Assembly: GCF_026586795.1 (NCBI RefSeq)
Contig: NZ_JAPFGY010000002.1
Coordinates: forward strand, 62,001 to 126,000
Source: Erythrobacter sp. WG
GTDB taxonomy: Bacteria > Pseudomonadota > Alphaproteobacteria > Sphingomonadales > Sphingomonadaceae
Direction of reading: 5' to 3'
Length of the DNA stretch: 64,000 nucleotides
The notes below the pieces were generated by a model. It saw only the letters and a program-made list of their open reading frames with translations, had not been told where the DNA came from and made no database searches. Below, in pieces: positions 1-64,000 of the stretch; position 1 is the first letter of the stretch; each line of letters begins with the position of its first letter. Made by a program: the position numbers and the translations under genes.

Positions 1-127
1 CCAGTTCGAAGCCCATCGGCGCCGAAGGGGCGTGGCGCCTGTCCGCATCGCTCTCGCCCCCGCACGCCGCCAGCGCCAGCAGCGGCGGCAGGGCGGCAGC
101 GAGGCGCAAGGCGGAACGGAGGCGCAT
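1..127 (-). CDS. Putative lipoprotein, N-terminal part only
   Basis: The reading frame runs off the left edge of the window, so only the first 42 codons are visible. The protein starts MRLRSALRL, has a short hydrophobic stretch and then a lipobox ending LALAAC followed by GG, typical of a signal-peptidase-II lipoprotein. An AAGGA ribosome-binding site precedes the ATG. It lies 11 bp downstream of the acnA stop codon on the same strand. No domain is visible in the part present, so the function is unknown. Confidence 0.6.
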   Translation of the reverse strand, partial: MRLRSALRLAAALPPLLALAACGGESDADRRHAPSAPMGFEL

Positions 128-138
128 GGCGGCCTTCC

Positions 139-2811
<2,673 letters not shown>

Positions 2812-2931
2812 GGGAGAGGTCCGTCCTTTCGAGGTTGTCCCGCCCCCGATCCACCAAGGGCGTAGGATTTGCGCCGCGTCCCTGCGCTGCCGCGCGCGCG
2901 AGGTCAAGGGGGGTGCCCTTGGGTAAAGGGC

Positions 2932-3822
2932 CTATGCGGTGGCGGCCGCGGCGGCGCGGGGCGCGCGGGCGGCGAGCCAGCAGCCGGTGACGATCAGCGC
3001 CGTGCCTGCCAGCGTCGGCCAGGTGACGGGCTCGCGGAAGAAGGCCCAGCCGAAGATCGCCGCCCAGACGAAGCCCGAATACTCGGTCGGCACCAGGGCG
3101 CTCGCCTCGGCGCGGGCGTAGGCCCAGGCGATCGACAGCGAGCCCGCGACCGTCAGCGCGCCCGCCACCATCAGCGGCACCAACGCCTCGGCGCGCGGCG
3201 TCTCCCACAGGACGGGAGCGAGGGTCAGCAGCACCACCCCGCCGATGCCGCTGTGGAAGGTCGCGATCTCCAGCGGCCCCGCGACCTGCGCCTGCCGCCG
3301 GATGACGATGAAATTGTAGGAATAGAGCAGCGCCGAGACGAACAACATCGCGGTGCCAAGCATCGCGTCCCGATCGAACTCTCCCTGCCCGATCCGTCCG
3401 CCAACGATCACCAGCGTGCCGGCGAAGCCCAGCACGCTAGCACCGATCGCAGCCCGGCTGATCGTCTCCCCCAGCAGCGCGCTCGCGAGATAGAGCGCGA
3501 TCAGCGGGGCGATGAAGCTCAAGGCGATCGCTTCGGCCAGCGGCAGCTTGGTGATCGCATAGAAGAAGGTCAGCGCCATGAAGGCCGACACCACGCCGCG
3601 CACGAGGTGGAGCTTCCACACCGCGCGGGTGGGCATGGCCGGGCGCCGCGCCAGCCACAGCGGGGCGATCAGCCCCGCACCGATGAAGGCCCGCATCACC
3701 GTTGCCGTGTAGGCCCCGATGAGCAGCGCGGCCTCCTTCATGAAGGCGTCCATCGCCGACAGGAACCCCACCCCCATCAGCGCGGCGGCGAAGGGCAGAA
3801 GAGGGTGGCTGCGCGGCGACAT
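2932..3822 (-). CDS. EamA/DMT-family permease
   Basis: Integral membrane protein of 296 residues with about ten predicted transmembrane segments in the duplicated EamA arrangement of the drug/metabolite transporter superfamily. It has a typical EamA loop, PLAEAIALSFIAPL, and a C-terminal stretch ending in an Ala/Arg-rich tail. The substrate cannot be read from the sequence. ATG at 3822 was chosen because a GGAG motif lies about seven bases upstream; an in-frame ATG at 3834 is also possible. The gene stands alone, divergent from the L,D-transpeptidase gene. Confidence 0.85.
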   Translation of the reverse strand: MSPRSHPLLPFAAALMGVGFLSAMDAFMKEAALLIGAYTATVMRAFIGAGLIAPLWLARRPAMPTRAVWKLHLVRGVVSAFMALTFFYAITKLPLAEAIALSFIAPLIALYLASALLGETISRAAIGASVLGFAGTLVIVGGRIGQGEFDRDAMLGTAMLFVSALLYSYNFIVIRRQAQVAGPLEIATFHSGIGGVVLLTLAPVLWETPRAEALVPLMVAGALTVAGSLSIAWAYARAEASALVPTEYSGFVWAAIFGWAFFREPVTWPTLAGTALIVTGCWLAARAPRAAAAATA

Positions 3823-3981
3823 GACGGGCTCCATAGGCGTGGCAAGTCGCAAGGTCACGCCTGTGAACATTAATGCAGGTGAAAGCGAACATGGTTGATA
3901 GGGACCGGGCGCAGCGGGTAAGGCTGCGCGCGCACTACAATGCTGCAATTGGCGCGGCAGGGGCGACGAAAGCGAAGAGTG

Positions 3982-5424
3982 ATGATCAGGCTTCTGGGTA
4001 AATTCGCAGGCGGCAGCGCCGTGGCGGCGCTGGTGGCGACAGCGGCGCTCGCACAGGATGGCGATGCGGCGAAGCAGACGATGATCCCGGGCGGCCAGCA
4101 GACCGGCGGCCCGCTCGTGGTGCCCGCCCCGACCACGCCGACGCCTGCGCCCGCGCCTTCGCCCAAGCCTTCCTCCGACGCCTTCACCCAGGCTTTCCCG
4201 GCGACGACCGCGCAGCCGGTCGTTCAGGCGCTCCCGGCCGAGGCGCCGCTGGTGCAGGCGTGGACCGTGGCGCAGGCCCGGCAGCTTGCCGCGCTGATCG
4301 AGGGGATCGGTGCCGAGGGGCTCGACCCCAAGGACTATGATCTGCCTGCGCTGAGGACCGCGATCGCCTCGGGCCCGTCGGATGAGCTGAACCAGCTCGC
4401 CTCGCAGAGCTTCGCCTGGCTGGTCGAGGACCTGCGTGACGGGCGCACCCCGATGGACGCGCGCCAGCAGTGGTTCGTGGTCGATCCCGACCGCGATCTT
4501 TACCGCACCGGCGACGTGCTCGCCGAGGCGTTGAAGGGCGGCGACATCGCCGCTGCGCTCGCCAAGCTCAATCCGACCCACCCGGATTACGTTCGCCTCA
4601 AGGCCGAGCTCGCCGCGACGCCCGCGAGCAACGCCGCCAAGCGCAAGCTGATCCGCGCCAACATGGACCGCTGGCGCTGGCTGGCGCGCGACCTGGGCTC
4701 GCAATACCTCATCACCAACGTGCCCGAGTTCCAGCTGCGGCTGACCGTGCGCAACAAGATCATCAGCACCTACCGCACGATCGTCGGCAAGCCCGGGCGC
4801 ACCGCCACCCCGCAGCTCGCCGAAACGGTCGAGGGCGTGGTGTTCAATCCGACCTGGACGGTGCCGCAGTCGATCGTGAAGGGCGAGGGGCTGGGCGCCA
4901 GGGTCCTCGGCAACCCCGGCTGGGCGCGGGCCAATGGCTATGTCGGAACGCGCTCGGCGAACGGGATGATCACCGTTGTCCAGCAGCCGGGTCCGGGCAA
5001 TTCGCTGGGCCTCATGAAGCTCGAGATGCCCAATGAGCACGCGATCTTCTTCCACGACACGCCCTCGCGCCACCTTTTCGCCAACGATTTCCGCGCCCTC
5101 TCGCACGGCTGCGTGCGCACCGAGCGGGCGCTGGAGCTGGCAATGACGATGGCGATCCTCGGCAAGGGCGCGACCAAGGACGAGGCGGTCGCGATCTCCA
5201 ATTCGCGCAAATACACCAAGGTGAAGCTGGAGAAGCCTTGGGCGGCCTACATCACCTATTTCACCATGGCCTCGGACATCAACGGCGAGATGGCGACCTT
5301 CAAGGACGTCTACGGCCGCGACGCGCCGGTGCTCGCCAGCCTCGACAAGCCGCGCGTGCGCAATCGCTCAGACAAGCCGACGAGCGAGGTTATCGTGATC
5401 GAGGATGACCTCAAGGACACCTGA
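3982..5424 (+). CDS. L,D-transpeptidase (YcbB-like)
   Basis: Periplasmic peptidoglycan cross-linking enzyme that forms 3-3 links between stem peptides. It is 480 residues long with a Sec signal peptide ending TAALA, then a Pro/Thr-rich linker, a scaffold-type region (about 90-270) and a YkuD catalytic domain. The active-site motif SHGCVRTE is intact, with the nucleophile at Cys377 and a conserved HDTPSRHLF just before it. Start MIRLLGKF at 3982 is preferred because it begins the signal peptide. A second, unrelated L,D-transpeptidase gene converges on it 130 bp downstream; the gap holds no other gene. Confidence 0.9.
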   Translation: MIRLLGKFAGGSAVAALVATAALAQDGDAAKQTMIPGGQQTGGPLVVPAPTTPTPAPAPSPKPSSDAFTQAFPATTAQPVVQALPAEAPLVQAWTVAQARQLAALIEGIGAEGLDPKDYDLPALRTAIASGPSDELNQLASQSFAWLVEDLRDGRTPMDARQQWFVVDPDRDLYRTGDVLAEALKGGDIAAALAKLNPTHPDYVRLKAELAATPASNAAKRKLIRANMDRWRWLARDLGSQYLITNVPEFQLRLTVRNKIISTYRTIVGKPGRTATPQLAETVEGVVFNPTWTVPQSIVKGEGLGARVLGNPGWARANGYVGTRSANGMITVVQQPGPGNSLGLMKLEMPNEHAIFFHDTPSRHLFANDFRALSHGCVRTERALELAMTMAILGKGATKDEAVAISNSRKYTKVKLEKPWAAYITYFTMASDINGEMATFKDVYGRDAPVLASLDKPRVRNRSDKPTSEVIVIEDDLKDT

Positions 5425-5554
5425 GGACCAGGCCGACCCGCAGTTAGCCTTCAACTTCGCGGTCGGTCCGGCGGTCCGGCGCGTTCGATCCTGAGTTTCT
5501 TCGTCGCGTGTCGCTGCGTCAGACCCAGCAAGGATCGGGTGAGAGACGGACGCT

Positions 5555-6256
5555 CTAGTAGGCGCTGGCGACCGGCCCCGGACCGAAGTCGAGCGGCTGG
5601 CGGTCGTACATCGCCAGCGCGGGGATCGGCTGAATGCTGCCGTCCTCCTCGAGCCCAAGGCTGTCGGCGAACAGCAGCCGCCCGCCCGAGAGGTGCATCA
5701 GCGCCTCGTGGAACTGTTCGGTGCCCATCGCGAAGCACCCGTTGGAGCGACCGAGCTTGCCGTAGCGCGCCAGGTGCGCAGGCTCGGCATAGTCGGCGTG
5801 GTGCATGACGATGTAGCGTTGCAAGGCCGCGCTGTTGGTCTGGTCGAGGCCGCCCAAGCGCACCGAGGTGCCGTAGCGGCCCTTGTACCACTCCCAGGTC
5901 ACATAGGCCCCGCGGCTGGTCGCGTTCGAACCTTCCATGTTCGAGAACTGCTTGAGCCAGCCGTCGTGCTGCCAGTCCGAGCCCATCCCGTGGCTGACAT
6001 GGTGCGAGCGTACCTCGCCGCGTTCGAGATTGACGAAGTGGAAGCGGGGCTTGGCGGAGTGCAGGCCGAAATCGGCGATGCCGACGATGTCGTGCTTCCA
6101 GATCCCATCGCCCGCGCGCAGCAACTCGCGCTTGGCGATGTCGAACAGGACGCGATCGCGCGGCGAACCGGGCGCGACCGAGGCGAAGACGCGGGTGGGC
6201 AAGGCAAGCGCTGCCCCCGCTGCCAGAGTGCCTTTCAGAAGGTCGCGCCGCTTCAT
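5555..6256 (-). CDS. Murein L,D-transpeptidase catalytic domain protein (YkuD_2 type)
   Basis: Small exported enzyme of the L,D-transpeptidase catalytic-domain family (PF13645 type), probably acting on peptidoglycan in the periplasm. The 233-residue protein begins with a Tat-like signal (MKRRDLLKG, then a hydrophobic stretch). Its core has conserved His (MHHADY, around 152) and the cysteine motif SNGCFAMG with Cys174. ATG at 6256 follows two in-frame GTG codons; no strong ribosome-binding site decides among them. It converges with the larger L,D-transpeptidase gene. Whether it makes cross-links or trims Braun-type links cannot be told from sequence. Confidence 0.85.
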   Translation of the reverse strand: MKRRDLLKGTLAAGAALALPTRVFASVAPGSPRDRVLFDIAKRELLRAGDGIWKHDIVGIADFGLHSAKPRFHFVNLERGEVRSHHVSHGMGSDWQHDGWLKQFSNMEGSNATSRGAYVTWEWYKGRYGTSVRLGGLDQTNSAALQRYIVMHHADYAEPAHLARYGKLGRSNGCFAMGTEQFHEALMHLSGGRLLFADSLGLEEDGSIQPIPALAMYDRQPLDFGPGPVASAY

Positions 6257-6319
6257 CACCACGTAACGTAAACGTCTGCCCCTGCGTTCCCAATAAGGCC
6301 TTACGCATTCTATCGTATG

Positions 6320-7249
6320 TTAGTCTCCGCTCATCGTCGGGGGAGGCGGAAACGCGGCATTTTGCTGCGCCATCGCGAGCATCGAGGCGGCGTGCCGGCC
6401 GGCCACCGCGCGCGGATCGTCGCCATAGCCTCCGCCCAGCGCACTGGCTATCGGCAGGCCCCGCCGGCGCGCCTCGCCGACCACGAAGCGGTCGCGCGCC
6501 GCAAGACCCTCGTGGGTCAGTGCGAGCCGCCCGAGCTTGTCCTCGCGATGCGGATCGACACCCGCCTGGTAGAGCACGAAATCAGGCGCGAAATCGGCAA
6601 CGACCTCGGGAAGGTGCCGGGTGAGAGCGGCCATGTAGCCATCGTCGTCCGTGCCATCGGGAAGCGCGACATCGCGGCTGGAGCGGGCCTTCCTCACCGG
6701 GAAGTTCTTTTCGGCATGGAGCGAGAGGGTGAAGATGTCCTCGCGGCCCGCCGTGAGGCTTGCCGTGCCGTCCCCCTGGTGAACGTCGAGGTCGACGATC
6801 AGCACCCGGCGCGCGTCCCCTTCCGCAATCAGGCGGTTGGCTGTAACGGCAAGGTCGTTGAACACGCAGTAGCCCGCGCCCGTGTCGTGCAGCGCATGGT
6901 GGCTCCCGGCGGCGGAATTGGCGGCGTAGCCGTGGTGGCGGGCAAGCTGCGCTGCGAGCCAGGTGCCGCCGTTGGTGTGGCGCACGCGCGAGGCGATCGC
7001 GGGGGTCACGGGAAAGCCGATCCGCCGCTCCTTGTGGCGGGGGACATCGGCGCGGAAGACCTCGTCGACATAGTCCGGATCGTGGATCGCCTCGAGCCAT
7101 TGGCGGGGCATCGGCTCGGGCGCGTGGATGGTGACGGGATAGCCGCTCGCGCGCAGCTCCTCCATGACAAGATAGTACTTGTCGAAGCGGAAGCTTCCGC
7201 GCTCCGGCCGGGGCGCCATGTAGTCGGCGTGGTGGACGACGTGGAGCAT
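6320..7249 (-). CDS. Histone deacetylase-family hydrolase
   Basis: Zinc-dependent amidohydrolase of the arginase/deacetylase fold, related to acetylpolyamine amidohydrolases and AcuC. The 309-residue protein contains the metal and charge-relay motifs of the family: [18 protein letters not shown], then DLDVHQGDG, and the later [14 protein letters not shown] segment. The bacterial substrate is probably an acetylated amine or protein lysine but is not determined here. It is the last gene of a closely packed minus-strand run starting at ispG, 10 bp after mntP. Confidence 0.9.
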
Positions 7250-7259
7250 CGCTCCCGCC

Positions 7260-7805
7260 CTAGATCCAGCCCGAGTGTTCGGCGAGGATCTTGACGCCGA
7301 GGCCGATCAGGATGAGCCCGCCCGCACGCTCGGCCCATTCGCCCAGGTGTTCGCCCGCGCGGCGGCCGAGCAGCACCCCGGCGCCGCTCATCAGCGCGGT
7401 CACGCCGCCGATCAGCGCCACCGCCAGGAGCGGCGGGACGCCAAGGGCGGGCAAGGTGATCCCCGCCGCCAGCGCATCGATGCTCGTGGCAAGACCCGCG
7501 AGCAGCAGCGTGCGCCCGGTGAGCGCGCGCGAGGCTTCCTCGTCGCCGACATGGCCGCCCAGCATCCTTGCGCCGAGGAAGGTCAGAAGCCCGAAGGCAA
7601 TCCAGTGATCGACCGCCTCGACATAGGCGAGCGCGACCATGCCGAAAGCCCATCCGGCGAGCGGCATCACCGCCTGGAAGATCCCGAACGTCAGCGCAAT
7701 CGCGAGCCCGCCGCGCAGGCTCGGCCGGAACTTCGCGCCCTGGGTGAGCGCGACCGCAAAGGCGTCCATCGCGAGCGCGAGCGCGAGGAGAAGGGCTTCG
7801 ATCAT
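7260..7805 (-). CDS. mntP: Putative manganese efflux pump MntP
   Basis: Inner-membrane Mn(II) exporter of the MntP family, 181 residues with six predicted transmembrane segments. The duplicated family motif is visible as [12 protein letters not shown] near the N-terminus and [12 protein letters not shown] in the second half, each placing an aspartate in the membrane. Its ATG overlaps the stop of the upstream thioredoxin-like gene by four bases, so translation is probably coupled. I saw no yybP-ykoY-type manganese riboswitch, and there is no room for one at this junction. Confidence 0.9.
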
Positions 7806-8326
7806 GGCGCCGGCGTGTCTGCGAGCCTCGCCAGCTCGGCGAAGATCGCGTCCTCGTCGCGGCTCGCGGCATTGCGCCAGCTGGCGGCGGTGTCGAGGTT
7901 CACCGGCGTGCCCTCGGGCGTGAGGACGAGGAGGGCAGGGGTACCCTTCATGTCGGCAAGGCCGAAGCGGCGCGGCACGTCGAGGTTCCGCCCCTCGCCC
8001 ATCTGCGGCATCCCGACATCGACGAACACCACCTCGTAGCGCGCGGCGAGCAGCGCGGCGAAGCGCGGGGTTGCGAGCCACCCGGCGAGCGCGCGGCTGT
8101 CGTGGCACCAGTCGGCGCCGAGCACCAGCAGCACCCGCTTGCCGGATGCACCCACGCGGGCGAGCGCCGCCTCGACATCGGCCTTGGCGTCGGCGCCGAC
8201 AGCATAGGCGCGCGCCTCGGGATGGGCCGCACCTGGCGGCGTGGTCGCGCAGGCAGCCAGCGCCAAGGCCGACAGGGCGGCGGCGATCCGCAAGGTCAAT
8301 GCAGCGCCTTGAGGCCGATCACGCAT
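7802..8326 (-). CDS. Thioredoxin-fold lipoprotein
   Basis: Probable periplasmic lipoprotein with a thioredoxin fold. A hydrophobic stretch ends in a lipobox (LALAAC, then ATTPPG), followed by a thioredoxin-like domain: VLLVLGADWCHDSRALAGWL. The usual CxxC has only its first cysteine (WCHDS), so classical disulfide exchange is doubtful. A second family landmark, the cis-Pro region, is seen at MKGTPALLVL. The start is uncertain: ATG at 8326 overlaps the SMR gene by about 30 bases, and an in-frame TTG at 8293 would avoid that. It overlaps mntP by four bases. Confidence 0.75.
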   Translation of the reverse strand: MRDRPQGAALTLRIAAALSALALAACATTPPGAAHPEARAYAVGADAKADVEAALARVGASGKRVLLVLGADWCHDSRALAGWLATPRFAALLAARYEVVFVDVGMPQMGEGRNLDVPRRFGLADMKGTPALLVLTPEGTPVNLDTAASWRNAASRDEDAIFAELARLADTPAP

Positions 8327-8610
8327 CCCACCAGCCCTGCCAGCAGCAGCCCCCGCGCAAGGCTCAGGCTTTCCAACCCGAGCGCCACCCCGACCACAAT
8401 CGTGCCCACCGCCCCGATCCCGACCCAGACCGCATAGGCGGTGCCCAGCGGGATGGTCTTCTGCGCTTCCTGAAGGAAGCCGAAGCTCAGCACCACGCAG
8501 ACCACGAAGGCGAGATTGGGCCAGTCGAAGCGGACCGACTGCGTGTAGCGCATTGCCGTGGTGAAGCCGACCTCGAAGAGGCCGGCGAGCAGCAGGTAGG
8601 CCCAGCCCAC
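8296..8610 (-). CDS. Small multidrug resistance family exporter, SugE/Gdx-like
   Basis: Four-helix dual-topology SMR protein of 104 residues. The sequence is closest in pattern to the guanidinium exporter (Gdx/SugE) branch: Gly10, the essential Glu13, Ser42, Tyr59 and Trp62 (GTAYAVWVGIGAVG) are all present. The tryptophan usually found at position 16 is replaced by phenylalanine. GTG start at 8610, three bases after the ispG stop, so it is probably co-transcribed with ispG. Guanidinium or quaternary-ammonium export is inferred from the family; no guanidine riboswitch was noticed. Confidence 0.85.
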   Translation of the reverse strand: MGWAYLLLAGLFEVGFTTAMRYTQSVRFDWPNLAFVVCVVLSFGFLQEAQKTIPLGTAYAVWVGIGAVGTIVVGVALGLESLSLARGLLLAGLVGCVIGLKALH

Positions 8611-8613
8611 GCC

Positions 8614-9768
8614 CTACTCGGCGGCGACGGCGGGCTGCGGCGCGGCGTGGGGATCGAAGGCGACCTGCTCGCCCCGCTCGATCTCGGCGGCTTTCTCTTC
8701 CACGAGGCGCACGATGTGATCGAGCATGTCCTCGTCCTGGATCGTGTGGTCGGTCACGCCGCGCAGATAGACCATGTGCTTGCCCGCGCCGCCACCGGTC
8801 AGGCCGACATCGGTCTCGCGCGCTTCGCCCGGGCCGTTGACGACGCAGCCGAGGATCGAGAGGCTCATCGGCGTCTTGATGTGCTCGAGCCGCTGCTCGA
8901 GCGCCTCCACGGTGCGGATCACGTCGAAGCCTTGGCGCGAGCACGAGGGACACGAGACGATCCGCACGCCGCGAGTGCGCAGGCCGAGAGCTTTCAGCAT
9001 CTCGAAACCGACCTTGATCTCCTGCTCGGGCTCGGCGGAAAGGCTGACGCGGATGGTGTCGCCGATCCCAGCCCACAGCAAGCTGCCGATTCCGATGGAG
9101 GACTTCACCGTCCCGCCGATCAGGCCGCCCGCTTCGGTGATGCCGAGGTGCAGCGGGCAATCGACCGTTTCGGCAAGGCCGTGATAGGCGGCGACCGCGA
9201 GGAACACGTCGGAGGCCTTCACCGCCACCTTGTATTCGTGGAAATCGTGGTCCTGCAGCAGCTTGATGTGATCCAATGCACTTTCGATCAAGGCTTCGGG
9301 GCAGGGCTCGCCATATTTCTCGAGCAGGTCTTTTTCGAGGCTGCCCGCGTTCACGCCGATGCGGATCGCGCAGCCATTGGCCTTGGCGGCGCGCACCACT
9401 TCCGCCACGCGGTCGGCCGAGCCGATATTGCCCGGGTTGATCCGCAAGCACGCCGCGCCCGCATCGGCGGCCTCGAGGGCGCGCTTGTAGTGAAAGTGGA
9501 TGTCGGCGACCACCGGGATGCGCGCAGCGCGGGTGATCTGCTTGAAGTTCCGGGTCGATTCCTCGGTCGGGCAGGAGACGCGGATGATGTCGGCGCCCAC
9601 CTCCTCGCAGCGCCGGATCTGGTCGATCGTCGCCTTGATGTCCTCGGTGGGGGTGTTGGTCATGGTCTGCACGGTGATGGGAGCATCACCGCCAACGGGG
9701 ACATTCCCCACCATGATCTGACGCGATTTGCGCCGCTCGATCGTGCGCCACGGACGGATGGAAGACAT
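8614..9768 (-). CDS. ispG: 4-hydroxy-3-methylbut-2-enyl diphosphate synthase
   Basis: Penultimate enzyme of the MEP isoprenoid pathway, reducing methylerythritol cyclodiphosphate to HMBPP with a [4Fe-4S] cluster. The 384-residue protein shows the full family signature: [17 protein letters not shown] near the N-terminus, INPGNIG, the cysteine pair in CPSCSRQGF and the third cysteine in [11 protein letters not shown]. Length is normal for the short bacterial form. ATG at 9768 (MSSIRPW) is the family-like start; the longer open frame upstream is not conserved. It leads a compact minus-strand run to the HDAC-like gene. Confidence 0.97.
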
Positions 9769-9874
9769 GGGCGGCCATATAGTCGGCAAAGCTGCGCGGA
9801 GCAATGAGAAGCACGCCGGGCGCTTGACACACGAGGCGCCGGCGGCAGGGTGGGCGGCGAAACGGGGGAAGACC

Positions 9875-10813
9875 ATGCTGACCGACACCGCGATCGTCCT
9901 CAGAAGTGCGAGCCCGAGCCTGCTGATGCGCGCGGTGAAATGGCTGATCGGGCGCCGCCCGCCGGTTTTCCCCGCCGACGAGGCGGGCTTCCACGCGGTG
10001 ATGGCAGGACGCAAGCTCCCGCTCGACGCACCGATGCCCGAGACCTTCCGCAAGAAGTTCCGCATCGAGGAGCGCGAGGTGCTGGGGCACAAGGTGGTGA
10101 CGCTGCACCCGCTGCTGGGGCCGGGGGCGTGGCGCATGCTCTACTTCCACGGCGGCGGCTTCGTGCGGCCGATGTTCAAGGAGCACTGGCCGCTGGTCGC
10201 CGAAATGGTGAAGCAGTGCCGGATAAGCGTGACCGTGCCGCTCTACCCCGTGGTGCCTGAAGCGTCCGCGAGCGATCAGGACGCGCTCGCCGATGCGGTC
10301 TATGCCGAACTTGCCGCTTCGCACGATCCAGCGCGGATCATCCTCAATGGCGATAGCGCCGGGGGGCACATGGCGCTCGCGCTGGCGCTCAGGCTGGTCA
10401 AGGCCGGCGGCCCGCTGCCGGGCAAGCTCGCGCTGTTCGCGCCGTGGCTCGACCTCGGCCTCGCCGACCCGGCGATCGCCGCCATCGAGCCCTTCGACCT
10501 GATGCTGAAGATCGGCACACTGCGCGCCTGCGGCAAGCTGGTGGCGGCGGGCCGGGCTATCGACGATCCGGCGGTCAGCCCGCTCTACGCCCGCGCCGAA
10601 GACCTCGCCCAGCTTCCCCCGACCCGCATCTGGACCGGCCGGCACGACCTGTTCATCATCGATTCGCGCAGCTTCGTGCGGCGCCTCAGGGCGGCAGGCG
10701 TCGACGCCAAGTTCTACGAATACGAGGCCGCCCCGCACGTCTTCATGGCGATCACCCCCACCCGCGAGGCGAAGGACACGATCGGGCTGCTCAAGGAATT
10801 CCTGCGCGAGTGA
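9875..10813 (+). CDS. Alpha/beta hydrolase, hormone-sensitive-lipase family
   Basis: Probable carboxylesterase of 312 residues. The oxyanion-hole motif HGGGF and the nucleophile elbow GDSAGG place it in the HSL (family IV, Hydrolase_3) group. The acid and histidine of the triad are likely in TGRHDLFII and EAAPHVFM. Start ATG at 9875 follows a GGGGGAAGA ribosome-binding site. It is divergent from ispG across about 105 bp, which must hold both promoters. The ester substrate is not deducible. Confidence 0.9.
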
Positions 10814-10819
10814 GCCGGA

Positions 10820-11770
10820 TCAGCTGGGGAACCTGGCGCCGGTCAATTCCTCGGACAGCTTCCACAGCCGCTCGGCGAAGCTTGGGTTGAGCGCATAGGA
10901 GCGCACCCCGCCGTCCCTGCGCTCGTCATCGACCTCGGCGACATGGCAGTCCTCGCAATAGACCCCGCCCCGGCCCTCGAGTTCCTCGGCGGTCGCCGCC
11001 CAGCAGCTCGTCGCCGCGCCTTGGGGAATGGTCTTGAAGCGGAAGCCGGGGTCACTTTTGGCGATGCGCTGCATCAGGCCCTCGCGCATCTCCTCGGTCA
11101 TGTGGCGGTCCAGATTGGTGTCGATCCCGCCGGGATGCACCGCATAGGCATGGATGCCGAGCACCGCGAAACGCTGTTCGAGGCCGACGGTGAACAGCAC
11201 GTTGGCGGTCTTCGACTGGCCGTAGCTCGCCCAGGGGTTGTAGGGGCGATGCACGAAGTTGGGATCGTCGAAATCGAAGGGCGCCATGTGGTGCCCGCGG
11301 CTCGAGAGGTTGACGATGCGCCTCAGGCTCCCGCGCTCGATCGCGGGCATAAGCTCGGCGGTCAGCGCGAAGTGGCCGAAGTGGTTGGTGCCCAGCTGCA
11401 TCTCGAACCCGTCCTGCGTGTGCAGGAAGGGGGTCGCCATCACGCCGGCATTGTTGATGAGCAGATCGATCGCCGGGAACTGCTGGCGCGCGCGCGAGGT
11501 GGCGGCGCGGATGCTTTCAAGGGACGTGAGGTCGAGCGTGAGGGTGTCGAGCTGCGCGTCGGCCACCTCCGCACGGATCGCCGCGACCGCCGCATCGAGT
11601 TTCGCCTGGTCCCGCCCCGCCATAACCACGTGCGCGCCGCGCGCGGCGAAGGCCCGCGCGGTCTCCTGCCCGAGTCCCGAATTGGCCCCTGTGATGAACA
11701 CCGTGCGCCCCGACAGGTCCTTGCCTGCCAGCACCTCGTCGGTGGTGCTCGCCCAGCCGAAATCGCTCAT
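10820..11770 (-). CDS. Short-chain dehydrogenase/reductase
   Basis: NAD(P)-dependent oxidoreductase of 316 residues, similar in pattern to retinol-dehydrogenase/WW-domain-oxidoreductase-like SDRs. The cofactor motif TGANSGLGQE is near residue 27, NNAGVM follows, and the catalytic YxxxK appears as YGQSK. The long C-terminal extension, with a CEDC motif, is typical of this subgroup. The substrate is unknown. It converges with the hydrolase gene, leaving only six bases between the stop codons. Confidence 0.88.
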   Translation of the reverse strand: MSDFGWASTTDEVLAGKDLSGRTVFITGANSGLGQETARAFAARGAHVVMAGRDQAKLDAAVAAIRAEVADAQLDTLTLDLTSLESIRAATSRARQQFPAIDLLINNAGVMATPFLHTQDGFEMQLGTNHFGHFALTAELMPAIERGSLRRIVNLSSRGHHMAPFDFDDPNFVHRPYNPWASYGQSKTANVLFTVGLEQRFAVLGIHAYAVHPGGIDTNLDRHMTEEMREGLMQRIAKSDPGFRFKTIPQGAATSCWAATAEELEGRGGVYCEDCHVAEVDDERRDGGVRSYALNPSFAERLWKLSEELTGARFPS

Positions 11771-11786
11771 GTTCCTCTCCCTCTCG

Positions 11787-12299
11787 TCATAGCTTCAATG
11801 CGTAGAGATACTCCGGATCGAGGTGATCTCCCACCTTGAAGGTGATGTCCGCGATCTTGGCGAAGCCGTAGCGCCGATAGAAGCGCTGTGCGCCGAAGTT
11901 GTCGGCATAGACGCTGAGCAGAACCGCATCGTGCCCGCCCGCCCGCGCGTGGGCCAGCGCCCAGTCCATCAGTTGTGCGCCGACGCCGCGTCCCGTGTAG
12001 CCCGGCAAGGCGTAGAGCTGGGCGAGCTCGATGGGATCGCGCGCGTCCGAATGGGCCATGAACTTGGTCGGATGGCGCAGCTTGCAGAAGGCGACGAGTC
12101 CGCCGTCCACCTCGACGAGGCGGTGGGTGCATTCCTCACCTGCGATTTCGGCGGCGACGGCCGCTTCGTCATGCACCTCGGCGAGAAAGGCGGCGAGGTC
12201 GTCCGGCCGGTAGAGGTGCCCGAAGGCGGCGACGAAGGTCTCCGCACCGAGCGCGGCGAGGGGCGCGGCATCGGCGGGGGTGGCAGGGCGCAGGATCAT
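11787..12299 (-). CDS. GNAT-family N-acetyltransferase
   Basis: Acetyl-CoA-dependent acetyltransferase of 170 residues. The acyl-CoA binding loop is recognisable as YTGRGVGAQLMDWAL, followed by the C-terminal FYRRYGFAKI motif common to GNATs. The substrate cannot be predicted. It is encoded immediately upstream of the SDR gene on the same strand, with a 16-bp gap. Confidence 0.88.
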   Translation of the reverse strand: MILRPATPADAAPLAALGAETFVAAFGHLYRPDDLAAFLAEVHDEAAVAAEIAGEECTHRLVEVDGGLVAFCKLRHPTKFMAHSDARDPIELAQLYALPGYTGRGVGAQLMDWALAHARAGGHDAVLLSVYADNFGAQRFYRRYGFAKIADITFKVGDHLDPEYLYALKL

Positions 12300-12373
12300 G
12301 GCTGTGCCCTAGCCCCGCGCGGGCGCGCTGTTAAGCTGGCGAAAGCCGCAGGGGCACGTTACACCGCCAGCCC

Positions 12374-13441
12374 ATGAAGAAACTCGCCGCGCTGATTGCC
12401 CTCGCCCTCATGACCCAGCCCGCCCGCGCCCAGGACCCTGCCGCGAAATGGTCGCTTGCCATTCACGGCGGTGCCGGCACGCTCGATCCGGCGCAGATGA
12501 CGCCGGAAAAGCGGGTCGCCTACGAGGCGGCGCTGCAAGCCGCGCTCGATGCGGGCGCGAAGGTGCTCGCGGGCGGCGGCGAGGCGCTGGACGCGGTCAA
12601 GGCGGCGATCATCATCATGGAGGATTCGCCGCTGTTCAACGCCGGCAAGGGCGCGGTGTTCACCTGGGACGGCACCAACGAGCTCGACGCCTCGATCATG
12701 GACGGGCGTGACCGCAGCGCGGGCGCGGTCGCCGGGGTGAAGACGGTGAAGAACCCGATCCTGCTTGCCGACACGGTGCGCACCGGCAGCGAGCACGTCT
12801 TCCTGATCGGCAAGGGGGCCGAGGACTTTGCGGCCACGAAGGGCTTCGCCGTCACGCCGCCCGCATATTTCGCCACCCCCGAACGCCGCGAGGCGCTCGA
12901 GCGGCTGAAGGCGGAGAAGCTCTCCGCGCTCGATGTCGACCACAAGTTCGGCACGGTGGGCGCGGTGGCGCTGGACCAGAAGGGCAACCTTGCGGCCGGC
13001 ACCTCCACCGGCGGGATGACGGGCAAGCGCTGGGGCCGGGTGGGCGATGCCCCGCTGATCGGCGCCGGCACCTATGCCGACAACCGGAGCTGCGCGGTGT
13101 CGGCGACCGGCTGGGGCGAGTTCTTCATCCGCGTCGGCGTCGCGCACGAGATCTGCGCGCGGCTCAGGGCGACCCGCGAGGCGAAGGTCGCGCTTGCGGG
13201 CGAAGACGCCGAGGACGGCGGCGTGAAGGCTGCGGAGGCGCAATACATTGCCGACGCGGTGATGGCGGATGTCGCGCAGCTGGGCGGCGACGGCGGGGTG
13301 ATCCTCGTCACGCCCGAGGGCGATCCGGTCTACAGCTTCAACACCACCGGGATGTACCGCGGCCGGGCGACCAGCGCGGGGATGCGGGAGGTGGCGATCT
13401 TCGGCGGCGAGGCGCGCGTGTCGAAGGCGCCCAACCACTGA
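12374..13441 (+). CDS. Isoaspartyl peptidase/L-asparaginase, exported
   Basis: N-terminal-nucleophile hydrolase of the IaaA family, which removes beta-aspartyl residues from peptides or hydrolyses asparagine. The protein has 355 residues and a Sec signal peptide (MKKLAALIALALM...ARA), indicating periplasmic action. HGGAGT opens the mature domain. Autocleavage should occur before Thr194 in the motif FGTVGAVAL, and the substrate-binding GTSTGGMTGKRWGRVGD segment is intact. It converges with the beta-lactamase operon; a strong palindrome separates them. Confidence 0.93.
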   Translation: MKKLAALIALALMTQPARAQDPAAKWSLAIHGGAGTLDPAQMTPEKRVAYEAALQAALDAGAKVLAGGGEALDAVKAAIIIMEDSPLFNAGKGAVFTWDGTNELDASIMDGRDRSAGAVAGVKTVKNPILLADTVRTGSEHVFLIGKGAEDFAATKGFAVTPPAYFATPERREALERLKAEKLSALDVDHKFGTVGAVALDQKGNLAAGTSTGGMTGKRWGRVGDAPLIGAGTYADNRSCAVSATGWGEFFIRVGVAHEICARLRATREAKVALAGEDAEDGGVKAAEAQYIADAVMADVAQLGGDGGVILVTPEGDPVYSFNTTGMYRGRATSAGMREVAIFGGEARVSKAPNH

Positions 13442-13446
13442 GCCAG

Positions 13447-13550
13447 CTTCTCCCCTCCCGCTTGCGGGAGGGGTTGGGGGGGTGGGGATGCCTCACATCC
13501 CCCATGTGCCCACCCCCCGGCCCCCTCCCGCAAGCGGGAGGGCGAGAAGG
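13447..13550. repeat. Long imperfect palindrome between convergent genes
   Basis: The arms (about 13447-13486 and 13509-13550) are reverse complements over roughly 40 bases, each with a nested CCCTCCCGC/GCGGGAGGG hairpin. The element fills nearly the whole interval between the stop codons of the isoaspartyl peptidase and beta-lactamase genes. It probably acts as a bidirectional terminator and looks like a dispersed intergenic repeat of sphingomonads (inference). Confidence 0.75.
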
Positions 13551-14486
13551 TCAATACAGCTTGCCCACCAGCGGCAGGCCCTTCTCGGGCTCGGCGAACT
13601 CCTTGATCACCCGGCCGACCTCGGCGAGCGTGGCCAGCGCGCCTTCGTCCATGTCGTCGTGCGCCTCGCGGGCGATGAAGTAGGTTGCGAAGGTGATCGG
13701 CGGCGCGTCCTTCGGTCCTTCCGCAAAGCCGATATCGACATAGATCGCATTGCCGCCCGCGCCGTCCAATGAGGTGCCGGTCTTGTCACCCGCCACCCAG
13801 CCCTTGGGCAGGCCGGCGCGCACCCGTTTGAGCCCGGTTTCGGTCGCGATCATCCAGCCCTTCAGCTCCTCGCGCGCTGCCTCCGGCAGCACGTTGCCGT
13901 AGACCAGCTTCGCGACGGTCAGGGCCATGGCCTCGGGCGTGGTGGTGTCGCGGAACTCGGTCACCGGCACGTTGTTGAGCGCAGGCTCCGTCCGATCGAG
14001 GCGGCTCACATTGTCGCCGATGTCGCGCCAGAACTGCGTGAGCGCAGCGGGGCCCCCGAAATCGCGCAGCAGCACGTTGGCGGCGGCGTTGTCCGAGGTG
14101 ATCTGCGTCGCCCGGGCGAGCTCGCGCAACGAGGCCCCGTCCGCGAGCCGCTCGCGGGTGAAGGGGGAGACCGGCATGAGGTCCGCCTCGCTCCAAGCCA
14201 CCATTCGGCTGGCATCGGCCCGGCCGCTCGCGTCATAGGCGAGCACCATCGCCGCCAGCGACAGCTTGAACGACGAACAATGCCCGAAGCGGCGGTTGCG
14301 GTTGATGCCGACGGTCATCCCGCTCGCCGTGTTATAGAGCGCGGCGCCCAGCGTGCCGCCCGACTTGCCTTCGATCAGGCGCAGCTCGGTCTCGAGCCTG
14401 CCGATCGGGCTCTGGTCGGGCGGGATGCAGGCCGCCGCGCCCAGTGCCAGCGTTCCGCCGATGAAGTGCCTCCGGTCCATGCTCAT
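13551..14486 (-). CDS. Class A beta-lactamase
   Basis: Serine beta-lactamase with all four class A landmarks: SxxK as SSFK (Ser71, Lys74), SDN at 131-133, ExxLN as EPALN (Glu167) and KTG at 235-237. A Tat-like leader (DRRHFIGG) and a cysteine at 20 suggest export and possibly lipidation. A cysteine precedes the nucleophile, but position 238 is serine, so the disulfide typical of KPC/NMC-type carbapenemases is absent. The start overlaps the RDD-protein gene by four bases, making it the last cistron of the MoxR/DUF58 operon. The hydrolysis spectrum cannot be predicted. Confidence 0.92.
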   Translation of the reverse strand: MSMDRRHFIGGTLALGAAACIPPDQSPIGRLETELRLIEGKSGGTLGAALYNTASGMTVGINRNRRFGHCSSFKLSLAAMVLAYDASGRADASRMVAWSEADLMPVSPFTRERLADGASLRELARATQITSDNAAANVLLRDFGGPAALTQFWRDIGDNVSRLDRTEPALNNVPVTEFRDTTTPEAMALTVAKLVYGNVLPEAAREELKGWMIATETGLKRVRAGLPKGWVAGDKTGTSLDGAGGNAIYVDIGFAEGPKDAPPITFATYFIAREAHDDMDEGALATLAEVGRVIKEFAEPEKGLPLVGKLY

Positions 14487-15445
14487 GCGTATTTGTCCGC
14501 CTTGCGCTTGCCGAACCTCATGTCGGCTTCGAGCCGGCTGCGCAATTGCGCATAAAAGGCCTCGAGGAAAGCCCGCTCGTCGCCTGCACCCGGATCCCAG
14601 CCGATCTTGCGGCAGATCGTCGCATGAACCGCCTGCAGGGCCTCCGGGCTCGCCTCGCGCAGCATCCGCTCGAGCGTCTGGAGCTCCTTTTCGCCGTAGA
14701 CCGAAAGCTCCGCCTCACCGAAGTCGTAGCGCACCCCCGTCACCGCGCTTTCCCCGGCGCGCGCGGCGGCGCCCTGTGCGGACAGCACGGCGGCGAGCCG
14801 CGCACGCGGGCGTTCGACGACCCAGGTGCCCGCGATGATGTCGCCGGCGCGCAAGGCATCGCGGTTGAAGAACGGGAAGAGCGCGAAAAGCGCGAACCAG
14901 CCGGTCGCCGCCCAGCCGAGAACGCCAATTTCCTCGCCGCTCTGGCCGAGCGCAGCGAGCTGGGACAGGAACACCAGCGGATAGAAGATCTCGATGTCGC
15001 GCAGCAGGTTGCGGGCGATGACCGCCTCGGGCGTGAGCCGCCTGCCGCCGCGCGCGGCGATGCGGATGCCGACGATGCGCTTGCCGAAGGTCGCGCCGCG
15101 CGGGCCCAACTCCTGCACCAGAAAGTAGCCGTACCAGAAGCCGAAGACGAACAGAGTCAGCACCACGCCGATGAACTCTCCCGCGCCGCGCGAGAGCTGA
15201 TCGGGATCGAGGCCGGTCCCGTCGAGCGCCCCGGTGAGCGCCCAAGCGAGCGCGAGCGCCACCGCGATCAGGGTGAAGAGGATGATCGTCACGTCGATGA
15301 CCAGCGCCCCCGCGCGGCTGCCGCGCGGCGCGAGGGTGAGCGACACGGCAAGTCCTTCGGGGGTGACGAGCGTGCGCGTGCGGCGATCGTCGCCCGGCGG
15401 GCGGGCGCGGTCGCGTGTGCGGGACGGGGCAGCGCGGCGGCTCAT
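14483..15445 (-). CDS. RDD-domain membrane protein
   Basis: 320-residue protein with an RDD domain: RGSRAGALVIDVTII at the first helix, then GATFGKRIVGIRI and RDALRAGDIIAGTWVVE, giving three to four membrane segments followed by a cytoplasmic C-terminal region of about 100 residues. Function of RDD proteins is largely unknown; some are transporters. It overlaps the SpoIIM-like gene by four bases at its start and the beta-lactamase gene by four bases at its end, so it belongs to the MoxR operon. Confidence 0.85.
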   Translation of the reverse strand: MSRRAAPSRTRDRARPPGDDRRTRTLVTPEGLAVSLTLAPRGSRAGALVIDVTIILFTLIAVALALAWALTGALDGTGLDPDQLSRGAGEFIGVVLTLFVFGFWYGYFLVQELGPRGATFGKRIVGIRIAARGGRRLTPEAVIARNLLRDIEIFYPLVFLSQLAALGQSGEEIGVLGWAATGWFALFALFPFFNRDALRAGDIIAGTWVVERPRARLAAVLSAQGAAARAGESAVTGVRYDFGEAELSVYGEKELQTLERMLREASPEALQAVHATICRKIGWDPGAGDERAFLEAFYAQLRSRLEADMRFGKRKADKYA

Positions 15446-16518
15446 CCGGCCTCTGCCGCTTCACCCGTGGCCGGCGCGGGGCGATAGAGGATGAAGTAGG
15501 CCAGCCAGAAGGTCAGCATCGCTGCCCCGATCATGAACCGCCCGGCGGTATCCTCGACCAGCTGGCGCGGGAAGGCCTCTAGCACGGCGGCGACGACCAT
15601 CATGATGACGACGCCCACCATCACCACCGCCGACCGCCGGCCCGCCGCCGCCGCGGCATCGAGCACCGGGAGCGTGCCCGGGAACGCCATCGCCCGTCCG
15701 ATATGGAGCCCCGCCGCGCCCGACAGCATGATGCCGGTGAGCTCGGTCGTGCCGTGGACCGAAAGCCATGCGGCGAGCTCCACCGTCAGCCCCTGCCCGT
15801 GGAACAGCCACAGCAGCGCGCCGAGCAGCGCGAGATTGTGGACCAGCAGCAGCAGCGAGGGGATGCCGAAGGCGAAGCCCAGCGCAAAGGCGAGGATGCA
15901 CACAGCCGAGTTGTTGCTGAACAGCTGCGCCGCGAACCCTGCAAGGCCGAAGGCGCCCTCGTCATGGCCGAGCGTCGCGAGCAATTGCTCGCGGCTCGCC
16001 CCCGGCACGCGCGGATCGCCGCTCCCGGCCGGATAGATGCGATAGTACCACGCCTCGTCGCGGGCGACGAGCAGCCAGCCGACGATCGTCCCCGCGACCA
16101 TCACGAACAGGGCGATCGCGATATCGAGCCACAAGGCGCGGACCGCGCGGCTCCAGCCCCCCAACAGGAAGCCGCGCAGCCAGCGCGTGAAGCCCATGCG
16201 CGGCCCGTAGACCTGGAACCACGCCCGCTGCACCAGCCCTTCCAGATAGGCGAGGGTCGCCGCATCGAGGCTTGTCTCGCGCGCCACGGCAAGGCTCGAG
16301 GCGGCGGTGCGGTAGAGCGCTGGAAGAGCGATCAGGTCGGCGTCGTCGATACGCCTGAGGCCGCCCTTCTCCATGCGGGCGACGATCGCCTCGAGCCTGC
16401 GCCACTCGCCTTCGCGCTCCAGCCGGAAGCGGTCGGAGCGCAGCGTCGCGCCGGCGATGTCGGCGGGCGCCTCGACCGTGCCGCGGCCGAACCACGCAGA
16501 GAGGATCGGCGCCTTCAT
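15442..16518 (-). CDS. Stage II sporulation protein M-like (DUF95) membrane protein
   Basis: 358-residue membrane protein with a soluble N-terminal part and about six transmembrane helices, including the family-typical loop SVHGTTELTGIMLSGAAG. SpoIIM/DUF95 proteins occur in non-sporulating bacteria next to MoxR, DUF58 and RDD genes, as here. ATG at 16518 (MKAPIL) overlaps the DUF58 stop by four bases, which fixes the start. The precise role is unknown; the context suggests an envelope-associated MoxR complex. Confidence 0.85.
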   Translation of the reverse strand: MKAPILSAWFGRGTVEAPADIAGATLRSDRFRLEREGEWRRLEAIVARMEKGGLRRIDDADLIALPALYRTAASSLAVARETSLDAATLAYLEGLVQRAWFQVYGPRMGFTRWLRGFLLGGWSRAVRALWLDIAIALFVMVAGTIVGWLLVARDEAWYYRIYPAGSGDPRVPGASREQLLATLGHDEGAFGLAGFAAQLFSNNSAVCILAFALGFAFGIPSLLLLVHNLALLGALLWLFHGQGLTVELAAWLSVHGTTELTGIMLSGAAGLHIGRAMAFPGTLPVLDAAAAAGRRSAVVMVGVVIMMVVAAVLEAFPRQLVEDTAGRFMIGAAMLTFWLAYFILYRPAPATGEAAEAG

Positions 16519-17888
16519 CCGATCGCCTCGCTGCCCCGGATCGCGAGATAGCGGTCGATGAGGCGCGGGCCGATGCTCTCCCACGGCGCCTCCAGCACGT
16601 CGATCCCCAGCCGTCGCAGCCGTTGGAGGACCAGCTTGCGCTGCTGTGCGAGACTGTCGGCGGTGACCGCACGCGCAAGGGTTGCGATGTCACCGGGTGA
16701 GGCGGTGACCAGCTCTTCGATCTCGCTGTCGGTCATGGTGACGAACAGCACGAGGTGCTTGCCGACCAGCCGCCCGAGGCTTTCGACCATCAGTTCGGCT
16801 GCGGTGGGATCGGTGAAGTCGGAGAACACCACCACCAGCGACCGCCGCTTGAGCTTCGCCGTAAGCGTTGCGAGGGCGAGGGTGAAGTTGGGCTCGGCGC
16901 TTTCGTAGTCGAGGCTCGCCGCCGCGCTTTGCAGACGGTGGAAGGCGCGCGCGTCGCCGATGAAAGGGGTGAACAGCAGCGGGCGGCGGGCAAAGCCGAA
17001 CAGCGCGACCTTGTCCCCGCCCTTCAGCGCGACATAGCCGCAGGTCAAAGCCGCGCTCACCGCCCGGTCGATCCGCGGCAAGCCGTCGATCGGTTCGCAC
17101 ATCGCCTGCCCGCAATCGAAGGCGAAGACGATCTGGTTGTTGCGCTCGCTCTCGTTCTCGCGCGCGAACAGGCGGGTGTGCCGCGCGCTCGCCTTCCAGT
17201 CGATGCGGCGGCGGTCCATGCCCGCCTCGTATTCGGAGAGCGCCTCGAACTGCGTGCCCTCGCCGCGGATGCGCCGGGCGATGAGGCCGATCTCGGCGTT
17301 GCGCAGGAAGGTCTGGAGGTCGGGCGAGCGGACCGGCGACAAGTCGGGCCAGATCTGCACCCCGCGTTGCGGCGCCATGGCGACCTGCCGCGCGCCGAGC
17401 CCTAGCGGCCCCTCCCAGCGCAGCCACAGCCGCTCGATCGGTGCGGTGCCGCGCCGGTTGGGGGTACACACGGCCTCGCCCCTCCAGCCGGGCTCCAGAG
17501 CCTGCGGGACGAGAGCGAAGACCACCCGGCCTTCGGCGGCGAGCCGCGGGTCGCAGGCGATGGCCGCTTGCGCGCGTGCCGGCGCGCGGTCTGCGAAGTT
17601 GGCCGTCACGACGAGCCTCACAGGCTGGCCCACCTCGCCATCGGCAGGCGCCGTCAGCGCCCATGTGCCCAGCCGTCCGGCCAGCACCGCATCGAGCGCC
17701 ACCAGCGCCAGCAGCGCCGCGCCGAGCACCGGGGCGATCACCCATGCGCCCGGCGCGGTCGCGGCGATCACCACCGCGACCGGCGCGAGGGCAGCCGCAA
17801 CCCATGCCGCCCGCTCGGTGGGGGCGATCGCCAGCAGCGGCCGCAGCGGCGCGAACAGCGGGCCGAGGAAGGCGAAGCGGCGCGTCAC
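16515..17888 (-). CDS. DUF58 domain protein
   Basis: 457-residue protein with two N-terminal membrane helices and a C-terminal DUF58 domain (motif SEYEAGMDRRRIDWKASAR) that resembles a von Willebrand A fold (VFAFDCGQAMCE, where the MIDAS serine pattern is altered). DUF58 proteins are client or adaptor partners of MoxR AAA+ ATPases. The start is one base from the MoxR stop, and the gene end overlaps the SpoIIM-like start. Confidence 0.9.
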   Translation of the reverse strand: MTRRFAFLGPLFAPLRPLLAIAPTERAAWVAAALAPVAVVIAATAPGAWVIAPVLGAALLALVALDAVLAGRLGTWALTAPADGEVGQPVRLVVTANFADRAPARAQAAIACDPRLAAEGRVVFALVPQALEPGWRGEAVCTPNRRGTAPIERLWLRWEGPLGLGARQVAMAPQRGVQIWPDLSPVRSPDLQTFLRNAEIGLIARRIRGEGTQFEALSEYEAGMDRRRIDWKASARHTRLFARENESERNNQIVFAFDCGQAMCEPIDGLPRIDRAVSAALTCGYVALKGGDKVALFGFARRPLLFTPFIGDARAFHRLQSAAASLDYESAEPNFTLALATLTAKLKRRSLVVVFSDFTDPTAAELMVESLGRLVGKHLVLFVTMTDSEIEELVTASPGDIATLARAVTADSLAQQRKLVLQRLRRLGIDVLEAPWESIGPRLIDRYLAIRGSEAIG

Positions 17889-17889
17889 C

Positions 17890-18848
<959 letters not shown>

Positions 18849-18852
<4 letters not shown>

Positions 18853-20144
18853 CGGGTGGTGGGTCCCTGTTGCAACTTGGCGGCAAGATCGTCGAGCGAG
18901 CGGGCGGCGGCGAGGATCGCGGCGGGCTTGTCCGCCGCCTCGAGCCGCGCGGCGCGGCGGGTGAAGGGTTCCTCGTCCGGCAGGCGCCGGGCGAGGGCGG
19001 CGTCGATCGCCTCGGGTTCGGCGCGGGGCACACCGAGCCGTTCGGCGATGCGCCGCGCCGCGATGGCGGCATAGGGCGCACCCAGCAGGCGGAAGCGGCG
19101 GGCGCGCAGGATCAGGCCCGCCCCGTTGACGATCAGCTGGCGCTTGCCGAAGGCGATGTCCGGCCCCGCGGCGGCAGCGGGCGGGCCAAAGCGCTGGAAG
19201 GCGCGCCAGCCGACGATAAGCAGCGCGACAAGCAGGCTCAGCGTCGCGGCGAGGAAAGGCGGGCGGAAGGCGAGGGTGAGGAGGTTCTCCGAGGCGCCGA
19301 AGCCGTTCAGCGTCATGTCGAAGGTGACGGCCCCGATCTCGCCATCATCCGTCAGCGCGTCGATGATCGCGATCGTCGCCGCGGCGCGGGCGGGATCGTC
19401 GAGGCCGTAATTGTTGGAAAGATCCGGCTCGGCGATTACCGCGACCGGGAAGGGCTCTTCGTCCGGGTTGCCGCCCTCGGCCGCGATCGCGAAGGCGAGC
19501 GTCCGTGCGCGCGCATCGGTGACGAGCGTGCGCTGGCCCGCGCCGATCTTCGCGTGGAGCACCGCCGCGGTCGGCAGGGCGCCGGTGCGGCCCATGCCGC
19601 TCCACCGTGTGGGCACCGCGCCCGCCTCGGTGCCGTCCAGTGCGAGCGTGAAGGCGTAGGGGGCAGGTAGTGCTTCGGGCCAGCCGCTCGGCTCGGCACC
19701 GGCGAGCCGCACCCAGCCGCGCTTGAACTTCGCGCGCTCGGTGGAGGGCAGATCGGGCGGGGGCGGCAGCGCCGTCCACTTCGGCACGATCAGCAGCGTC
19801 GGCCCGGTGAACCGGCGCTCGGCGAGCAGCTTGCCGATTGCCTCGGGATCGGCGGCGAGCGGCGGGGTGAGCACCAGAAGGCCGTCGGTCTTCAGCCCCG
19901 CGCCGCTGCGCGAGCGGGTCACCGTATAGCCCTGCGCCTCGGTCAACCGCACGAGGCCCGCATAGCCGTTGAGGCCGTTCGCCGCCGCATGGGCCTGCCC
20001 GCCGCCCCGCTCGCCGCCGCCGAATTCGGCGCCCGCGCTGATCAGGTAGAGCAGCGCCAGCAGCAGCGCCAGCCCGCCGCCCGCCAGCGCGAGCGCGCCG
20101 CCCCTCGAGAAGGCGGGGGACGCGGCCGCGCCCGTGGCGGTCAT
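18849..20144 (-). CDS. DUF4350 domain protein
   Basis: 431-residue protein with an N-terminal membrane helix (about 17-37), a periplasmic region with the DUF4350 pattern (GYAGLVRLTEAQGYTV, DGLLVLTPP) and a second helix near 300 followed by a cytoplasmic tail. DUF4350 genes are regularly found between DUF4129 and MoxR genes, as here. Start ATG 20144 overlaps the DUF4129 stop by four bases. The function is unknown. Confidence 0.85.
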
Positions 20145-20839
20145 GTCGGGCGCCCTTCGGGCCCGAGCCGCGCCAGCGCAAATTCGGCATAGGCGGCGCG
20201 GGCGGCCTCCCAGTCGCCGCGATCGAGCGTGCCAAGCGCGAAGAGCGACCGCTCGACCCGCTCGGCGATCGTGCGGAACGCGGCGCGCGCCGCATCGGGC
20301 AGGGCGGGGAGCGCGGCCAGTTCGCGCGCGGTGCTGGACGGCTCCACCCAGTCGGGCCGCGCGGCGGCGATGTGGCCGACGCTGCGCTGGAGGAGGAGGT
20401 GGGTCGCATCCTCGTAGCGTCCTTCGGCGGCGAGCCGGTCGGCATCCTCGAGGAGGGCGAGGCTGGCGGCGGCATCGGGGTGCCACTCCTCCTGCTGCGG
20501 ACCGCCGGACTTGCGCTTGTTCCTGGTGCCGAGGCCCGGGCCGAGCAGCCGCGCCAGCAGCACCAGCGCGAACAGGATCGCAAGCGCCAGCAACACCCAT
20601 TGCAGCCACCCCCAGGCACCCGCGAAGACCCTGCCGAGCGGCGCGAAGAGCTCGGCGAGGATCCCGAACAGGCGGTTCAATGCCCGCAGCAGCCAGCCCG
20701 GCTCGGACGGCAGTGCGGGCTGGACGGCGACCGGCGCGAACTGGATCGCGCCGTCGGCGTGCAGCGCCTCCCATCCGGCAGGCGGCGATCCCGAGGGCAC
20801 GGCGGGCGGGTCGGAGAGGTTTGCCGAGGCTGCGGTCAT
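20141..20839 (-). CDS. DUF4129 domain protein
   Basis: 232-residue protein with one central membrane helix (LQWVLLALAILFALVLLARLL) and a C-terminal DUF4129 domain containing the typical helical pair (ALLEDADRLAAEGRYEDATHLLLQRS). DUF4129 is often fused to transglutaminase-like proteins or encoded beside MoxR. It is the first gene of the operon that runs to the beta-lactamase. ATG at 20839 (MTAASANL) is the likeliest start; the upstream extension is short and Arg-rich. Confidence 0.85.
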   Translation of the reverse strand: MTAASANLSDPPAVPSGSPPAGWEALHADGAIQFAPVAVQPALPSEPGWLLRALNRLFGILAELFAPLGRVFAGAWGWLQWVLLALAILFALVLLARLLGPGLGTRNKRKSGGPQQEEWHPDAAASLALLEDADRLAAEGRYEDATHLLLQRSVGHIAAARPDWVEPSSTARELAALPALPDAARAAFRTIAERVERSLFALGTLDRGDWEAARAAYAEFALARLGPEGRPT

Positions 20840-20890
20840 CCCGGCCAGCGTGGTGACACGCCCGCCGCGCCTGCGCAACGGCAAAGCGCC

Positions 20891-21796
20891 TCAGCCCCGC
20901 GGGCGCGCCTGTTCGTAGCTGCCGAGAATGCGCAATTCCTTGGAATGGAAGGCGCATTCTTCAAGCGCGCGGTCGACGGCGGCATCGCCCGGCGCGCCGA
21001 TGATATCGGCGTAGAAGGTGGTCGCGGCAAAGCTCGTGCCCTGCTGGTAGCTTTCGAGCTTGGTCATGTTGACGCCGTTGGTGGCAAAGCCGCCAAGCGC
21101 CTTGTAGAGAGCGGCGGGGATGTTCTTCACCTCGAAGACGAAGGTGGTCATGACCGGCCTCCCCGCGAGCGCCGCAGGCGCGAGCGCCTCCTTCGCCAGG
21201 ATCACGAAGCGGGTCATGTTGTCCGCGCTGTCCTCGACATTGTTCTCGATGATGGTGAGGCCATAGAGATCGGCGGCAAGCGCCGGGGCGATGGCGGCGA
21301 CGGTCATGTCCCCGCGCTCGGCGACGTAGGCGGCGGCACCGGCGGTATCGGCGTGGCTCAGCGGCACGATCCCGCGCGCGCGCAGGTAATGGCGCGACTG
21401 GCCGAGCGCCTGCGGGTGCGAATAGGCCGCCTCGAAACGCCGGCCCGGCGCTGCCTCCCCCAGCGCCATCAGCGCGTGGTGGATCGGCATGAAGTATTCG
21501 CCGACGATGGCAAGGCCGCTTTCGGGCAGCAGGAAGTGGATGTCGGCGACGCGTCCGTGCTGCGAGTTCTCGATCGGGATGATCGCCGCGCCCGCGCGGG
21601 CGTCCTTCACCGCCTCGAGCGCGTCCTCGAAGCTGAAGCAGGGGAGCGGCGCCAGGTCGGGCCGAGCTTCGGTCGCGGCGCGGTGCGAATTGGCTCCGGG
21701 CGAGCCCTGGAAGGCGATCGCCCGCGCCGGATCGGCGGCGGCAGCGGCGCGCATCCGGTCGACGATGGCAAGGGCAGGGCCGGGGAAGGATCGCAT
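20891..21796 (-). CDS. pheA: Prephenate dehydratase
   Basis: Monofunctional enzyme that converts prephenate to phenylpyruvate in phenylalanine synthesis. The 301-residue protein begins its catalytic domain with AFQGSPGANSHRA, has IPIENSQHGRVADIHFLL, and the catalytic Thr-Arg-Phe in NMTRFVIL. A C-terminal ACT domain for feedback control by phenylalanine follows (FVFEVKNIPAALYKAL, GVNMTKLES). There is no chorismate mutase domain. Start MRSFPG at 21796. The gene is 51 bp upstream of DUF4129 and divergent from cycM. Confidence 0.95.
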   Translation of the reverse strand: MRSFPGPALAIVDRMRAAAAADPARAIAFQGSPGANSHRAATEARPDLAPLPCFSFEDALEAVKDARAGAAIIPIENSQHGRVADIHFLLPESGLAIVGEYFMPIHHALMALGEAAPGRRFEAAYSHPQALGQSRHYLRARGIVPLSHADTAGAAAYVAERGDMTVAAIAPALAADLYGLTIIENNVEDSADNMTRFVILAKEALAPAALAGRPVMTTFVFEVKNIPAALYKALGGFATNGVNMTKLESYQQGTSFAATTFYADIIGAPGDAAVDRALEECAFHSKELRILGSYEQARPRG

Positions 21797-21892
21797 GGTG
21801 CACGCGCCTAGAGGCTGCTTGCAAAAGGCGCAAGAAATTGAGGCACGATCGGTCTTGCGCGTGTGGGAGCGCGACATTAAGAGCCGCGCGGG

Positions 21893-22576
21893 ATGACACA
21901 GGACAACTCTTCGCAAGCCAAGGCCGCAGCTCCGGATGCGGGCGGCACTCTGTTCAACACCGCCGCCGGCTGGGTGCTGTTCGCAGCCGGTCTCGGGCTG
22001 GGTCTCTCGATCCTGTCGGGCAAGTTCTTCCACGGCGACAAGCCGCAGCGTCCCGAAAAGCTCGGCTACGTGATCGAAGGCGCGGTCGAAGAGAGCGCGG
22101 GCTCGGGTGCAGCCGAAATGAGCATGGCCGAAGCGCTCAACAAGATGCCGGCGGCCGAGCTGGTTGCGGCGGGCGAGAAGGTCTTTGCCAAGTGCCAGTC
22201 CTGCCACACGGTGAACGCCGGCGGCGCCAACGGCATCGGGCCCAATCTCCATGGCGTCATGGGTCAGCCGATTGCCCAGGGTGGCGGCTTCGCTTTCTCC
22301 GATTCCCTCGTCTCCAAGGGCGGCAACTGGGACTGGGAGAACATGAACCAGTGGCTCAAGAACCCGAAGGCCTTCGCCGCCGGGACGAAGATGAGCTTCA
22401 ACGGGCTCGCCAAGGTCGAGGACCGCGCGGCGGTGGCGATGTACCTCAACGCGCAGGGCTCGAACCTGCCGGTGCCGACCTTCGTCGCCGATGCGGCGGC
22501 TTCGGCCGCGCCTGCGGATGAAGCGGCCCCCGCGGGTGCCGAGACCCCGGCGGCGACCGAGACCCCGGCCGAATAA
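21893..22576 (+). CDS. cycM: Membrane-anchored cytochrome c (CycM-like)
   Basis: Electron carrier between the bc1 complex and terminal oxidase, tethered to the inner membrane. One N-terminal uncleaved helix (about 25-42) is followed by a class I cytochrome c domain: haem motif CQSCH (Cys101, Cys104, His105), a GPNLHGV segment and the axial Met167 in GTKMSF. The 227-residue length includes an unusual Ala/Pro/Glu-rich C-terminal tail of about 40 residues. Divergent from pheA. Confidence 0.93.
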   Translation: MTQDNSSQAKAAAPDAGGTLFNTAAGWVLFAAGLGLGLSILSGKFFHGDKPQRPEKLGYVIEGAVEESAGSGAAEMSMAEALNKMPAAELVAAGEKVFAKCQSCHTVNAGGANGIGPNLHGVMGQPIAQGGGFAFSDSLVSKGGNWDWENMNQWLKNPKAFAAGTKMSFNGLAKVEDRAAVAMYLNAQGSNLPVPTFVADAAASAAPADEAAPAGAETPAATETPAE

Positions 22577-22607
22577 GGCGGTGGCGGCGGGCCGTGCGGC
22601 GCGCGGC

Positions 22608-23267
22608 CTAGCCCTTGAACCCCTGAGCGATGACGTACCACTCCGACGAGCCCTTGCGGCTCGCCGGGGGCTTGGCGTGCTTGACGGTCGTGAAATGCTT
22701 CTTGAGCAGCGCGAGCAGATCGGCATCGGTCCCGCCCGCCAGCACCTTGGCGACGAAGGCCCCGCCCGGGGCGAGGTTTTCCGCCGCGAACCACGCCGCC
22801 GCCTCGACGAGGCCCATGGTGCGCAGGTGATCGGTCTGCTTGTGGCCGACGGTGTTGGCGGCCATGTCCGACAGCACGAGATCGGGCTTGCCGCCGAGTG
22901 CCTCGGCAAGGCGGGCAGGGGCCTCGTCAGCCATGAAGTCCATTTCGAAGATCGTCACACCCTCGAGCGGTTCGACCGGCAGGAGGTCGATGCCCACCAC
23001 CTCGGCCTTGGGCCGCTTGGCCCGCACCACCTGCGACCACCCGCCCGGGGCGATGCCGAGATCGACCACGCGGCTCGCGTTCTTGAGCAGGCCGAAGCGC
23101 TCGTCGAGTTCGATCAGCTTGTAGGCCGCGCGGCTGCGGTAGCCATCGGCCTTGGCCTGCTTGACGTAGGGATCGTTGAGCTGCCGCTCGAGCCAGCGCA
23201 CCTGGCTCGCGGTGCGCCCGCGTGCGGTCTTGACCCGCTTGCCGGTGTCCTTCGCGCCGCGCGTCAT
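22608..23267 (-). CDS. rlmE: 23S rRNA (uridine-2'-O)-methyltransferase
   Basis: RlmE/RrmJ (FtsJ) methylates U2552 of 23S rRNA in the ribosomal A-loop. The 219-residue protein contains the opening YRSRAAYKL motif, the SAM-binding VVDLGIAPGGWSQV, and later LVLSDMA and KVLAGG segments that carry the conserved K-D-K-E residues. ATG at 23267 overlaps the stop of the Ppx/GppA gene by four bases. It converges with cycM. Confidence 0.95.
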   Translation of the reverse strand: MTRGAKDTGKRVKTARGRTASQVRWLERQLNDPYVKQAKADGYRSRAAYKLIELDERFGLLKNASRVVDLGIAPGGWSQVVRAKRPKAEVVGIDLLPVEPLEGVTIFEMDFMADEAPARLAEALGGKPDLVLSDMAANTVGHKQTDHLRTMGLVEAAAWFAAENLAPGGAFVAKVLAGGTDADLLALLKKHFTTVKHAKPPASRKGSSEWYVIAQGFKG

Positions 23268-24541
23268 CGCCTCGTCGGCCCCGCGCCCTGGCCGCCGCGC
23301 TGGCGGGCGAGCGCCTTGAGGCTGCGTTCGGAGTGCTGCTCGGCCGCCATCAGGCTGCGCAGGATGCCCTCGCGGATGCCGCGATCGGCCACCCCGAGCC
23401 GCCGCGCCGGCCACAGGTCGAGGATCGCCTCGAGGATCGCGCAGCCCGCCACCACCAGATCCGCCCGGTCCTGTCCGATGCAGGGCAGCGTCGCGCGCTC
23501 GAACGGGGTCATGACGGACAGCCGCGCGCTGATGTCGCGCATTGCGGGCGCAGGGACGATCAGCCCGTCGACAGCCTTGCGGTCGTAGCTGGGCAGTTCG
23601 AGATACAGGCTGGCGAGGGTCGTCACCGTTCCGCTGGTGCCGAGCAGGCGGATATCGGGATGCTGCGCCGCCGCCGCGACGCGATTCGCGAAAGGCGCGA
23701 AGCTGTCGGCGACCATCTGACGCATCGCCGCGAAGCGGGCGATCCGCGCCGCCTCGCTGTCCTCGCCGCGCCCGACGGTGTCGGTGAGCGAGACGACGCC
23801 CCACGGCACGCTCTGCCAGTCGAGGATGCAGGGCACCCGCGCGCCGCCCTCGCGGCCCGCCTCGACCAGCACGAGCTCGGTCGATCCGCCGCCGATGTCG
23901 AAGATCACCGCCGGGCCATCCCCGGATTCGAGCAGGATGTGGCAGCCGAGCACCGCGAGGCGCGCTTCTTCCTCGGCGCTGATGATGTCGAGCGCGATGC
24001 CGGTCTCGCGCCGCACCCGCTCGATGAAGGCGGGGCCGTTCTCGGCGCGGCGACAGGCCTCGGTCGCCACCGAGCGGGCGAGGCGCACGTTGCGGCGCTG
24101 GAGCTTGTCGGCGCAGATGGCGAGCGCCGCGAGCGTGCGGTCCATCGCCGCCTCCGACAGGCGCCCGCTGGTGGCGAGCCCCTCGCCGAGCTTCACCACC
24201 CGGCTGAAGGCGTCGATCACCGTGAAGTCGCGGCCCGAGGGCCGGGCGATCAGCAGGCGGCAATTGTTGGTGCCGAGGTCGAGCGCCGCATAGGCTTCGC
24301 CTTGCGCCCTGAGCGCGCCGATGTCGGCGAGATCGGGTCGAGGCCGGGGGCCGCCGCCGGTGGCGGGGCTCGACTGACGGCGCTGTTCCCGGGGTGAATC
24401 CTTGGGACGACCGTCGCGGCCGCCGCTTCTCGGGTCTTGCTGAGGGGGGCGCTTGTAGCGGAAATCGGCTACCTTGCCGGACTTGCCGCCCCGATTATTC
24501 CCAGCACTTCTCTCTGTGTCCGGCGGTAAATGCTCCGCCAT
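23264..24541 (-). CDS. Ppx/GppA family phosphatase
   Basis: Exopolyphosphatase/guanosine pentaphosphate phosphohydrolase of the ASKHA fold, 425 residues. Motifs include ALDLGTNNCRLL, EACRRAENG, the glycine-rich FDIGGGSTELVLV and LLGTSGTVTTLA. The first 75 residues are a charged, low-complexity tail outside the catalytic domain. Whether polyP or pppGpp is the main substrate cannot be decided. It is the upstream cistron of rlmE, an arrangement common in alphaproteobacteria. Confidence 0.93.
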   Translation of the reverse strand: MAEHLPPDTERSAGNNRGGKSGKVADFRYKRPPQQDPRSGGRDGRPKDSPREQRRQSSPATGGGPRPRPDLADIGALRAQGEAYAALDLGTNNCRLLIARPSGRDFTVIDAFSRVVKLGEGLATSGRLSEAAMDRTLAALAICADKLQRRNVRLARSVATEACRRAENGPAFIERVRRETGIALDIISAEEEARLAVLGCHILLESGDGPAVIFDIGGGSTELVLVEAGREGGARVPCILDWQSVPWGVVSLTDTVGRGEDSEAARIARFAAMRQMVADSFAPFANRVAAAAQHPDIRLLGTSGTVTTLASLYLELPSYDRKAVDGLIVPAPAMRDISARLSVMTPFERATLPCIGQDRADLVVAGCAILEAILDLWPARRLGVADRGIREGILRSLMAAEQHSERSLKALARQRGGQGAGPTRR

Positions 24542-24657
24542 GTTCGCAACGCTTTCATCTCACCATGCGCCCGAGGCCCTCCCCCATGCGAATGGCACTT
24601 GACGCCAAGCTACTCCAAGCCTCGAGCCTGCGCAAGCAGGCGGGGGCACGTCAGCGC

Positions 24658-24686
24658 TTGACCTATCCGATGCACGAAACTAGGGA
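24658..24686 (+). promoter_or_regulatory. Possible sigma-70 promoter of tRNA-Gln
   Basis: TTGACC at 24658-24663 and TAGGGA at 24681-24686 are separated by 17 bases and sit about 45 bases upstream of the tRNA. The -35 box fits well and the -10 box only moderately. The rest of the 190-bp interval between the Ppx gene and the tRNA shows nothing else. Confidence 0.4.
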
Positions 24687-24731
24687 GCGCGCTCGCTGAC
24701 GCCTCGGGACAGATTCTCGCAGCCCGGCCAA

Positions 24732-24805
24732 TGCCCCGTCCTCTAATGGTAAGAGAGCGGACTCTGACTCCGTCAATCAAGGTTCGAATCCTTGCGGGGC
24801 ATCCA
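24732..24805 (+). tRNA. tRNA-Gln (anticodon CUG)
   Basis: The sequence folds as a full cloverleaf: acceptor TGCCCCG pairing with CGGGGCA, D arm CTCT/AGAG, anticodon stem GCGGA/TCCGT with loop CTCTGAC (anticodon CTG) and T arm CAAGG-TTCGAAT-CCTTG. CCA is encoded at 24803-24805. The 3' half of this gene is repeated at 43166-43204, identifying it as the integration target of the downstream island. Confidence 0.97.
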
Positions 24806-24807
24806 GC
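24769..24807 (+). repeat. Left attachment repeat (attL) in the tRNA-Gln 3' end
   Basis: A 39-bp stretch from the anticodon stem to two bases past CCA is identical to 43166-43204. Including two mismatches, the similarity extends seven bases further into the anticodon loop (24762 and 43159). This is the classical signature of tyrosine-recombinase integration into a tRNA gene that leaves the tRNA intact. Confidence 0.93.
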
Positions 24808-24840
24808 TTTTCATCAGAAAATCAGTAAGTTAGCTCCACG

Positions 24841-24864
24841 AAAGCCCCCCGCGGGGCTTTTCTA
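24841..24864 (+). terminator. Rho-independent terminator after tRNA-Gln
   Basis: AAAGCCCC pairs with GGGGCTTT around a four-base loop and is followed by a short T-rich stretch. It lies 36 bp past the tRNA, inside the island, so the island appears to supply the tRNA with its present terminator. Confidence 0.65.
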
Positions 24865-24923
24865 TCGCATCCCGCGCAATCCTGCGGATTCCCGTCGATT
24901 CCGGTGCTGTCTCGGCGACTCCA

Positions 24924-24942
24924 TGCAACACAGATGCAACAC
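24924..24942. repeat. TGCAACAC direct-repeat pair near attL
   Basis: Two TGCAACAC copies are separated by three bases. An equivalent pair lies at 43100-43118, inside the other island end. Such repeats next to tRNA att sites often serve as arm-type integrase-binding sites; that role is inferred here. Confidence 0.5.
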
Positions 24943-25062
24943 GCCGGTGGACGGGCAATTGCGCAGAACATTGCCTGGTTGCCTCTATCCGGGTGCGAGT
25001 GGGTGACCCGTTCTTGGACTTCCACCCTCACAGCCGCACGCGCATGGGCGCGAAGCTTAACC

Positions 25063-25197
25063 CTAAGCGTCGATGGTGCGATCGATCAGCGCGAAGTTGC
25101 GATCAGTCGGCATGCAGAACTGGCAGTGCCCGTTGCTTGCGTCAGCCCAAGCCTCACCGATGCGACGCTTGCAGGTGGCACACTCTGGGCCAACCAC
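25063..25197 (-). CDS. Possible small four-cysteine (zinc-ribbon-like) protein
   Basis: Short frame of 44 residues from a GTG codon, ending at TAG. It contains ECATCKRR and, after sixteen residues, HCQFCM, so two CxxC pairs could bind a metal. Codons look used rather than random, but the start is unclear: the frame stays open about 13 codons upstream to a TGA without an ATG. It lies just downstream of the 147-residue unknown gene on the same strand. It may be real or a remnant. No function can be assigned. Confidence 0.35.
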   Translation of the reverse strand: MVGPECATCKRRIGEAWADASNGHCQFCMPTDRNFALIDRTIDA

Positions 25198-25244
25198 ATC
25201 CGAGTGGGCGAAGTTCTTACCGCTTGGTGTTCAACATCGTTGCG

Positions 25245-25688
25245 CTACCAGACCCACCAGCCGTCGTGTTCCTCGTCGCAATCCGCGACCCCGGCCTGGC
25301 CCGCCGCGAGCACCTCGTCGAGGTTCTTGCGCTCCGGCTCGGGGAGGGTGTCGGTCACGTCGGTGATCTTGAACGTGTGGACGCGGCTGGTGTCCGGCAG
25401 CCGCGTGTTGACCATGATCGCGAGGGCGACCGTGACGCTGGGTGCAGCCGCATAGATCGGCTTGCCGCGGTGGTCGTGCGATGCGAACAGGCGCAGCTTG
25501 TGGACAGGTGCGCTGTGAATCACCCATCCGATGTCGGTGAAGCTTACCAGGCCCGCCGGCGCGTTTTCGAGGATGTTGTCGAGTTCATCGCCGCCACCCC
25601 ACTCCTCAGGCAGGGTATGATCAACCCGTTCGAGCGTGTAGAGCACGCCCTTCACGTCGAGCGCCTGAATGTGATCATCGATGACCAT
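25245..25688 (-). CDS. Island protein of unknown function, paralog of the 41.4-kb gene
   Basis: 147 residues, acidic, with no signal peptide or membrane segment. The C-terminal 100 residues align with the protein encoded at 41442-41774 at the other end of the island: both have a GW..H.APVH(K/R)LRL core, then (H/Y).RG and AAAP, and both end in D.(D/E)E followed by W-rich WWVW or WFVW. I do not recognise the family. The presence of two diverged copies near the two att sites suggests a function tied to the element rather than its cargo. Confidence 0.6.
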   Translation of the reverse strand: MVIDDHIQALDVKGVLYTLERVDHTLPEEWGGGDELDNILENAPAGLVSFTDIGWVIHSAPVHKLRLFASHDHRGKPIYAAAPSVTVALAIMVNTRLPDTSRVHTFKITDVTDTLPEPERKNLDEVLAAGQAGVADCDEEHDGWWVW

Positions 25689-25725
25689 TGCCGCGTGCTC
25701 GTCGGTTGCCGCGACGACGTGGCGG

Positions 25726-25968
25726 CTACTTGTGCGGGATGTGATCCCTCATGACCACGCGGACATCTCGACCCTCTGCCAGCCACTTCGATAGGTCGTC
25801 CCACTGTGGCATGGGGTTGCCGTTCGGTTGCTTGCGCTTGGGGAAGTGTGTGAGGATTCGGTTGTGTTTGTGGCCCGGCTTCCCGAGGTAGACACCCGAG
25901 GTAGACTGATAGAGGCTCGATCGGCTCCCGAAGATTGCCGTGCCACACCCTCCCCTTAAAGGCCGCAA
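25726..25968 (-). CDS. Possible small hypothetical protein
   Basis: Frame of 80 residues, basic, ending DVRVVMRDHIPHK, 37 bp upstream of the 147-residue unknown gene on the same strand. A second overlapping minus-strand frame (25652-26032) has a plausible N-terminal part (MKRSREAKRLRRDCEIYR), so one frameshifted gene could be hidden here. No domain is recognisable. Codon preference is weaker than in neighbouring genes. Confidence 0.3.
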   Translation of the reverse strand: MRPLRGGCGTAIFGSRSSLYQSTSGVYLGKPGHKHNRILTHFPKRKQPNGNPMPQWDDLSKWLAEGRDVRVVMRDHIPHK

Positions 25969-26230
25969 CCCTCAGAAAACGGTAGATCTCGCAGTCCCGT
26001 CGGAGGCGCTTGGCTTCCCGGCTGCGCTTCACCCTGATTCCACTATTTCGATTGCCCGTTCATGGCCGCTAGGGGTCTCGCGACGGTGGTGCGAGAGCCG
26101 ACCGCTTGAAGCGTTTGCCTGCTCGGGCGAGTTGCGCGACCGCGGATGGCTGCGGCAGGTTGCAGTGGCACCGACTCCGGGCGCCGCACCCCTAATGAGG
26201 AGAGACTAGCGCCTACCGCCGCATGCGCCC

Positions 26231-26373
26231 TGCGAGACAACGGTGCGAGACAATCAGCCCTGCGACACAGCTAACCGATTGAATAAGTGCAGTTGGTGAG
26301 CCCCTCGGTGCCCGTAGGTTACAGAGTCCGCCGTGCTTCTTGTCTCGCACTGCGAGACAAAGGTGAGAGACAA
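26231..26373. repeat. Cluster of TGCGAGACAA motifs
   Basis: Six copies or near-copies of one decamer: 26231-26240 and 26244-26253 (exact, direct), 26261-26270 (two mismatches), 26340-26349 (exact, inverted), 26351-26360 (exact, direct) and 26364-26373 (one mismatch). The inverted and direct copies at 26340-26360 form a palindrome with a one-base centre. Both blocks contain copies 13 bp apart. This looks like a binding site for a regulator or site-specific recombinase; the protein is unknown. Confidence 0.7.
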
Positions 26374-26691
26374 AGGGCTTCCAGATGGCGGATCATGTGC
26401 GGTCTATCCGCCGCCGCGAGAACGGCGTATACCCGGCAATGCGACGGTGTGCGTATGTGGGTCTGGTCCTGCCGCCTGCCCCTTGATGCGTGGGTAAAGC
26501 GATCGGCAGCCGCACTGGAACTGACTGCTATGTGGCTTCAGAGAATAAAGGCCGCCGTTCAGCAACCGACCCCAATCCGGCCAACACCTTCCGGCAATTG
26601 CCCCTACCATGATGCTTTTCCGTGTCGGGTACTGATCGGTCGAGGCGCGGCCATTTGATCGCTTCGCAACAGCCCATGCATCGACCGTAAC

Positions 26692-26706
26692 GTGACATAA
26701 GGTCAC
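26692..26706. promoter_or_regulatory. Possible operator upstream of the copper cluster
   Basis: A perfect GTGAC-N5-GTCAC inverted repeat is centred 30 bp upstream of the DUF2946 start codon, a position where a repressor or activator could act on the first promoter of the copper/TonB cluster. The binding protein is not identified. Confidence 0.35.
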
Positions 26707-26728
26707 TGCAACGCTATGGGCACCTCGA

Positions 26729-27142
26729 ATGGCCCGCCTACGCGCCCTGATCCGTGACCATGCCCGGCTGACGCTGGTGCTGCTGGCGCTTGCGCTGGCG
26801 GTGAAGGCCGTGGTGCCGGCGGGGTTCATGCTTGCGGCGGGCGGTGACCGGTTTCTGACGGTGAGGATCTGCTCGGATGCGAGCGGTAGCCCCAAGCAGA
26901 TGCAGATCGCCATTCCGGGCAAGCGGGATATGGGCGGCGATCATTCCGATGCCGCCTCCAAGGCAACGCATTGCGCATTCTCCGGCCTCGGCCATTCCGC
27001 GCTCGGCGGGGCCGATCCGTTGCTGCTGGCGGGCGCGATCGCCTTTATCCTGCTGATCGGGCTTGCCCCGCTCCCTGCGCTGCCCCGGCGCGATCTGCCC
27101 TTCCTGCGACCGCAATTGCGCGGGCCGCCCCTCTCCGTCTGA
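26729..27142 (+). CDS. DUF2946-like membrane protein
   Basis: 137-residue protein with an N-terminal helix (about 13-36), a periplasmic segment containing Cys, His and Met residues (ICSDAS, GGDHSDAASKATHCAFSGLGH) and a second helix near the C-terminus (LLLAGAIAFILLIGLAPL). This matches the DUF2946/DUF2946-like family often found beside copper-protein and TonB-receptor genes. A metal-related role is inferred from context; the family has no firm biochemical function. First gene of the cluster. Confidence 0.75.
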   Translation: MARLRALIRDHARLTLVLLALALAVKAVVPAGFMLAAGGDRFLTVRICSDASGSPKQMQIAIPGKRDMGGDHSDAASKATHCAFSGLGHSALGGADPLLLAGAIAFILLIGLAPLPALPRRDLPFLRPQLRGPPLSV

Positions 27143-27220
27143 CACGCTGAACCCCTTCGTGTCGGTAAGCCCGGCTCTGCGCCCTTAGAGGGGCGCGGCG
27201 GGCTGTCGGAGCTTCTTTCG

Positions 27221-27751
27221 ATGTATGCCATTCATAGCTGCCTTGCCGGGCAGCCGGACGGGGGAATCCCCGCGCAGCGCGCCAGGCAAGGCGGGCTGAT
27301 CCTGCACTTGCAGGAAAACCGCTCGCACCTCTCGCGGGACGCGCGCGTCACCTTCACCGTGCTGATCGCCGTGTTCATGGCGATGGCGATCCTGCCGGCG
27401 CTGCGCGGGCAATGGCTGGTGCCCGGCTTCGCGATCGGTTCGATGGCGCTGCTCGTCGGCGTGCTCGACTGGCATCGCCGCACCAGGCCCGCTGCCGAGT
27501 GGCTGGCGCTGGATCAGGGCCGGTTGCTGTGGCGCAGCCTTGCGCACGAGACGGTCGAATGGCCGATCTTCGGCACGCGCTTCGTCATCGACGATGCGGT
27601 GCCTGCCCGCCTGCGGCTGTTCCTCGAACACCGCGCCCGCCGGATCGAGATCGCGACCTGCCTGGGCCTCGAGGAGCGCCGCGCGGTCGCCGATCTCATC
27701 ACCCGTGAACTTGCCGCCGCCCGCCAGGGTGCGGCTCCCCAGTCCTTCTGA
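27221..27751 (+). CDS. DUF2244 domain protein
   Basis: 176-residue protein with two membrane helices (about 43-76) framed by ENRSHLSR on the N-terminal side and a C-terminal soluble part containing HRARRIEIATCLGLEERRAVADLI, the DUF2244 pattern. DUF2244 proteins accompany respiratory oxidase and copper genes, but their function is not known. It is encoded 18 bp upstream of the PCuAC gene and is probably co-transcribed. Confidence 0.75.
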   Translation: MYAIHSCLAGQPDGGIPAQRARQGGLILHLQENRSHLSRDARVTFTVLIAVFMAMAILPALRGQWLVPGFAIGSMALLVGVLDWHRRTRPAAEWLALDQGRLLWRSLAHETVEWPIFGTRFVIDDAVPARLRLFLEHRARRIEIATCLGLEERRAVADLITRELAAARQGAAPQSF

Positions 27752-27769
27752 TCTCTCGGAGACCAAACG

Positions 27770-28297
27770 ATGACCCGTCACCTCCTCGCCGTTGCCCTGC
27801 TGGGCAGTGCTGCCCTCCTCGCCAGCTGCAACGCTGCCCCCGAGGGCGATGCCCCCGCCGCCGCCGAAACCGCCGCCAGCATCATCGCCGTGGCCGAACC
27901 CTGGTCACGCGCAACCGCCGAAGGCCAGAACGCGGGCGGCGCCTTCATGACCATCGCCAACACCGGCACCGCCGCCGACCGCCTGACCGGCGGCAGCACG
28001 CCGGTGGCCGGGCGGGTCGAGATCCACACCATGACGATGGAGGGCGACGTGATGAAGATGCGCCAGCTCGCTGACGGTCTGGAAGTGCCCGCAGGGGGCG
28101 AAGTGACGCTCAAGCCGGGCAGCTTCCACGTCATGCTGATGGACCTCAAGCAGCCGCTGAAGGCGGGCGACAAGGTGCCCCTCACCCTGACCTTCGCGGG
28201 CGCGGGCGCTTTGGAAACCGAGCTGGAGGTTCGCCCTGCCGGCACAATGCCCGCGATGGATCACAGCACGCACGGGAAGGACAAGCCCCATGGCTGA
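27770..28297 (+). CDS. Copper chaperone PCu(A)C
   Basis: Periplasmic Cu(I) chaperone that delivers copper to the CuA centre of cytochrome oxidase together with SCO1. The 175-residue protein is a lipoprotein (lipobox LLASC, Cys20) with a cupredoxin-like PCuAC domain. The copper ligands are visible as His86, Met97, His120 and Met122 (EIHTM, MKM, GSFHVMLMD). The C-terminus adds a His/Met-rich tail (MPAMDHSTHGKDKPHG) that may bind more metal. The stop overlaps the SCO gene start by eight bases. Confidence 0.93.
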   Translation: MTRHLLAVALLGSAALLASCNAAPEGDAPAAAETAASIIAVAEPWSRATAEGQNAGGAFMTIANTGTAADRLTGGSTPVAGRVEIHTMTMEGDVMKMRQLADGLEVPAGGEVTLKPGSFHVMLMDLKQPLKAGDKVPLTLTFAGAGALETELEVRPAGTMPAMDHSTHGKDKPHG

Positions 28298-28946
28298 TCC
28301 CTTCCCCGAACTGGAGGAGGACATGTCGCCGCAGCGGCAGGCCGAGGGGCTCAAGACCCTGCGGCTCGCCCTGTGGGGCGTGGTGGTGCTGGTGGTGGGC
28401 ATCGGCCTTGTCGCCATGTTCGCCCCGAACCGCACCCCGCCCGCGAGCGATCGGGCGGCCTATGCCGACCTGATCGGTGGCCCCTTCGCGCTGACCGCGC
28501 CGGATGGCTCGCGGGTGACCGACCAGACGCTCAAGGGCACGCCCTTCGCGATCTTCTTCGGCTTCACCCGCTGCCCCGATGTCTGCCCCACCACGCTGTC
28601 GCGCATGGCGCAGCTGAGGAAGCAGCTTGGGCCGGACGGGGACAAGTTCCGGATCGTCTTCGTCTCGGTCGATCCGGGCTATGACAGCCCCGAGGATATC
28701 GGCCGCTATGTCGAACTGTTCGGCACCCCGATCCTCGGCCTGACCGGTACCGACAAGGAGGTCGACGCCGCAGTCAAGGCCTACCGCGCCTTCTACCAGA
28801 AGGTGCCGACCAAGGGCGGCGATTACACCATCGACCACACCGCCAGCGTCTACCTGATGGACGCATCGGGCAAGCTCCAGTCGATCATCGCCTACGATGA
28901 AACCAACCCCAGCGCGCTTGCCAAGCTCAAGCGGCTGGTGGGCTGA
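28290..28946 (+). CDS. SCO1/SenC family copper protein
   Basis: Membrane-anchored thioredoxin-fold protein that loads or reduces the CuA site of cytochrome c oxidase. 218 residues: one N-terminal helix (about 26-45) and a SCO domain with the copper-binding CPDVC (Cys95, Cys99) and His183 in IDHTASVY. It is translationally coupled to PCuAC by an eight-base overlap, the usual functional pairing. Confidence 0.94.
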   Translation: MADPFPELEEDMSPQRQAEGLKTLRLALWGVVVLVVGIGLVAMFAPNRTPPASDRAAYADLIGGPFALTAPDGSRVTDQTLKGTPFAIFFGFTRCPDVCPTTLSRMAQLRKQLGPDGDKFRIVFVSVDPGYDSPEDIGRYVELFGTPILGLTGTDKEVDAAVKAYRAFYQKVPTKGGDYTIDHTASVYLMDASGKLQSIIAYDETNPSALAKLKRLVG

Positions 28947-28975
28947 AACCTCTCCCCATCAAGGACACGACGACA

Positions 28976-31096
28976 ATGAACCGCATTTCCCTTGCCGCCC
29001 TGCTGGCGGCCACCGCGCTCGCCACGCCCGCCTTCGCGCAGGAGCAGGCCCCCGCGCCCGAACCCGAGACCGGCGGCTGGACCCCGGGCAACATCACCGT
29101 CACCGGTTCCCGTGGCAGCTACACCGTCGACGAGGCCAGCGTCACCCGCACCCCCGTCCCGCTGATCGAGGTGCCGCAATCGATCCAGGTCATCACCGCC
29201 GAGCTCATCAAGGACCAGGAACTGGTCACGCTCGACGAGGCCCTGCGCAACGTCTCGGGCGTGGTGCCCTCGCTCCCGTCCGAGATCGTGCTGGTCAACC
29301 CGATCGTGCGCGGGTTCGAGGCGGAGATCTTCACCGATGGCCTGATCGGCTATGGCGACACCGCGGTGATCGATCCGGGCAGCCTGTGGAATGTCGAGCG
29401 CATCGAAGTCGCCAAGGGGCCGACCTCCACGCTGTTCGGCGGCGGGATCGGCTCGCCGGTGGGCGGGCTGATCAATCTTGTGTCGAAGACCGCCAATGGC
29501 GAGACCTTCCTCGACGGGCGGGTGCGCGCGGGGAGTTTCGAGACCTACTCGATCGCGGCGGATGCCGGGGCGGCACTGACCGACAGTCTCTCCGCCCGCG
29601 TGGTTGCCGAATACCAGTCCTCCGAGGACAATATCGACGTGGTCGAGATCGACCGCCTGCTGATCGCGCCTTCGGTGCGCTTCGCGCCTTCGGAGAACAC
29701 CGAAATCGTGGGCCGCTTCACCTATACCCGCATCGCGCAGCTCGAATATGCGGGGCTTCCGGCGATCTTCATGGACGACCCGCGCGTCGATCCCGAGCGC
29801 TTTACCGGCGCGACCAACGCCCCCGATACCGAGGTCGAGAACCTCACCGCCCAGATCGAATGGACCCAACGCCTTTCCGACGGTCTCACCTTCAATCTGC
29901 GCGGTCGCCGCTACGAGAACGACTTCCGCGAATTCGCCACCTCGCCCTTCCTCGCCTTCTTCCCCTGCGGGGCGGCCTCGGGGCTGAACGCCACCTCCTG
30001 CCCGCAGATCCGCGCGCAGCTGCCCGCCTCGATTGACGAATGGACGGTCGACGGCTCGCTGACGGCGGAGTTCACCACCGGCACCATCGAGCACGTCGTG
30101 CTCGGCGGGGTGCAGTGGGACCGGGCGGATTACGATGCGGCGATCGGGTTTGACCTCTTCAATGTCGAGGCCTTCGACTATGCCGATCCGGCGGCCGATT
30201 TCGACTTCTTCCCGATCCCGGCGCTCTCACAGTTCAACACCAACCGCTACGAGACGCTCGCGGCCTACGTGCAGGACCAGCTGACCATCGGCGAGCGGCT
30301 CCACGTGCTCGCCTCGCTGCGCTATTCGCGGCTCGGCCTGACTGAGTTCGTCGGCGGGGCAGGCAATGACGAGGTCTATCACGAATGGGACCCGCGCGTG
30401 GGCGTCACCTTCGACGTCACCGAGGGCGTCAGCCTGTTCGCGGGCTATGCCACCGGATCGCGCCTGTCGATCTTCTTCAACGGCACCACCAGCCCCGTGC
30501 CCGAGCGGTCGGAAAGCTGGGAGGGCGGAGTCAAGTTCGCGCTTGGCGACACCGGCCTGTCGGGAACCATCGCCGCCTTCCGGCTCGATCGCACCAACGT
30601 GCCGACGCCCGATCCCACCACCTTCTTCACCTCGATCCAGACCGGCGCCCAGCGCAGCGAGGGGATCGAGGCGGATGTCATCTACGAACCGAACCCCGCT
30701 TTCTCGCTGCTGGCGAGCTACGGCTACAGCGATGCGCGCGTCACCGCCGATACGGTGATCCCGGTCGGTAGCCGCCTTCCGCGCGTGCCCGATCATCGCG
30801 GGCGGATCGCGGCGCGCTACCGCTTCCTCGACGGGGGCATGAAGGGGCTGGAACTGGGTGCGGGGCTGACCGCCGCCAGCGACAGCGTGATCGCGCTGCC
30901 CAACGGCGCCGAGGTCGATGGCTATGTCGTCGCCGACGCGCAGGCGAGCTATGAGATCGGCGGCATCCGCATCGGCCTCAGGGTCGATAACCTGTTCGGC
31001 GCGGACTACTTCGTGCCCTATCAATACTTCGCGCAGGACGTGGTGCGCCCCGGCAACCCGCGCTCGGCCTTCGTCACACTCGGCTTCGGCTTCTGA
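28976..31096 (+). CDS. TonB-dependent receptor
   Basis: Outer-membrane active transporter of 706 residues. Sec signal peptide (MNRISLAALL...PAFA), then a plug domain of siderophore-receptor type (EVPQSIQVITAELIKDQ, RNVSGVV, ERIEVAKGPTSTLFGGG) and a 22-strand barrel ending in aromatic F. The annotation by motif would be ferric siderophore uptake, but it lies 29 bp downstream of SCO1 and directly upstream of a DJ-1/PfpI protein gene, so a copper-containing ligand is a serious alternative (inference). Confidence 0.93.
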   Translation: MNRISLAALLAATALATPAFAQEQAPAPEPETGGWTPGNITVTGSRGSYTVDEASVTRTPVPLIEVPQSIQVITAELIKDQELVTLDEALRNVSGVVPSLPSEIVLVNPIVRGFEAEIFTDGLIGYGDTAVIDPGSLWNVERIEVAKGPTSTLFGGGIGSPVGGLINLVSKTANGETFLDGRVRAGSFETYSIAADAGAALTDSLSARVVAEYQSSEDNIDVVEIDRLLIAPSVRFAPSENTEIVGRFTYTRIAQLEYAGLPAIFMDDPRVDPERFTGATNAPDTEVENLTAQIEWTQRLSDGLTFNLRGRRYENDFREFATSPFLAFFPCGAASGLNATSCPQIRAQLPASIDEWTVDGSLTAEFTTGTIEHVVLGGVQWDRADYDAAIGFDLFNVEAFDYADPAADFDFFPIPALSQFNTNRYETLAAYVQDQLTIGERLHVLASLRYSRLGLTEFVGGAGNDEVYHEWDPRVGVTFDVTEGVSLFAGYATGSRLSIFFNGTTSPVPERSESWEGGVKFALGDTGLSGTIAAFRLDRTNVPTPDPTTFFTSIQTGAQRSEGIEADVIYEPNPAFSLLASYGYSDARVTADTVIPVGSRLPRVPDHRGRIAARYRFLDGGMKGLELGAGLTAASDSVIALPNGAEVDGYVVADAQASYEIGGIRIGLRVDNLFGADYFVPYQYFAQDVVRPGNPRSAFVTLGFGF

Positions 31097-31110
31097 GAGG
31101 AGACAGACCC

Positions 31111-31992
31111 ATGACACTCGACAGACGCGCCCTCTTGGGCGGCATGACGGGGGCGGCGCTGCTCGCTCCCTGGCTCGCGCTCGAAAAGGCGATGGCGCAG
31201 AGCGCCGCCGGCCATGCAGGCCACAGCCCCGCCGCCGGTTCGCCGAGCCTTGAGGAACAGCAGGCGATGGCCGCGCATCAGCAGTCGATGCAGGACCTGT
31301 TCGGCGAGTACCTGTTCCGCAACGAACAGATCGCGATGCTGCTCTACCCCGGCTTCACCGCGCTCGATCTTGTGGGCCCGCACTACTTCTTCGCCTGCCT
31401 GTTCGGGGCGAAGGTGCATCTGGTGACGACCGGAGCCGATCTGGCACCGGTCGCCTCGGACCTCGGCCTTGCGATCTCGCCCACGGTGACGCTGGAGGAC
31501 ACCCCCGCCGATCTCGACGTGCTGTTCTTCCCCGGCGGCACCACGGGAACGATGGACGTGATGAAGTCGCAGCGCACCATTGCCTGGGTGAAAGACCGCG
31601 CCTCGCGCGCCAAGCACATCACCAGCGTGTGCACCGGCTCGATGATCCTCGGCAAGGCCGGACTGCTTAAGGGCAAGCGCGCGACCTCGCACTGGGCAAC
31701 CTTCCCGGTGCTGGAGGATTTCGGCGCGATTCCCGTCAATGAGCGCGTGGTCAGGGACGGCAACATCCTGACCGGCGCAGGCGTTTCGGCGGGGCTCGAT
31801 TTCGCCATTGCGCTGACCGAACAGCTGCGCGGCCGTGACTATGCCGAGGCGCTGGTGCTCCAGGCCGAATACGCGCCCGAGCCGCCGATTGTGGCCGGTT
31901 CGATGACCACCGCTTCGGCCCCGGTCGGCAACATGATGAGCCAGATGTTCGCCCCTGTCGCTGAGCAATTCCGGGATCTGGCAAAGACCTGA
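31111..31992 (+). CDS. Tat-exported DJ-1/PfpI family protein, isonitrile-hydratase-like
   Basis: 293 residues. The N-terminus is a Tat signal (LDRRALLGGMTG and a hydrophobic stretch), followed by a His-containing linker (AAGHAGHSPAAG). The DJ-1/PfpI domain resembles isonitrile hydratase and AraC-type amidase domains: LLYPGFTALDLVGP and the nucleophile elbow SVCTGSMILGKAGLLKG with Cys174. Most relatives are cytosolic, so export is unusual. It is encoded 14 bp after the TonB receptor and ends the cluster. The isonitrile hydratase activity is a family-level guess. Confidence 0.85.
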   Translation: MTLDRRALLGGMTGAALLAPWLALEKAMAQSAAGHAGHSPAAGSPSLEEQQAMAAHQQSMQDLFGEYLFRNEQIAMLLYPGFTALDLVGPHYFFACLFGAKVHLVTTGADLAPVASDLGLAISPTVTLEDTPADLDVLFFPGGTTGTMDVMKSQRTIAWVKDRASRAKHITSVCTGSMILGKAGLLKGKRATSHWATFPVLEDFGAIPVNERVVRDGNILTGAGVSAGLDFAIALTEQLRGRDYAEALVLQAEYAPEPPIVAGSMTTASAPVGNMMSQMFAPVAEQFRDLAKT

Positions 31993-32683
31993 GTGGTCGG
32001 TCGAGCGGGCTGGGCTGCACAAGGCTGCCCAGCCTAATCGACTAGGCGGGAAGCCGCCATTCGCCAGTCCACCCACGACCGTCCATGAGCGGGGCCGATG
32101 CCGCATCCCGAAACCCGCTTGGCGATCCGGTCTACGACCTCCATCCTCACGGCGTAACGCGATAGCTGCCGTATGCGAGGGCCGTCGGTAACCCACTCGC
32201 CACGATCAGTTCCTATTCTGCTGCGAGCGCCTCGCGGGGCATTTCTGGCGCGAGCTGCTGATGCCGTGCTGGAAGGAGGCGGTGCTCCAACTCCGCAAGA
32301 AGGGGCCGACGCAGCTGCCTCTGGACCCGTGCATCCGAGACGACAAATCGGTGCCGAACCGCCTCGAACGCGACCCCGCGCCGCGGTTCTACCCGACCCT
32401 TGCGGGCGCCGACGCCTTTGACGCGCGCCTGCTTGCGCTGCTGTAGGCTCACGGCGTCGGTAGCGGTGGCAAACCTTGCTGGATGGGGGAAGACCCCGGA
32501 CCCCGCCTGATTGCCGGCACCCGGGTGCGATGGGTCGGAAAAACCTCGGACTTCCATCCTCCAGGCGACGTATGCAAACGCAGCCGTATGGTCAACAAGG
32601 TCTGGGGAGGTTCCGCCGCCGTTTGTCTCCCAGGGTTCACGGCAGGTGCCACAACCCCGTGTCGATGCACCCACCACACCTCA
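31993..32683. other. Gap with a possible gene remnant
   Basis: About 690 bp between the copper cluster and the beta-barrel gene. A plus-strand frame near 32215-32446 ends FDARLLALL and contains HFWRELLMPCWKEAVLQLRKKG, which reads like the tail of a broken protein gene, but no family is recognised. A minus-strand frame also crosses the stretch. Nothing else could be supported. Confidence 0.4.
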
Positions 32684-33523
32684 TCAGAACCGCGCCGAAA
32701 TCCCAACATAGACCTGCACATCGGGCGTCGCCTGGTTAAGGCCGAAATTGCCGCCGACATCGAGCTGTAGCTCGTCGGACAGAAGGTAGCTCAGCGCCGC
32801 GTCGGCCGAATACTGTCGCACCGTCCCGGCCGGGTCCCAGTTCTGCGAGGTCCACAGTTCCACCGCCATCGTGGTGCGCGCGGCGATAGGATAGGCGAGG
32901 TTGACCACGCCCTGGAGCTCCAGATGGCGGTCCTCGGGCGCAATGGCATCGGCAAGCAGGTTGAGCTGCGGCACCAGCGTCAGCGTGGCCTTGCCGACCG
33001 GCACCTGCACCGGAACGATCAGGCCGCCTTCCCACTCGCCATTGCCGATGCCTATCTCGGCAGTGGGGGCCTTGACGAAGGGCAGCAGGGCGACCTGCAC
33101 GCGGCTCTCGGCGCCGGTGAGGCGTTGCTTGAAGCGCACCGTCAGGTCGCCCACGCCGGTCTGGCTGACGGTCTCGCCGCCCGCGTGGGTGCGCACCTCG
33201 ACCAGCGGCGCGATGTTCAGCTGGATGTCGCTGTTGGTGCCGAGGCCGTATTTCACGGTCGGGTTGGTATAGAGCAGCACGTCAGCGCGGGCGGGGCCGG
33301 TTGCGATCCGGCTCCAGCTGAACAGATCAGCTTCGACCTGCACCATGCCTTCGGGAACAGTGCAGACCGCGTTGCTTTTGGTCGGCCGGTCGGTGCAGAT
33401 CGGGCCGGGGTCCAGAGCGACCGTTTCCTCGGCGACCGGCGCATCCGTTTCCTGAGCGGCGAGCGGCGCGCCAAGGCTTGCAAGCAGCGCCGTTGCAGCG
33501 AGCGGCAGGTTCGACAGATTCAT
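32684..33523 (-). CDS. Outer-membrane beta-barrel transporter-like protein
   Basis: 279-residue exported protein with a Sec signal peptide (ending APLAA), an N-terminal ICTDRPTKSNAVCTVPEG segment and repeated amphipathic strands, ending in aromatic F as outer-membrane barrels do. It fits the MetA-pathway/phenol-degradation barrel family (PF13557 type), whose members are poorly characterised porin-like proteins. Start ATG 33523 has an AGAGGA ribosome-binding site nine bases upstream. It is divergent from the kdp operon and shares with it an intergenic region full of symmetric GTGAAATC boxes. Confidence 0.8.
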   Translation of the reverse strand: MNLSNLPLAATALLASLGAPLAAQETDAPVAEETVALDPGPICTDRPTKSNAVCTVPEGMVQVEADLFSWSRIATGPARADVLLYTNPTVKYGLGTNSDIQLNIAPLVEVRTHAGGETVSQTGVGDLTVRFKQRLTGAESRVQVALLPFVKAPTAEIGIGNGEWEGGLIVPVQVPVGKATLTLVPQLNLLADAIAPEDRHLELQGVVNLAYPIAARTTMAVELWTSQNWDPAGTVRQYSADAALSYLLSDELQLDVGGNFGLNQATPDVQVYVGISARF

Positions 33524-33590
33524 CACGCAATTCCTCTTGAAGCGCGGCAATCGTTGCGCCGCCGATGCCGCGCCAATGGCGCCAGCCAAT

Positions 33591-33722
33591 GTGAAATCGC
33601 GATGCGGAAACACCGTGCATCGCGTGAAATCTGCGTGAAGGCGTGACATTCCGGCCTGGGTTCGCGGGCTGATTTCACGCAGATTTAATGCGCAAGGCCG
33701 GTTTCCAGCGGCGAGATTTCAC
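33591..33722. promoter_or_regulatory. Symmetric GTGAAATC box array between divergent genes
   Basis: The octamer occurs four times: GTGAAATC at 33591-33598 and 33624-33631, and its complement GATTTCAC at 33671-33678 and 33715-33722. The two inner copies are extended by TGCGTGAA or CGCAGATTT. The first pair points one way and the second pair the other, mirrored about 33656, as expected for a regulator controlling both divergent units. KdpE is the obvious candidate because it is encoded in the same cluster (inference). Confidence 0.6.
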
Positions 33723-33771
33723 GTTGGTTGGCGGCATGGGGCCTCATCGTGTTTGCGCATTGGGAGTCCCC

Positions 33772-33861
33772 ATGACCTTCGATCTCCTGCTGGCCGCGCT
33801 GGTCGCGCTCGGCCTGCTCGCCTATCTCACTTTCGTCCTGCTGCGCCCGGAGCGGTTCTGA
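33772..33861 (+). CDS. kdpF: Potassium-transporting ATPase small subunit KdpF
   Basis: Only 29 codons: a single hydrophobic helix ([20 protein letters not shown]) ending RPERF, the classic KdpF pattern of a lipid-like stabilising subunit of the KdpFABC complex in the inner membrane. Its TGA overlaps the kdpB ATG (TGATG), indicating translational coupling. It is easily missed because of its size. Here it precedes kdpB rather than kdpA. Confidence 0.9.
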
Positions 33862-35870
33862 TGGCAAACTCCGGCATGTTCGACCGGGCGCTGATCGGCC
33901 CGGCCGCGCGCGATGCTTTCGTCAAGCTCGATCCGCGCACGCTGGCGCGCAACCCCGTGATGTTCGCCACCGCAGTGGTTGCGGCGGCGGCGACGCTGAT
34001 CCTGTTCTACCACCTGTCGATGGGCACGGGCGACATCCTGTTCGAGGGGCAGCTGGTGGTCTGGCTGTGGGTGACGGTGCTGTTCGGCAATTTCGCCGAG
34101 GCGCTGGCCGAGGGGCGCGGCAAGGCGCAGGCCGCTTCGCTTCGGGCCACCAAGGACCAGCTCGTCGCGCACCGGATCGACAAGCGCGGCATCACCGAGG
34201 AGATCCCGGCAACCCAGCTGAAGCGCGGCGATGTCGTGATCGTGGTCGCCGGGCAGCAGATCCCGGCAGACGGTGAGGTCGTCGCAGGGGTCGCCTCGGT
34301 CAACGAGGCTGCGATCACCGGCGAGAGCGCGCCCGTGATCCGCGAGGCGGGCGGCGACCGTTCGGCGGTGACGGCGGGGACGACCGTCATCTCCGACCAG
34401 CTTCAGATCAGGGTCACTGCCGAGCCAGGCAGCGGGTTCCTCGACCGGATGATCGCGCTCGTGGAAGGCGCGAGCCGGCAGAAGACGCCGAACGAGATCG
34501 CGCTGACGATCCTGCTCACCGGCCTGACGCTCGTGTTTCTTATCGCGGTCGGCACGCTACCCGCTTTCGCTGCCTATGCTGGCGGGAGCATCGCCATTCC
34601 GGTGCTGATCGCGCTGTTCGTGGCGTTGATCCCGACCACCATTTCCGGGCTGCTCTCCGCCATCGGTATCGCCGGGATGGACCGGCTGATCCGCTTTAAC
34701 GTGCTCGCCAAGTCGGGCCGTGCGGTGGAAGCGGCGGGGGACATCGGCACGCTGCTGCTCGACAAGACCGGGACGATCACCATCGGCGACCGGCAGGCGA
34801 GCGAGTTCGTGGCGCTGACCGGGGTGGCCGAGGCCGATCTGGTGGGCGCCGCCCGGCTCGCGAGCCTTGCCGACGAGACGCCGGAGGGACGCTCCATCGT
34901 GGTTCTGGCGGGTGCGGGCGAACCCCTCTCGGCAGATGCCCAGGTGGTGGGCTTTACCGCCCAGACCCGGGTGAGCGGCATCGACCTTGAGGGTCGCAGC
35001 ATCCGCAAGGGTGCGGTCGATGCCGTTCTTCGCCTTGGGGACTACCCCGAAGCCGCCGTTACCGAACTGCGCCGCGTCACTAACCGGATCGCGCAGGCCG
35101 GCGGCACGCCGCTGGCGGTGGTCGAGAACGGGCGGCTGCTCGGCGCGGTCCACCTCAAGGACATCGTCAAGGCGGGCATTCGCGAACGCTTCGTCGAACT
35201 CCGGCGCATGGGCATCCGCACGGTGATGATCACCGGCGACAATCCGCTCACCGCCGCCGCTATCGCCGCCGAGGCAGGGGTAGACGACTTCCTCGCCGAG
35301 GCGACGCCCGAGGACAAGCTTGCCTACATCCGCAAGGAACAGGCCGAGGGCAAGCTGGTTGCCATGTGCGGCGACGGCACCAATGACGCGCCTGCACTCG
35401 CCCAGTCGGATGTCGGCGTCGCCATGAACACCGGCACCCAGGCCGCGCGCGAGGCCGGGAACATGGTCGATCTCGACAGCGACCCGACCAAGCTGATCGA
35501 GGTGGTCGGCATCGGCAAGCAGTTGCTGATGACGCGCGGCGCGCTCACCACTTTCTCGATCGCCAACGACGTCGCCAAGTATTTTGCGATCCTGCCGGCG
35601 ATCTTCGTGGTGCTCTATCCGGGGCTCGGCGCGCTCAACGTCATGGGGCTGGCGAGCCCCAACAGTGCGATCCTATCGGCGATCATCTTCAATGCGATCA
35701 TCATCCCCCTGCTGGTGCCGCTGGCACTGAAGGGTGTCGCCTACCGCCCCATGCCCGCGGCGAGCCAGCTCCTGCGCAACCTTGCGATCTACGGCGGCGG
35801 CGGCGTGATCGCGCCGTTCGTCGGCATCAAGCTCATTGACCTCGCTGTCGCCGGCCTCGGCCTCGCCTGA
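33861..35870 (+). CDS. kdpB: Potassium-transporting P-type ATPase ATP-binding subunit
   Basis: Catalytic P-type ATPase subunit of the high-affinity K+ uptake complex. 669 residues, normal for KdpB. Motifs: [10 protein letters not shown] of the actuator domain, the phosphorylated Asp301 in DKTGTITIG, and [21 protein letters not shown] of the hinge. Transmembrane segments carry the KdpB-typical [10 protein letters not shown]. The start MANSGMF at 33861 overlaps the kdpF stop. It lies upstream of kdpA, an inverted order relative to the canonical kdpFABC. Confidence 0.98.
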
Positions 35871-35888
35871 GCCGCAAAGGAATCTGAC

Positions 35889-37547
35889 ATGCTTGCAAGC
35901 ATCCTCACCATCATCCTCGTCGTCGGCGGCACGGCGCTCCTGTCGTGGCCGCTCGGCAAATACATGGCCGCGCTGTTCTCGGGCCGCTTCGCCGCTGCCG
36001 ATCGGCTATTCACTGCCGCCACGGGAGGCGCGGGAGAGCAGGACTGGAAGACCTATTCGCTCAGCCTCATCGCCTTCAACGTGGTGATGTTCGGCTTCGT
36101 CTTCCTGCTGCTCGCCACCCAGCATCTCCTGCCCTTCAACCCCGACGGTCAGGGTGCGGCCAGCATCGACCTCGTGTTCAACACCGCTGCCTCCTTCACG
36201 ACCAACACCAACCTCCAGCACTATTCGGGCGAGAGCACCTGGAGCTACCTCGCGCAGTTGGGCGGGCTGATGTGGCTGCAATTCGTCTCGGCCGCGACCG
36301 GCATCGCGGCGCTTGCTGCCCTGGCGCGGGGTATCGGGGGGCAGTCCAGCATGGGCAACTTCTTCCTCGACGTGCAGCGCGCCTCCTTCTGCGTGCTGTT
36401 GCCGCTGGCGATTGTCGTGGGCGTCTGGCTGGCGCTTGCGGGTGTGCCGATGACCCTCGACGGGGCGGCCAGCGTCACCACGCTGGAAGGCGCCACGCAA
36501 ACCATCGCGCGCGGGCCGGTGGCGGCTTTCGTCGCCATAAAGCAGCTTGGCACCAACGGCGGGGGCTTCTTCGGGCCGAACTCGACCCACCCGCTCGAAA
36601 ACCCGAGCTTCTGGTCGAACCTCGCCGAAATGGTCTCGCTCATCCTCATCCCCATGGCCTGCGTCTGGATGTTCGGGCGCATCATCGGCCGCCCCAAGCA
36701 CGCAGCGGTCATCTTCGGCGTGATGGCCGCGCTGCTCGTGATCAAGCTCACCGCCGCCGCCACCTTCGAGAGCGCGCCGACGATGGCCTTCGCCGACCTT
36801 CCGGTGCAGCAGGACATCGGCAACCTGGAAGGCAAGGAACTGCGCCTCGGAGCGATTACCGGGCCGCTCTGGGCGGTCCTCACCACCGCGACGAGCAACG
36901 GCTCGGTCGGGGCGATGCACGACAGCCTCAACCCGCTCACCGGGCTCGTGCCGATGGCGGGGATGTGGCTCAACGAGACCTTCGGCGGGGTCGGCGTCGG
37001 CATGATCAACATGTTCCTCTACATCGCGCTCGCGGTGTTCGTGGCGGGCATGATGGTAGGGCACACGCCCGAATATCTCGGTCACCGCATCGAAGGCCGC
37101 GAGATGCGGCTGGTCGTGCTGGCCCTCATCAGCCATCCCTTGCTGATCCTCGGCGGCACCGCCCTGTTCGCCGCGACCCCCTGGGGCCTCGACACCCTCA
37201 ACAACACCGGCGCGCACGGGTTTTCCGAGATCCTCTACGAACTCAGCTCGTCCGCGGCCAACAACGGCTCGGGTTTCGAGGGACTGGGGGACAACACCCC
37301 CGCGTGGAACATCGCCACCGGCCTTGTCATGCTGATCGCGCGCTTCCTGCCGATCATCGTGCCGCTCGCCATCGTCGGCTCGCTGATGGCCAAGCGCCGC
37401 AGCGCCGAGAGCGCGGGCACATTGAGTGTCGAAGGGCCGACCTTCGGAGTGATGCTCTTCGTCGTGATCGTGATCTTCGGCGCGCTCACCTTCTTCCCCG
37501 CTGCCGCGCTCGGCCCGATCGCCGAGCATGTCACCCTGATGCGCTGA
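35889..37547 (+). CDS. kdpA: Potassium-transporting ATPase channel-like subunit
   Basis: K+-selective subunit related to SKT/Trk channels, 552 residues with about ten transmembrane helices. The four selectivity-filter loops are visible: TNTNLQHYSGE, GTNGGGFFG, TSNGSVGA and AANNGSGF. It binds external K+ and passes it through the tunnel to KdpB. It lies 18 bp downstream of kdpB. Confidence 0.98.
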   Translation: MLASILTIILVVGGTALLSWPLGKYMAALFSGRFAAADRLFTAATGGAGEQDWKTYSLSLIAFNVVMFGFVFLLLATQHLLPFNPDGQGAASIDLVFNTAASFTTNTNLQHYSGESTWSYLAQLGGLMWLQFVSAATGIAALAALARGIGGQSSMGNFFLDVQRASFCVLLPLAIVVGVWLALAGVPMTLDGAASVTTLEGATQTIARGPVAAFVAIKQLGTNGGGFFGPNSTHPLENPSFWSNLAEMVSLILIPMACVWMFGRIIGRPKHAAVIFGVMAALLVIKLTAAATFESAPTMAFADLPVQQDIGNLEGKELRLGAITGPLWAVLTTATSNGSVGAMHDSLNPLTGLVPMAGMWLNETFGGVGVGMINMFLYIALAVFVAGMMVGHTPEYLGHRIEGREMRLVVLALISHPLLILGGTALFAATPWGLDTLNNTGAHGFSEILYELSSSAANNGSGFEGLGDNTPAWNIATGLVMLIARFLPIIVPLAIVGSLMAKRRSAESAGTLSVEGPTFGVMLFVVIVIFGALTFFPAAALGPIAEHVTLMR

Positions 37548-37560
37548 GGAGCTAATCCCG

Positions 37561-38115
37561 ATGCAATACATCTTTCCCGCGATCCGGCTGTGGCTGGTCA
37601 CCTTCCTCGTCTGCGTGGTGCTCTACACCGGGCTGATCCTCGGCTTTGCGCAAGTCGCCGCCCCCTTTGGTGCCAATGGCTCGATCATCGCGGTCGGCGG
37701 CAAGGCGGTGGGCAGCGAGCTCGTCGCGCAGAAATTCACCAGCCCGCGCTATGTCTGGCCGCGTCCGTCGGCCGTCGATTACAACGCAATGGGTGCGGCG
37801 GGGAGCAACAAGTCTCCGACCAGCCCCGATCTGACCAAGCGCGCCGAGGAGACGATCACCGCCTATGGTGCAACGCGGGACAGGCCGCTTCCTGCGGATC
37901 TCGTGGCGGCCTCGGGTGGCGGGCTCGATCCGCACATCAGTCTCGCCGGTGCGCTCTACCAGGCCGAACGGGTTGCCCAGGCGCGGGGCCTGTCGCGCGG
38001 CGAGGTGGAGCGGCTGATCGAAGCCGAGGCGACCAGCGTCGGCGGGCCGCTTGCCCCCGAACGGATCGTCAACGTGCTCCAGCTCAATCTGGCGCTCGAC
38101 CGGCAGGAGCGGTAG
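37561..38115 (+). CDS. kdpC: Potassium-transporting ATPase KdpC subunit
   Basis: Periplasmic-facing accessory subunit of the Kdp complex, 184 residues with one N-terminal helix (about 11-33). Family motifs are GSELVAQKFTSPRYVWPRPSA, the ASGGGLDPHISLAGA segment and RVNVLQLNLAL-like ending (IVNVLQLNLAL). It follows kdpA by 13 bp and precedes kdpD by nine, so F-B-A-C-D-E is one operon. Confidence 0.97.
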   Translation: MQYIFPAIRLWLVTFLVCVVLYTGLILGFAQVAAPFGANGSIIAVGGKAVGSELVAQKFTSPRYVWPRPSAVDYNAMGAAGSNKSPTSPDLTKRAEETITAYGATRDRPLPADLVAASGGGLDPHISLAGALYQAERVAQARGLSRGEVERLIEAEATSVGGPLAPERIVNVLQLNLALDRQER

Positions 38116-38124
38116 TCCAGCCCC

Positions 38125-40764
38125 ATGAACACCAGCCGCCCTGCCAACGACGCCGAGCGCTTCCTCCGGCTCGCGCAACGCGGGGAGCGCGGGCGGCTGA
38201 CAGTCTACCTCGGCATGGCGCCGGGGGTCGGCAAGACCTACCGGATGCTCCAGGAAGCGGCGCGCAAGCGGGCCGAAGGCAAAGACGTAGTGGTCGGCAT
38301 CGCCGAGACCCATGGCCGCAGCGAAACCGCGACGCTGCTCGAACCCCTCGCGGTGCTGCCCCGCAAAAGCATCCGTTATGAGGGGCACACCCTCGAAGAG
38401 TTCGACATCGACGCCGCGCTCGAACGGCGCCCTGACCTCATCCTTGTTGACGAGCTCGCCCACTCCAATGCGCCGGGAAGTCGCCACCCCAAGAGATGGC
38501 AGGATGTCGCCGAACTGCTGGTCGCCGGGATCGACGTGGCCACCACGCTCAACATCCAGCACATCGAAAGCCTCAATGACGTCGTCGCTGGTTTCACCCA
38601 TGTGCGGGTGCGCGAGACGGTGCCGGATTCGATCCTCGCCTCGGCCGAGATCATTCTGGTCGATCTTCCTCCCGAGGCGCTGATCGAGCGGCTGACGGCG
38701 GGCAAGGTCTACCTGCCCGAGACCGCGGGCCGCGCGCTCGCCAACTTCTTCACCCTGCCCAAGCTCGCCGCCCTGCGCGAACTGGCGCTGCGCTTCGCCG
38801 CCGGATCGGTCGACCGCCGACTGCTTGACGAACTCGCCCTCACCGGCGCCGAGGGCGATTTCACGGTGGGCGAGCGGCTGCTGGTGGCGATCAGCGCAGG
38901 GAAAGGCGGCGCGCAGGTGGTGCGCCATGCCAAGCGTCTCGCCGACCTCGCCCACGCGCCGTGGACCGCGGTGGTGGTCGAAAGCGGGGGTGCGCGCAGC
39001 ATCGCCGGGCAGCAGCGCGAGCAGCTGGCCGAGAACCTTGCGCTTGCCTCTTCGCTCGGTGCCTCGCTGCTAACCGTGGCCGCAACCGATGTCGCGCAGG
39101 CGCTGGTGGATGAAGCACGGAACTTGCGGGCGAGCCAGATCGTGATCGGCAAGAGCCGCCGCAGCCGCTGGTTCGAATGGCGCCACGGTTCGGTCGCGCA
39201 GGACGTGATCCGCAAGGCGCGCGGCGTGGCGGTGCATGTCGTTCCGCTGGACGAGGCCGACGAGAAGCCTGCGCAGGACCGCGATGCCAATCCATGGCAG
39301 GCGCCCCTGCTGGCGCTGGTGCCGGTCGCCATCGCCGTCGCTGTGCTCTTCGCCGCCGAGGGTCTGGTGCCCCCGGCCGTTATCGACATGGCGCTACTGG
39401 TGCCGGTGATTGCTGCCGCTGTCCTGTTGCGGACGTCGGCGGGCCTCTGGGCGGCTCTTTGGGCGGCTCTCGCCTACAATTACTTCTTCACCACACCGCG
39501 TTTCACCCTTCTCATCAGCGATAGCGCTAACGTCGTCACCTTCGTCGTGCTGGCGCTCGTTGCAATGATTATTGGCGCGCTGGCCAGCCGGGTCAGGCGG
39601 CAAGCGGAAACCAGTGCCGGGGTGGCCCGCCTCAACGCCTCACTGGCCCGATATGCGGGGCTGCTCGGCGGTATCTCGGACCGGGACGAAACCGCCCGCG
39701 TCGCCTGCCGCGAGATCGGCGCACTGCTCGATGTCGAAGCGGTGATCGTCGCGCGGGAGGGTGAACGGCTGGTGTTGCGTGGCAACGAAGGCTACACCGC
39801 TCTCGATACGGTGGATGAAGCCGCTGCTCGCTGGACCTTGGAGCAAGCTGTTCCTACCGGACGCGACACTGGCACGCTCAATGCGTCCGACTGGCAATTC
39901 CATCCCTTGAAGACCTCCCTAGGCTTGATGGGCGCACTGGGTCTCGCCCGCCGCGAACAAGGCCGGGTGATCCGCGCCGACGATGCGACCCTCCTCGCCT
40001 CGCTGCTCGACCAGACGGCGCTCGCCCACGAGCGGCTGGTGCTCGAGGAGGAGGCGCGGCAGGTCGGCACGCTGCGCGAGCGCGACCGGCTGCGGGGGGC
40101 CTTGCTCGGCAGCATCGCGCACGATCTGAAGACCCCGCTCACCGCAGTCATCGCCGCCGCCGAGGCCATCCCCGACAAGGGTATCTACGCTGAGGAGGTC
40201 CGCATCGCCCGCAGCGAGGCGCGCCGCCTCCAGCGCTTCCTCGGCGACCTGCTCGAAGCCTCACGGATCGAGGATGGAGGGATCGAGCCGCGACCGGAAA
40301 CTGTCGATCTCACCGACATCGTTGCTGCCGTTCTGCGTGACCTGCGCCAGAGCGAGAGCGGCGGGAGGGTTGTCACCCGCGTCGATCCCGCTTGTCCGCT
40401 GATCTCCACCGACCCAGTGTTGCTGCGCCATGCGCTGATTAATCTGCTCGACAATGCGCTCAAATTCTCGCCGGAGGAGCGCCCGATCGAAGTGGCTCTC
40501 GAATGCGACGATACGTCGGCGATTTGCCGCGTGCTTGATCGGGGGCCGGGTCTTCCCGCCGACCATGAGGCGCTGTTCGACCGCTTCGAGCGGCTCGAAG
40601 GCAGCGACCGCGTTGGCGGATCGGGTCTGGGGCTGTGGATCGCGAGGAACTTTGTCGAGGCGCTCGGCGGCACGATTGCAGCGAGCAACCGTGCGGGTGG
40701 CGGCGCGGAGTTCGCCATTGCCCTGCCGCTCGATCCCGGGGCAGAGAGCGAGGTTCATGCGTAA
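38125..40764 (+). CDS. kdpD: Sensor histidine kinase KdpD
   Basis: Membrane sensor for K+ limitation and c-di-AMP-type signals in the family. 879 residues: N-terminal KdpD domain with a Walker-A-like GMAPGVGKT (30-38), a USP-like domain (about 250-370), four transmembrane helices (about 400-500), a GAF-like region, then the kinase with His666 in SIAHDLKTPL and the ATP-binding NLLDNALKFS and GSGLGLWIA motifs. It is full length compared with E. coli KdpD. The stop overlaps kdpE by eight bases. Confidence 0.97.
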   Translation: MNTSRPANDAERFLRLAQRGERGRLTVYLGMAPGVGKTYRMLQEAARKRAEGKDVVVGIAETHGRSETATLLEPLAVLPRKSIRYEGHTLEEFDIDAALERRPDLILVDELAHSNAPGSRHPKRWQDVAELLVAGIDVATTLNIQHIESLNDVVAGFTHVRVRETVPDSILASAEIILVDLPPEALIERLTAGKVYLPETAGRALANFFTLPKLAALRELALRFAAGSVDRRLLDELALTGAEGDFTVGERLLVAISAGKGGAQVVRHAKRLADLAHAPWTAVVVESGGARSIAGQQREQLAENLALASSLGASLLTVAATDVAQALVDEARNLRASQIVIGKSRRSRWFEWRHGSVAQDVIRKARGVAVHVVPLDEADEKPAQDRDANPWQAPLLALVPVAIAVAVLFAAEGLVPPAVIDMALLVPVIAAAVLLRTSAGLWAALWAALAYNYFFTTPRFTLLISDSANVVTFVVLALVAMIIGALASRVRRQAETSAGVARLNASLARYAGLLGGISDRDETARVACREIGALLDVEAVIVAREGERLVLRGNEGYTALDTVDEAAARWTLEQAVPTGRDTGTLNASDWQFHPLKTSLGLMGALGLARREQGRVIRADDATLLASLLDQTALAHERLVLEEEARQVGTLRERDRLRGALLGSIAHDLKTPLTAVIAAAEAIPDKGIYAEEVRIARSEARRLQRFLGDLLEASRIEDGGIEPRPETVDLTDIVAAVLRDLRQSESGGRVVTRVDPACPLISTDPVLLRHALINLLDNALKFSPEERPIEVALECDDTSAICRVLDRGPGLPADHEALFDRFERLEGSDRVGGSGLGLWIARNFVEALGGTIAASNRAGGGAEFAIALPLDPGAESEVHA

Positions 40765-41440
40765 GGACGTCCTCATCGTCGATGACGAACCGGCCATCCG
40801 CCGCCTGCTGGTCGGCGCGCTCGACCGCGCGGCGATCACCCATACCGAAGCTGGGACCGCCGCCGAAGCCCTGCGTCTGGCGCAGGCAACACCGGCGCCG
40901 CTGGTCGCGCTGCTCGATCTCGGCCTGCCCGATCGCGACGGGCTGGAGGTGGTGCCCCAACTCGCCGCGCTCGGCCTCTCGGTGATCGTGCTCACGGCTC
41001 GCGATGCCACGCAAGAAAAGGTTGTCGCGCTCGACCTCGGTGCCGACGATTTCGTTACCAAGCCCTTCGACAGCGAGGAGCTTCTTGCCCGGATCCGCTC
41101 CGCGCTCCGGCGCAAGGCCGGGCCGCTCGCCAACAGCGCGCGCCGGGACTTCGCGGATGGGCACATCGACCGCGAGACCCACACCGTGACGGTGCGCGAG
41201 TGCGCCGTGGAGCTTACCCCCCGCGAGTTCGATCTGCTCTGGACGCTCGCCGACAAGCCAGGCCGCGTCGTGACCCACGAGCGGCTGCTGGAGACAGTCT
41301 GGGGACCAGCCCACCGCCACGACCTCAATTATCTGCGCGTTGCCGTGCGCGCGCTCAGGCGCAAGCTGGAGGTCGATCCTGGCAGACCCCGACTCATCGT
41401 CAACGAGCCGGGGGTAGGCTACCGCATCGCCGGGGCATGA
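40757..41440 (+). CDS. kdpE: Response regulator KdpE
   Basis: OmpR/PhoB-type regulator, 227 residues. Receiver domain with acidic pocket VDDE, phosphoacceptor Asp54 in ALLDLGLPDRDG and conserved lysine in VTKPF. The winged-helix DNA-binding domain shows LTPREFDLLWTLADKPGRVV and NYLRVAVRALRRKLE. ATG at 40757 lies inside the kdpD end. It is likely to control the kdpFBAC promoter region with its GTGAAATC boxes. Confidence 0.97.
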   Translation: MRKDVLIVDDEPAIRRLLVGALDRAAITHTEAGTAAEALRLAQATPAPLVALLDLGLPDRDGLEVVPQLAALGLSVIVLTARDATQEKVVALDLGADDFVTKPFDSEELLARIRSALRRKAGPLANSARRDFADGHIDRETHTVTVRECAVELTPREFDLLWTLADKPGRVVTHERLLETVWGPAHRHDLNYLRVAVRALRRKLEVDPGRPRLIVNEPGVGYRIAGA

Positions 41441-41441
41441 C

Positions 41442-41774
41442 CTACCAGACGAACCACCGCTCCAGTTCCTCGTCGAAATCGACGATGCCGATCTGCTCGC
41501 CCTCCAGCAGCCGCTTGATCTCCGGCGAGCGCTCGTCGGCCTGCTCCGTGCTCACCTCATCGATATACCACTGGTGGCTCGCTTGGAGCGCCGCGAACTG
41601 GGTGGTGTTGTAGATCGCCTTGGCGACGTCCTCGTTAGGAGCGGCCGCGAGGATCTCCATGCCGCGGTAGTCGAGCGAGCGGTAAAGCCGCAGGCGATGG
41701 ACGGGGGCGACGTGGGCAAGCCAGCCTGCGATCGGGTGGTAGCTCGCCATGCAGGTCGGCGCGGACCCGAGCAT
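41442..41774 (-). CDS. Island protein of unknown function, paralog of the 25.2-kb gene
   Basis: 110 residues in the intact frame, ending RWFVW one base from the kdpE stop on the opposite strand. It aligns over its whole length with the C-terminal part of the protein at 25245-25688 (GWLAHVAPVHRLRLY against GWVIHSAPVHKLRLF). Upstream, matching N-terminal sequence appears in another frame (KDAMLEVLYRDDAERA, in a frame starting at 41962), so this copy is probably shortened by a frameshift near 41805. Function unknown. Confidence 0.55.
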   Translation of the reverse strand: MLGSAPTCMASYHPIAGWLAHVAPVHRLRLYRSLDYRGMEILAAAPNEDVAKAIYNTTQFAALQASHQWYIDEVSTEQADERSPEIKRLLEGEQIGIVDFDEELERWFVW

Positions 41775-42008
41775 CGCCGCGAGGCCATGGCGGAGTGGAT
41801 CATGGCGCGTTCAGCGTCATCGCGATACAGCACTTCGAGCATCGCGTCTTTGCGCTCCAGGAGCACATTGCGCTGGCGTTTCTGGGCATTCCGCCGTGGC
41901 CTTCGTCGCCGTGGACCCTTGTGGTCACGAAGCCTGCTTGCGGAGATCTTACGCGCCGACATGGCGTTCTATTCGTGCATCTGGCGACGGGTTTTTGCGA
42001 GGCACCTG

Positions 42009-42317
42009 TCACGCCGCCTCCTGCGCGATGAATGCGCGATCCAGTTCGGATCTGCGGAAGTAGAGGCGGCGTCCCTTTCGGATGACCGGAAAGCGGCCCT
42101 GATCGACGAGCCGATATCCGACCGCATCCGCAATTCGTTCTCCCTGATCGCGCTCCGCTACAGTGTCACTCCGTCGCAGGTAGTGCAGATCGCGCCATTC
42201 CTCTTCATGTGGGCCGCGGAAACAAGTCTCCAGCAGAGGCGTGATCGGATGCGGGGGTTTCGCGACGCCGAGACAAAGATGCGTGACGCCCTTCCGTCTT
42301 ACCTCGACGACGCGCAA
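42009..42317 (-). CDS. Possible excisionase/AlpA-like protein (C-terminal part convincing)
   Basis: The last 40 residues of this open frame read like a small MerR/AlpA-type excisionase: TVAERDQG..., YRLVDQGRFPVIRKGRRLYF, then RRSELDRAFIAQEAA. That pattern (winged helix followed by GR.PVIR.GRR) is typical of Xis-type DNA-binding proteins. The N-terminal part is not family-like and no good start codon is seen nearer. The opposite strand carries the unknown gene described next, which overlaps, so one of the two readings is truncated or spurious. Confidence 0.35.
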   Translation of the reverse strand: MRVVEVRRKGVTHLCLGVAKPPHPITPLLETCFRGPHEEEWRDLHYLRRSDTVAERDQGERIADAVGYRLVDQGRFPVIRKGRRLYFRRSELDRAFIAQEAA

Positions 42318-42779
42318 CGCATCGATGACGAACTCCTGCTTCTCGAAGAGCGCTCCATTCGGCGGTGCGACATCTTCGGCCTGGAGTTGGAAGGTGCGAC
42401 CCGCGAATTTCTCGATCCCGACTACGGATGGCGGGTGCCTCTTTCAGACGCGCTGGCCAGCCTCATCCCTCAGATGCCCGACGACGTGACTTTCGAGACT
42501 TGGTGGCTGGACTTCGAGCCCCACTACGAGATTTGCCGGTCCGACGCGATCGAGTGGCTCGACGGTGACGCTGAGGCAGCCGAGCACATCCTCTCAGGCC
42601 GTCTTCCGTTCCGCGACATCCCCGCCAACCTGCTCAAGGGGACCGGCTCCGAACGGGCCGGGTGGATCAGGGAGGAGGGCAATCGTCGCAAAGGGGAAAG
42701 TGACGCATTCTTCGACGAGCTTAGTCGCGAGATCGAGGACACGCTGGCGGCGACCGAAGACGAGGGGGCAGGTGCATGA
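42183..42779 (+). CDS. Hypothetical island protein
   Basis: About 198 residues from GTG 42183; the same frame stays open upstream to ATG 41961, and SDRIRNSFSLIALRYSVTP upstream of the GTG could belong to the protein. Features are a helical N-terminus (FLFMWAAETSLQQRR), EERSIRRCDIFGLELE in the middle and a charged C-terminus. Its stop overlaps the ATG of the next gene (ATGA), which supports the frame and its 3' end; the 5' end is unresolved because of the antisense excisionase-like frame. The family is unknown to me. Confidence 0.55.
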   Translation: MQIAPFLFMWAAETSLQQRRDRMRGFRDAETKMRDALPSYLDDAQRIDDELLLLEERSIRRCDIFGLELEGATREFLDPDYGWRVPLSDALASLIPQMPDDVTFETWWLDFEPHYEICRSDAIEWLDGDAEAAEHILSGRLPFRDIPANLLKGTGSERAGWIREEGNRRKGESDAFFDELSREIEDTLAATEDEGAGA

Positions 42780-43006
42780 GCTTGGCAGTCACCAAACATG
42801 CGGTCGAGCGGTTCGCGCAGCGTGGTTTCAAGCTCGACGACACCGAGATCATCATGCAGCTCGGGACGGAGGTCGAAGATGGCTACCTTGTCTGCGACCA
42901 AGAGTGCCGAAGGGTGGAGGAACAGCTGCGCACGATGCTGCGGCGCCTTGATCGTCTGCGGGGGGCGCGGCTTGTCGTGGAAGGCTCGACTGTCGTCACT
43001 GTCTAG
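42776..43006 (+). CDS. Small hypothetical protein
   Basis: 76 residues starting at an ATG that overlaps the previous stop by four bases. The sequence opens VTKHAVERFAQRGF, which resembles small DUF4258-like or mobile-element proteins with a conserved H.(V/L)ERF..RG start, and ends ARLVVEGSTVVTV. No catalytic assignment is justified. It is the last gene before the right end of the island, 159 bp from attR. Confidence 0.6.
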   Translation: MSLAVTKHAVERFAQRGFKLDDTEIIMQLGTEVEDGYLVCDQECRRVEEQLRTMLRRLDRLRGARLVVEGSTVVTV

Positions 43007-43099
43007 CGTGCCGGGAAGCGGAAGGCGCTGTTGAAGGCCATGCGATGATGATTGGCGGGAGGGCCGATGAGGGCTACAGCTCGGTCCCCCGCATTTCAT

Positions 43100-43118
43100 T
43101 GCAACACGGCTGCAACAC
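43100..43118. repeat. TGCAACAC direct-repeat pair near attR
   Basis: Two TGCAACAC copies three bases apart, matching the pair at 24924-24942 (16 of 19 positions identical). It lies 47 bp inside the right att repeat. Possible arm-type integrase sites. Confidence 0.5.
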
Positions 43119-43165
43119 AACCGAGAAAAACTTAACGTCTTCAATACTGCTTCGCGGGCTCTGGG

Positions 43166-43204
43166 TCCGTCAATCAAGGTTCGAATCCTTGCGGGGCATC
43201 CAGC
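43166..43204 (+). repeat. Right attachment repeat (attR), partial tRNA-Gln copy
   Basis: Exact 39-bp copy of the 3' part of tRNA-Gln (24769-24807), from the anticodon stem through CCA. The 5' part of the tRNA is missing here, so it does not encode a functional tRNA. It marks the right boundary of the island. Confidence 0.93.
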
Positions 43205-43245
43205 CACCACCACCACCAGCGCTCCCTCTCCCCGCCCGCCCGCGA

Positions 43246-43261
43246 TGTTTCACGTGAAACA
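43246..43261. promoter_or_regulatory. parS: parS centromere-like site
   Basis: TGTTTCACGTGAAACA is a perfect 16-bp palindrome identical to the universal bacterial parS consensus bound by ParB/Spo0J. Chromosomal parS sites cluster near the replication origin, so this window may be origin-proximal. No parA or parB is in the window. The site is 42 bp beyond attR, so before island insertion it lay directly downstream of tRNA-Gln. Confidence 0.85.
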
Positions 43262-43316
43262 CGCCCGCAAGCCTCGGCTATTGCGGGGCTAGCGGGGGTC
43301 TGGCAGGGGGCTGGGC

Positions 43317-44201
43317 ATGACCGACAACGACCTGACCGACCGCAAGTTCTACCGTGCCGGCGAGGAAACCCGCTTCGCCGAGGGCGGCCCCGAGCGCACC
43401 CCGCAGCAGGCGCATCCCGCCTACAAGCTCGCCTTCCGCGACACCGATTTCCTGCTGCGCGACGAACTGCGCCCGGTGCGCTTCCAGCTCGAGCTGCTGA
43501 AACCCGAGATGCTGCTCGACGAGGCGCGCGTCGGCTCGACCCTCGTCATGTACGGCTCGGCCCGCATCCCCTCGCCCGCCCAGGCCGAGGCACGGCTGGC
43601 GGCAGCCAGGGACGGCGACGACTACGACAGGAAGGTGGCCGAGCGTCTCGCCGAAAAGGCGAAATATTACGAGGAAGCCTACCGCCTCGCCCGGCTGGTC
43701 AGCGAGAAGGGCATCATCGAGAATGGGCTGAGGCAGTTCGTCGTCACCACCGGCGGCGGCCCGTCGATCATGGAGGCGGGCAATCGCGGCGCGTCGGACG
43801 CAGGCTCCGAATCGATCGGGCTCAACATCGTCCTGCCCCACGAACAGGCGCCCAATCCCTATGTGACGCCCTACCTCAGCTTCCAGTTCCACTATTTCGC
43901 GCTGCGCAAGATGCACTTCCTGCTGCGCGCCCGCGCGGTGGCGGTCTTCCCCGGCGGCTTCGGCACCTTCGACGAGTTCTTCGAGCTTATCACCCTCGTC
44001 CAGACCGGCAAGATGAAGCCGATGCCGATCATCCTGTTCGGCAAGGAGTTCTGGGAGCGCGTCGTCAACTTCGAGGCGCTCGCCGAGGAGGGTGTGATCT
44101 CGAAGGGCGACCTTGACCTCATCACCTGGTGCGAAACCGCCGAGGAAGCGTGGAAGTGCATCAGCGACTTCTACGAGATCAAGGATCCGACGGCGGATTG
44201 A
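43317..44201 (+). CDS. LOG-family (lysine decarboxylase-like) protein
   Basis: 294-residue Rossmann-fold protein of the LOG/TIGR00730 group. The nucleotide-binding motifs GGGPSIMEAGNRGA and PGGFGTFDEFFE are intact; characterised members release cytokinin-like bases from nucleotide monophosphates or act as nucleosidases. The longer form with an N-terminal extension of about 70 residues is common in alphaproteobacteria. The role here is probably nucleotide salvage or housekeeping, not hormone production. Confidence 0.9.
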   Translation: MTDNDLTDRKFYRAGEETRFAEGGPERTPQQAHPAYKLAFRDTDFLLRDELRPVRFQLELLKPEMLLDEARVGSTLVMYGSARIPSPAQAEARLAAARDGDDYDRKVAERLAEKAKYYEEAYRLARLVSEKGIIENGLRQFVVTTGGGPSIMEAGNRGASDAGSESIGLNIVLPHEQAPNPYVTPYLSFQFHYFALRKMHFLLRARAVAVFPGGFGTFDEFFELITLVQTGKMKPMPIILFGKEFWERVVNFEALAEEGVISKGDLDLITWCETAEEAWKCISDFYEIKDPTAD

Positions 44202-44217
44202 GGACTACCCCCATGGT

Positions 44218-44314
44218 CCGCTCGCCCTGAGCTTGTCGAAGGGCTGTCTTGCCCTGCTACCCTCACGCCAGGCTCAAGTGAAAGACGGCCCTTCGACAGG
44301 CTCAGGGCGAGCGG
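44218..44314. repeat. REP-like inverted repeat
   Basis: The left arm (44218-44244) and right arm (44288-44314) are near-perfect reverse complements around the core GAGC(T/C)TGTCGAAGGGC; this is the common sphingomonad REP-type sequence. The stop codon of thiD (44302-44304) lies inside the right arm. It separates two convergent genes and can form a long hairpin. Confidence 0.8.
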
Positions 44315-45135
44315 CTTGAGAGGTCGTCCCCCCGCACCGCCTGATGCCCGAGCGGGCCATGCCCCGCGCCGTAGCCCGGCGCCGCCGCGATGGCCTTGAA
44401 GACGAAGGCGCGCGCCTCGCCTACGGCTTCGGCGAGCGGCAGGCCCCGCCCCAGCAGCGTCGCGATCGCCGATGACAGGGTGCAGCCCGTCCCGTGGGTG
44501 TGCACCGTGTCGATCCGCGCGTGTTCGAAGGCGAGCGGCGCCTGGCCGGGCACCACCAGCACGTCGGTGATCCTAGCCCCGTCCGCGTGCCCGCCCTTCG
44601 CCAGCACCGCCGCGCCGCTCGCCTCGGCGAGTTCCCCGGCGGCCGCGATCATCGAATCCGTTCCGTGGAACGAGCGACCGGCGAGCGCGGCGAGTTCGGG
44701 AAGGTTGGGGGTGATGAGGCTGGCCCTCGGGAACAGCAGGGCGCGCAAGGCTTCGAGCGCGTCCGGTTCGATCAGCGCCGCGCCGCTCGTCGCGATCATG
44801 ACGGGATCGAGCACCACCGGCACCGCCAGCGGCGCGAGCGCGGCGGCGACGGCGGCGATCACCTCGGCATCGTGCAGCATCCCGATCTTGACCGCATCGA
44901 CGCCGATGTCGCTGACGCAGACGGCGATCTGCTGCGCGACCATCGCGGGTGCGATGGGCGCGATGCCCTGCACGCCCATCGTGTTCTGCGCGGTGATCGC
45001 GGTGACGGCGGTCATCGCGTAGCCGCCCATCATGGTGATAGTCTTGATATCAGCCTGAATGCCAGCGCCGCCCGAGGAGTCCGAACCGGCGATGGCGAGG
45101 ATGCGGGTAGGGTGGGGGGCGGCGGAATGGCTCAT
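44302..45135 (-). CDS. thiD: Hydroxymethylpyrimidine/phosphomethylpyrimidine kinase
   Basis: Phosphorylates HMP and HMP-P for thiamine biosynthesis in the cytoplasm. 277 residues of the ribokinase-like fold: ILAIAGSDSSGGAGIQADIK at the N-terminus, DPVMIATSG in the middle and the anion-hole HTHGTGCTLSSAIA near the C-terminus. ATG 45135 (MSHSAAP) is the family-like start; an extension upstream is open. The last codons and the stop come from the REP-like repeat. I saw no TPP riboswitch upstream. Confidence 0.94.
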   Translation of the reverse strand: MSHSAAPHPTRILAIAGSDSSGGAGIQADIKTITMMGGYAMTAVTAITAQNTMGVQGIAPIAPAMVAQQIAVCVSDIGVDAVKIGMLHDAEVIAAVAAALAPLAVPVVLDPVMIATSGAALIEPDALEALRALLFPRASLITPNLPELAALAGRSFHGTDSMIAAAGELAEASGAAVLAKGGHADGARITDVLVVPGQAPLAFEHARIDTVHTHGTGCTLSSAIATLLGRGLPLAEAVGEARAFVFKAIAAAPGYGAGHGPLGHQAVRGDDLSSRSP

Positions 45136-45187
45136 GCCGTCAGCCATAGCATTCCGCCGCGCCCCTACCACCCGTGACGCGCGCCAG

Positions 45188-45544
45188 TCACCCCTGGGTC
45201 AGCGGCACGGTCTGCTGGTGCTGCACCACGCGCCATTCGTCATGCGCAAGGCGGCGGAGCGTGCTCGTGCAATAGGCGGTGTAGGCCTGATCGCCGCGCT
45301 GCGCGTCGGCCTTGTAGTTGATGACGATCAGCCCCTCCTGCGGCCGCGCGACCGATTGGTGGCTGAAGGCGACCGCATCCCAGCGGGGCGTGTCCTGCAC
45401 GGCTGCGATCGCCTCCTCGCCGGTGAAGACGAAAGGGTGGGCGGGCAGGACCATCAGGCATTCGGGGTCGATCAGGTCGCGGTAGTGTTCGGCTTCGCCG
45501 ACCCACAGGCTTTCCTCGAATTCCCAGATGCGGGCGTTGTCCAT
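45188..45544 (-). CDS. DUF4440/SnoaL-like domain protein
   Basis: 118-residue protein of the NTF2-like fold: EESLWVGEAEHYRDLIDPECLMVLP, then AVAFSHQSV and a terminal TLRRLAHDEWRVVQHQQT, the usual DUF4440 beta-hairpin end. No catalytic residues can be named. It is upstream of thiD on the same strand (52-bp gap). The 276 bp between it and the radical SAM gene contain no supportable gene. Confidence 0.8.
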   Translation of the reverse strand: MDNARIWEFEESLWVGEAEHYRDLIDPECLMVLPAHPFVFTGEEAIAAVQDTPRWDAVAFSHQSVARPQEGLIVINYKADAQRGDQAYTAYCTSTLRRLAHDEWRVVQHQQTVPLTQG

Positions 45545-45820
45545 GGCGTGTTCCTCGTTGTGGCGCTGCGCATCGCAAAGGTGCCCGGGGGCGGGAAGGT
45601 TTCGCGCCGTGGGGCTTGCCGTGCATGGACCGGGACGGGCGGCCGGGCGAACCCGATCCCGCGATGGCGAGGATGCGAACAGGGGGAGGGAGGCTGGTCA
45701 ACGAGAAAGCATGGCAAGCCGTTGCTGCCGGGCGTACCGCTGATCTTACAGCACGCGCGAGAGAATCGGCACGGGGGCCCGAGCGACGATGCCTTCGCAC
45801 ATCGCTGCGGCGCTATGCCG

Positions 45821-47005
45821 CTATCCTCCGAACGTGGCCAGGGGCTCCGCGAAGGCTTGGGGCAACCCTTCGAGCGCCTTCACGGGCATATGGAAGGTGC
45901 AGCCCTTGCAAAATTCCGGCACCCCGTACTTGGACCAGTTCCATAGCTGGCGGACTCTTTCATCGTCGAGGAGCGATCTGAGGCGTCGGTCCTTGGCATT
46001 GCCCAGGGTGAGTTCGGACTTGCCATCGAAGTTCGCGCATCCGCAAAAAGACACAGTCCCATCCGACAGCACCTGCAGGCTGATCAAGGGAAGGGCGCAT
46101 TGCGCCGTGTTTTGCCTGTCCGGCTCCCACCTTGCGTCGAGCGGGAGCGCGCGCGTCGTGTCGAAAAAGCCCCAGTTCGCATACGTCGTCGTCGTGCTCA
46201 TGCGGACCTTCGCCTTGTCGACGCCTGCCTCCTGCGCCAGGGCATTGCACCATTCGCTGACTTCCGGTTCCGGTCGCTGGCGCAGCAGCCGAGCGCCGAG
46301 CGTGACGCGCTCCGGACCCATGATGGAAAGGATGCGCACCAATTGCTCGCGAAAGCGGCCGTAACCGTCTTTCCGGGTCATCAACTTGAATTCGTCGGGA
46401 TCGAGGCCGTATATCGAAATCGCGATCCGATCGAAGTAAGATAGCAGCTCTGTCAGTTCCTCGTCAGAATAAAGATAAGCCATGCTCGCATTGCTTATCG
46501 CGGAGACTTCGCTGATCGCAGATGTCTTTCTGAGGATCTGCAGTCGATCCAGGAGAAGCTTGTCCAGGAAAAGCTCCCCCACCATCGGCGTCAATCCAAC
46601 CGGACCGCCGCCGATTTCCACGTATTGATCGACGATATCGGCAAACAGATCAAGCGGCATCGCCTGCTTGCGGCGGGTCTGCGAAGAGTATGGGCAGATC
46701 AGGCAATCGTTGTTGCAGATATTGACCGTCTCGATCATCAAACTGAGTGGACGGAAGCGTCCCCGGTGCGTGAAGAAAGAAATATTGTGCTGGTTCCAGA
46801 CCTCGGGAATGTGTGCGAGGTGGTGATCAAGCAGAGGATTCTTTGATTTGTACTCTTCCGATGCAAGGATCATCTGGCGTAGGCCGGCGACGGTACCTCC
46901 GTCGTCGAGGAAAGCCGTCCCGACCGCTATGGCATCGGGGTCCGCAGCGCGCCGAAGCAACGACTGGTAAAGATCGTCAACAACTTGCGATTGGAGGGAC
47001 GCCAT
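45821..47005 (-). CDS. Radical SAM protein with N-terminal DUF4214 and C-terminal SPASM-like region
   Basis: 394 residues in three parts. Residues 10-55 match the short DUF4214 helical repeat (LYQSLLRRAADPDAI...LASEEYKS). The radical SAM core starts with CNNDCLIC (Cys97, Cys101, Cys104), which binds the SAM-reactive [4Fe-4S] cluster. The C-terminal 90 residues have Cys303, Cys321, Cys323, Cys366 and Cys369 in a SPASM/twitch-like arrangement for auxiliary clusters. The substrate is unknown; SPASM enzymes usually modify peptides or sugars. The gene stands alone, and its codon use looks less GC-biased than its neighbours, suggesting transfer. ATG 47005 is the start. Confidence 0.88.
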   Translation of the reverse strand: MASLQSQVVDDLYQSLLRRAADPDAIAVGTAFLDDGGTVAGLRQMILASEEYKSKNPLLDHHLAHIPEVWNQHNISFFTHRGRFRPLSLMIETVNICNNDCLICPYSSQTRRKQAMPLDLFADIVDQYVEIGGGPVGLTPMVGELFLDKLLLDRLQILRKTSAISEVSAISNASMAYLYSDEELTELLSYFDRIAISIYGLDPDEFKLMTRKDGYGRFREQLVRILSIMGPERVTLGARLLRQRPEPEVSEWCNALAQEAGVDKAKVRMSTTTTYANWGFFDTTRALPLDARWEPDRQNTAQCALPLISLQVLSDGTVSFCGCANFDGKSELTLGNAKDRRLRSLLDDERVRQLWNWSKYGVPEFCKGCTFHMPVKALEGLPQAFAEPLATFGG

Positions 47006-47143
47006 GCTTGTCTCGTCGGTTCTATAGACACGCTCAACTACACACGCTGGCGAGCCAAGTCCACAAGACCACTGGCGCACGCACGGGGCGTGATCATCGT
47101 GCAGCTGACGATCGCCACTACAAAAGACGATACGCGCCAGCGC

Positions 47144-47368
47144 TCACCCCTTGAACCTGCGCTCGGTGCTCGGCGGGAACTTGGCGTGGAGCGCCTTGGC
47201 GCGCGTCGGGCGGTCCATCAGCTCGCCGTCGCAATTGGGGCAGCGGTCGTCCAAGTCCTCGGCGCATTCGGCGCAGAAGGTGCATTCGAAGGAGCAGATG
47301 AAGGCGCAGGGCGCCTCGGCAGGCAGGCCCGCGCCGCACATCTCGCAATCGGGACGCATTTCGAGCAT
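47144..47368 (-). CDS. DUF1272 domain protein
   Basis: 74-residue protein of the DUF1272 family. It begins MLEMRPDCEMCG and carries four cysteine pairs (CEMC, CSFEC, CAEC, CPNC), suggesting one or two zinc sites; the function is unknown. ATG 47368 has a GAGG ribosome-binding site six bases upstream. It is downstream of glmM on the same strand, separated by REP-like sequence. Confidence 0.88.
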   Translation of the reverse strand: MLEMRPDCEMCGAGLPAEAPCAFICSFECTFCAECAEDLDDRCPNCDGELMDRPTRAKALHAKFPPSTERRFKG

Positions 47369-47387
47369 CTGCCTCAATCTCCAAGTT

Positions 47388-47494
47388 CCGTTCGCCTCGA
47401 GCGCAGTCGAGAGGCCTGGGCGACCCGTGTCTCGACTGACGACAGAATGTCGGCAGTTCAGCCTGAGCCTGCCGAAGGGCTCGACACGAACGGG
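47388..47494. repeat. REP-like repeat pair
   Basis: Left part contains CCTCGAGCGCAGTCGAGAGG and the right part CCTGAGCCTGCCGAAGGGC with ACGAACGGG, in opposite orientation and related to the REP-like repeat at 44218. It lies between DUF1272 and the glmM stop codon. Confidence 0.6.
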
Positions 47495-47503
47495 TTCCCC
47501 TTC

Positions 47504-48841
47504 CTAAAGCGCCGCCCGCACCGCTTCGCAGATCGTGTCGACCACGTGTTCGACCTCGCGCTGGTCGTCGCCTTCGGCCATCACGCGGATGACGGGTTCG
47601 GTGCCCGAGGGGCGGATCACGAGGCGCCCCTTGCCGGCGAGCGATGCCTCGGCCTCGGCGATGACCGCCTTGACCGCCTCGTTCTCGAGCGGCGTGCCGC
47701 CCTCGTAGCGCACGTTCTTCAGGAGCTGCGGCACGGGGTCGAAGACGTGCAGCAGCTCGCTCGCCGGCTTGCCCGAGCGCACGAGGCTCGCCAGCACTCT
47801 CAGCGCCGCCACGGTGCCATCGCCGGTGGTCGCGTAGTCGAGCAGGATCATGTGCCCCGATTGCTCGCCGCCGACATTGTAGCCGCCCGCCTTCATCGCC
47901 TCGAGCACGTAGCGGTCGCCGACCTTGGCGCGGATCAGCTCGAGCCCGCGCCCGGCAAGGTAGCGTTCGAGCCCGAGATTGCTCATCACCGTCGCCACCA
48001 CGCCGCCGCCGCGCAAGCTCCCGCGATCCTGCATCCGCCCGGCGATCAGCGCCATGATCTGGTCGCCGTCGACCGCGCGGCCTTTCTCGTCGACCACGAT
48101 CAGGCGGTCGGCGTCGCCGTCCAATGCGATGCCGATATCCGCGCCTTCCTCGACCACCTTCGCCTGGAGCGCGGCGATGGCTGTCGAACCGACCCCGTCG
48201 TTGATGTTCGTGCCGTTGGGGCTGACGCCGAGCGTCACCACCTCGGCGCCCAGCTCCCAGATCGCGGACGGCGCCACCTGATAGGCCGCGCCGTTGGCGC
48301 AATCGACCACCACCTTCAATCCGTCGAAACTGATCTCGGCGGCGACCGAGGTCTTGACCGCGTGGATGTAGCGCCCGCGCGCGTCCTCGATCCGCCGGGC
48401 GCGGCCGATCATCTCGGGCGGGGCGAGCGGGATGTCGGTTTCCATCAGCCGCTCGATCTCGAGCTCGGCCTCGTCGGAAAGCTTGAAGCCATCGGGGCCG
48501 AACAGCTTGATCCCGTTGTCGGCGAAGGGATTGTGGCTGGCCGAGATCATCACGCCCAAGTCGGCGCGCATCTCGCGGGTCAGCAGCGCGATGGCGGGGG
48601 TGGGGAGCGGGCCGGTCATGATGACGTCGATCCCCACGCTCGTGAAGCCCGCCACCAGCGCGCTTTCGACCATGTAGCCCGACAGGCGCGTGTCCTTCCC
48701 GATCACCACCCGGTGGCGGTGCCCGCCGCGCACGAAGTGGCGCCCGGCGGCCTGCCCGACCTTCATCGCGGTCGCCGCGGTCATCGCGCCCTCGTTGGTA
48801 CGGCCTCTGATTCCGTCGGTTCCGAACAGCTTTCTTGCCAT
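47504..48841 (-). CDS. glmM: Phosphoglucosamine mutase
   Basis: Interconverts glucosamine-6-phosphate and glucosamine-1-phosphate for UDP-GlcNAc, peptidoglycan and lipopolysaccharide synthesis. 445 residues with FGTDGIRG at the start, the phosphoserine loop ISASHNPF (Ser102), the Mg-binding DGDADR and the sugar/phosphate motifs GGEQSGH and RPSGTEP. ATG 48841 (MARKLFG) is the conserved start with a GGA ribosome-binding site. Confidence 0.97.
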
Positions 48842-48940
48842 CAAATCCTCTGTCGTCTGCACGCGGCCCATGTTGTCTCGCGCTTCTGGCGCGGTTAGGG
48901 CCCGAAGGGAAGGGCGCTGCGCCCGCATAAGGACAGGGCA

Positions 48941-50239
48941 TTGCAGGAACGTGAAGATCTAGAGGCCGGCGCGGACCACGCCGGCCACGGGCGGTTCGCG
49001 CTGGTCGAGATCCGCCTGCCGGTGACGCTGACCTTCGCCGCGCTGGTGGGCGGGCTGGGCCTCGGGATCATCGGCGGGGCGTTCGGCGCGCCGGAGGAGG
49101 TGGCGGCGATCGCCGGCCTGGTCGGCGGGCTGTGGCTGCGCGCCCTGCAAATGACGATCATCCCGCTGGTCGCGGCGCTGCTGGTGCTGGGTCTCACGCA
49201 GATGATCCTCGCCGCGCGCGTCGGCACGGCGGCACGCCGGATGATCGCTATCATGGTCTTCGTGCAGCTGGCCGGCGGGGCCTTCACCTCGATCGCCATG
49301 CCCGCACTGCTGCGCGCCTTTCCCGTGCCGCAGGGCGCGGGGGCGTTCCTCGCGAACACGCCTCAAAGCGTGGGCGAGGTGCCCAAGGTGCTCGATTTCC
49401 TCGCCTCGCTCGTCTCGCCCAATATCGTCGCCGCCGCCGCCGAGACCGCGATGCTGCCGCTGACGCTGTTCTTCGTGATGTTCGCGGTCGCCATCACCCA
49501 TCTGCCGGGCGAGCAGGGCGAGCGGCTGCTTGGTTTCTTCCACGCGCTGGGCAACGCGATGCTGCTGATCATCGGCTGGGTGCTGGCCGCCGCGCCCGTC
49601 GGCGTGCTGGCGCTGGGTTACGGGGTGGGCGTCCAGAGCGGCGGCGGGGCCTTCGCCGCGCTCGGGCACTATGTCGTGACCGTCACCGTAATGGGGACCT
49701 TCATCTTCTTCCTCGCCTATGTCGTCGCGGGGCTGCTTGGCGGCAAGGGCCTCCCGAGCTTCGCCAAGGCCTTGCTGCCCGCGCAGGCGGTGGCGCTGTC
49801 CACCCAGTCCTCGCTGGCGAGCCTTCCGGCGATGCTGGATTCCTCCAGCCGCCTCGGCCTCCGGCCCGCCACGGCCGAGTTCGTCCTGCCGCTCGCGGTG
49901 GTGATCTTCCGGGCGACCAGCGCGGCGATGAACCTCGCGGTGGTCAATTATATCGCGGCGCTCGCCGGGGTGGAGGTATCGCCCACCGTCGCCATTGCCG
50001 GCATCCTCATCGCGAGCGTCATCAGCCTCAGCGCGGTGAGCCTCCCCGGCTCGATCAGCTTCGTCGTCTCGATCGGCCCGATCGCGCTCGCGATGGGCGT
50101 GCCGGTCGAGCCGCTCGCGCTGCTGGTGGCGGTCGAGATGCTGCCCGACCTGATGCGCACGCTCGGCAATGTCACGATGAACGTCGCGGTGACGAGCGCA
50201 GTTGACCGCACCGCCGACGAGGCTAACGCCGAGACTTGA
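48941..50239 (+). CDS. Dicarboxylate/amino acid:cation symporter
   Basis: Inner-membrane secondary transporter of the DAACS (Glt/DctA) family, 432 residues. Motifs are [16 protein letters not shown], the serine-rich hairpin [13 protein letters not shown] and the NMxxR-region equivalents around [18 protein letters not shown]. Substrate (C4-dicarboxylate, glutamate, serine) is not decidable. Translation probably starts at TTG 48941, since AAGGACAGGG lies nine bases upstream and no ATG fits. Divergent from glmM. Confidence 0.88.
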
Positions 50240-50319
50240 AGCTGCAACCCGCAGGCCTCATCTGCGTTGCTGCTACGAGAACACGCCGTTCTTCACACTG
50301 ACGACCATCGGAGATCACC

Positions 50320-50928
50320 ATGGCTTTCGCACTTTCCCCGCTTCCCTATGACAGCAGCGCGCTCGAGCCCGCCATCTCGGCCGAGACGCTGTCGTTCCAC
50401 CACGGCAAGCACCACCAGACCTATGTCGACAAGACCAACGCCGCGATCGAGGGCACCGATCACGCCGACAAGTCGCTGGAAGAGATCATCGCCGCCGCGC
50501 GCGGCAGCAACCAGGGGCTGTTCAACAACGCCGCGCAGACCTGGAACCACGCCTTCTACTGGAACTCGCTGGCGCCCTCGACCACCGAGCCCTCGGCGGA
50601 ACTCGCCGCCAAGATCGACGAGGCTTTCGGCTCGGTCGACAATCTGAAGCAGCAATTGAAGGACCGCGGCGCGGGCCACTTCGCTTCCGGCTGGGTGTGG
50701 CTCGCCGAGAAGGACGGCAAGCTCTCGGTCGAGGAATCGCACGACGCCGACACGCTCGTCGACAAGGGGATGAACCCGCTGCTGGTGCTCGACGTGTGGG
50801 AGCACGCCTACTACCTTGATCACCAGAACAAGCGCCCCGCCTACCTCGACGCGGTGGTCGAGACGAAGCTCAACTGGGCCTTCGCGAGCGAGAACCTCGC
50901 GCGCGGCACGGTGTGGACCTACGAATAA
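50320..50928 (+). CDS. sodB: Superoxide dismutase (Fe type)
   Basis: Cytosolic superoxide dismutase of 202 residues. Metal ligands are His27, His77, Asp158 and His162 (DVWEHAYYLD). Gln73 in AAQTWNH is the position that distinguishes iron from manganese enzymes. The length is normal, and a strong terminator follows within 25 bases, so it is monocistronic. Confidence 0.96.
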   Translation: MAFALSPLPYDSSALEPAISAETLSFHHGKHHQTYVDKTNAAIEGTDHADKSLEEIIAAARGSNQGLFNNAAQTWNHAFYWNSLAPSTTEPSAELAAKIDEAFGSVDNLKQQLKDRGAGHFASGWVWLAEKDGKLSVEESHDADTLVDKGMNPLLVLDVWEHAYYLDHQNKRPAYLDAVVETKLNWAFASENLARGTVWTYE

Positions 50929-50950
50929 GGCCGATGTGACCGGACAAGGG

Positions 50951-50989
50951 GAAGGCCCGGAGCGGAAGCGCTTCCGGGCCTTTCCTTTT
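50951..50989 (+). terminator. Terminator of sodB
   Basis: AAGGCCCGGA pairs with TCCGGGCCTT around GCGGAAGCGCT-type loop sequence and is followed by TTCCTTTT. It lies 22 bases after the sodB stop. Confidence 0.8.
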
Positions 50990-50994
50990 GCGCG

Positions 50995-51083
50995 TCACCC
51001 CAGCGAAAGCTGGGGCCTAGAGTGACAAGCGTTGCATTATGAAGCTCTGGGTCTCAGCTTTTGCTGGGATCACGACACTTGTG
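50995..51083. repeat. Inverted repeat of CCCAGC(G/A)AAAGCTG type
   Basis: CACCCCAGCGAAAGCTGGGG near 51000 reappears in inverted, diverged form at 51050-51080 (CAGCTTTTGCTGGGATCAC). This is a dispersed intergenic repeat common in sphingomonad genomes. It lies between convergent sodB and ecfG. Confidence 0.6.
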
Positions 51084-51091
51084 AGACTTGC

Positions 51092-51715
51092 CTACCCCCG
51101 CGTGCTTACCCCGTTACCCGCCGCGACCTCGTCCAGTTCCTCGAGGATCGCGCGGTGGGCGACATCGTCGTCGGTCGAACGCCGGGGGATCGCCCCGTTG
51201 GCGAGCATTTCGGTCAGCGTCGCGCGGGCGCGGCCGACGCGGCTCTTGATGGTGCCGACCGCGCACCCGCAGATCGCCGCCGCCTCCTCGTAGGAGAACC
51301 CGCCCGCACCCACCAGCAGCAGCGCCTCGCGCCGTTCGGCCGGCAAGGTCAACAACGCCCGGTGCAAGTCGGAGAGGTGGAGCGGCTCCTCCTGCCCGGC
51401 GGGCGCGGTGAGGATGCGCTCGGCCACGCCTTCGTCATATTCGCCGCGGAAACGGTTCCTGCGCATATCGGTGAGGTAGGCATTGCGCAGGATCACGAAG
51501 GTCCAGGCGCGCATCGAGGTGCCGGGCTCGAACCGGTCCTGCGCCGCCCACGCCTTGAGCAAAGTCTCCTGCACCAGATCGTCGGCGAGGTCGGGCCGGC
51601 CGCACAGGCCCCGCGCGAAGGCGCGCAGGTGCGGGACGACCTGCGTCAGCTCGCGCTTGAAGTCGATTTGCTCCGCGGCCGATCGCGAAGTCTCGGGCCG
51701 GCCGCCATCGGTCAT
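51092..51715 (-). CDS. ecfG: ECF sigma factor EcfG (general stress response)
   Basis: 207-residue sigma-70 family ECF factor. Region 2 reads HLRAFARGLCGRPDLADDLVQETLLKAW...RAWTFVILRNAYLTDMRR and region 4 LTLPAERREALLLVGAGGFSYEEAAAICGCAVGTIKSRVGRAR. Gene neighbours nepR and phyR identify it as EcfG, which recognises GGAAC...CGTT promoters. Its ATG overlaps the nepR stop by four bases, coupling sigma factor and anti-sigma factor synthesis. Confidence 0.95.
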   Translation of the reverse strand: MTDGGRPETSRSAAEQIDFKRELTQVVPHLRAFARGLCGRPDLADDLVQETLLKAWAAQDRFEPGTSMRAWTFVILRNAYLTDMRRNRFRGEYDEGVAERILTAPAGQEEPLHLSDLHRALLTLPAERREALLLVGAGGFSYEEAAAICGCAVGTIKSRVGRARATLTEMLANGAIPRRSTDDDVAHRAILEELDEVAAGNGVSTRG

Positions 51716-51921
51716 GTGTCGGCGTCCTTGCGGTCACCCGTGCCGCGCGTCGGGGGCACGCCCTCGAGCCTGTCGAGCAGGTCCTTGAAACTGTCCGGCA
51801 GCGCTTCCTCGACCACCGCATCATAGAGCTGCTTGAGCCCATCGGCCCATTCCGGAGCCCGGCCTCGGCCGGTCCCCTCGCGGCTGTCGCCGTCTGCGCC
51901 CTGTGACTGATTGGAGGCCAT
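51712..51921 (-). CDS. nepR: Anti-sigma factor NepR
   Basis: Small 69-residue anti-sigma factor that sequesters EcfG until phosphorylated PhyR takes it over. The conserved helix pair is visible as LKQLYDAVVEEALPDSFKDLLDRLE; the flanks are disordered. It is the first gene of the nepR-ecfG unit, transcribed from an EcfG-type promoter about 125 bp upstream. Confidence 0.93.
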   Translation of the reverse strand: MASNQSQGADGDSREGTGRGRAPEWADGLKQLYDAVVEEALPDSFKDLLDRLEGVPPTRGTGDRKDADT

Positions 51922-52001
51922 TGTCGCTTAAATCGTCCCTGATCCCGTCGTGCCGGCTTCCCCAACCGGAGCCGAGGTCGCTGCGGAAGGGGCGACGCAA
52001 T

Positions 52002-53837
52002 ATGCTGTGCCCAATTCCCGACGAGCGGAGTTTGGACGATTCAGCAACGATGCGCTACCAGTTTGGTTCCCCCACCCGCCGCACAGGATCATCCGTCATC
52101 GAGCCCGCCCTTGTTTCGTCCGCGAATGACCCTGCCGCTCCGCCCCCGGGGAGCGCAGGGAGGGCCCGGCGCTGGCTGGTGCTCTACCCGCGCGCGATCC
52201 CGCTGGCGATCTTCCTCGCCATCGCCGCGATCACCGCGCTGTCGGTCTTTGCGATCGAGAGCAATGCCCGCGCCCGCGAGGGTGCGCAGATGCGCGCCTA
52301 TGCTCAAGGGGTGGCCGCCGCGCTCGACCGCAGCGGCAGCGGCTTTGCCTCCTACCTCAGGGCGGGCGCGGCGCTGTTCGCGAGCCTTGGCGAGGTCAGC
52401 CCCGAAACCTTCGACAATTTCGTGCGGGTGCTGAAGCTCAACACCGAATATTCGGGCGCGGAGGGGATCGGCTGGATTCCGGTGATCGAGGCGCGCGATC
52501 TCCCCGCCTTCATCGCCGCGACCCGCAAGAGCCAGCCCTCCTATCCCGATGTCTATCCCGCCCCTACCAGCAGCATCGGGCGGATCGCGCCGGTGGCGAT
52601 GTTCGCCCCAGCGACGGCCTTGAACCGCCGCGCGCTCGGCTACGATATGTATTCCGATCCCAATCGCGCCGCGGCGATGGCAGAGGCCGAGCTCAATCTC
52701 CGGCCCGCCGCCTCGGGCCGCATCATCCTGATGCAGGAGACCAGCGGCACGGCGCCTGCCTTTGCGATCTATATGCCGGTGGTGCGCGGCAACCGGCTCG
52801 CCGGCTTTGTCTATACCCCGCTGCGCGCGCGCGAATTCCTCTCCGCAGCGATCGACCGACAGGGGGAGCATCGCTTCGGCGTGCGGCTTTATGACGGCGA
52901 GGTCGATACCGGCCACCTGCTGGTTGCCCGATCGGTCGGCGGGGCGCCGCGCGCGACGGTCGAGCAGGCGGTCAACATCGCCGATCGCAAGCTGATGCTG
53001 GTGGTCGAGAACGGCGAGGCCAATGTCCTCTCGCCCCTGTCGATGGTGACGCTGGTGTTCGGCCTGGCGCTCGCCAGCCTGCTGATGCTGCTCGCGCGGC
53101 TGCTCACCCAGCAGGCCTTCGAGGACCAGGCGCGGCTCGCCTTCTTCGAGGAGCAGCACTCGATCAGGAACTCGCTGACCCGCGAATTGAACCACCGGGT
53201 CAAGAACACGCTCGCCAACGTGCTGTCGATCCTGTCGCTGACCCGGCGCCGGGCGACGAGCCTCGACGACTTCGCCGACAGCCTCCAGGGTCGCATCCGC
53301 GCGCTGTCGGCGACGCACGACCTGCTGACCGTCACCGAATGGGGCACCACCCCGATCCGCGCGGTCATCGAGGCCGAGCTCCAGCATTTCCGCGAGGTGC
53401 TGGGCGAGGACATCCTGCTGGAGGGGCCGGATCTGGAGCTTGCCCCCAACGACGCGCTGTCCTTCGGCCTCGCGGTTCACGAACTGGCGACCAACGCGGC
53501 GAAATACGGCGCGCTGAGCGTGCCCGGCGGACAGGTGACGATCCGCTGGCAGCGCGGGCCCGAGCGAGCCGGCGATCCGAGCGGCGAGGCTGCCGGCGAA
53601 ATCAGCTGGGCCGAGGTCGAATGGCAGGAGGTCGGCGGGCCCCCGGTCGCCGCCGATCGCCGCCGCGGGTTCGGCACCGATCTCATCGAGAAGGTCGTCG
53701 CCCACGAGCTGCGCCAGCCGGTAAAGCTCGACTTCGCCCCCGGCGGCGTGCGCTGCGTGCTGCGGGTTCCGGTCCGGCGGCCCGTGGGGTTCCGGATCAG
53801 GGAGAGAGAACGCGACCGGCGGGTGCGGAAGCCCTAG
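52002..53837 (+). CDS. CHASE-domain sensor histidine kinase (HisKA_2/HWE type)
   Basis: Probable input kinase for PhyR. 611 residues: membrane helix (about 60-85), a periplasmic CHASE domain (about 95-330) containing LNTEYSGAEGIGWIPV and RALGYDMYSDPNR, a second helix near 350, then a HisKA_2-type kinase with His398 in ELNHRVKNTLANVLSI and the ATPase motif HELATNAAKYGAL. ATG 52002 is preferred for its AAGGGG ribosome-binding site; ATG 52050 is the alternative. It lies between nepR-ecfG and phyR. The signal sensed is unknown. Confidence 0.9.
   Translation: MLCPIPDERSLDDSATMRYQFGSPTRRTGSSVIEPALVSSANDPAAPPPGSAGRARRWLVLYPRAIPLAIFLAIAAITALSVFAIESNARAREGAQMRAYAQGVAAALDRSGSGFASYLRAGAALFASLGEVSPETFDNFVRVLKLNTEYSGAEGIGWIPVIEARDLPAFIAATRKSQPSYPDVYPAPTSSIGRIAPVAMFAPATALNRRALGYDMYSDPNRAAAMAEAELNLRPAASGRIILMQETSGTAPAFAIYMPVVRGNRLAGFVYTPLRAREFLSAAIDRQGEHRFGVRLYDGEVDTGHLLVARSVGGAPRATVEQAVNIADRKLMLVVENGEANVLSPLSMVTLVFGLALASLLMLLARLLTQQAFEDQARLAFFEEQHSIRNSLTRELNHRVKNTLANVLSILSLTRRRATSLDDFADSLQGRIRALSATHDLLTVTEWGTTPIRAVIEAELQHFREVLGEDILLEGPDLELAPNDALSFGLAVHELATNAAKYGALSVPGGQVTIRWQRGPERAGDPSGEAAGEISWAEVEWQEVGGPPVAADRRRGFGTDLIEKVVAHELRQPVKLDFAPGGVRCVLRVPVRRPVGFRIRERERDRRVRKP
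52046..52070 (-). promoter_or_regulatory. EcfG-dependent promoter of nepR-ecfG
   Basis: On the minus strand GGAAC (52066-52070) is followed after 16 bases by CGTT (52046-52049), an exact match to the alphaproteobacterial general-stress consensus GGAAC-N16/17-CGTT. It would make ecfG autoregulated. It lies inside the 5' end of the divergent kinase gene. Confidence 0.8.
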
Positions 53838-53841
53838 TTTT

Positions 53842-53972
53842 CGGCCACCTTCGGTGGCGCAGACCGCCCGCCCGGCCTCCCCACCCGGCCACCAATAGTA
53901 CCACTATGATGTGGTGGCCGGGTGGGGAGGCGGGGCGGGCGGTCTGCATTGCGCGTCAGCGCGATCGCATCA
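53842..53972. repeat. Palindromic element, copy A
   Basis: A 36-base arm (53859-53894) pairs with 53912-53947, flanked on one side by the small hairpin CCACCTTCGGTGG and on the other by GCGCGTCAGCGCG. Two further copies are at 55050 and 57598. The element fills the gap between the kinase stop and the phyR stop, and the phyR stop codon is its last triplet. Confidence 0.85.
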
Positions 53973-54758
53973 CAACGGCCTTGTCGATCCGAAGAACAGC
54001 GCCTGGCTGATCGCCGCGCGCACCGTCGCTTCCTGGAAGGGCTTGGTGACGAGATAGGTCGGCTCGGGCCGGTCGCCGGTCAGCAGGCGTTCCGGGTAGG
54101 CGGTGATGAAGATCACCGGCATCGTGCCGACCGAGAGGATGTCGTCCACCGCATCGAGGCCCGAGGAACCGTCGGCAAGCTGGATGTCGGCGAGCACCAG
54201 CCCCGGCATCGCAGACTCCACCGCCTCGCGCGCCTGGGTGCGGGTCGCGGCCGTGCCGCTCACCGTGTGGCCGAGGCTGGTGACAAGGTCTTCCAGCTGC
54301 ATCGCGATCAGCGGCTCGTCCTCGATGATGAGCACGCTCGTCGCCTGCTCGCGGTCGATCTCGCCGATCGCCTCGGCGACGAGGGCGGCGACCTCGTCGG
54401 GCGTGCGGTCGAGGATTTGGGCCGCTTCGGGGATGGTGAAGTCCTCGAGCGTGGTCAGCAGCAGCGCCTGGCGCGCGGGCGGGGTGATGACGCCGAGCCG
54501 CGCCTGGGCGCCGGCCTCGTGCTCGCTCGCGGCATCGGCCAGCTCCGTGCTGCCCGATCCGCTCGCCCACAGCTTCCCGAAGGCGCGGTAGAGCGGCACG
54601 CGCCCGCCCGCGAGGCTCGCCTTCAGCGCCTCGTCGGCCAGCGCGGCTTCCAGCATCTCGCGCACATAGGCATCCCCGGTGGTCTGCGAGCCCGTGAGCG
54701 CGCGGGCGTAGCGGCGCAGGAAGGGCAGGTTGGCGGCGATCTGGCTGGCAAGGGACAT
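53970..54758 (-). CDS. phyR: General stress response regulator PhyR
   Basis: Anti-anti-sigma factor: its N-terminal sigma-like domain (residues 1-135, with LPFLRRYARALTGSQ and LTTLEDFTIPEAAQIL) binds NepR once the C-terminal receiver is phosphorylated. Receiver residues are Glu146/Asp147, phosphoacceptor Asp191 (LVLADIQLADG) and Lys239 (LVTKPF), with the FITAYPERLL motif of FAT-GUY receivers. 262 residues, full length. The region upstream holds a divergent small-RNA gene. Confidence 0.96.
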   Translation of the reverse strand: MSLASQIAANLPFLRRYARALTGSQTTGDAYVREMLEAALADEALKASLAGGRVPLYRAFGKLWASGSGSTELADAASEHEAGAQARLGVITPPARQALLLTTLEDFTIPEAAQILDRTPDEVAALVAEAIGEIDREQATSVLIIEDEPLIAMQLEDLVTSLGHTVSGTAATRTQAREAVESAMPGLVLADIQLADGSSGLDAVDDILSVGTMPVIFITAYPERLLTGDRPEPTYLVTKPFQEATVRAAISQALFFGSTRPL

Positions 54759-54923
54759 AGGCTACCTTTTTTGCATGGGGACGATGCGCCGCAACGCGCG
54801 GGACCCGTCCGATTCGATGCATAGACGGTCAGGCCAGCCGCGTCGCCCCTCTCCGACAAACATTCGATATAACCGCAGCTTGCGAGGAAAATGGGGCCGA
54901 CCAAAAAAATTTTGCGCAGCGCG

Positions 54924-54948
54924 GGAACCGTTGCGCGAGCCGGTCATT
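54924..54948 (+). promoter_or_regulatory. EcfG-like promoter of the small RNA
   Basis: GGAAC (54924-54928), then 16 bases, then CATT (54945-54948). The -35 box is perfect, and the -10 box differs from CGTT at one position. It faces away from phyR and toward the predicted small RNA about seven bases downstream. Confidence 0.55.
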
Positions 54949-54954
54949 CTAGCT

Positions 54955-55043
54955 TTGTCACCGCCGAGACCCCCCTCCCGTCCAAGCGGCTGGTGATACG
55001 ATCCCGAAAGGCCTCCGTTGTGTATGCAACGGAGGCCTTTTTT
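54955..55043 (+). ncRNA. Probable GsrN-like stress-response small RNA
   Basis: About 89 nt with no open frame. A 5' hairpin (TCACC-GCCG at 54958-54966 pairing with CGGC-T-GGTGA at 54987-54996) exposes a 20-base loop rich in C (ACCCCCCTCCCGTCC). It is followed by a terminator hairpin (GGCCTCCGTTG/CAACGGAGGCC, then six T). Caulobacter GsrN, a sigma-T-dependent small RNA, also uses a C-rich 5' loop to pair with targets and ends in an intrinsic terminator. Position next to phyR and the EcfG-like promoter support the same class. No experiment is implied. Confidence 0.6.
55008..55043 (+). terminator. Rho-independent terminator of the small RNA
   Basis: Eleven-base-pair GC-rich stem (GGCCTCCGTTG with CAACGGAGGCC), six-base loop TGTATG and a run of six T. 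No protein gene on this strand precedes it within 1 kb. Confidence 0.88.
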
Positions 55044-55049
55044 CGTTGG

Positions 55050-55178
55050 GGCCATCTTCGGTGACGCAGACCGCCCGCCCCGCCTCCCCACTCGGCCACC
55101 ACAGCATGGTGTACCATTGGTGGCCGGGTGGGGAGGCGTGGCGGGCGGTCAGCATCGCGCGTCAACGCGATCGCGTCA
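55050..55178. repeat. Palindromic element, copy B
   Basis: Same architecture and orientation as copy A: CATCTTCGGTGACGCAGACC on the left, long arms GCCCGCC...CGGCCACCA / TGGTGGCCG...GGGCGG, and GCGCGTCAACGCGATCGCGTCA on the right. Again the last three bases are the stop codon (on the minus strand) of the adjacent gene, here the GNAT-like gene. Confidence 0.85.
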
Positions 55179-56381
55179 CCCGAGCGTCTTCTCGTAGATC
55201 GCGTATTCGCGGTTGATTTTGCTCTGGATCGTGTCGGCGATCGCCACCATCCCCTGGTTGTCCTCGAGGATCCAGCCGATCTCGCCGCGCGTCGATCCGT
55301 AGCGGGTGTTCGCATTGTGCCGGATCTGCTCGATCATCATGAAGGCGAGCTGGCTGGCGAGGCGGCTGTTGTGGAGCTCCTTCAGCACCCCCATCAGCGG
55401 CACGCGCATCCCTGCGCCCTTAGGGTGGCGCAGCCAGCGCAGCATATGCAGCCAGCCGAAGGGGAACAGCTTGCCCCGAATCCGTGCCAGCGCCGCGTTG
55501 ATGTCGGGCCAGGTGAGCATGAAGGCGACCGGCCGCCCGTCGACCTCGGCGATCATGTTGAGATCCTCGAAGATCAAGGGCCGCAGCTTCTTGCCCGCAT
55601 AGGCGACCTCGGCGGGCGAGAAGGGCACGAAGCCCCAGTTTTCCGACCAGGCATCGTTGAGGATGCCGAGAATTGTCGCCACTTCCGCGTCCCAATCGGC
55701 CTTGCGCACCGGCCGCACCGTGATCCGCGCGTTCTTGTGCCCGGATTGCACGATCCGCTGCACCAGCGGCGGGAAGGGCTTCGAGATATCGAGATCGTAG
55801 GTGTAGAGCGTCTTGGCGCGCGCGTAGCCCGCCGCCTCGATCCACGCGGCATAATGCGCGGGGTGGTGGCCCATCATCAGCATCGGCGCATGGTCCTGCC
55901 CGCGCACCAGCAGGCCCGGCTCCTCCCAGATCGACAGCGAGATCGGGCCGAGCGCGCGGGTCATGCCCTGCTGCGCCAGCCAGCCCTCGGCAGCGGTGAG
56001 GAGCGCGCGGGCCGTCGCCTCGTCCTCCGCGTCGAAATAGCCGAAGAAGCCGGTGCCGGGGCCGAAGCCCTGGGCAGCCGGCACGGCGAGCGCGAGTTCG
56101 TCGATATGGGCCGAGATGCGCCCCACCGCGCGGCCTGCGCGCCTGGCGATGAACAGCTGCACCCGCGCATGGCCGAAGAAGGGGTTCTTGCCCGGATCGA
56201 CCAGCTCCAGCTGTTCCGAGCGCAGCTGCGGGACATAGTGCTCCAGCCGCGCGGAAAAGGCGCGGCCCAGATCGACGAAGGCGGCCCGGCCGCGCTTGTC
56301 GGTGACGGGTTCGATCACTATCTCGCCTGTGTGGCTTGCCGCATCCGTCACCGGGTCGTCCTCGTCATTGCGCTTGGTCAA
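55176..56381 (-). CDS. GNAT-fold protein of unknown function
   Basis: 401-residue cytosolic protein; relatives in alphaproteobacteria are often labelled N-acetyltransferase or, misleadingly, dATP pyrophosphohydrolase. It has an N-terminal GNAT-like half (FFGHARVQLFIARRAGRAVGRI, GFFGYFDAEDE) and a C-terminal half with SENWGFVPFSPAEVAYAGK and VAFMLTWPDIN. No acyl-CoA loop is clear. The start ATG 56381 gives a charged tail of about 20 residues before the domain. Function unknown. Confidence 0.75.
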   Translation of the reverse strand: MTKRNDEDDPVTDAASHTGEIVIEPVTDKRGRAAFVDLGRAFSARLEHYVPQLRSEQLELVDPGKNPFFGHARVQLFIARRAGRAVGRISAHIDELALAVPAAQGFGPGTGFFGYFDAEDEATARALLTAAEGWLAQQGMTRALGPISLSIWEEPGLLVRGQDHAPMLMMGHHPAHYAAWIEAAGYARAKTLYTYDLDISKPFPPLVQRIVQSGHKNARITVRPVRKADWDAEVATILGILNDAWSENWGFVPFSPAEVAYAGKKLRPLIFEDLNMIAEVDGRPVAFMLTWPDINAALARIRGKLFPFGWLHMLRWLRHPKGAGMRVPLMGVLKELHNSRLASQLAFMMIEQIRHNANTRYGSTRGEIGWILEDNQGMVAIADTIQSKINREYAIYEKTLG

Positions 56382-56497
56382 GGCGTCTGTGTCGCGCCGG
56401 CGTCAATCGCGCAAGGCAATCGATCACTTTGACCAACAAGCCGCGTTTGGCCCCGCCCCGTTTTTCGGGTAGGGCAGACCTCAGGACCCATTCGATC

Positions 56498-57592
56498 ATG
56501 ACCGTGCAACAGACCATCAGCCCCGACGCCATGCCGGTCCCGACCGTCAGGGCGAGCCGCGTCCAGTTCATGGCCGCCGACGACAAGGCGATGCTGCGCG
56601 CCGCGCGCGACCTCACCAAGGGGCTGGGCGTGGCGAAGCCGGCGATCTACTGGACCGATATGCTGCTGTCGGCGGGCGTCGGCTATGCCGGCATCGCGGC
56701 GGCGATCATGGCGCCGGGCATCGGGCTGAAGCTGGTGGCGGGCCTCGTCGCATCGCTCGCGCTCTACCGGGCACTGATGTTCATCCACGAGCTGACCCAC
56801 ATCCACCGCGACGCCCTGCCCGGCTTCCGCACGGGCTGGAACCTGCTGGTCGGCATCCCGATGCTCACCCCCTCCTTCATGTACGAGGGCGTCCACACCA
56901 TTCACCACAAGCGCACGCAATACGGCACCGTCGAGGATCCCGAATATCTGCCGCTGGCGCTGATGAAGCCGTGGAGCCTGCCGCTGTTCGTGCTCGTGGC
57001 GATGTTGCTGCCGGTGGCACTGATCGTGCGCTTCGGCGTGCTCTACCCGCTCGGGCTGGTGGCTGCGCCGCTGCGCACCTTCGTCTGGGAACGCTTCTCC
57101 TCGCTGTCGATCAACCCGGAGTTCCGCCGCAAGGCGCCCGAGGGCGAATTCGCGGGCCGGGTGCGCTGGCAGGAGGCGGGGGCGAGCCTGTGGGCGATGC
57201 TGCTGATCGCCAGCGTGTTCGTGTTCGGCTGGCAGCCGCTCGCGACGGGGCTCGCGATCCTCTCGGTTGCCGCGGTGCTCAACCAGCTGCGCACGCTGGT
57301 CGCGCACCTGTGGGAGAACGAGGGCGAGGCGATGACGGTGACCGCGCAGTTCCTCGATAGCGTCAACGTGCCCCCGCCGGGCCTTGCGGCGGAGATCTGG
57401 GCGCCGGTGGGCCTGCGCTACCATGCGCTGCATCACCTGATGCCCTCGATGCCCTACCATGACCTCCCCGAAGCCCACCGCCGGCTGGCGCGCGAGCTTG
57501 GCGCCGGCTCGACCTACGAGGGCGCGAACCATCCGGGGATGCTGACGCTGGTCGGACGGATCGCGAAGAGCACCATGGGGCGGCGGGCCTGA
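56498..57592 (+). CDS. Fatty acid desaturase
   Basis: Membrane di-iron desaturase, 364 residues with four main helices. The three histidine boxes are HELTH (97-101), HTIHH (133-137) and HALHH near the C-terminus. Whether it acts on acyl lipids or carotenoid/sphingolipid-like substrates is not decidable. ATG 56498 is the start. It is divergent from the GNAT-like gene and ends five bases before palindromic copy C. Confidence 0.9.
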   Translation: MTVQQTISPDAMPVPTVRASRVQFMAADDKAMLRAARDLTKGLGVAKPAIYWTDMLLSAGVGYAGIAAAIMAPGIGLKLVAGLVASLALYRALMFIHELTHIHRDALPGFRTGWNLLVGIPMLTPSFMYEGVHTIHHKRTQYGTVEDPEYLPLALMKPWSLPLFVLVAMLLPVALIVRFGVLYPLGLVAAPLRTFVWERFSSLSINPEFRRKAPEGEFAGRVRWQEAGASLWAMLLIASVFVFGWQPLATGLAILSVAAVLNQLRTLVAHLWENEGEAMTVTAQFLDSVNVPPPGLAAEIWAPVGLRYHALHHLMPSMPYHDLPEAHRRLARELGAGSTYEGANHPGMLTLVGRIAKSTMGRRA

Positions 57593-57597
57593 TTCCT

Positions 57598-57721
57598 GGT
57601 CGCGCTGACGCGCGACGCAGACCCCCCGCCCCGCCCCCCACCCGGCCACCAATAGTACCACTACGTTATGGTGGCCGGGTGGGGAGGCGGGGCGGGGGGT
57701 CTGCGCCACCGAAGGTGGCTC
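57598..57721. repeat. Palindromic element, copy C (inverted)
   Basis: The long arms (57617-57651 and 57669-57704) match copies A and B, but the outer hairpins are exchanged: CGCGCTGACGCGCG now at the left and CCACCGAAGGTGG at the right, so the element is inserted in the opposite orientation. It again lies between two converging genes, with the GCGCGCTGACG end next to the plus-strand stop. Confidence 0.85.
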
Positions 57722-58197
57722 TAATCCAAAAAGCAGATCATCGCGCAGCGGCGGTCGGCTGGCAGCCCGTCGTCGACCTCGTTCGCGAGTTCGCCCGCGA
57801 GCCGCGGATGGGCGTCGAGGGCAGTGACCTCCTCGAAGCCTAGCCTCGTGTAGAACGCGGCGCCATCATGGCGATCAGTGGTCAGGGTCAGCGCTCTGGT
57901 GCCCATGTTGCGCCCGTCGATCTGCGCGGCGCGCACCAGCCCCGAGCCGACTCCGCGTGACCGGTGCTCGGCGGCGACGGCGAGCTCCCAGATGTGCAGC
58001 TCGCGGCTGAAGGGCTCGGCGACGAGAAGGCCCGCGAGCGTCTCACCGCCATGCGCGACGAGGCTGCGCCCCTTGCGGATCAGGCGCGCGTAGTCGGCGG
58101 TGCCGCGCGATCCGGCGCCGACCAGCGCCGCCATCGCCCCCGCATCCTCCGCGCGGGCGAGCCTGAGCGACCAGTCGCGGGCGCCTGTCGGCCTCAC
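57721..58197 (-). CDS. GNAT-family acetyltransferase
   Basis: 158-residue acetyltransferase. Acetyl-CoA motif A reads VAAEHRSRGVGSGLVRAAQ, and the C-terminal FYTRLGFEEV is typical. GTG start at 58197 overlaps the lptG stop by four bases (GTGA), so it is coupled to the lptF-lptG operon, although a link to lipopolysaccharide export is not established. Confidence 0.87.
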   Translation of the reverse strand: MRPTGARDWSLRLARAEDAGAMAALVGAGSRGTADYARLIRKGRSLVAHGGETLAGLLVAEPFSRELHIWELAVAAEHRSRGVGSGLVRAAQIDGRNMGTRALTLTTDRHDGAAFYTRLGFEEVTALDAHPRLAGELANEVDDGLPADRRCAMICFLD

Positions 58198-59300
58198 TCC
58201 TCGGTCCGGATCAGCACCGTCTCGCCGAGCAGCAGGAACAGGACAAACGGCGCCCAGGCGGCGAGCAGCGGGGGGTAGCCGCCGAAGCTGCCCATCGCGA
58301 GCGAAGCGTTGTCGACCACGAAATAGGCAAAGCCCAGCGCCATGCCGATGATCGCGCGCACGAACAGCTGGCCGGATCGCGCCAGGCCGAAGGCGGCGAC
58401 CGAGCCCAGCAGCGGCATCAGCAGCGCCGAGAGCGGTCCGGAGAGGCGGTGCCACCACTTGGCGCGCATCTCGTCGGTGCTGCGCCCGGCCGCCTCGTAG
58501 GCGTCTATCGAGCGCTTCAGCTCCCAGAAGCCCTGCCCGTCGACATCGACCGATTGCAGCATGATCCGCTCGGGCGTGAGGTTCCGGCCCACCACCAGCG
58601 CAGGGAAGCGCTCGGTCACCGCGCCCGCGACGTCGAAACGGGTCGCATCCTCGAGCCGCCAGCCGGGCCCGGCATAGGTCGCGCGCGGCGCGCGGATCTG
58701 CTCGCGGATGATCCCGCCCGGCGCGCGCGCATACCAGGTGACGCCGGTCAGCACGATGTCCGCGCCCGCGCCCGACAGCGTTGCCGCCGCAAGGATGTTG
58801 CCCTCGTCGAGGAGATAGAGGTTGGAGCGCACCCCGCCGGCGGTCTGTGCGGCGGGCACCGGGCCGTAATCGACCGCCTGCCAGGCAGCGAGCGCGGAAT
58901 TGGCGCGGGTCACGATGCGTTCGTTGAAGCCGAAGCTGATCCCCGCCACCAGCGCCGAGGTCAGCAGCAGCGGGGCGAGCACCTGGTGCGCGGACAGCCC
59001 GGCCGCCTTCATCGCCACCACCTCGCTGTTCTGGTTCAGCGTCACGAGGGTGATGAGCGTCGCCAGCAGCACCGAATAGGGCAGGAAGCGGCTCGCCAGC
59101 TGCGGCGCGCGCAGACCGGCGTAGCGCAGGATCTCGGCCTGTCCGTTGCCCGGCGCGGCGAGGATCTTGCCGCTTTCGGACAGCAGATCGAGCATCAGCA
59201 GCACCAGCACCAGCATCATCAGCACCGCAAGGATGCGCACGATGAACAGCCGCGCGAGGTAGAAGGTCAGTGTCCGCGAGGGGAAGAAGTCGAGCTGCAT
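58194..59300 (-). CDS. lptG: LPS export ABC transporter permease LptG
   Basis: One of two permeases of the LptB2FG complex that extracts lipopolysaccharide from the inner membrane. 368 residues: helices at the N-terminus (LARLFIVRILAVLMMLVLVLLML) and C-terminus flank a periplasmic jellyroll. The family pattern NQNSEVVAMKAAGLSAHQVL is clear. ATG 59300 is the start; the longer open frame is Arg-rich noise. Ten bp downstream of lptF. Confidence 0.94.
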   Translation of the reverse strand: MQLDFFPSRTLTFYLARLFIVRILAVLMMLVLVLLMLDLLSESGKILAAPGNGQAEILRYAGLRAPQLASRFLPYSVLLATLITLVTLNQNSEVVAMKAAGLSAHQVLAPLLLTSALVAGISFGFNERIVTRANSALAAWQAVDYGPVPAAQTAGGVRSNLYLLDEGNILAAATLSGAGADIVLTGVTWYARAPGGIIREQIRAPRATYAGPGWRLEDATRFDVAGAVTERFPALVVGRNLTPERIMLQSVDVDGQGFWELKRSIDAYEAAGRSTDEMRAKWWHRLSGPLSALLMPLLGSVAAFGLARSGQLFVRAIIGMALGFAYFVVDNASLAMGSFGGYPPLLAAWAPFVLFLLLGETVLIRTEE

Positions 59301-59310
59301 CTCTCGGGCC

Positions 59311-60621
59311 TTACTCCGCCGGGGCGGCCTGCGCGGCGAGCGGCGTCTCGCCCGCGCGCGGGGTGCGCCGCGCAAATAGCTTGGCGAGGCGGCGGGAAAG
59401 CTTGGCAAAGACCGCTTCCAGCGCGCCGATCGCCTGGCCGCCGGGCACATAGGCGACGCGCCAGTACATCCACAGGATCAGCGCGGCAAAAAGTGTGAAC
59501 GGAACCCAGAAGGCGAGCACCGGATCGACCCGTCCGAGCGAGGCGACGCCTTCGCCGTACTGGTTGATCTTGTGATAGGAGACCACCATCACGATCGACA
59601 CGAACACCCCCAGCGCGCTGGTCGATCGCTTGGGCGGGATCGCCAGCGCCACCGCCAGCAGCGGCATCAGGAACATCATCAGGATCTCGACGAGCCGGAA
59701 ATTGAAGCTGGCAAGGCTCGCATCGCGCGCCTGTTCGGGGCTCGCACGGTTCCAGCCGATCCGCAGCAGTTCGGGAAGGATGTATTCGCGCGTCGCATCG
59801 CCGCGCGCGCGGAACTTCTCGATCGCGGGCAGGTCTATTGGAAGGTCGTGGCGGCTGAAGGACAGCACGCGCGGGGTCTGCGTGCCCGTGTCCTGGATGA
59901 TCGTGCCTTCGGTGAGGCGCAGGATGATCGTGTCGGGATTGTCCTTCGTCGCGAGAAAGGCGCCCTCGCGCGCGGAGATGCTGAGCACCTGGCCGCGCCG
60001 GTCGGCGACCCGGGCGAAGATGCCGATCAGCCGGCGCCCGTCGTCCTCGCTCGCATCGATGCGCAGCGCCATGCGGTCCGCGAGCGTGGTGAATTCGCCC
60101 ACCTTGATCGAGGCGCCGAGCGCGCCCGAGCGCAGCTCGTATTCCATCTGCTCGTAGTAGTAGCGGCTGACCGGCTGGATGTAGAACACCAGCGCGACAT
60201 TGACAGCCATCAGCACGAGGGTGATCGCGTAGGGCATCCGCAGCAGCCGGTTGTAGGAGAGGCCCACCGCGCGCATCGTGTCGAGTTCCGAGGAGGTGGC
60301 GAGCTTCCTGAAGGCCAGCAGCACCCCGAGCAGCAGCCCGAGCGGGATCGCGAGGCTCGCATATTCGGGGATCAACGCGCCGAGCATCTTGAAGACGACG
60401 CCCACCGGCCCGCCTTCGACCGCGACGAAATCGAACAGTCGCAGCATCTTGTCGAGCATCAGCAGCGACGCGGCGAGCGCGAAGATGCCGATCATCGGCA
60501 CGATCGTGAGCCGCAGGATATAGCGATCGATGCTGGGGATGGCGTTGAACAAGAGGTCTGGGGTCCGTCGGTTTTCGCGCGAAGGCGGTGCTGCCCTAGC
60601 GCCTCGGCGCGCGCGCGTCAT
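59311..60621 (-). CDS. lptF: LPS export ABC transporter permease LptF
   Basis: Partner permease of LptG. 436 residues if ATG 60621 is used; an in-frame TTG at 60552, just before NAIPSIDRYILRL, gives a more family-like N-terminus. The typical LATSSELDTMRAVGLSYNRLLR motif, six helices and the central periplasmic domain are present. The C-terminal 45 residues form a basic tail after the last helix. Confidence 0.93.
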   Translation of the reverse strand: MTRARRGARAAPPSRENRRTPDLLFNAIPSIDRYILRLTIVPMIGIFALAASLLMLDKMLRLFDFVAVEGGPVGVVFKMLGALIPEYASLAIPLGLLLGVLLAFRKLATSSELDTMRAVGLSYNRLLRMPYAITLVLMAVNVALVFYIQPVSRYYYEQMEYELRSGALGASIKVGEFTTLADRMALRIDASEDDGRRLIGIFARVADRRGQVLSISAREGAFLATKDNPDTIILRLTEGTIIQDTGTQTPRVLSFSRHDLPIDLPAIEKFRARGDATREYILPELLRIGWNRASPEQARDASLASFNFRLVEILMMFLMPLLAVALAIPPKRSTSALGVFVSIVMVVSYHKINQYGEGVASLGRVDPVLAFWVPFTLFAALILWMYWRVAYVPGGQAIGALEAVFAKLSRRLAKLFARRTPRAGETPLAAQAAPAE

Positions 60622-60687
60622 GTCCCGAATTTCCGCCGCCTGCCAAGCGGTGCGCCGTACCGTGCCGTGCGTGCGGGCGGAGGGGCC

Positions 60688-61194
60688 CTACCAGAAGCGG
60701 CTGCCGGGAATGCCCTTGAACGGCCCGGCCTCGCGCGAGGTGATCCAGCCGCCGTAGAAGCCGCCGGGCTGGGGGGTGACCTGCTCCCCGTCGACGGTCA
60801 CCGCATCGAAGGGGGCGGCGTAGAAGGCGATGTGGTCCCTGATCCCGGCAAAGGCCGGGGTGGGCGAGGGGTAGGACCAGCCTGCACCCGCAAGTCGTTC
60901 GCCCGCGACGAGGACGTCCCAGTAGACCGCCTGCCCCTTCCACTCGCAGATCGAGCGCGCGGGATTGGGGCGCAGGTGCTCCATCGCGATGTCGGACTGC
61001 GGCAGGTAATAGGTCGGCGGGTGCGAGGTTTCGAGCGTGCGCCACGCGGCGCGGGTATCGGCGATCACCGTGCCCTTGTGGACGATGCGGATGTGCCGGG
61101 CGGTCGGCTCGGCAATGGCCGGGCGGGGATAGTCCCACACGCTCTCCTGTCCGGGCAGGACCGGGTCGGGCTCGGGGTGGTGCGGCTGCCTCAC
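60688..61194 (-). CDS. DUF427 domain protein
   Basis: 168-residue protein of the DUF427 family (conserved pattern PPTYYLPQSDIAMEHL, SICEWKGQAVYWDV, WSYPSPTPAFAGIRDHIAFY and a final GGFYGGWIT). Function unknown. GTG start at 61194, 11 bp downstream of the clpS stop, so it is probably co-transcribed with clpS. Confidence 0.88.
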   Translation of the reverse strand: MRQPHHPEPDPVLPGQESVWDYPRPAIAEPTARHIRIVHKGTVIADTRAAWRTLETSHPPTYYLPQSDIAMEHLRPNPARSICEWKGQAVYWDVLVAGERLAGAGWSYPSPTPAFAGIRDHIAFYAAPFDAVTVDGEQVTPQPGGFYGGWITSREAGPFKGIPGSRFW

Positions 61195-61204
61195 CCCTGT
61201 GTGC

Positions 61205-61609
61205 TCACGCCTTCTCGAGCGTGCATTGCAGCGGGTGCTGGTTCTGGCGGGCGAAGTCCATCACCTGGTTCACCTTGGTCTCGGCGACCTCGTAGGTGAA
61301 GATCCCGCACACGCCCACGCCGCGCTGGTGGACGTGGAGCATCACGCGGGTCGCCTGTTCGAGGTCCATGCCGAAGAAGCGCTTGAGGACCAGCACCACG
61401 AATTCCATCGGGGTGTAATCGTCGTTGAGCATCAGCACCTTGTACTGGCTCGGCTTCTTGGGCTTGGCGCGGGTCTTGGTGGCGACGCCGACCTGGCCCT
61501 GGCCGCCGGCGTCCTTGCCCTCGTCGTCCTCGGCGGCGCGCACGGGGGCAACCGGCCGCAAGGGCAGCGGATCGCGTGGCGCGGAGGAGGCGAGGACGGG
61601 GGATCGCAT
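61205..61609 (-). CDS. clpS: ATP-dependent Clp protease adaptor ClpS
   Basis: Adaptor that brings N-degron substrates to ClpAP. 134 residues, with a disordered N-terminal tail of about 50 and the ClpS core: [53 protein letters not shown] 61609 is preferred because GGGG lies just upstream; ATG 61621 adds four residues. clpA is not in the window. Confidence 0.95.
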
Positions 61610-61694
61610 GAGCCCCCCCATTATGGGATTCGCCCGGGCAGGTGCAAGCGATAGGTGCGAAACATTTGGGGTAGCGGTGGCGGCACGACAGGCG

Positions 61695-61729
61695 AAAAAA
61701 GGCCGGCCAGACGCGAGGTCTGGCCGGCC
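61695..61729 (-). terminator. Terminator downstream of the phasin gene
   Basis: GGCCGGCCAGAC pairs with GTCTGGCCGGCC around a five-base loop and, on the minus strand, is followed by six T. It lies 79 bp after the phasin stop. Confidence 0.85.
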
Positions 61730-61807
61730 AGCGCCTTGCGGCGCGCTCTCGTGAGCCGGGTTGGGAGAGAGAGGAGAGAGGCCCGGCCGGAGAATTCGTG
61801 TCTGCGC

Positions 61808-62614
61808 TTACGCGGCGGTCTTGACCTTCTCGACCGCGACGCTGACGCGGTTCGAGATGGGGGCGAAGGCGTCGTTATAGAGCTTCACCCAGGCTTCGGT
61901 GCGCTTCGAGCCGTAGGCGACGACCGCGTCGAAGTTGCGACGGGCGATCTCGCCCTGCAGCTGGAACAGCTCGGTCGGCGACTTCACTGCGGCGACCTTC
62001 TTGGCGTCTTCGGTGACGGTCTCGATCACGGTCTTGCCGGTCTCGACATTGTCCTTGAGGAGTTCCTGGGCGCCGGCGAAGAAGATCTTGCCGCTTTCGA
62101 CGACCGCCTCGAGGTTCGCCTTGGTGAACTCGGTGGCTTCGCCGGCGAATTCGGTGCCCTTGGCGTAGGCGGTCTTGGCGCGGGCCTGCGCGTCGGCGAG
62201 GGCGGCCTTGGCGGTGGCGGTCAGGTCGGTGGTGTTGACGGTTTCCATGACGGTATCCTTGAGCTTGACGATGGGATTGGTCTTCGGCGCGATGGCGGGC
62301 TGCTGAGCCGCCTCGGCGGGCGCGGCCGCCTTGCGCGCGGGCTTGATCTTGGCCGCCTTGATGACGGTCTTGGCCGCACGCTTGGCGAGCTTCGGCGCCT
62401 TGGTGGCGATCGGAGCCGGCTTGGACGCGGGCAGAATGTCGGCGGGCGCATCGACCGCGGGCGTGGTGACGACAGCCTCGGGAGCGGAGGGCACGACCTT
62501 GGCCGCAGCCTCGGCGATCACCTTCTGGGTGGCGGCATCGATCTTGGCGGTCGCAGGCTTCGCGGCCTTCATCGCGACCTTCGCTTCGACAGCCTTGGGT
62601 TCAACGTCGGACAT
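61808..62614 (-). CDS. Phasin family protein
   Basis: Polyhydroxyalkanoate granule surface protein. 268 residues: an Ala/Lys/Pro-rich N-terminal half (about 1-115) like a histone H1 tail, then a helical phasin domain (VESGKIFFAGAQELLKDNVETGK, SPTELFQLQGEIARRNFDAVVAY). The long basic tail could contact DNA or the granule, as suggested for phasins with such tails. It is encoded next to phaC on the same strand, preceded by a TTGTGCA palindrome. Confidence 0.9.
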   Translation of the reverse strand: MSDVEPKAVEAKVAMKAAKPATAKIDAATQKVIAEAAAKVVPSAPEAVVTTPAVDAPADILPASKPAPIATKAPKLAKRAAKTVIKAAKIKPARKAAAPAEAAQQPAIAPKTNPIVKLKDTVMETVNTTDLTATAKAALADAQARAKTAYAKGTEFAGEATEFTKANLEAVVESGKIFFAGAQELLKDNVETGKTVIETVTEDAKKVAAVKSPTELFQLQGEIARRNFDAVVAYGSKRTEAWVKLYNDAFAPISNRVSVAVEKVKTAA

Positions 62615-62637
62615 GGCAACCTCGTTTCATGTTGCGA

Positions 62638-62691
62638 TGCACAAAATAAGCATTGCGGAAGCGAAGTCAAGCATTTTTGTGCAGTGCACAA
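62638..62691. promoter_or_regulatory. Possible PhaR-type operator upstream of the phasin gene
   Basis: TTGTGCAGTGCACAA (62677-62691) is a perfect palindrome with one central base, and the half-site TGCACAA recurs at 62638-62644, 24 bp before the phasin start. PhaR-like PHB regulators bind TGC/GCA-rich palindromes near phasin genes; assignment is inferred. Confidence 0.45.
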
Positions 62692-62764
62692 TAATGTTGG
62701 AAAGCGAGCCGCTTCAGCAGGTTCGCTCCTCGGCCCGGGATGTACTTGCCGTACGAAGCCGCCC

Positions 62765-64000
62765 TCAGCGGGTCTTCACATAGCGGCCCGGCGCATCCTC
62801 GATCACCGTGTCGCCCGGACCGCCAGGCATCCGCTTGCCCTGTGCCGGCACCCGCGCGTCCGACTGCCGGTGCAGCCAAGCGAGCCAGTGCGGCCACCAG
62901 CTGCCCGGATGCTCGGCGGCGCCTGCCACGAAATCCTTGAGCGACGGCGCGGCGCTGTCGCCCACCCAGTACTGGTACTTGCCGGCCGCGGGGGGATTGA
63001 CCACGCCCGCGATGTGGCCCGAGCCCGCCAGCAGGAAATCGACCGGGCCGGTGAAGTGCTTCGTGATCCGCCACACGCTTTCCGCCGGGGCGATATGGTC
63101 CTCGCGCCCCGCCTGCACGAAGGTGGGCGTGGCGACGAGGCGCAAGTCGATCGGCGTGCCGTCCGCCGACAGGGCGTCGGGCACCACCAGCTTGTTGTCG
63201 CGGTAGAGATCGCGCAGGTAGGCGTTGTGCCACTTGGCGGGCAGATTGGTGACGTCGCCGTTCCAATGGAGCAGGTCGAAGGCCGGGTAGTCCTCGCCCA
63301 AGAGGTAATTGTTGACGACATAGTTCCAGATGAGGTCGCGCCCGCGCAGCGCATTGAAGGTGGCGGCAAGGTAGCGCCCGTCGAGATAGCCCTGCGGCGA
63401 CAATTGCCCGATCATCTCGAGCTGGCCCTCGTCGATGAAGTGCTTGAGGTCGCCCGCCCGCTCAAAATCGACCTGCGCGGTGAAGAAGGTTGCGGACTTC
63501 ACCTTGTCGGCTTCGCCCCGGCGGTGGAGCACCGCCAGCGTCGCGGCCAGCGTCGTTCCGGCCACGCAGTAGCCGATGGTGTGGACCGCCGGCACATCGA
63601 GCCGCGCGCGGACATGGTCGATCGCCTCGATCTGGCCGCGGATGTAATCGTCCCAAACGATGTCGGCCATGGTTTCGTCGGCGCTCTTCCAGCTGACCAC
63701 GAAGACCGTGATCCCCTGATCGACCGCCCATTTGATGAAGCTCTTCTTGGGCGTCAGATCGAGGATGTAGAAGCGGTTGATCCACGGCGGAAAGATCACC
63801 AGCGGGGTCTCCAGCACCTCCTCGGTGGTCGGCGCATACTGGATCAGCTGGTAGAGCGGCGTCTCGTGCACCACCTTGCCCGGCGTCGCGGCGAGGTTCT
63901 CGCCGAGGCGGAAGGCCTGTGGATCGGTATGGGTGAGCTGCCCGCGCTTCAGGTCGTTGACGAGGTGCTGCATCCCGCGCACCAGGTTCGCGCCCTTGCT
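62765..64000 (-). CDS. phaC: Poly(3-hydroxyalkanoate) synthase class I, C-terminal part
   Basis: Polymerises 3-hydroxyacyl-CoA into PHA. The frame runs off the right edge, so the N-terminus is missing; 411 codons are visible. The lipase-like box GYCVAG holds the catalytic cysteine, with the triad Asp in REDHIAP and His in GSGHIAG. The conserved PPWINRFYILDL and WNSDxTNLP-like WNGDVTNLP motifs identify class I/II synthases. Followed on the same strand by the phasin gene. Confidence 0.95.
   Translation of the reverse strand, partial: SKGANLVRGMQHLVNDLKRGQLTHTDPQAFRLGENLAATPGKVVHETPLYQLIQYAPTTEEVLETPLVIFPPWINRFYILDLTPKKSFIKWAVDQGITVFVVSWKSADETMADIVWDDYIRGQIEAIDHVRARLDVPAVHTIGYCVAGTTLAATLAVLHRRGEADKVKSATFFTAQVDFERAGDLKHFIDEGQLEMIGQLSPQGYLDGRYLAATFNALRGRDLIWNYVVNNYLLGEDYPAFDLLHWNGDVTNLPAKWHNAYLRDLYRDNKLVVPDALSADGTPIDLRLVATPTFVQAGREDHIAPAESVWRITKHFTGPVDFLLAGSGHIAGVVNPPAAGKYQYWVGDSAAPSLKDFVAGAAEHPGSWWPHWLAWLHRQSDARVPAQGKRMPGGPGDTVIEDAPGRYVKTR

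Follow-up and report, generated by a model that had tools for sequence, protein, structure and literature searches.

The closest described counterpart of the RNA reported here is GsrN of Caulobacter crescentus (CCNA_R0081). In the portion of PMC5869019 drawn on here, its homologues outside the Caulobacteraceae were predicted from three signs, namely intergenic transcription (not in two of the species), an EcfG site and a place near the general stress response (GSR) locus, and the same portion reports Erythrobacter litoralis as having no apparent gsrN-like gene. Two further described RNAs come into the comparison. The alphaR8 family (SisA-D and MmgR) carries, according to the part of PMC12559287 used here, UUUCCUCCCU in a single-stranded stretch, and most of its copies lie by an FGase gene. 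The Caulobacter sRNA CC1840 (Rfam RF01521) is, judging from its 95-nt length and its place in a table of PMC5869019 (again the part used here), probably CCNA_R0044 and not GsrN.

We analyzed a 64,000-nucleotide stretch of DNA from Erythrobacter sp. WG (the window), in which a preliminary description had placed a probable GsrN-type RNA of about 89 nt between phyR and copy B of a palindromic element, defined by an EcfG-like promoter, a C-rich loop on a 5' hairpin, and a strong terminator. All of these parts were found again, and the predicted length (~89 nt, with the start deduced) agrees. The features of the RNA and its surroundings are as follows:

54924..54948, + strand: EcfG-type promoter, GGAAC (-35), 16-nt spacer and CATT (-10) (motif match, conserved in relatives)
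54953..55043, + strand: predicted small RNA (start deduced, ~54953-54955; fold and conservation)
54956..54998, + strand: 5' hairpin (fold and 55-relative alignment)
54971..54981, + strand: loop core CCCCCUCCCGU, proposed seed (invariant in 55/55 aligned sequences)
54999..55005, + strand: unpaired linker CGAUCCC (6 of 7 positions at least 90% conserved in the alignment)
55006..55043, + strand: intrinsic terminator (stem 55006-55041, T's up to 55043)
53970..54758, - strand: phyR, response regulator / anti-anti-sigma factor (Pfam and NCBIfam)
51092..51715, - strand: ecfG-type sigma factor gene (Pfam, ECF-type)
just upstream of 51092..51715: nepR-like reading frame, start not fixed
52046..52070, - strand: second EcfG-type promoter match (GGAAC-N16-CRTT), upstream of nepR-ecfG
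51903..53837, + strand: HWE-family sensor histidine kinase gene with CHASE domain, PhyK-like by position (Pfam)
55176-56381, - strand: convergent downstream neighbor, 401 aa
53853-53954, 55060-55160 (copy B) and 57610-57710: near-palindromic element, ~100 bp

The predicted fold of 54953-55043 has an energy of -43.7 kcal/mol (z -6.8), and none of 200 shuffled sequences was equally stable. In this fold the terminator stem has 16 pairs and the loop region of the 5' hairpin is ACCCCCCUCCCGUCCAAG, within which the bases CCCCCUCCC have predicted unpaired probabilities of 0.94-0.99; the loop core CCCCCUCCCGU contains the anti-Shine-Dalgarno core CCUCC. The promoter motif alone is weak evidence, since the two GGAAC-N16-CRTT sites in the window (this promoter and the minus-strand one; 0.52 expected) are matched in number by 11 of 100 shuffles of the window. 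A promoter and terminator scanner that seeks sigma-70 promoters listed neither the EcfG promoter nor the terminator of the RNA, and no Rfam family claims the RNA at threshold.

In the window the RNA and phyR are divergent, and the HWE kinase gene is situated between phyR and the ecfG-type sigma gene. The genome also encodes a second PhyR-like protein (G000:C54:100268-101002, locus L234) that is 47% identical, and it has six copies of the near-palindromic element, three of them within 4 kb in the window. The 401-aa downstream neighbor, for which Pfam and NCBIfam give no match at E<=0.001, is present in 92 of 96 loci that hold the RNA sequence (missing in 4) and is convergent with the RNA in all 92, separated from it by some 320-940 nt in many of them; in the window, where this neighbor is the next gene, the RNA is thus no leader.

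How widely is the RNA distributed? Among 298 genomes of the family, blastn with 54950-55043 found it at E<1e-5 in 120, and a covariance model (R1), a check proposed in the preliminary description, matched 118 at E<1e-10 and 123 at E<=0.001, the latter in 42 of 96 genera. Of the five matches weaker than E<1e-10, those in G263 and G270 are cut by contig ends; the others are in G134, G153 and G288. At E<=0.001 R1 has no match in 175 of the 298 genomes, including G223, which is of the same genus. A class-wide R1 search of 385 genomes gave four strong matches, all in the family of the window and one of them its own genome. Nine weaker class-wide matches (L159-L167) resemble other terminators beside coding ends, except L162, in which a weak match near 1500-1580 has a CCCCCCCUCCC loop directly after the stop of a gene, an arrangement that presumably resembles the DUF1127-linked CcsR.

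The RNA sequence is divergent from phyR, on its upstream side, in all 96 loci that hold it. These are three copies of the window's own locus, 24 loci fetched by phyR and 69 fetched by the RNA, with some species present in both fetched sets; because the 69 were fetched by the RNA itself, the linkage to phyR is not circular for them. In the first 31 phyR loci (L005-L035, from records of Erythrobacter, Porphyrobacter, Altererythrobacter, Novosphingobium and kin) the RNA is upstream and divergent in every one, found by blastn in 24 and by R1 in L028-L033 and L035 (32.6 to 59.6 bits); the loop is altered in several Novosphingobium. The RNA and phyR are 137 to 286 nt apart except in 14 loci (L013, L086, L092, L094, L098, L100, L101, L103, L106, L122, L134, L137, L139 and L143), which have ~800 bp of extra DNA between them and a distance of 962 to 1053 nt. 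The promoter keeps its place as well: GGAAC is present in 86 of 86 unique regions upstream of the RNA (from 94 loci), with a C[AGT]TT box after a 16-nt spacer in 84, and stands 33 nt before the hairpin in 77, and the spacer and flanks are mostly variable among relatives. Shuffled upstream regions contain a promoter match in 0.4% of cases.

An alignment of relatives was prepared as follows: 13 loci were dropped (ten that lack a run of at least four T's after the stem, so that termination is less clear there, and the others for N, truncation or a contig end), removal of identical rows left 74 sequences, removal of rows more than 93% identical left 56, and L022, whose 3' end ran on, was excluded by hand to give 55. 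The loop core is unchanged in 55 of 55, an invariance that applies to those 55 only, as the Novosphingobium rows with a changed loop are outside the alignment. The 11 outer pairs of the 5' hairpin are formed in 97.2% of cells, with both-side changes in only three cells, at 3 of the 11 pairs. In the terminator both-side changes occur at 12 of 14 counted pairs, a statistic that favors loci with a good T-run, since those lacking four T's had been excluded. For the whole structure 94.5% of cells are paired, and both-side changes are found at 15 of 25 pairs (shuffle mean 7.7, as high in 0 of 500), most of this covariation being located in the terminator; when the structure is slid by 1 to 3 columns, pairing drops to 37.5-53.4%. 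Conservation of the loop and stems in relatives had been set beforehand as the test on which the RNA could fail, and it came through. Comparison among genomes thus confirms, at the level of predicted features, a conserved, free-standing sRNA gene next to phyR with an EcfG promoter, a C-rich 5' loop and a terminator.

What might such an RNA do? We consider it likely that 54953-55043 (+ strand) is the gene for a small regulatory RNA that belongs to the general stress response and base-pairs via its C-rich loop. Under stress PhyR would free EcfG, and this sigma factor would probably switch on the sRNA by transcribing it from the promoter at 54924. The sRNA would then probably act on messenger RNAs through the C-rich 5' loop, for which the simplest partners would be G-rich Shine-Dalgarno regions, while the terminator stem would both end and protect it. 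We infer the transcription by EcfG and the loop pairing, and likewise the direction of regulation and every target named below; the promoter, hairpin, loop, terminator, their conservation and the phyR linkage rest on sequence and comparison. We counted in favor of this reading the fixed place of the promoter together with the divergent phyR linkage in 96 of 96 loci, the invariance of the loop beside a terminator that has both-side changes at 12 of 14 pairs, and the occurrence of EcfG-promoter RNAs with C-rich loops near phyR in Rhizobium-, Sphingomonas- and Caulobacteraceae-like loci (below). Against it we counted the 175 of 298 genomes with no match, the small number of both-side changes in the 5' hairpin, the ten loci with less clear termination, the 320-940 nt that separate the RNA from the convergent gene in many loci, and the unsupported pairing with katG.

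Two genes were considered as partners of the loop, katG, whose leader the preliminary description had suggested, and hppA, the gene for a membrane pyrophosphatase (Pfam H_PPase). The sites concerned are the following:

C22:51326-53455: katG of the same genome, outside the window
L255:1501-1521: hppA start region with a 12-nt loop complement (presumably with a thiL-like end just upstream)
GGACGGGAGGGG: hppA leader motif concerned in the candidate loop pairing

The suggestion about katG is not supported. From katG loci of 29 relatives and the genome itself, 23 were tried (7 outside the genus were left out), the 22 relatives being taken regardless of RNA presence; six had no start by the rule used, and the starts at least in L291, L299 and L305 are probably wrong. 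In this crude test 2 of 17 leaders pair at a shuffle p<=0.1 and no complementary tract is conserved, the katG of the genome itself has no conserved loop complement, and 6 of 47 leaders in the window (from crude gene calls) pair at least as well as katG. Both of these pairing tests are crude.

The genome contains the loop complement GACGGGAGGG exactly at three places, among them the antisense of the RNA itself and a site at the start of hppA. There a 12-nt perfect complement to the loop covers the Shine-Dalgarno region, with a duplex energy of -30.1 kcal/mol in this one genome; 1.15% of shuffled leaders reach that energy, and so dozens of genes would match by chance. With one mismatch allowed, GACGGGAGGG is rarer than the reversed control (291 versus 429 sites in all). 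Of 29 loop-complement sites examined, nine are at or no more than 60 nt before a plausible (candidate) start, namely hppA and 8 of the 27 one-mismatch sites examined out of 288; a motif so similar to a Shine-Dalgarno sequence would be expected to behave in this way. Among these start sites that of hppA alone matches exactly, but it is one of several near starts, and hppA is a weak candidate target, a lead only. In L273 and L274 (C2:84761 and C2:85210) one-mismatch loop complements lie 16-18 nt before each of two neighboring starts, which we take to be those of gatA and gatC look-alikes.

RNAs of similar design were sought in other groups by a positional scan for an EcfG promoter with a terminator behind it. 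Among 56 further phyR loci (L028-L084 without L034), ten of Rhizobium type (L053, L057, L066, L067, L072, L076, L080, L081, L082 and L084) have an RNA with CGGUCCCCUCCCG, and two of Sphingomonas type have another, distinct C-rich RNA. The ten Rhizobium-type RNAs and that of L050 are probably the GsrN-like RNAs of Rhizobiaceae in the Fig. 9 legend of PMC5869019 (in the part used here). Like the RNA of the window they have an EcfG promoter, a place near phyR, C-rich loops, a CCCCUCCC hairpin and a terminator, but they lie ~1.4 kb beyond the phyR end, are ~130 nt long and have an extra hairpin. Non-significant R1 matches in L050 (20.5 bits, E 0.018), L053 (14.2 bits, E 0.67) and L057 (13.4 bits, E 1.1) fall on the 3' half of this RNA, that is, on the CCCCUCCC hairpin and the terminator. 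By blastn among the collected loci the Sphingomonas form is present in 15 loci, where it lies on the upstream side of phyR at a distance of ~2 to 2.5 kb. GGAAC precedes it in all 15, and 14 copies show two C-rich loops, that of L054 being cut; this RNA is highly conserved and lacks the long T-run of a classical terminator. Its positions are, for example:

L043:1302-1471, L051:882-1013 and L068:1293-1425, - strand: Sphingomonas-form RNA, found also in 12 other loci

A class-wide scan of 60 phyR-type loci, one of them the second phyR of the window's own genome, gave seven sites that pass with a C-run; block-shuffled sequence of three times that amount gave one. Among the seven, L196 is similar to L197, L204, L206 and L208 are similar to one another, and L205 and L210 each stand alone. 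L204, L206 and L208, all of one genus (f5 g100), have a further form near phyR, in which the stems are GAGCGGACGUCCG and the C-rich loop reads CCCCAGCCCC or CCCCCAGCCCC. The candidate RNAs of the Caulobacteraceae-like loci L196 and L197 share GACGCCCCCCCGAC, and the PhyR of L196 is very close (426 bits) to PDB 3n0r, which we take to be Caulobacter PhyR. The GsrN target sites predicted in the part of PMC5869019 used here, GGGGGCGU and UCGGGGG, are complementary to the L196/L197 loop. From this complementarity and the PhyR likeness, the L196 and L197 RNAs are probably true GsrN.

Is the RNA of the window then an orthologue of GsrN and of the Rhizobium form, all descended from one ancestral GSR sRNA that has diverged almost beyond detection except for its C-run, hairpin, terminator and promoter? 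The shared logic of the locus, the promoter, the size and the C-rich 5' loop argue for common descent, as do the related Novosphingobium forms that grade away in the loop and the weak R1 matches on the CCCCUCCC hairpin and terminator of L050, L053 and L057. Those Rhizobium matches, however, are not significant and cover the second hairpin and not the 5' one, R1 has no match at E<=1 in L196 or L197, and in L196, L197 and Rhizobium the RNA is on the downstream side of phyR, whereas here it is divergent and upstream; we regard orthology as rather doubtful. Close to an even bet, though on the lower side of it, is that the RNA is mainly an anti-Shine-Dalgarno repressor or is sponge-like, nearer in action to alphaR8/SisA than to the katG-activating GsrN. 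It is favored by CCUCC within the invariant loop, by UUUCCUCCCU in the alphaR8 RNAs and the repression of many targets by SisA (in the part of PMC12559287 used here), by the 12-nt complement over the hppA Shine-Dalgarno region and by the nine of 29 sites at or shortly before starts. These points are offset by the position of the motif inside a hairpin loop and not in a single-stranded stretch, by an hppA match that comes from one genome and is equaled by 1.15% of shuffled leaders, and by a loop complement that is not enriched genome-wide, any Shine-Dalgarno-like motif falling near starts.

The remaining two explanations dispense with a trans-acting RNA. That the block sits upstream of phyR in every one of the 96 loci would suit a cis element, one that regulates the divergent phyR or a terminator that guards it, but the RNA points away from phyR, the spacing between them is not constant (137-286 or 962-1053 nt) and a mere terminator has no need of an exactly conserved loop, so that we judge such an element improbable. 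That the region is conserved is all that would favor an encoded small protein, and the one-base length differences in the loop and stems of the 55-sequence alignment argue against coding, since they would break any frame; we give this idea almost no credence. A small regulatory RNA of the stress response is the reading that we prefer.

On that preferred reading, the general stress response gains a probable post-transcriptional arm in Erythrobacter, Porphyrobacter, Altererythrobacter, Novosphingobium and kin, a large group that had been reported to be without such an RNA, to judge by the Erythrobacter litoralis entry in the part of PMC5869019 used here; that entry is in line with the preliminary description, which knew of no account of GsrN in this family. 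The literature on GsrN and on sRNAs of Sphingomonadaceae, Erythrobacter, Porphyrobacter and Novosphingobium aromaticivorans, searched mostly by title and with most subscription papers outside the search, yielded no description of the RNA, and six sRNA-type terms are all absent from the main text of the paper on the EcfG transcriptome in Sphingomonas melonis. R1 now serves as a ready covariance model, the loop gives mutagenesis an exact target, and the role of C-rich-loop sRNAs as a general part of the stress system becomes testable. A bolder view, which we think unlikely as a whole, is that an EcfG-dependent C-rich-loop sRNA is a near-standard component of the alphaproteobacterial GSR that has been repeatedly replaced or re-evolved near phyR, and that in the Erythrobacter/Novosphingobium form the invariant loop blocks Shine-Dalgarno sites, that of hppA among them. 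The four forms that it would unite (Erythrobacter/Novosphingobium, the two-loop Sphingomonas RNA, Caulobacteraceae GsrN and Rhizobium) would have hardly more in common than promoter, place and C-rich loops.

The RNA may finally be set against the described systems. Its likeness to CC1840 is a full-length alignment to 54953-55038 that includes the C-rich loop hairpin and the terminator; identity with RF01521 was rejected at 25.9 bits against a gathering cut-off of 50, the RNA site is absent from the matches of an RF01521 whole-genome search of its own genome, and that model matches 0 of 385 class genomes at E<=0.001. With alphaR8 it shares an anti-Shine-Dalgarno core and an intrinsic terminator, but it has an EcfG promoter, of which the part of PMC12559287 used here makes no mention for that family, and its loop reads CCCCCUCCCGU inside a hairpin instead of the single-stranded UUUCCUCCCU 10-mer. 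With GsrN, as portrayed in the part of PMC5869019 used here, it has in common an EcfG/SigT promoter (near-consensus here), a length of ~100 nt with an intrinsic terminator (as predicted, ten relatives having no clear T-run) and an exposed C-rich loop in a predicted 5' hairpin, with six cytosines in GsrN and a run of six here. GsrN homologues are typically by the GSR locus, although not in C. crescentus itself, and the RNA here lies by ecfG-nepR-phyR, beside phyR in 96 of 96 loci. It differs from GsrN in its loop, ACCCCCCUCCCGUCC, and its pairing with katG is not supported. The designation GsrN-type is therefore partly supported: it stands for position and architecture, criteria that the GsrN authors used mostly together with transcription data, and not for shared descent, R1 giving nothing at E<=1 in the presumed GsrN loci L196 and L197. 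By sequence criteria the RNA would work like GsrN except in homology to the presumed GsrN and in katG pairing; it is not a proven gsrN orthologue, and we group it with the EcfG-controlled C-rich-loop sRNAs.
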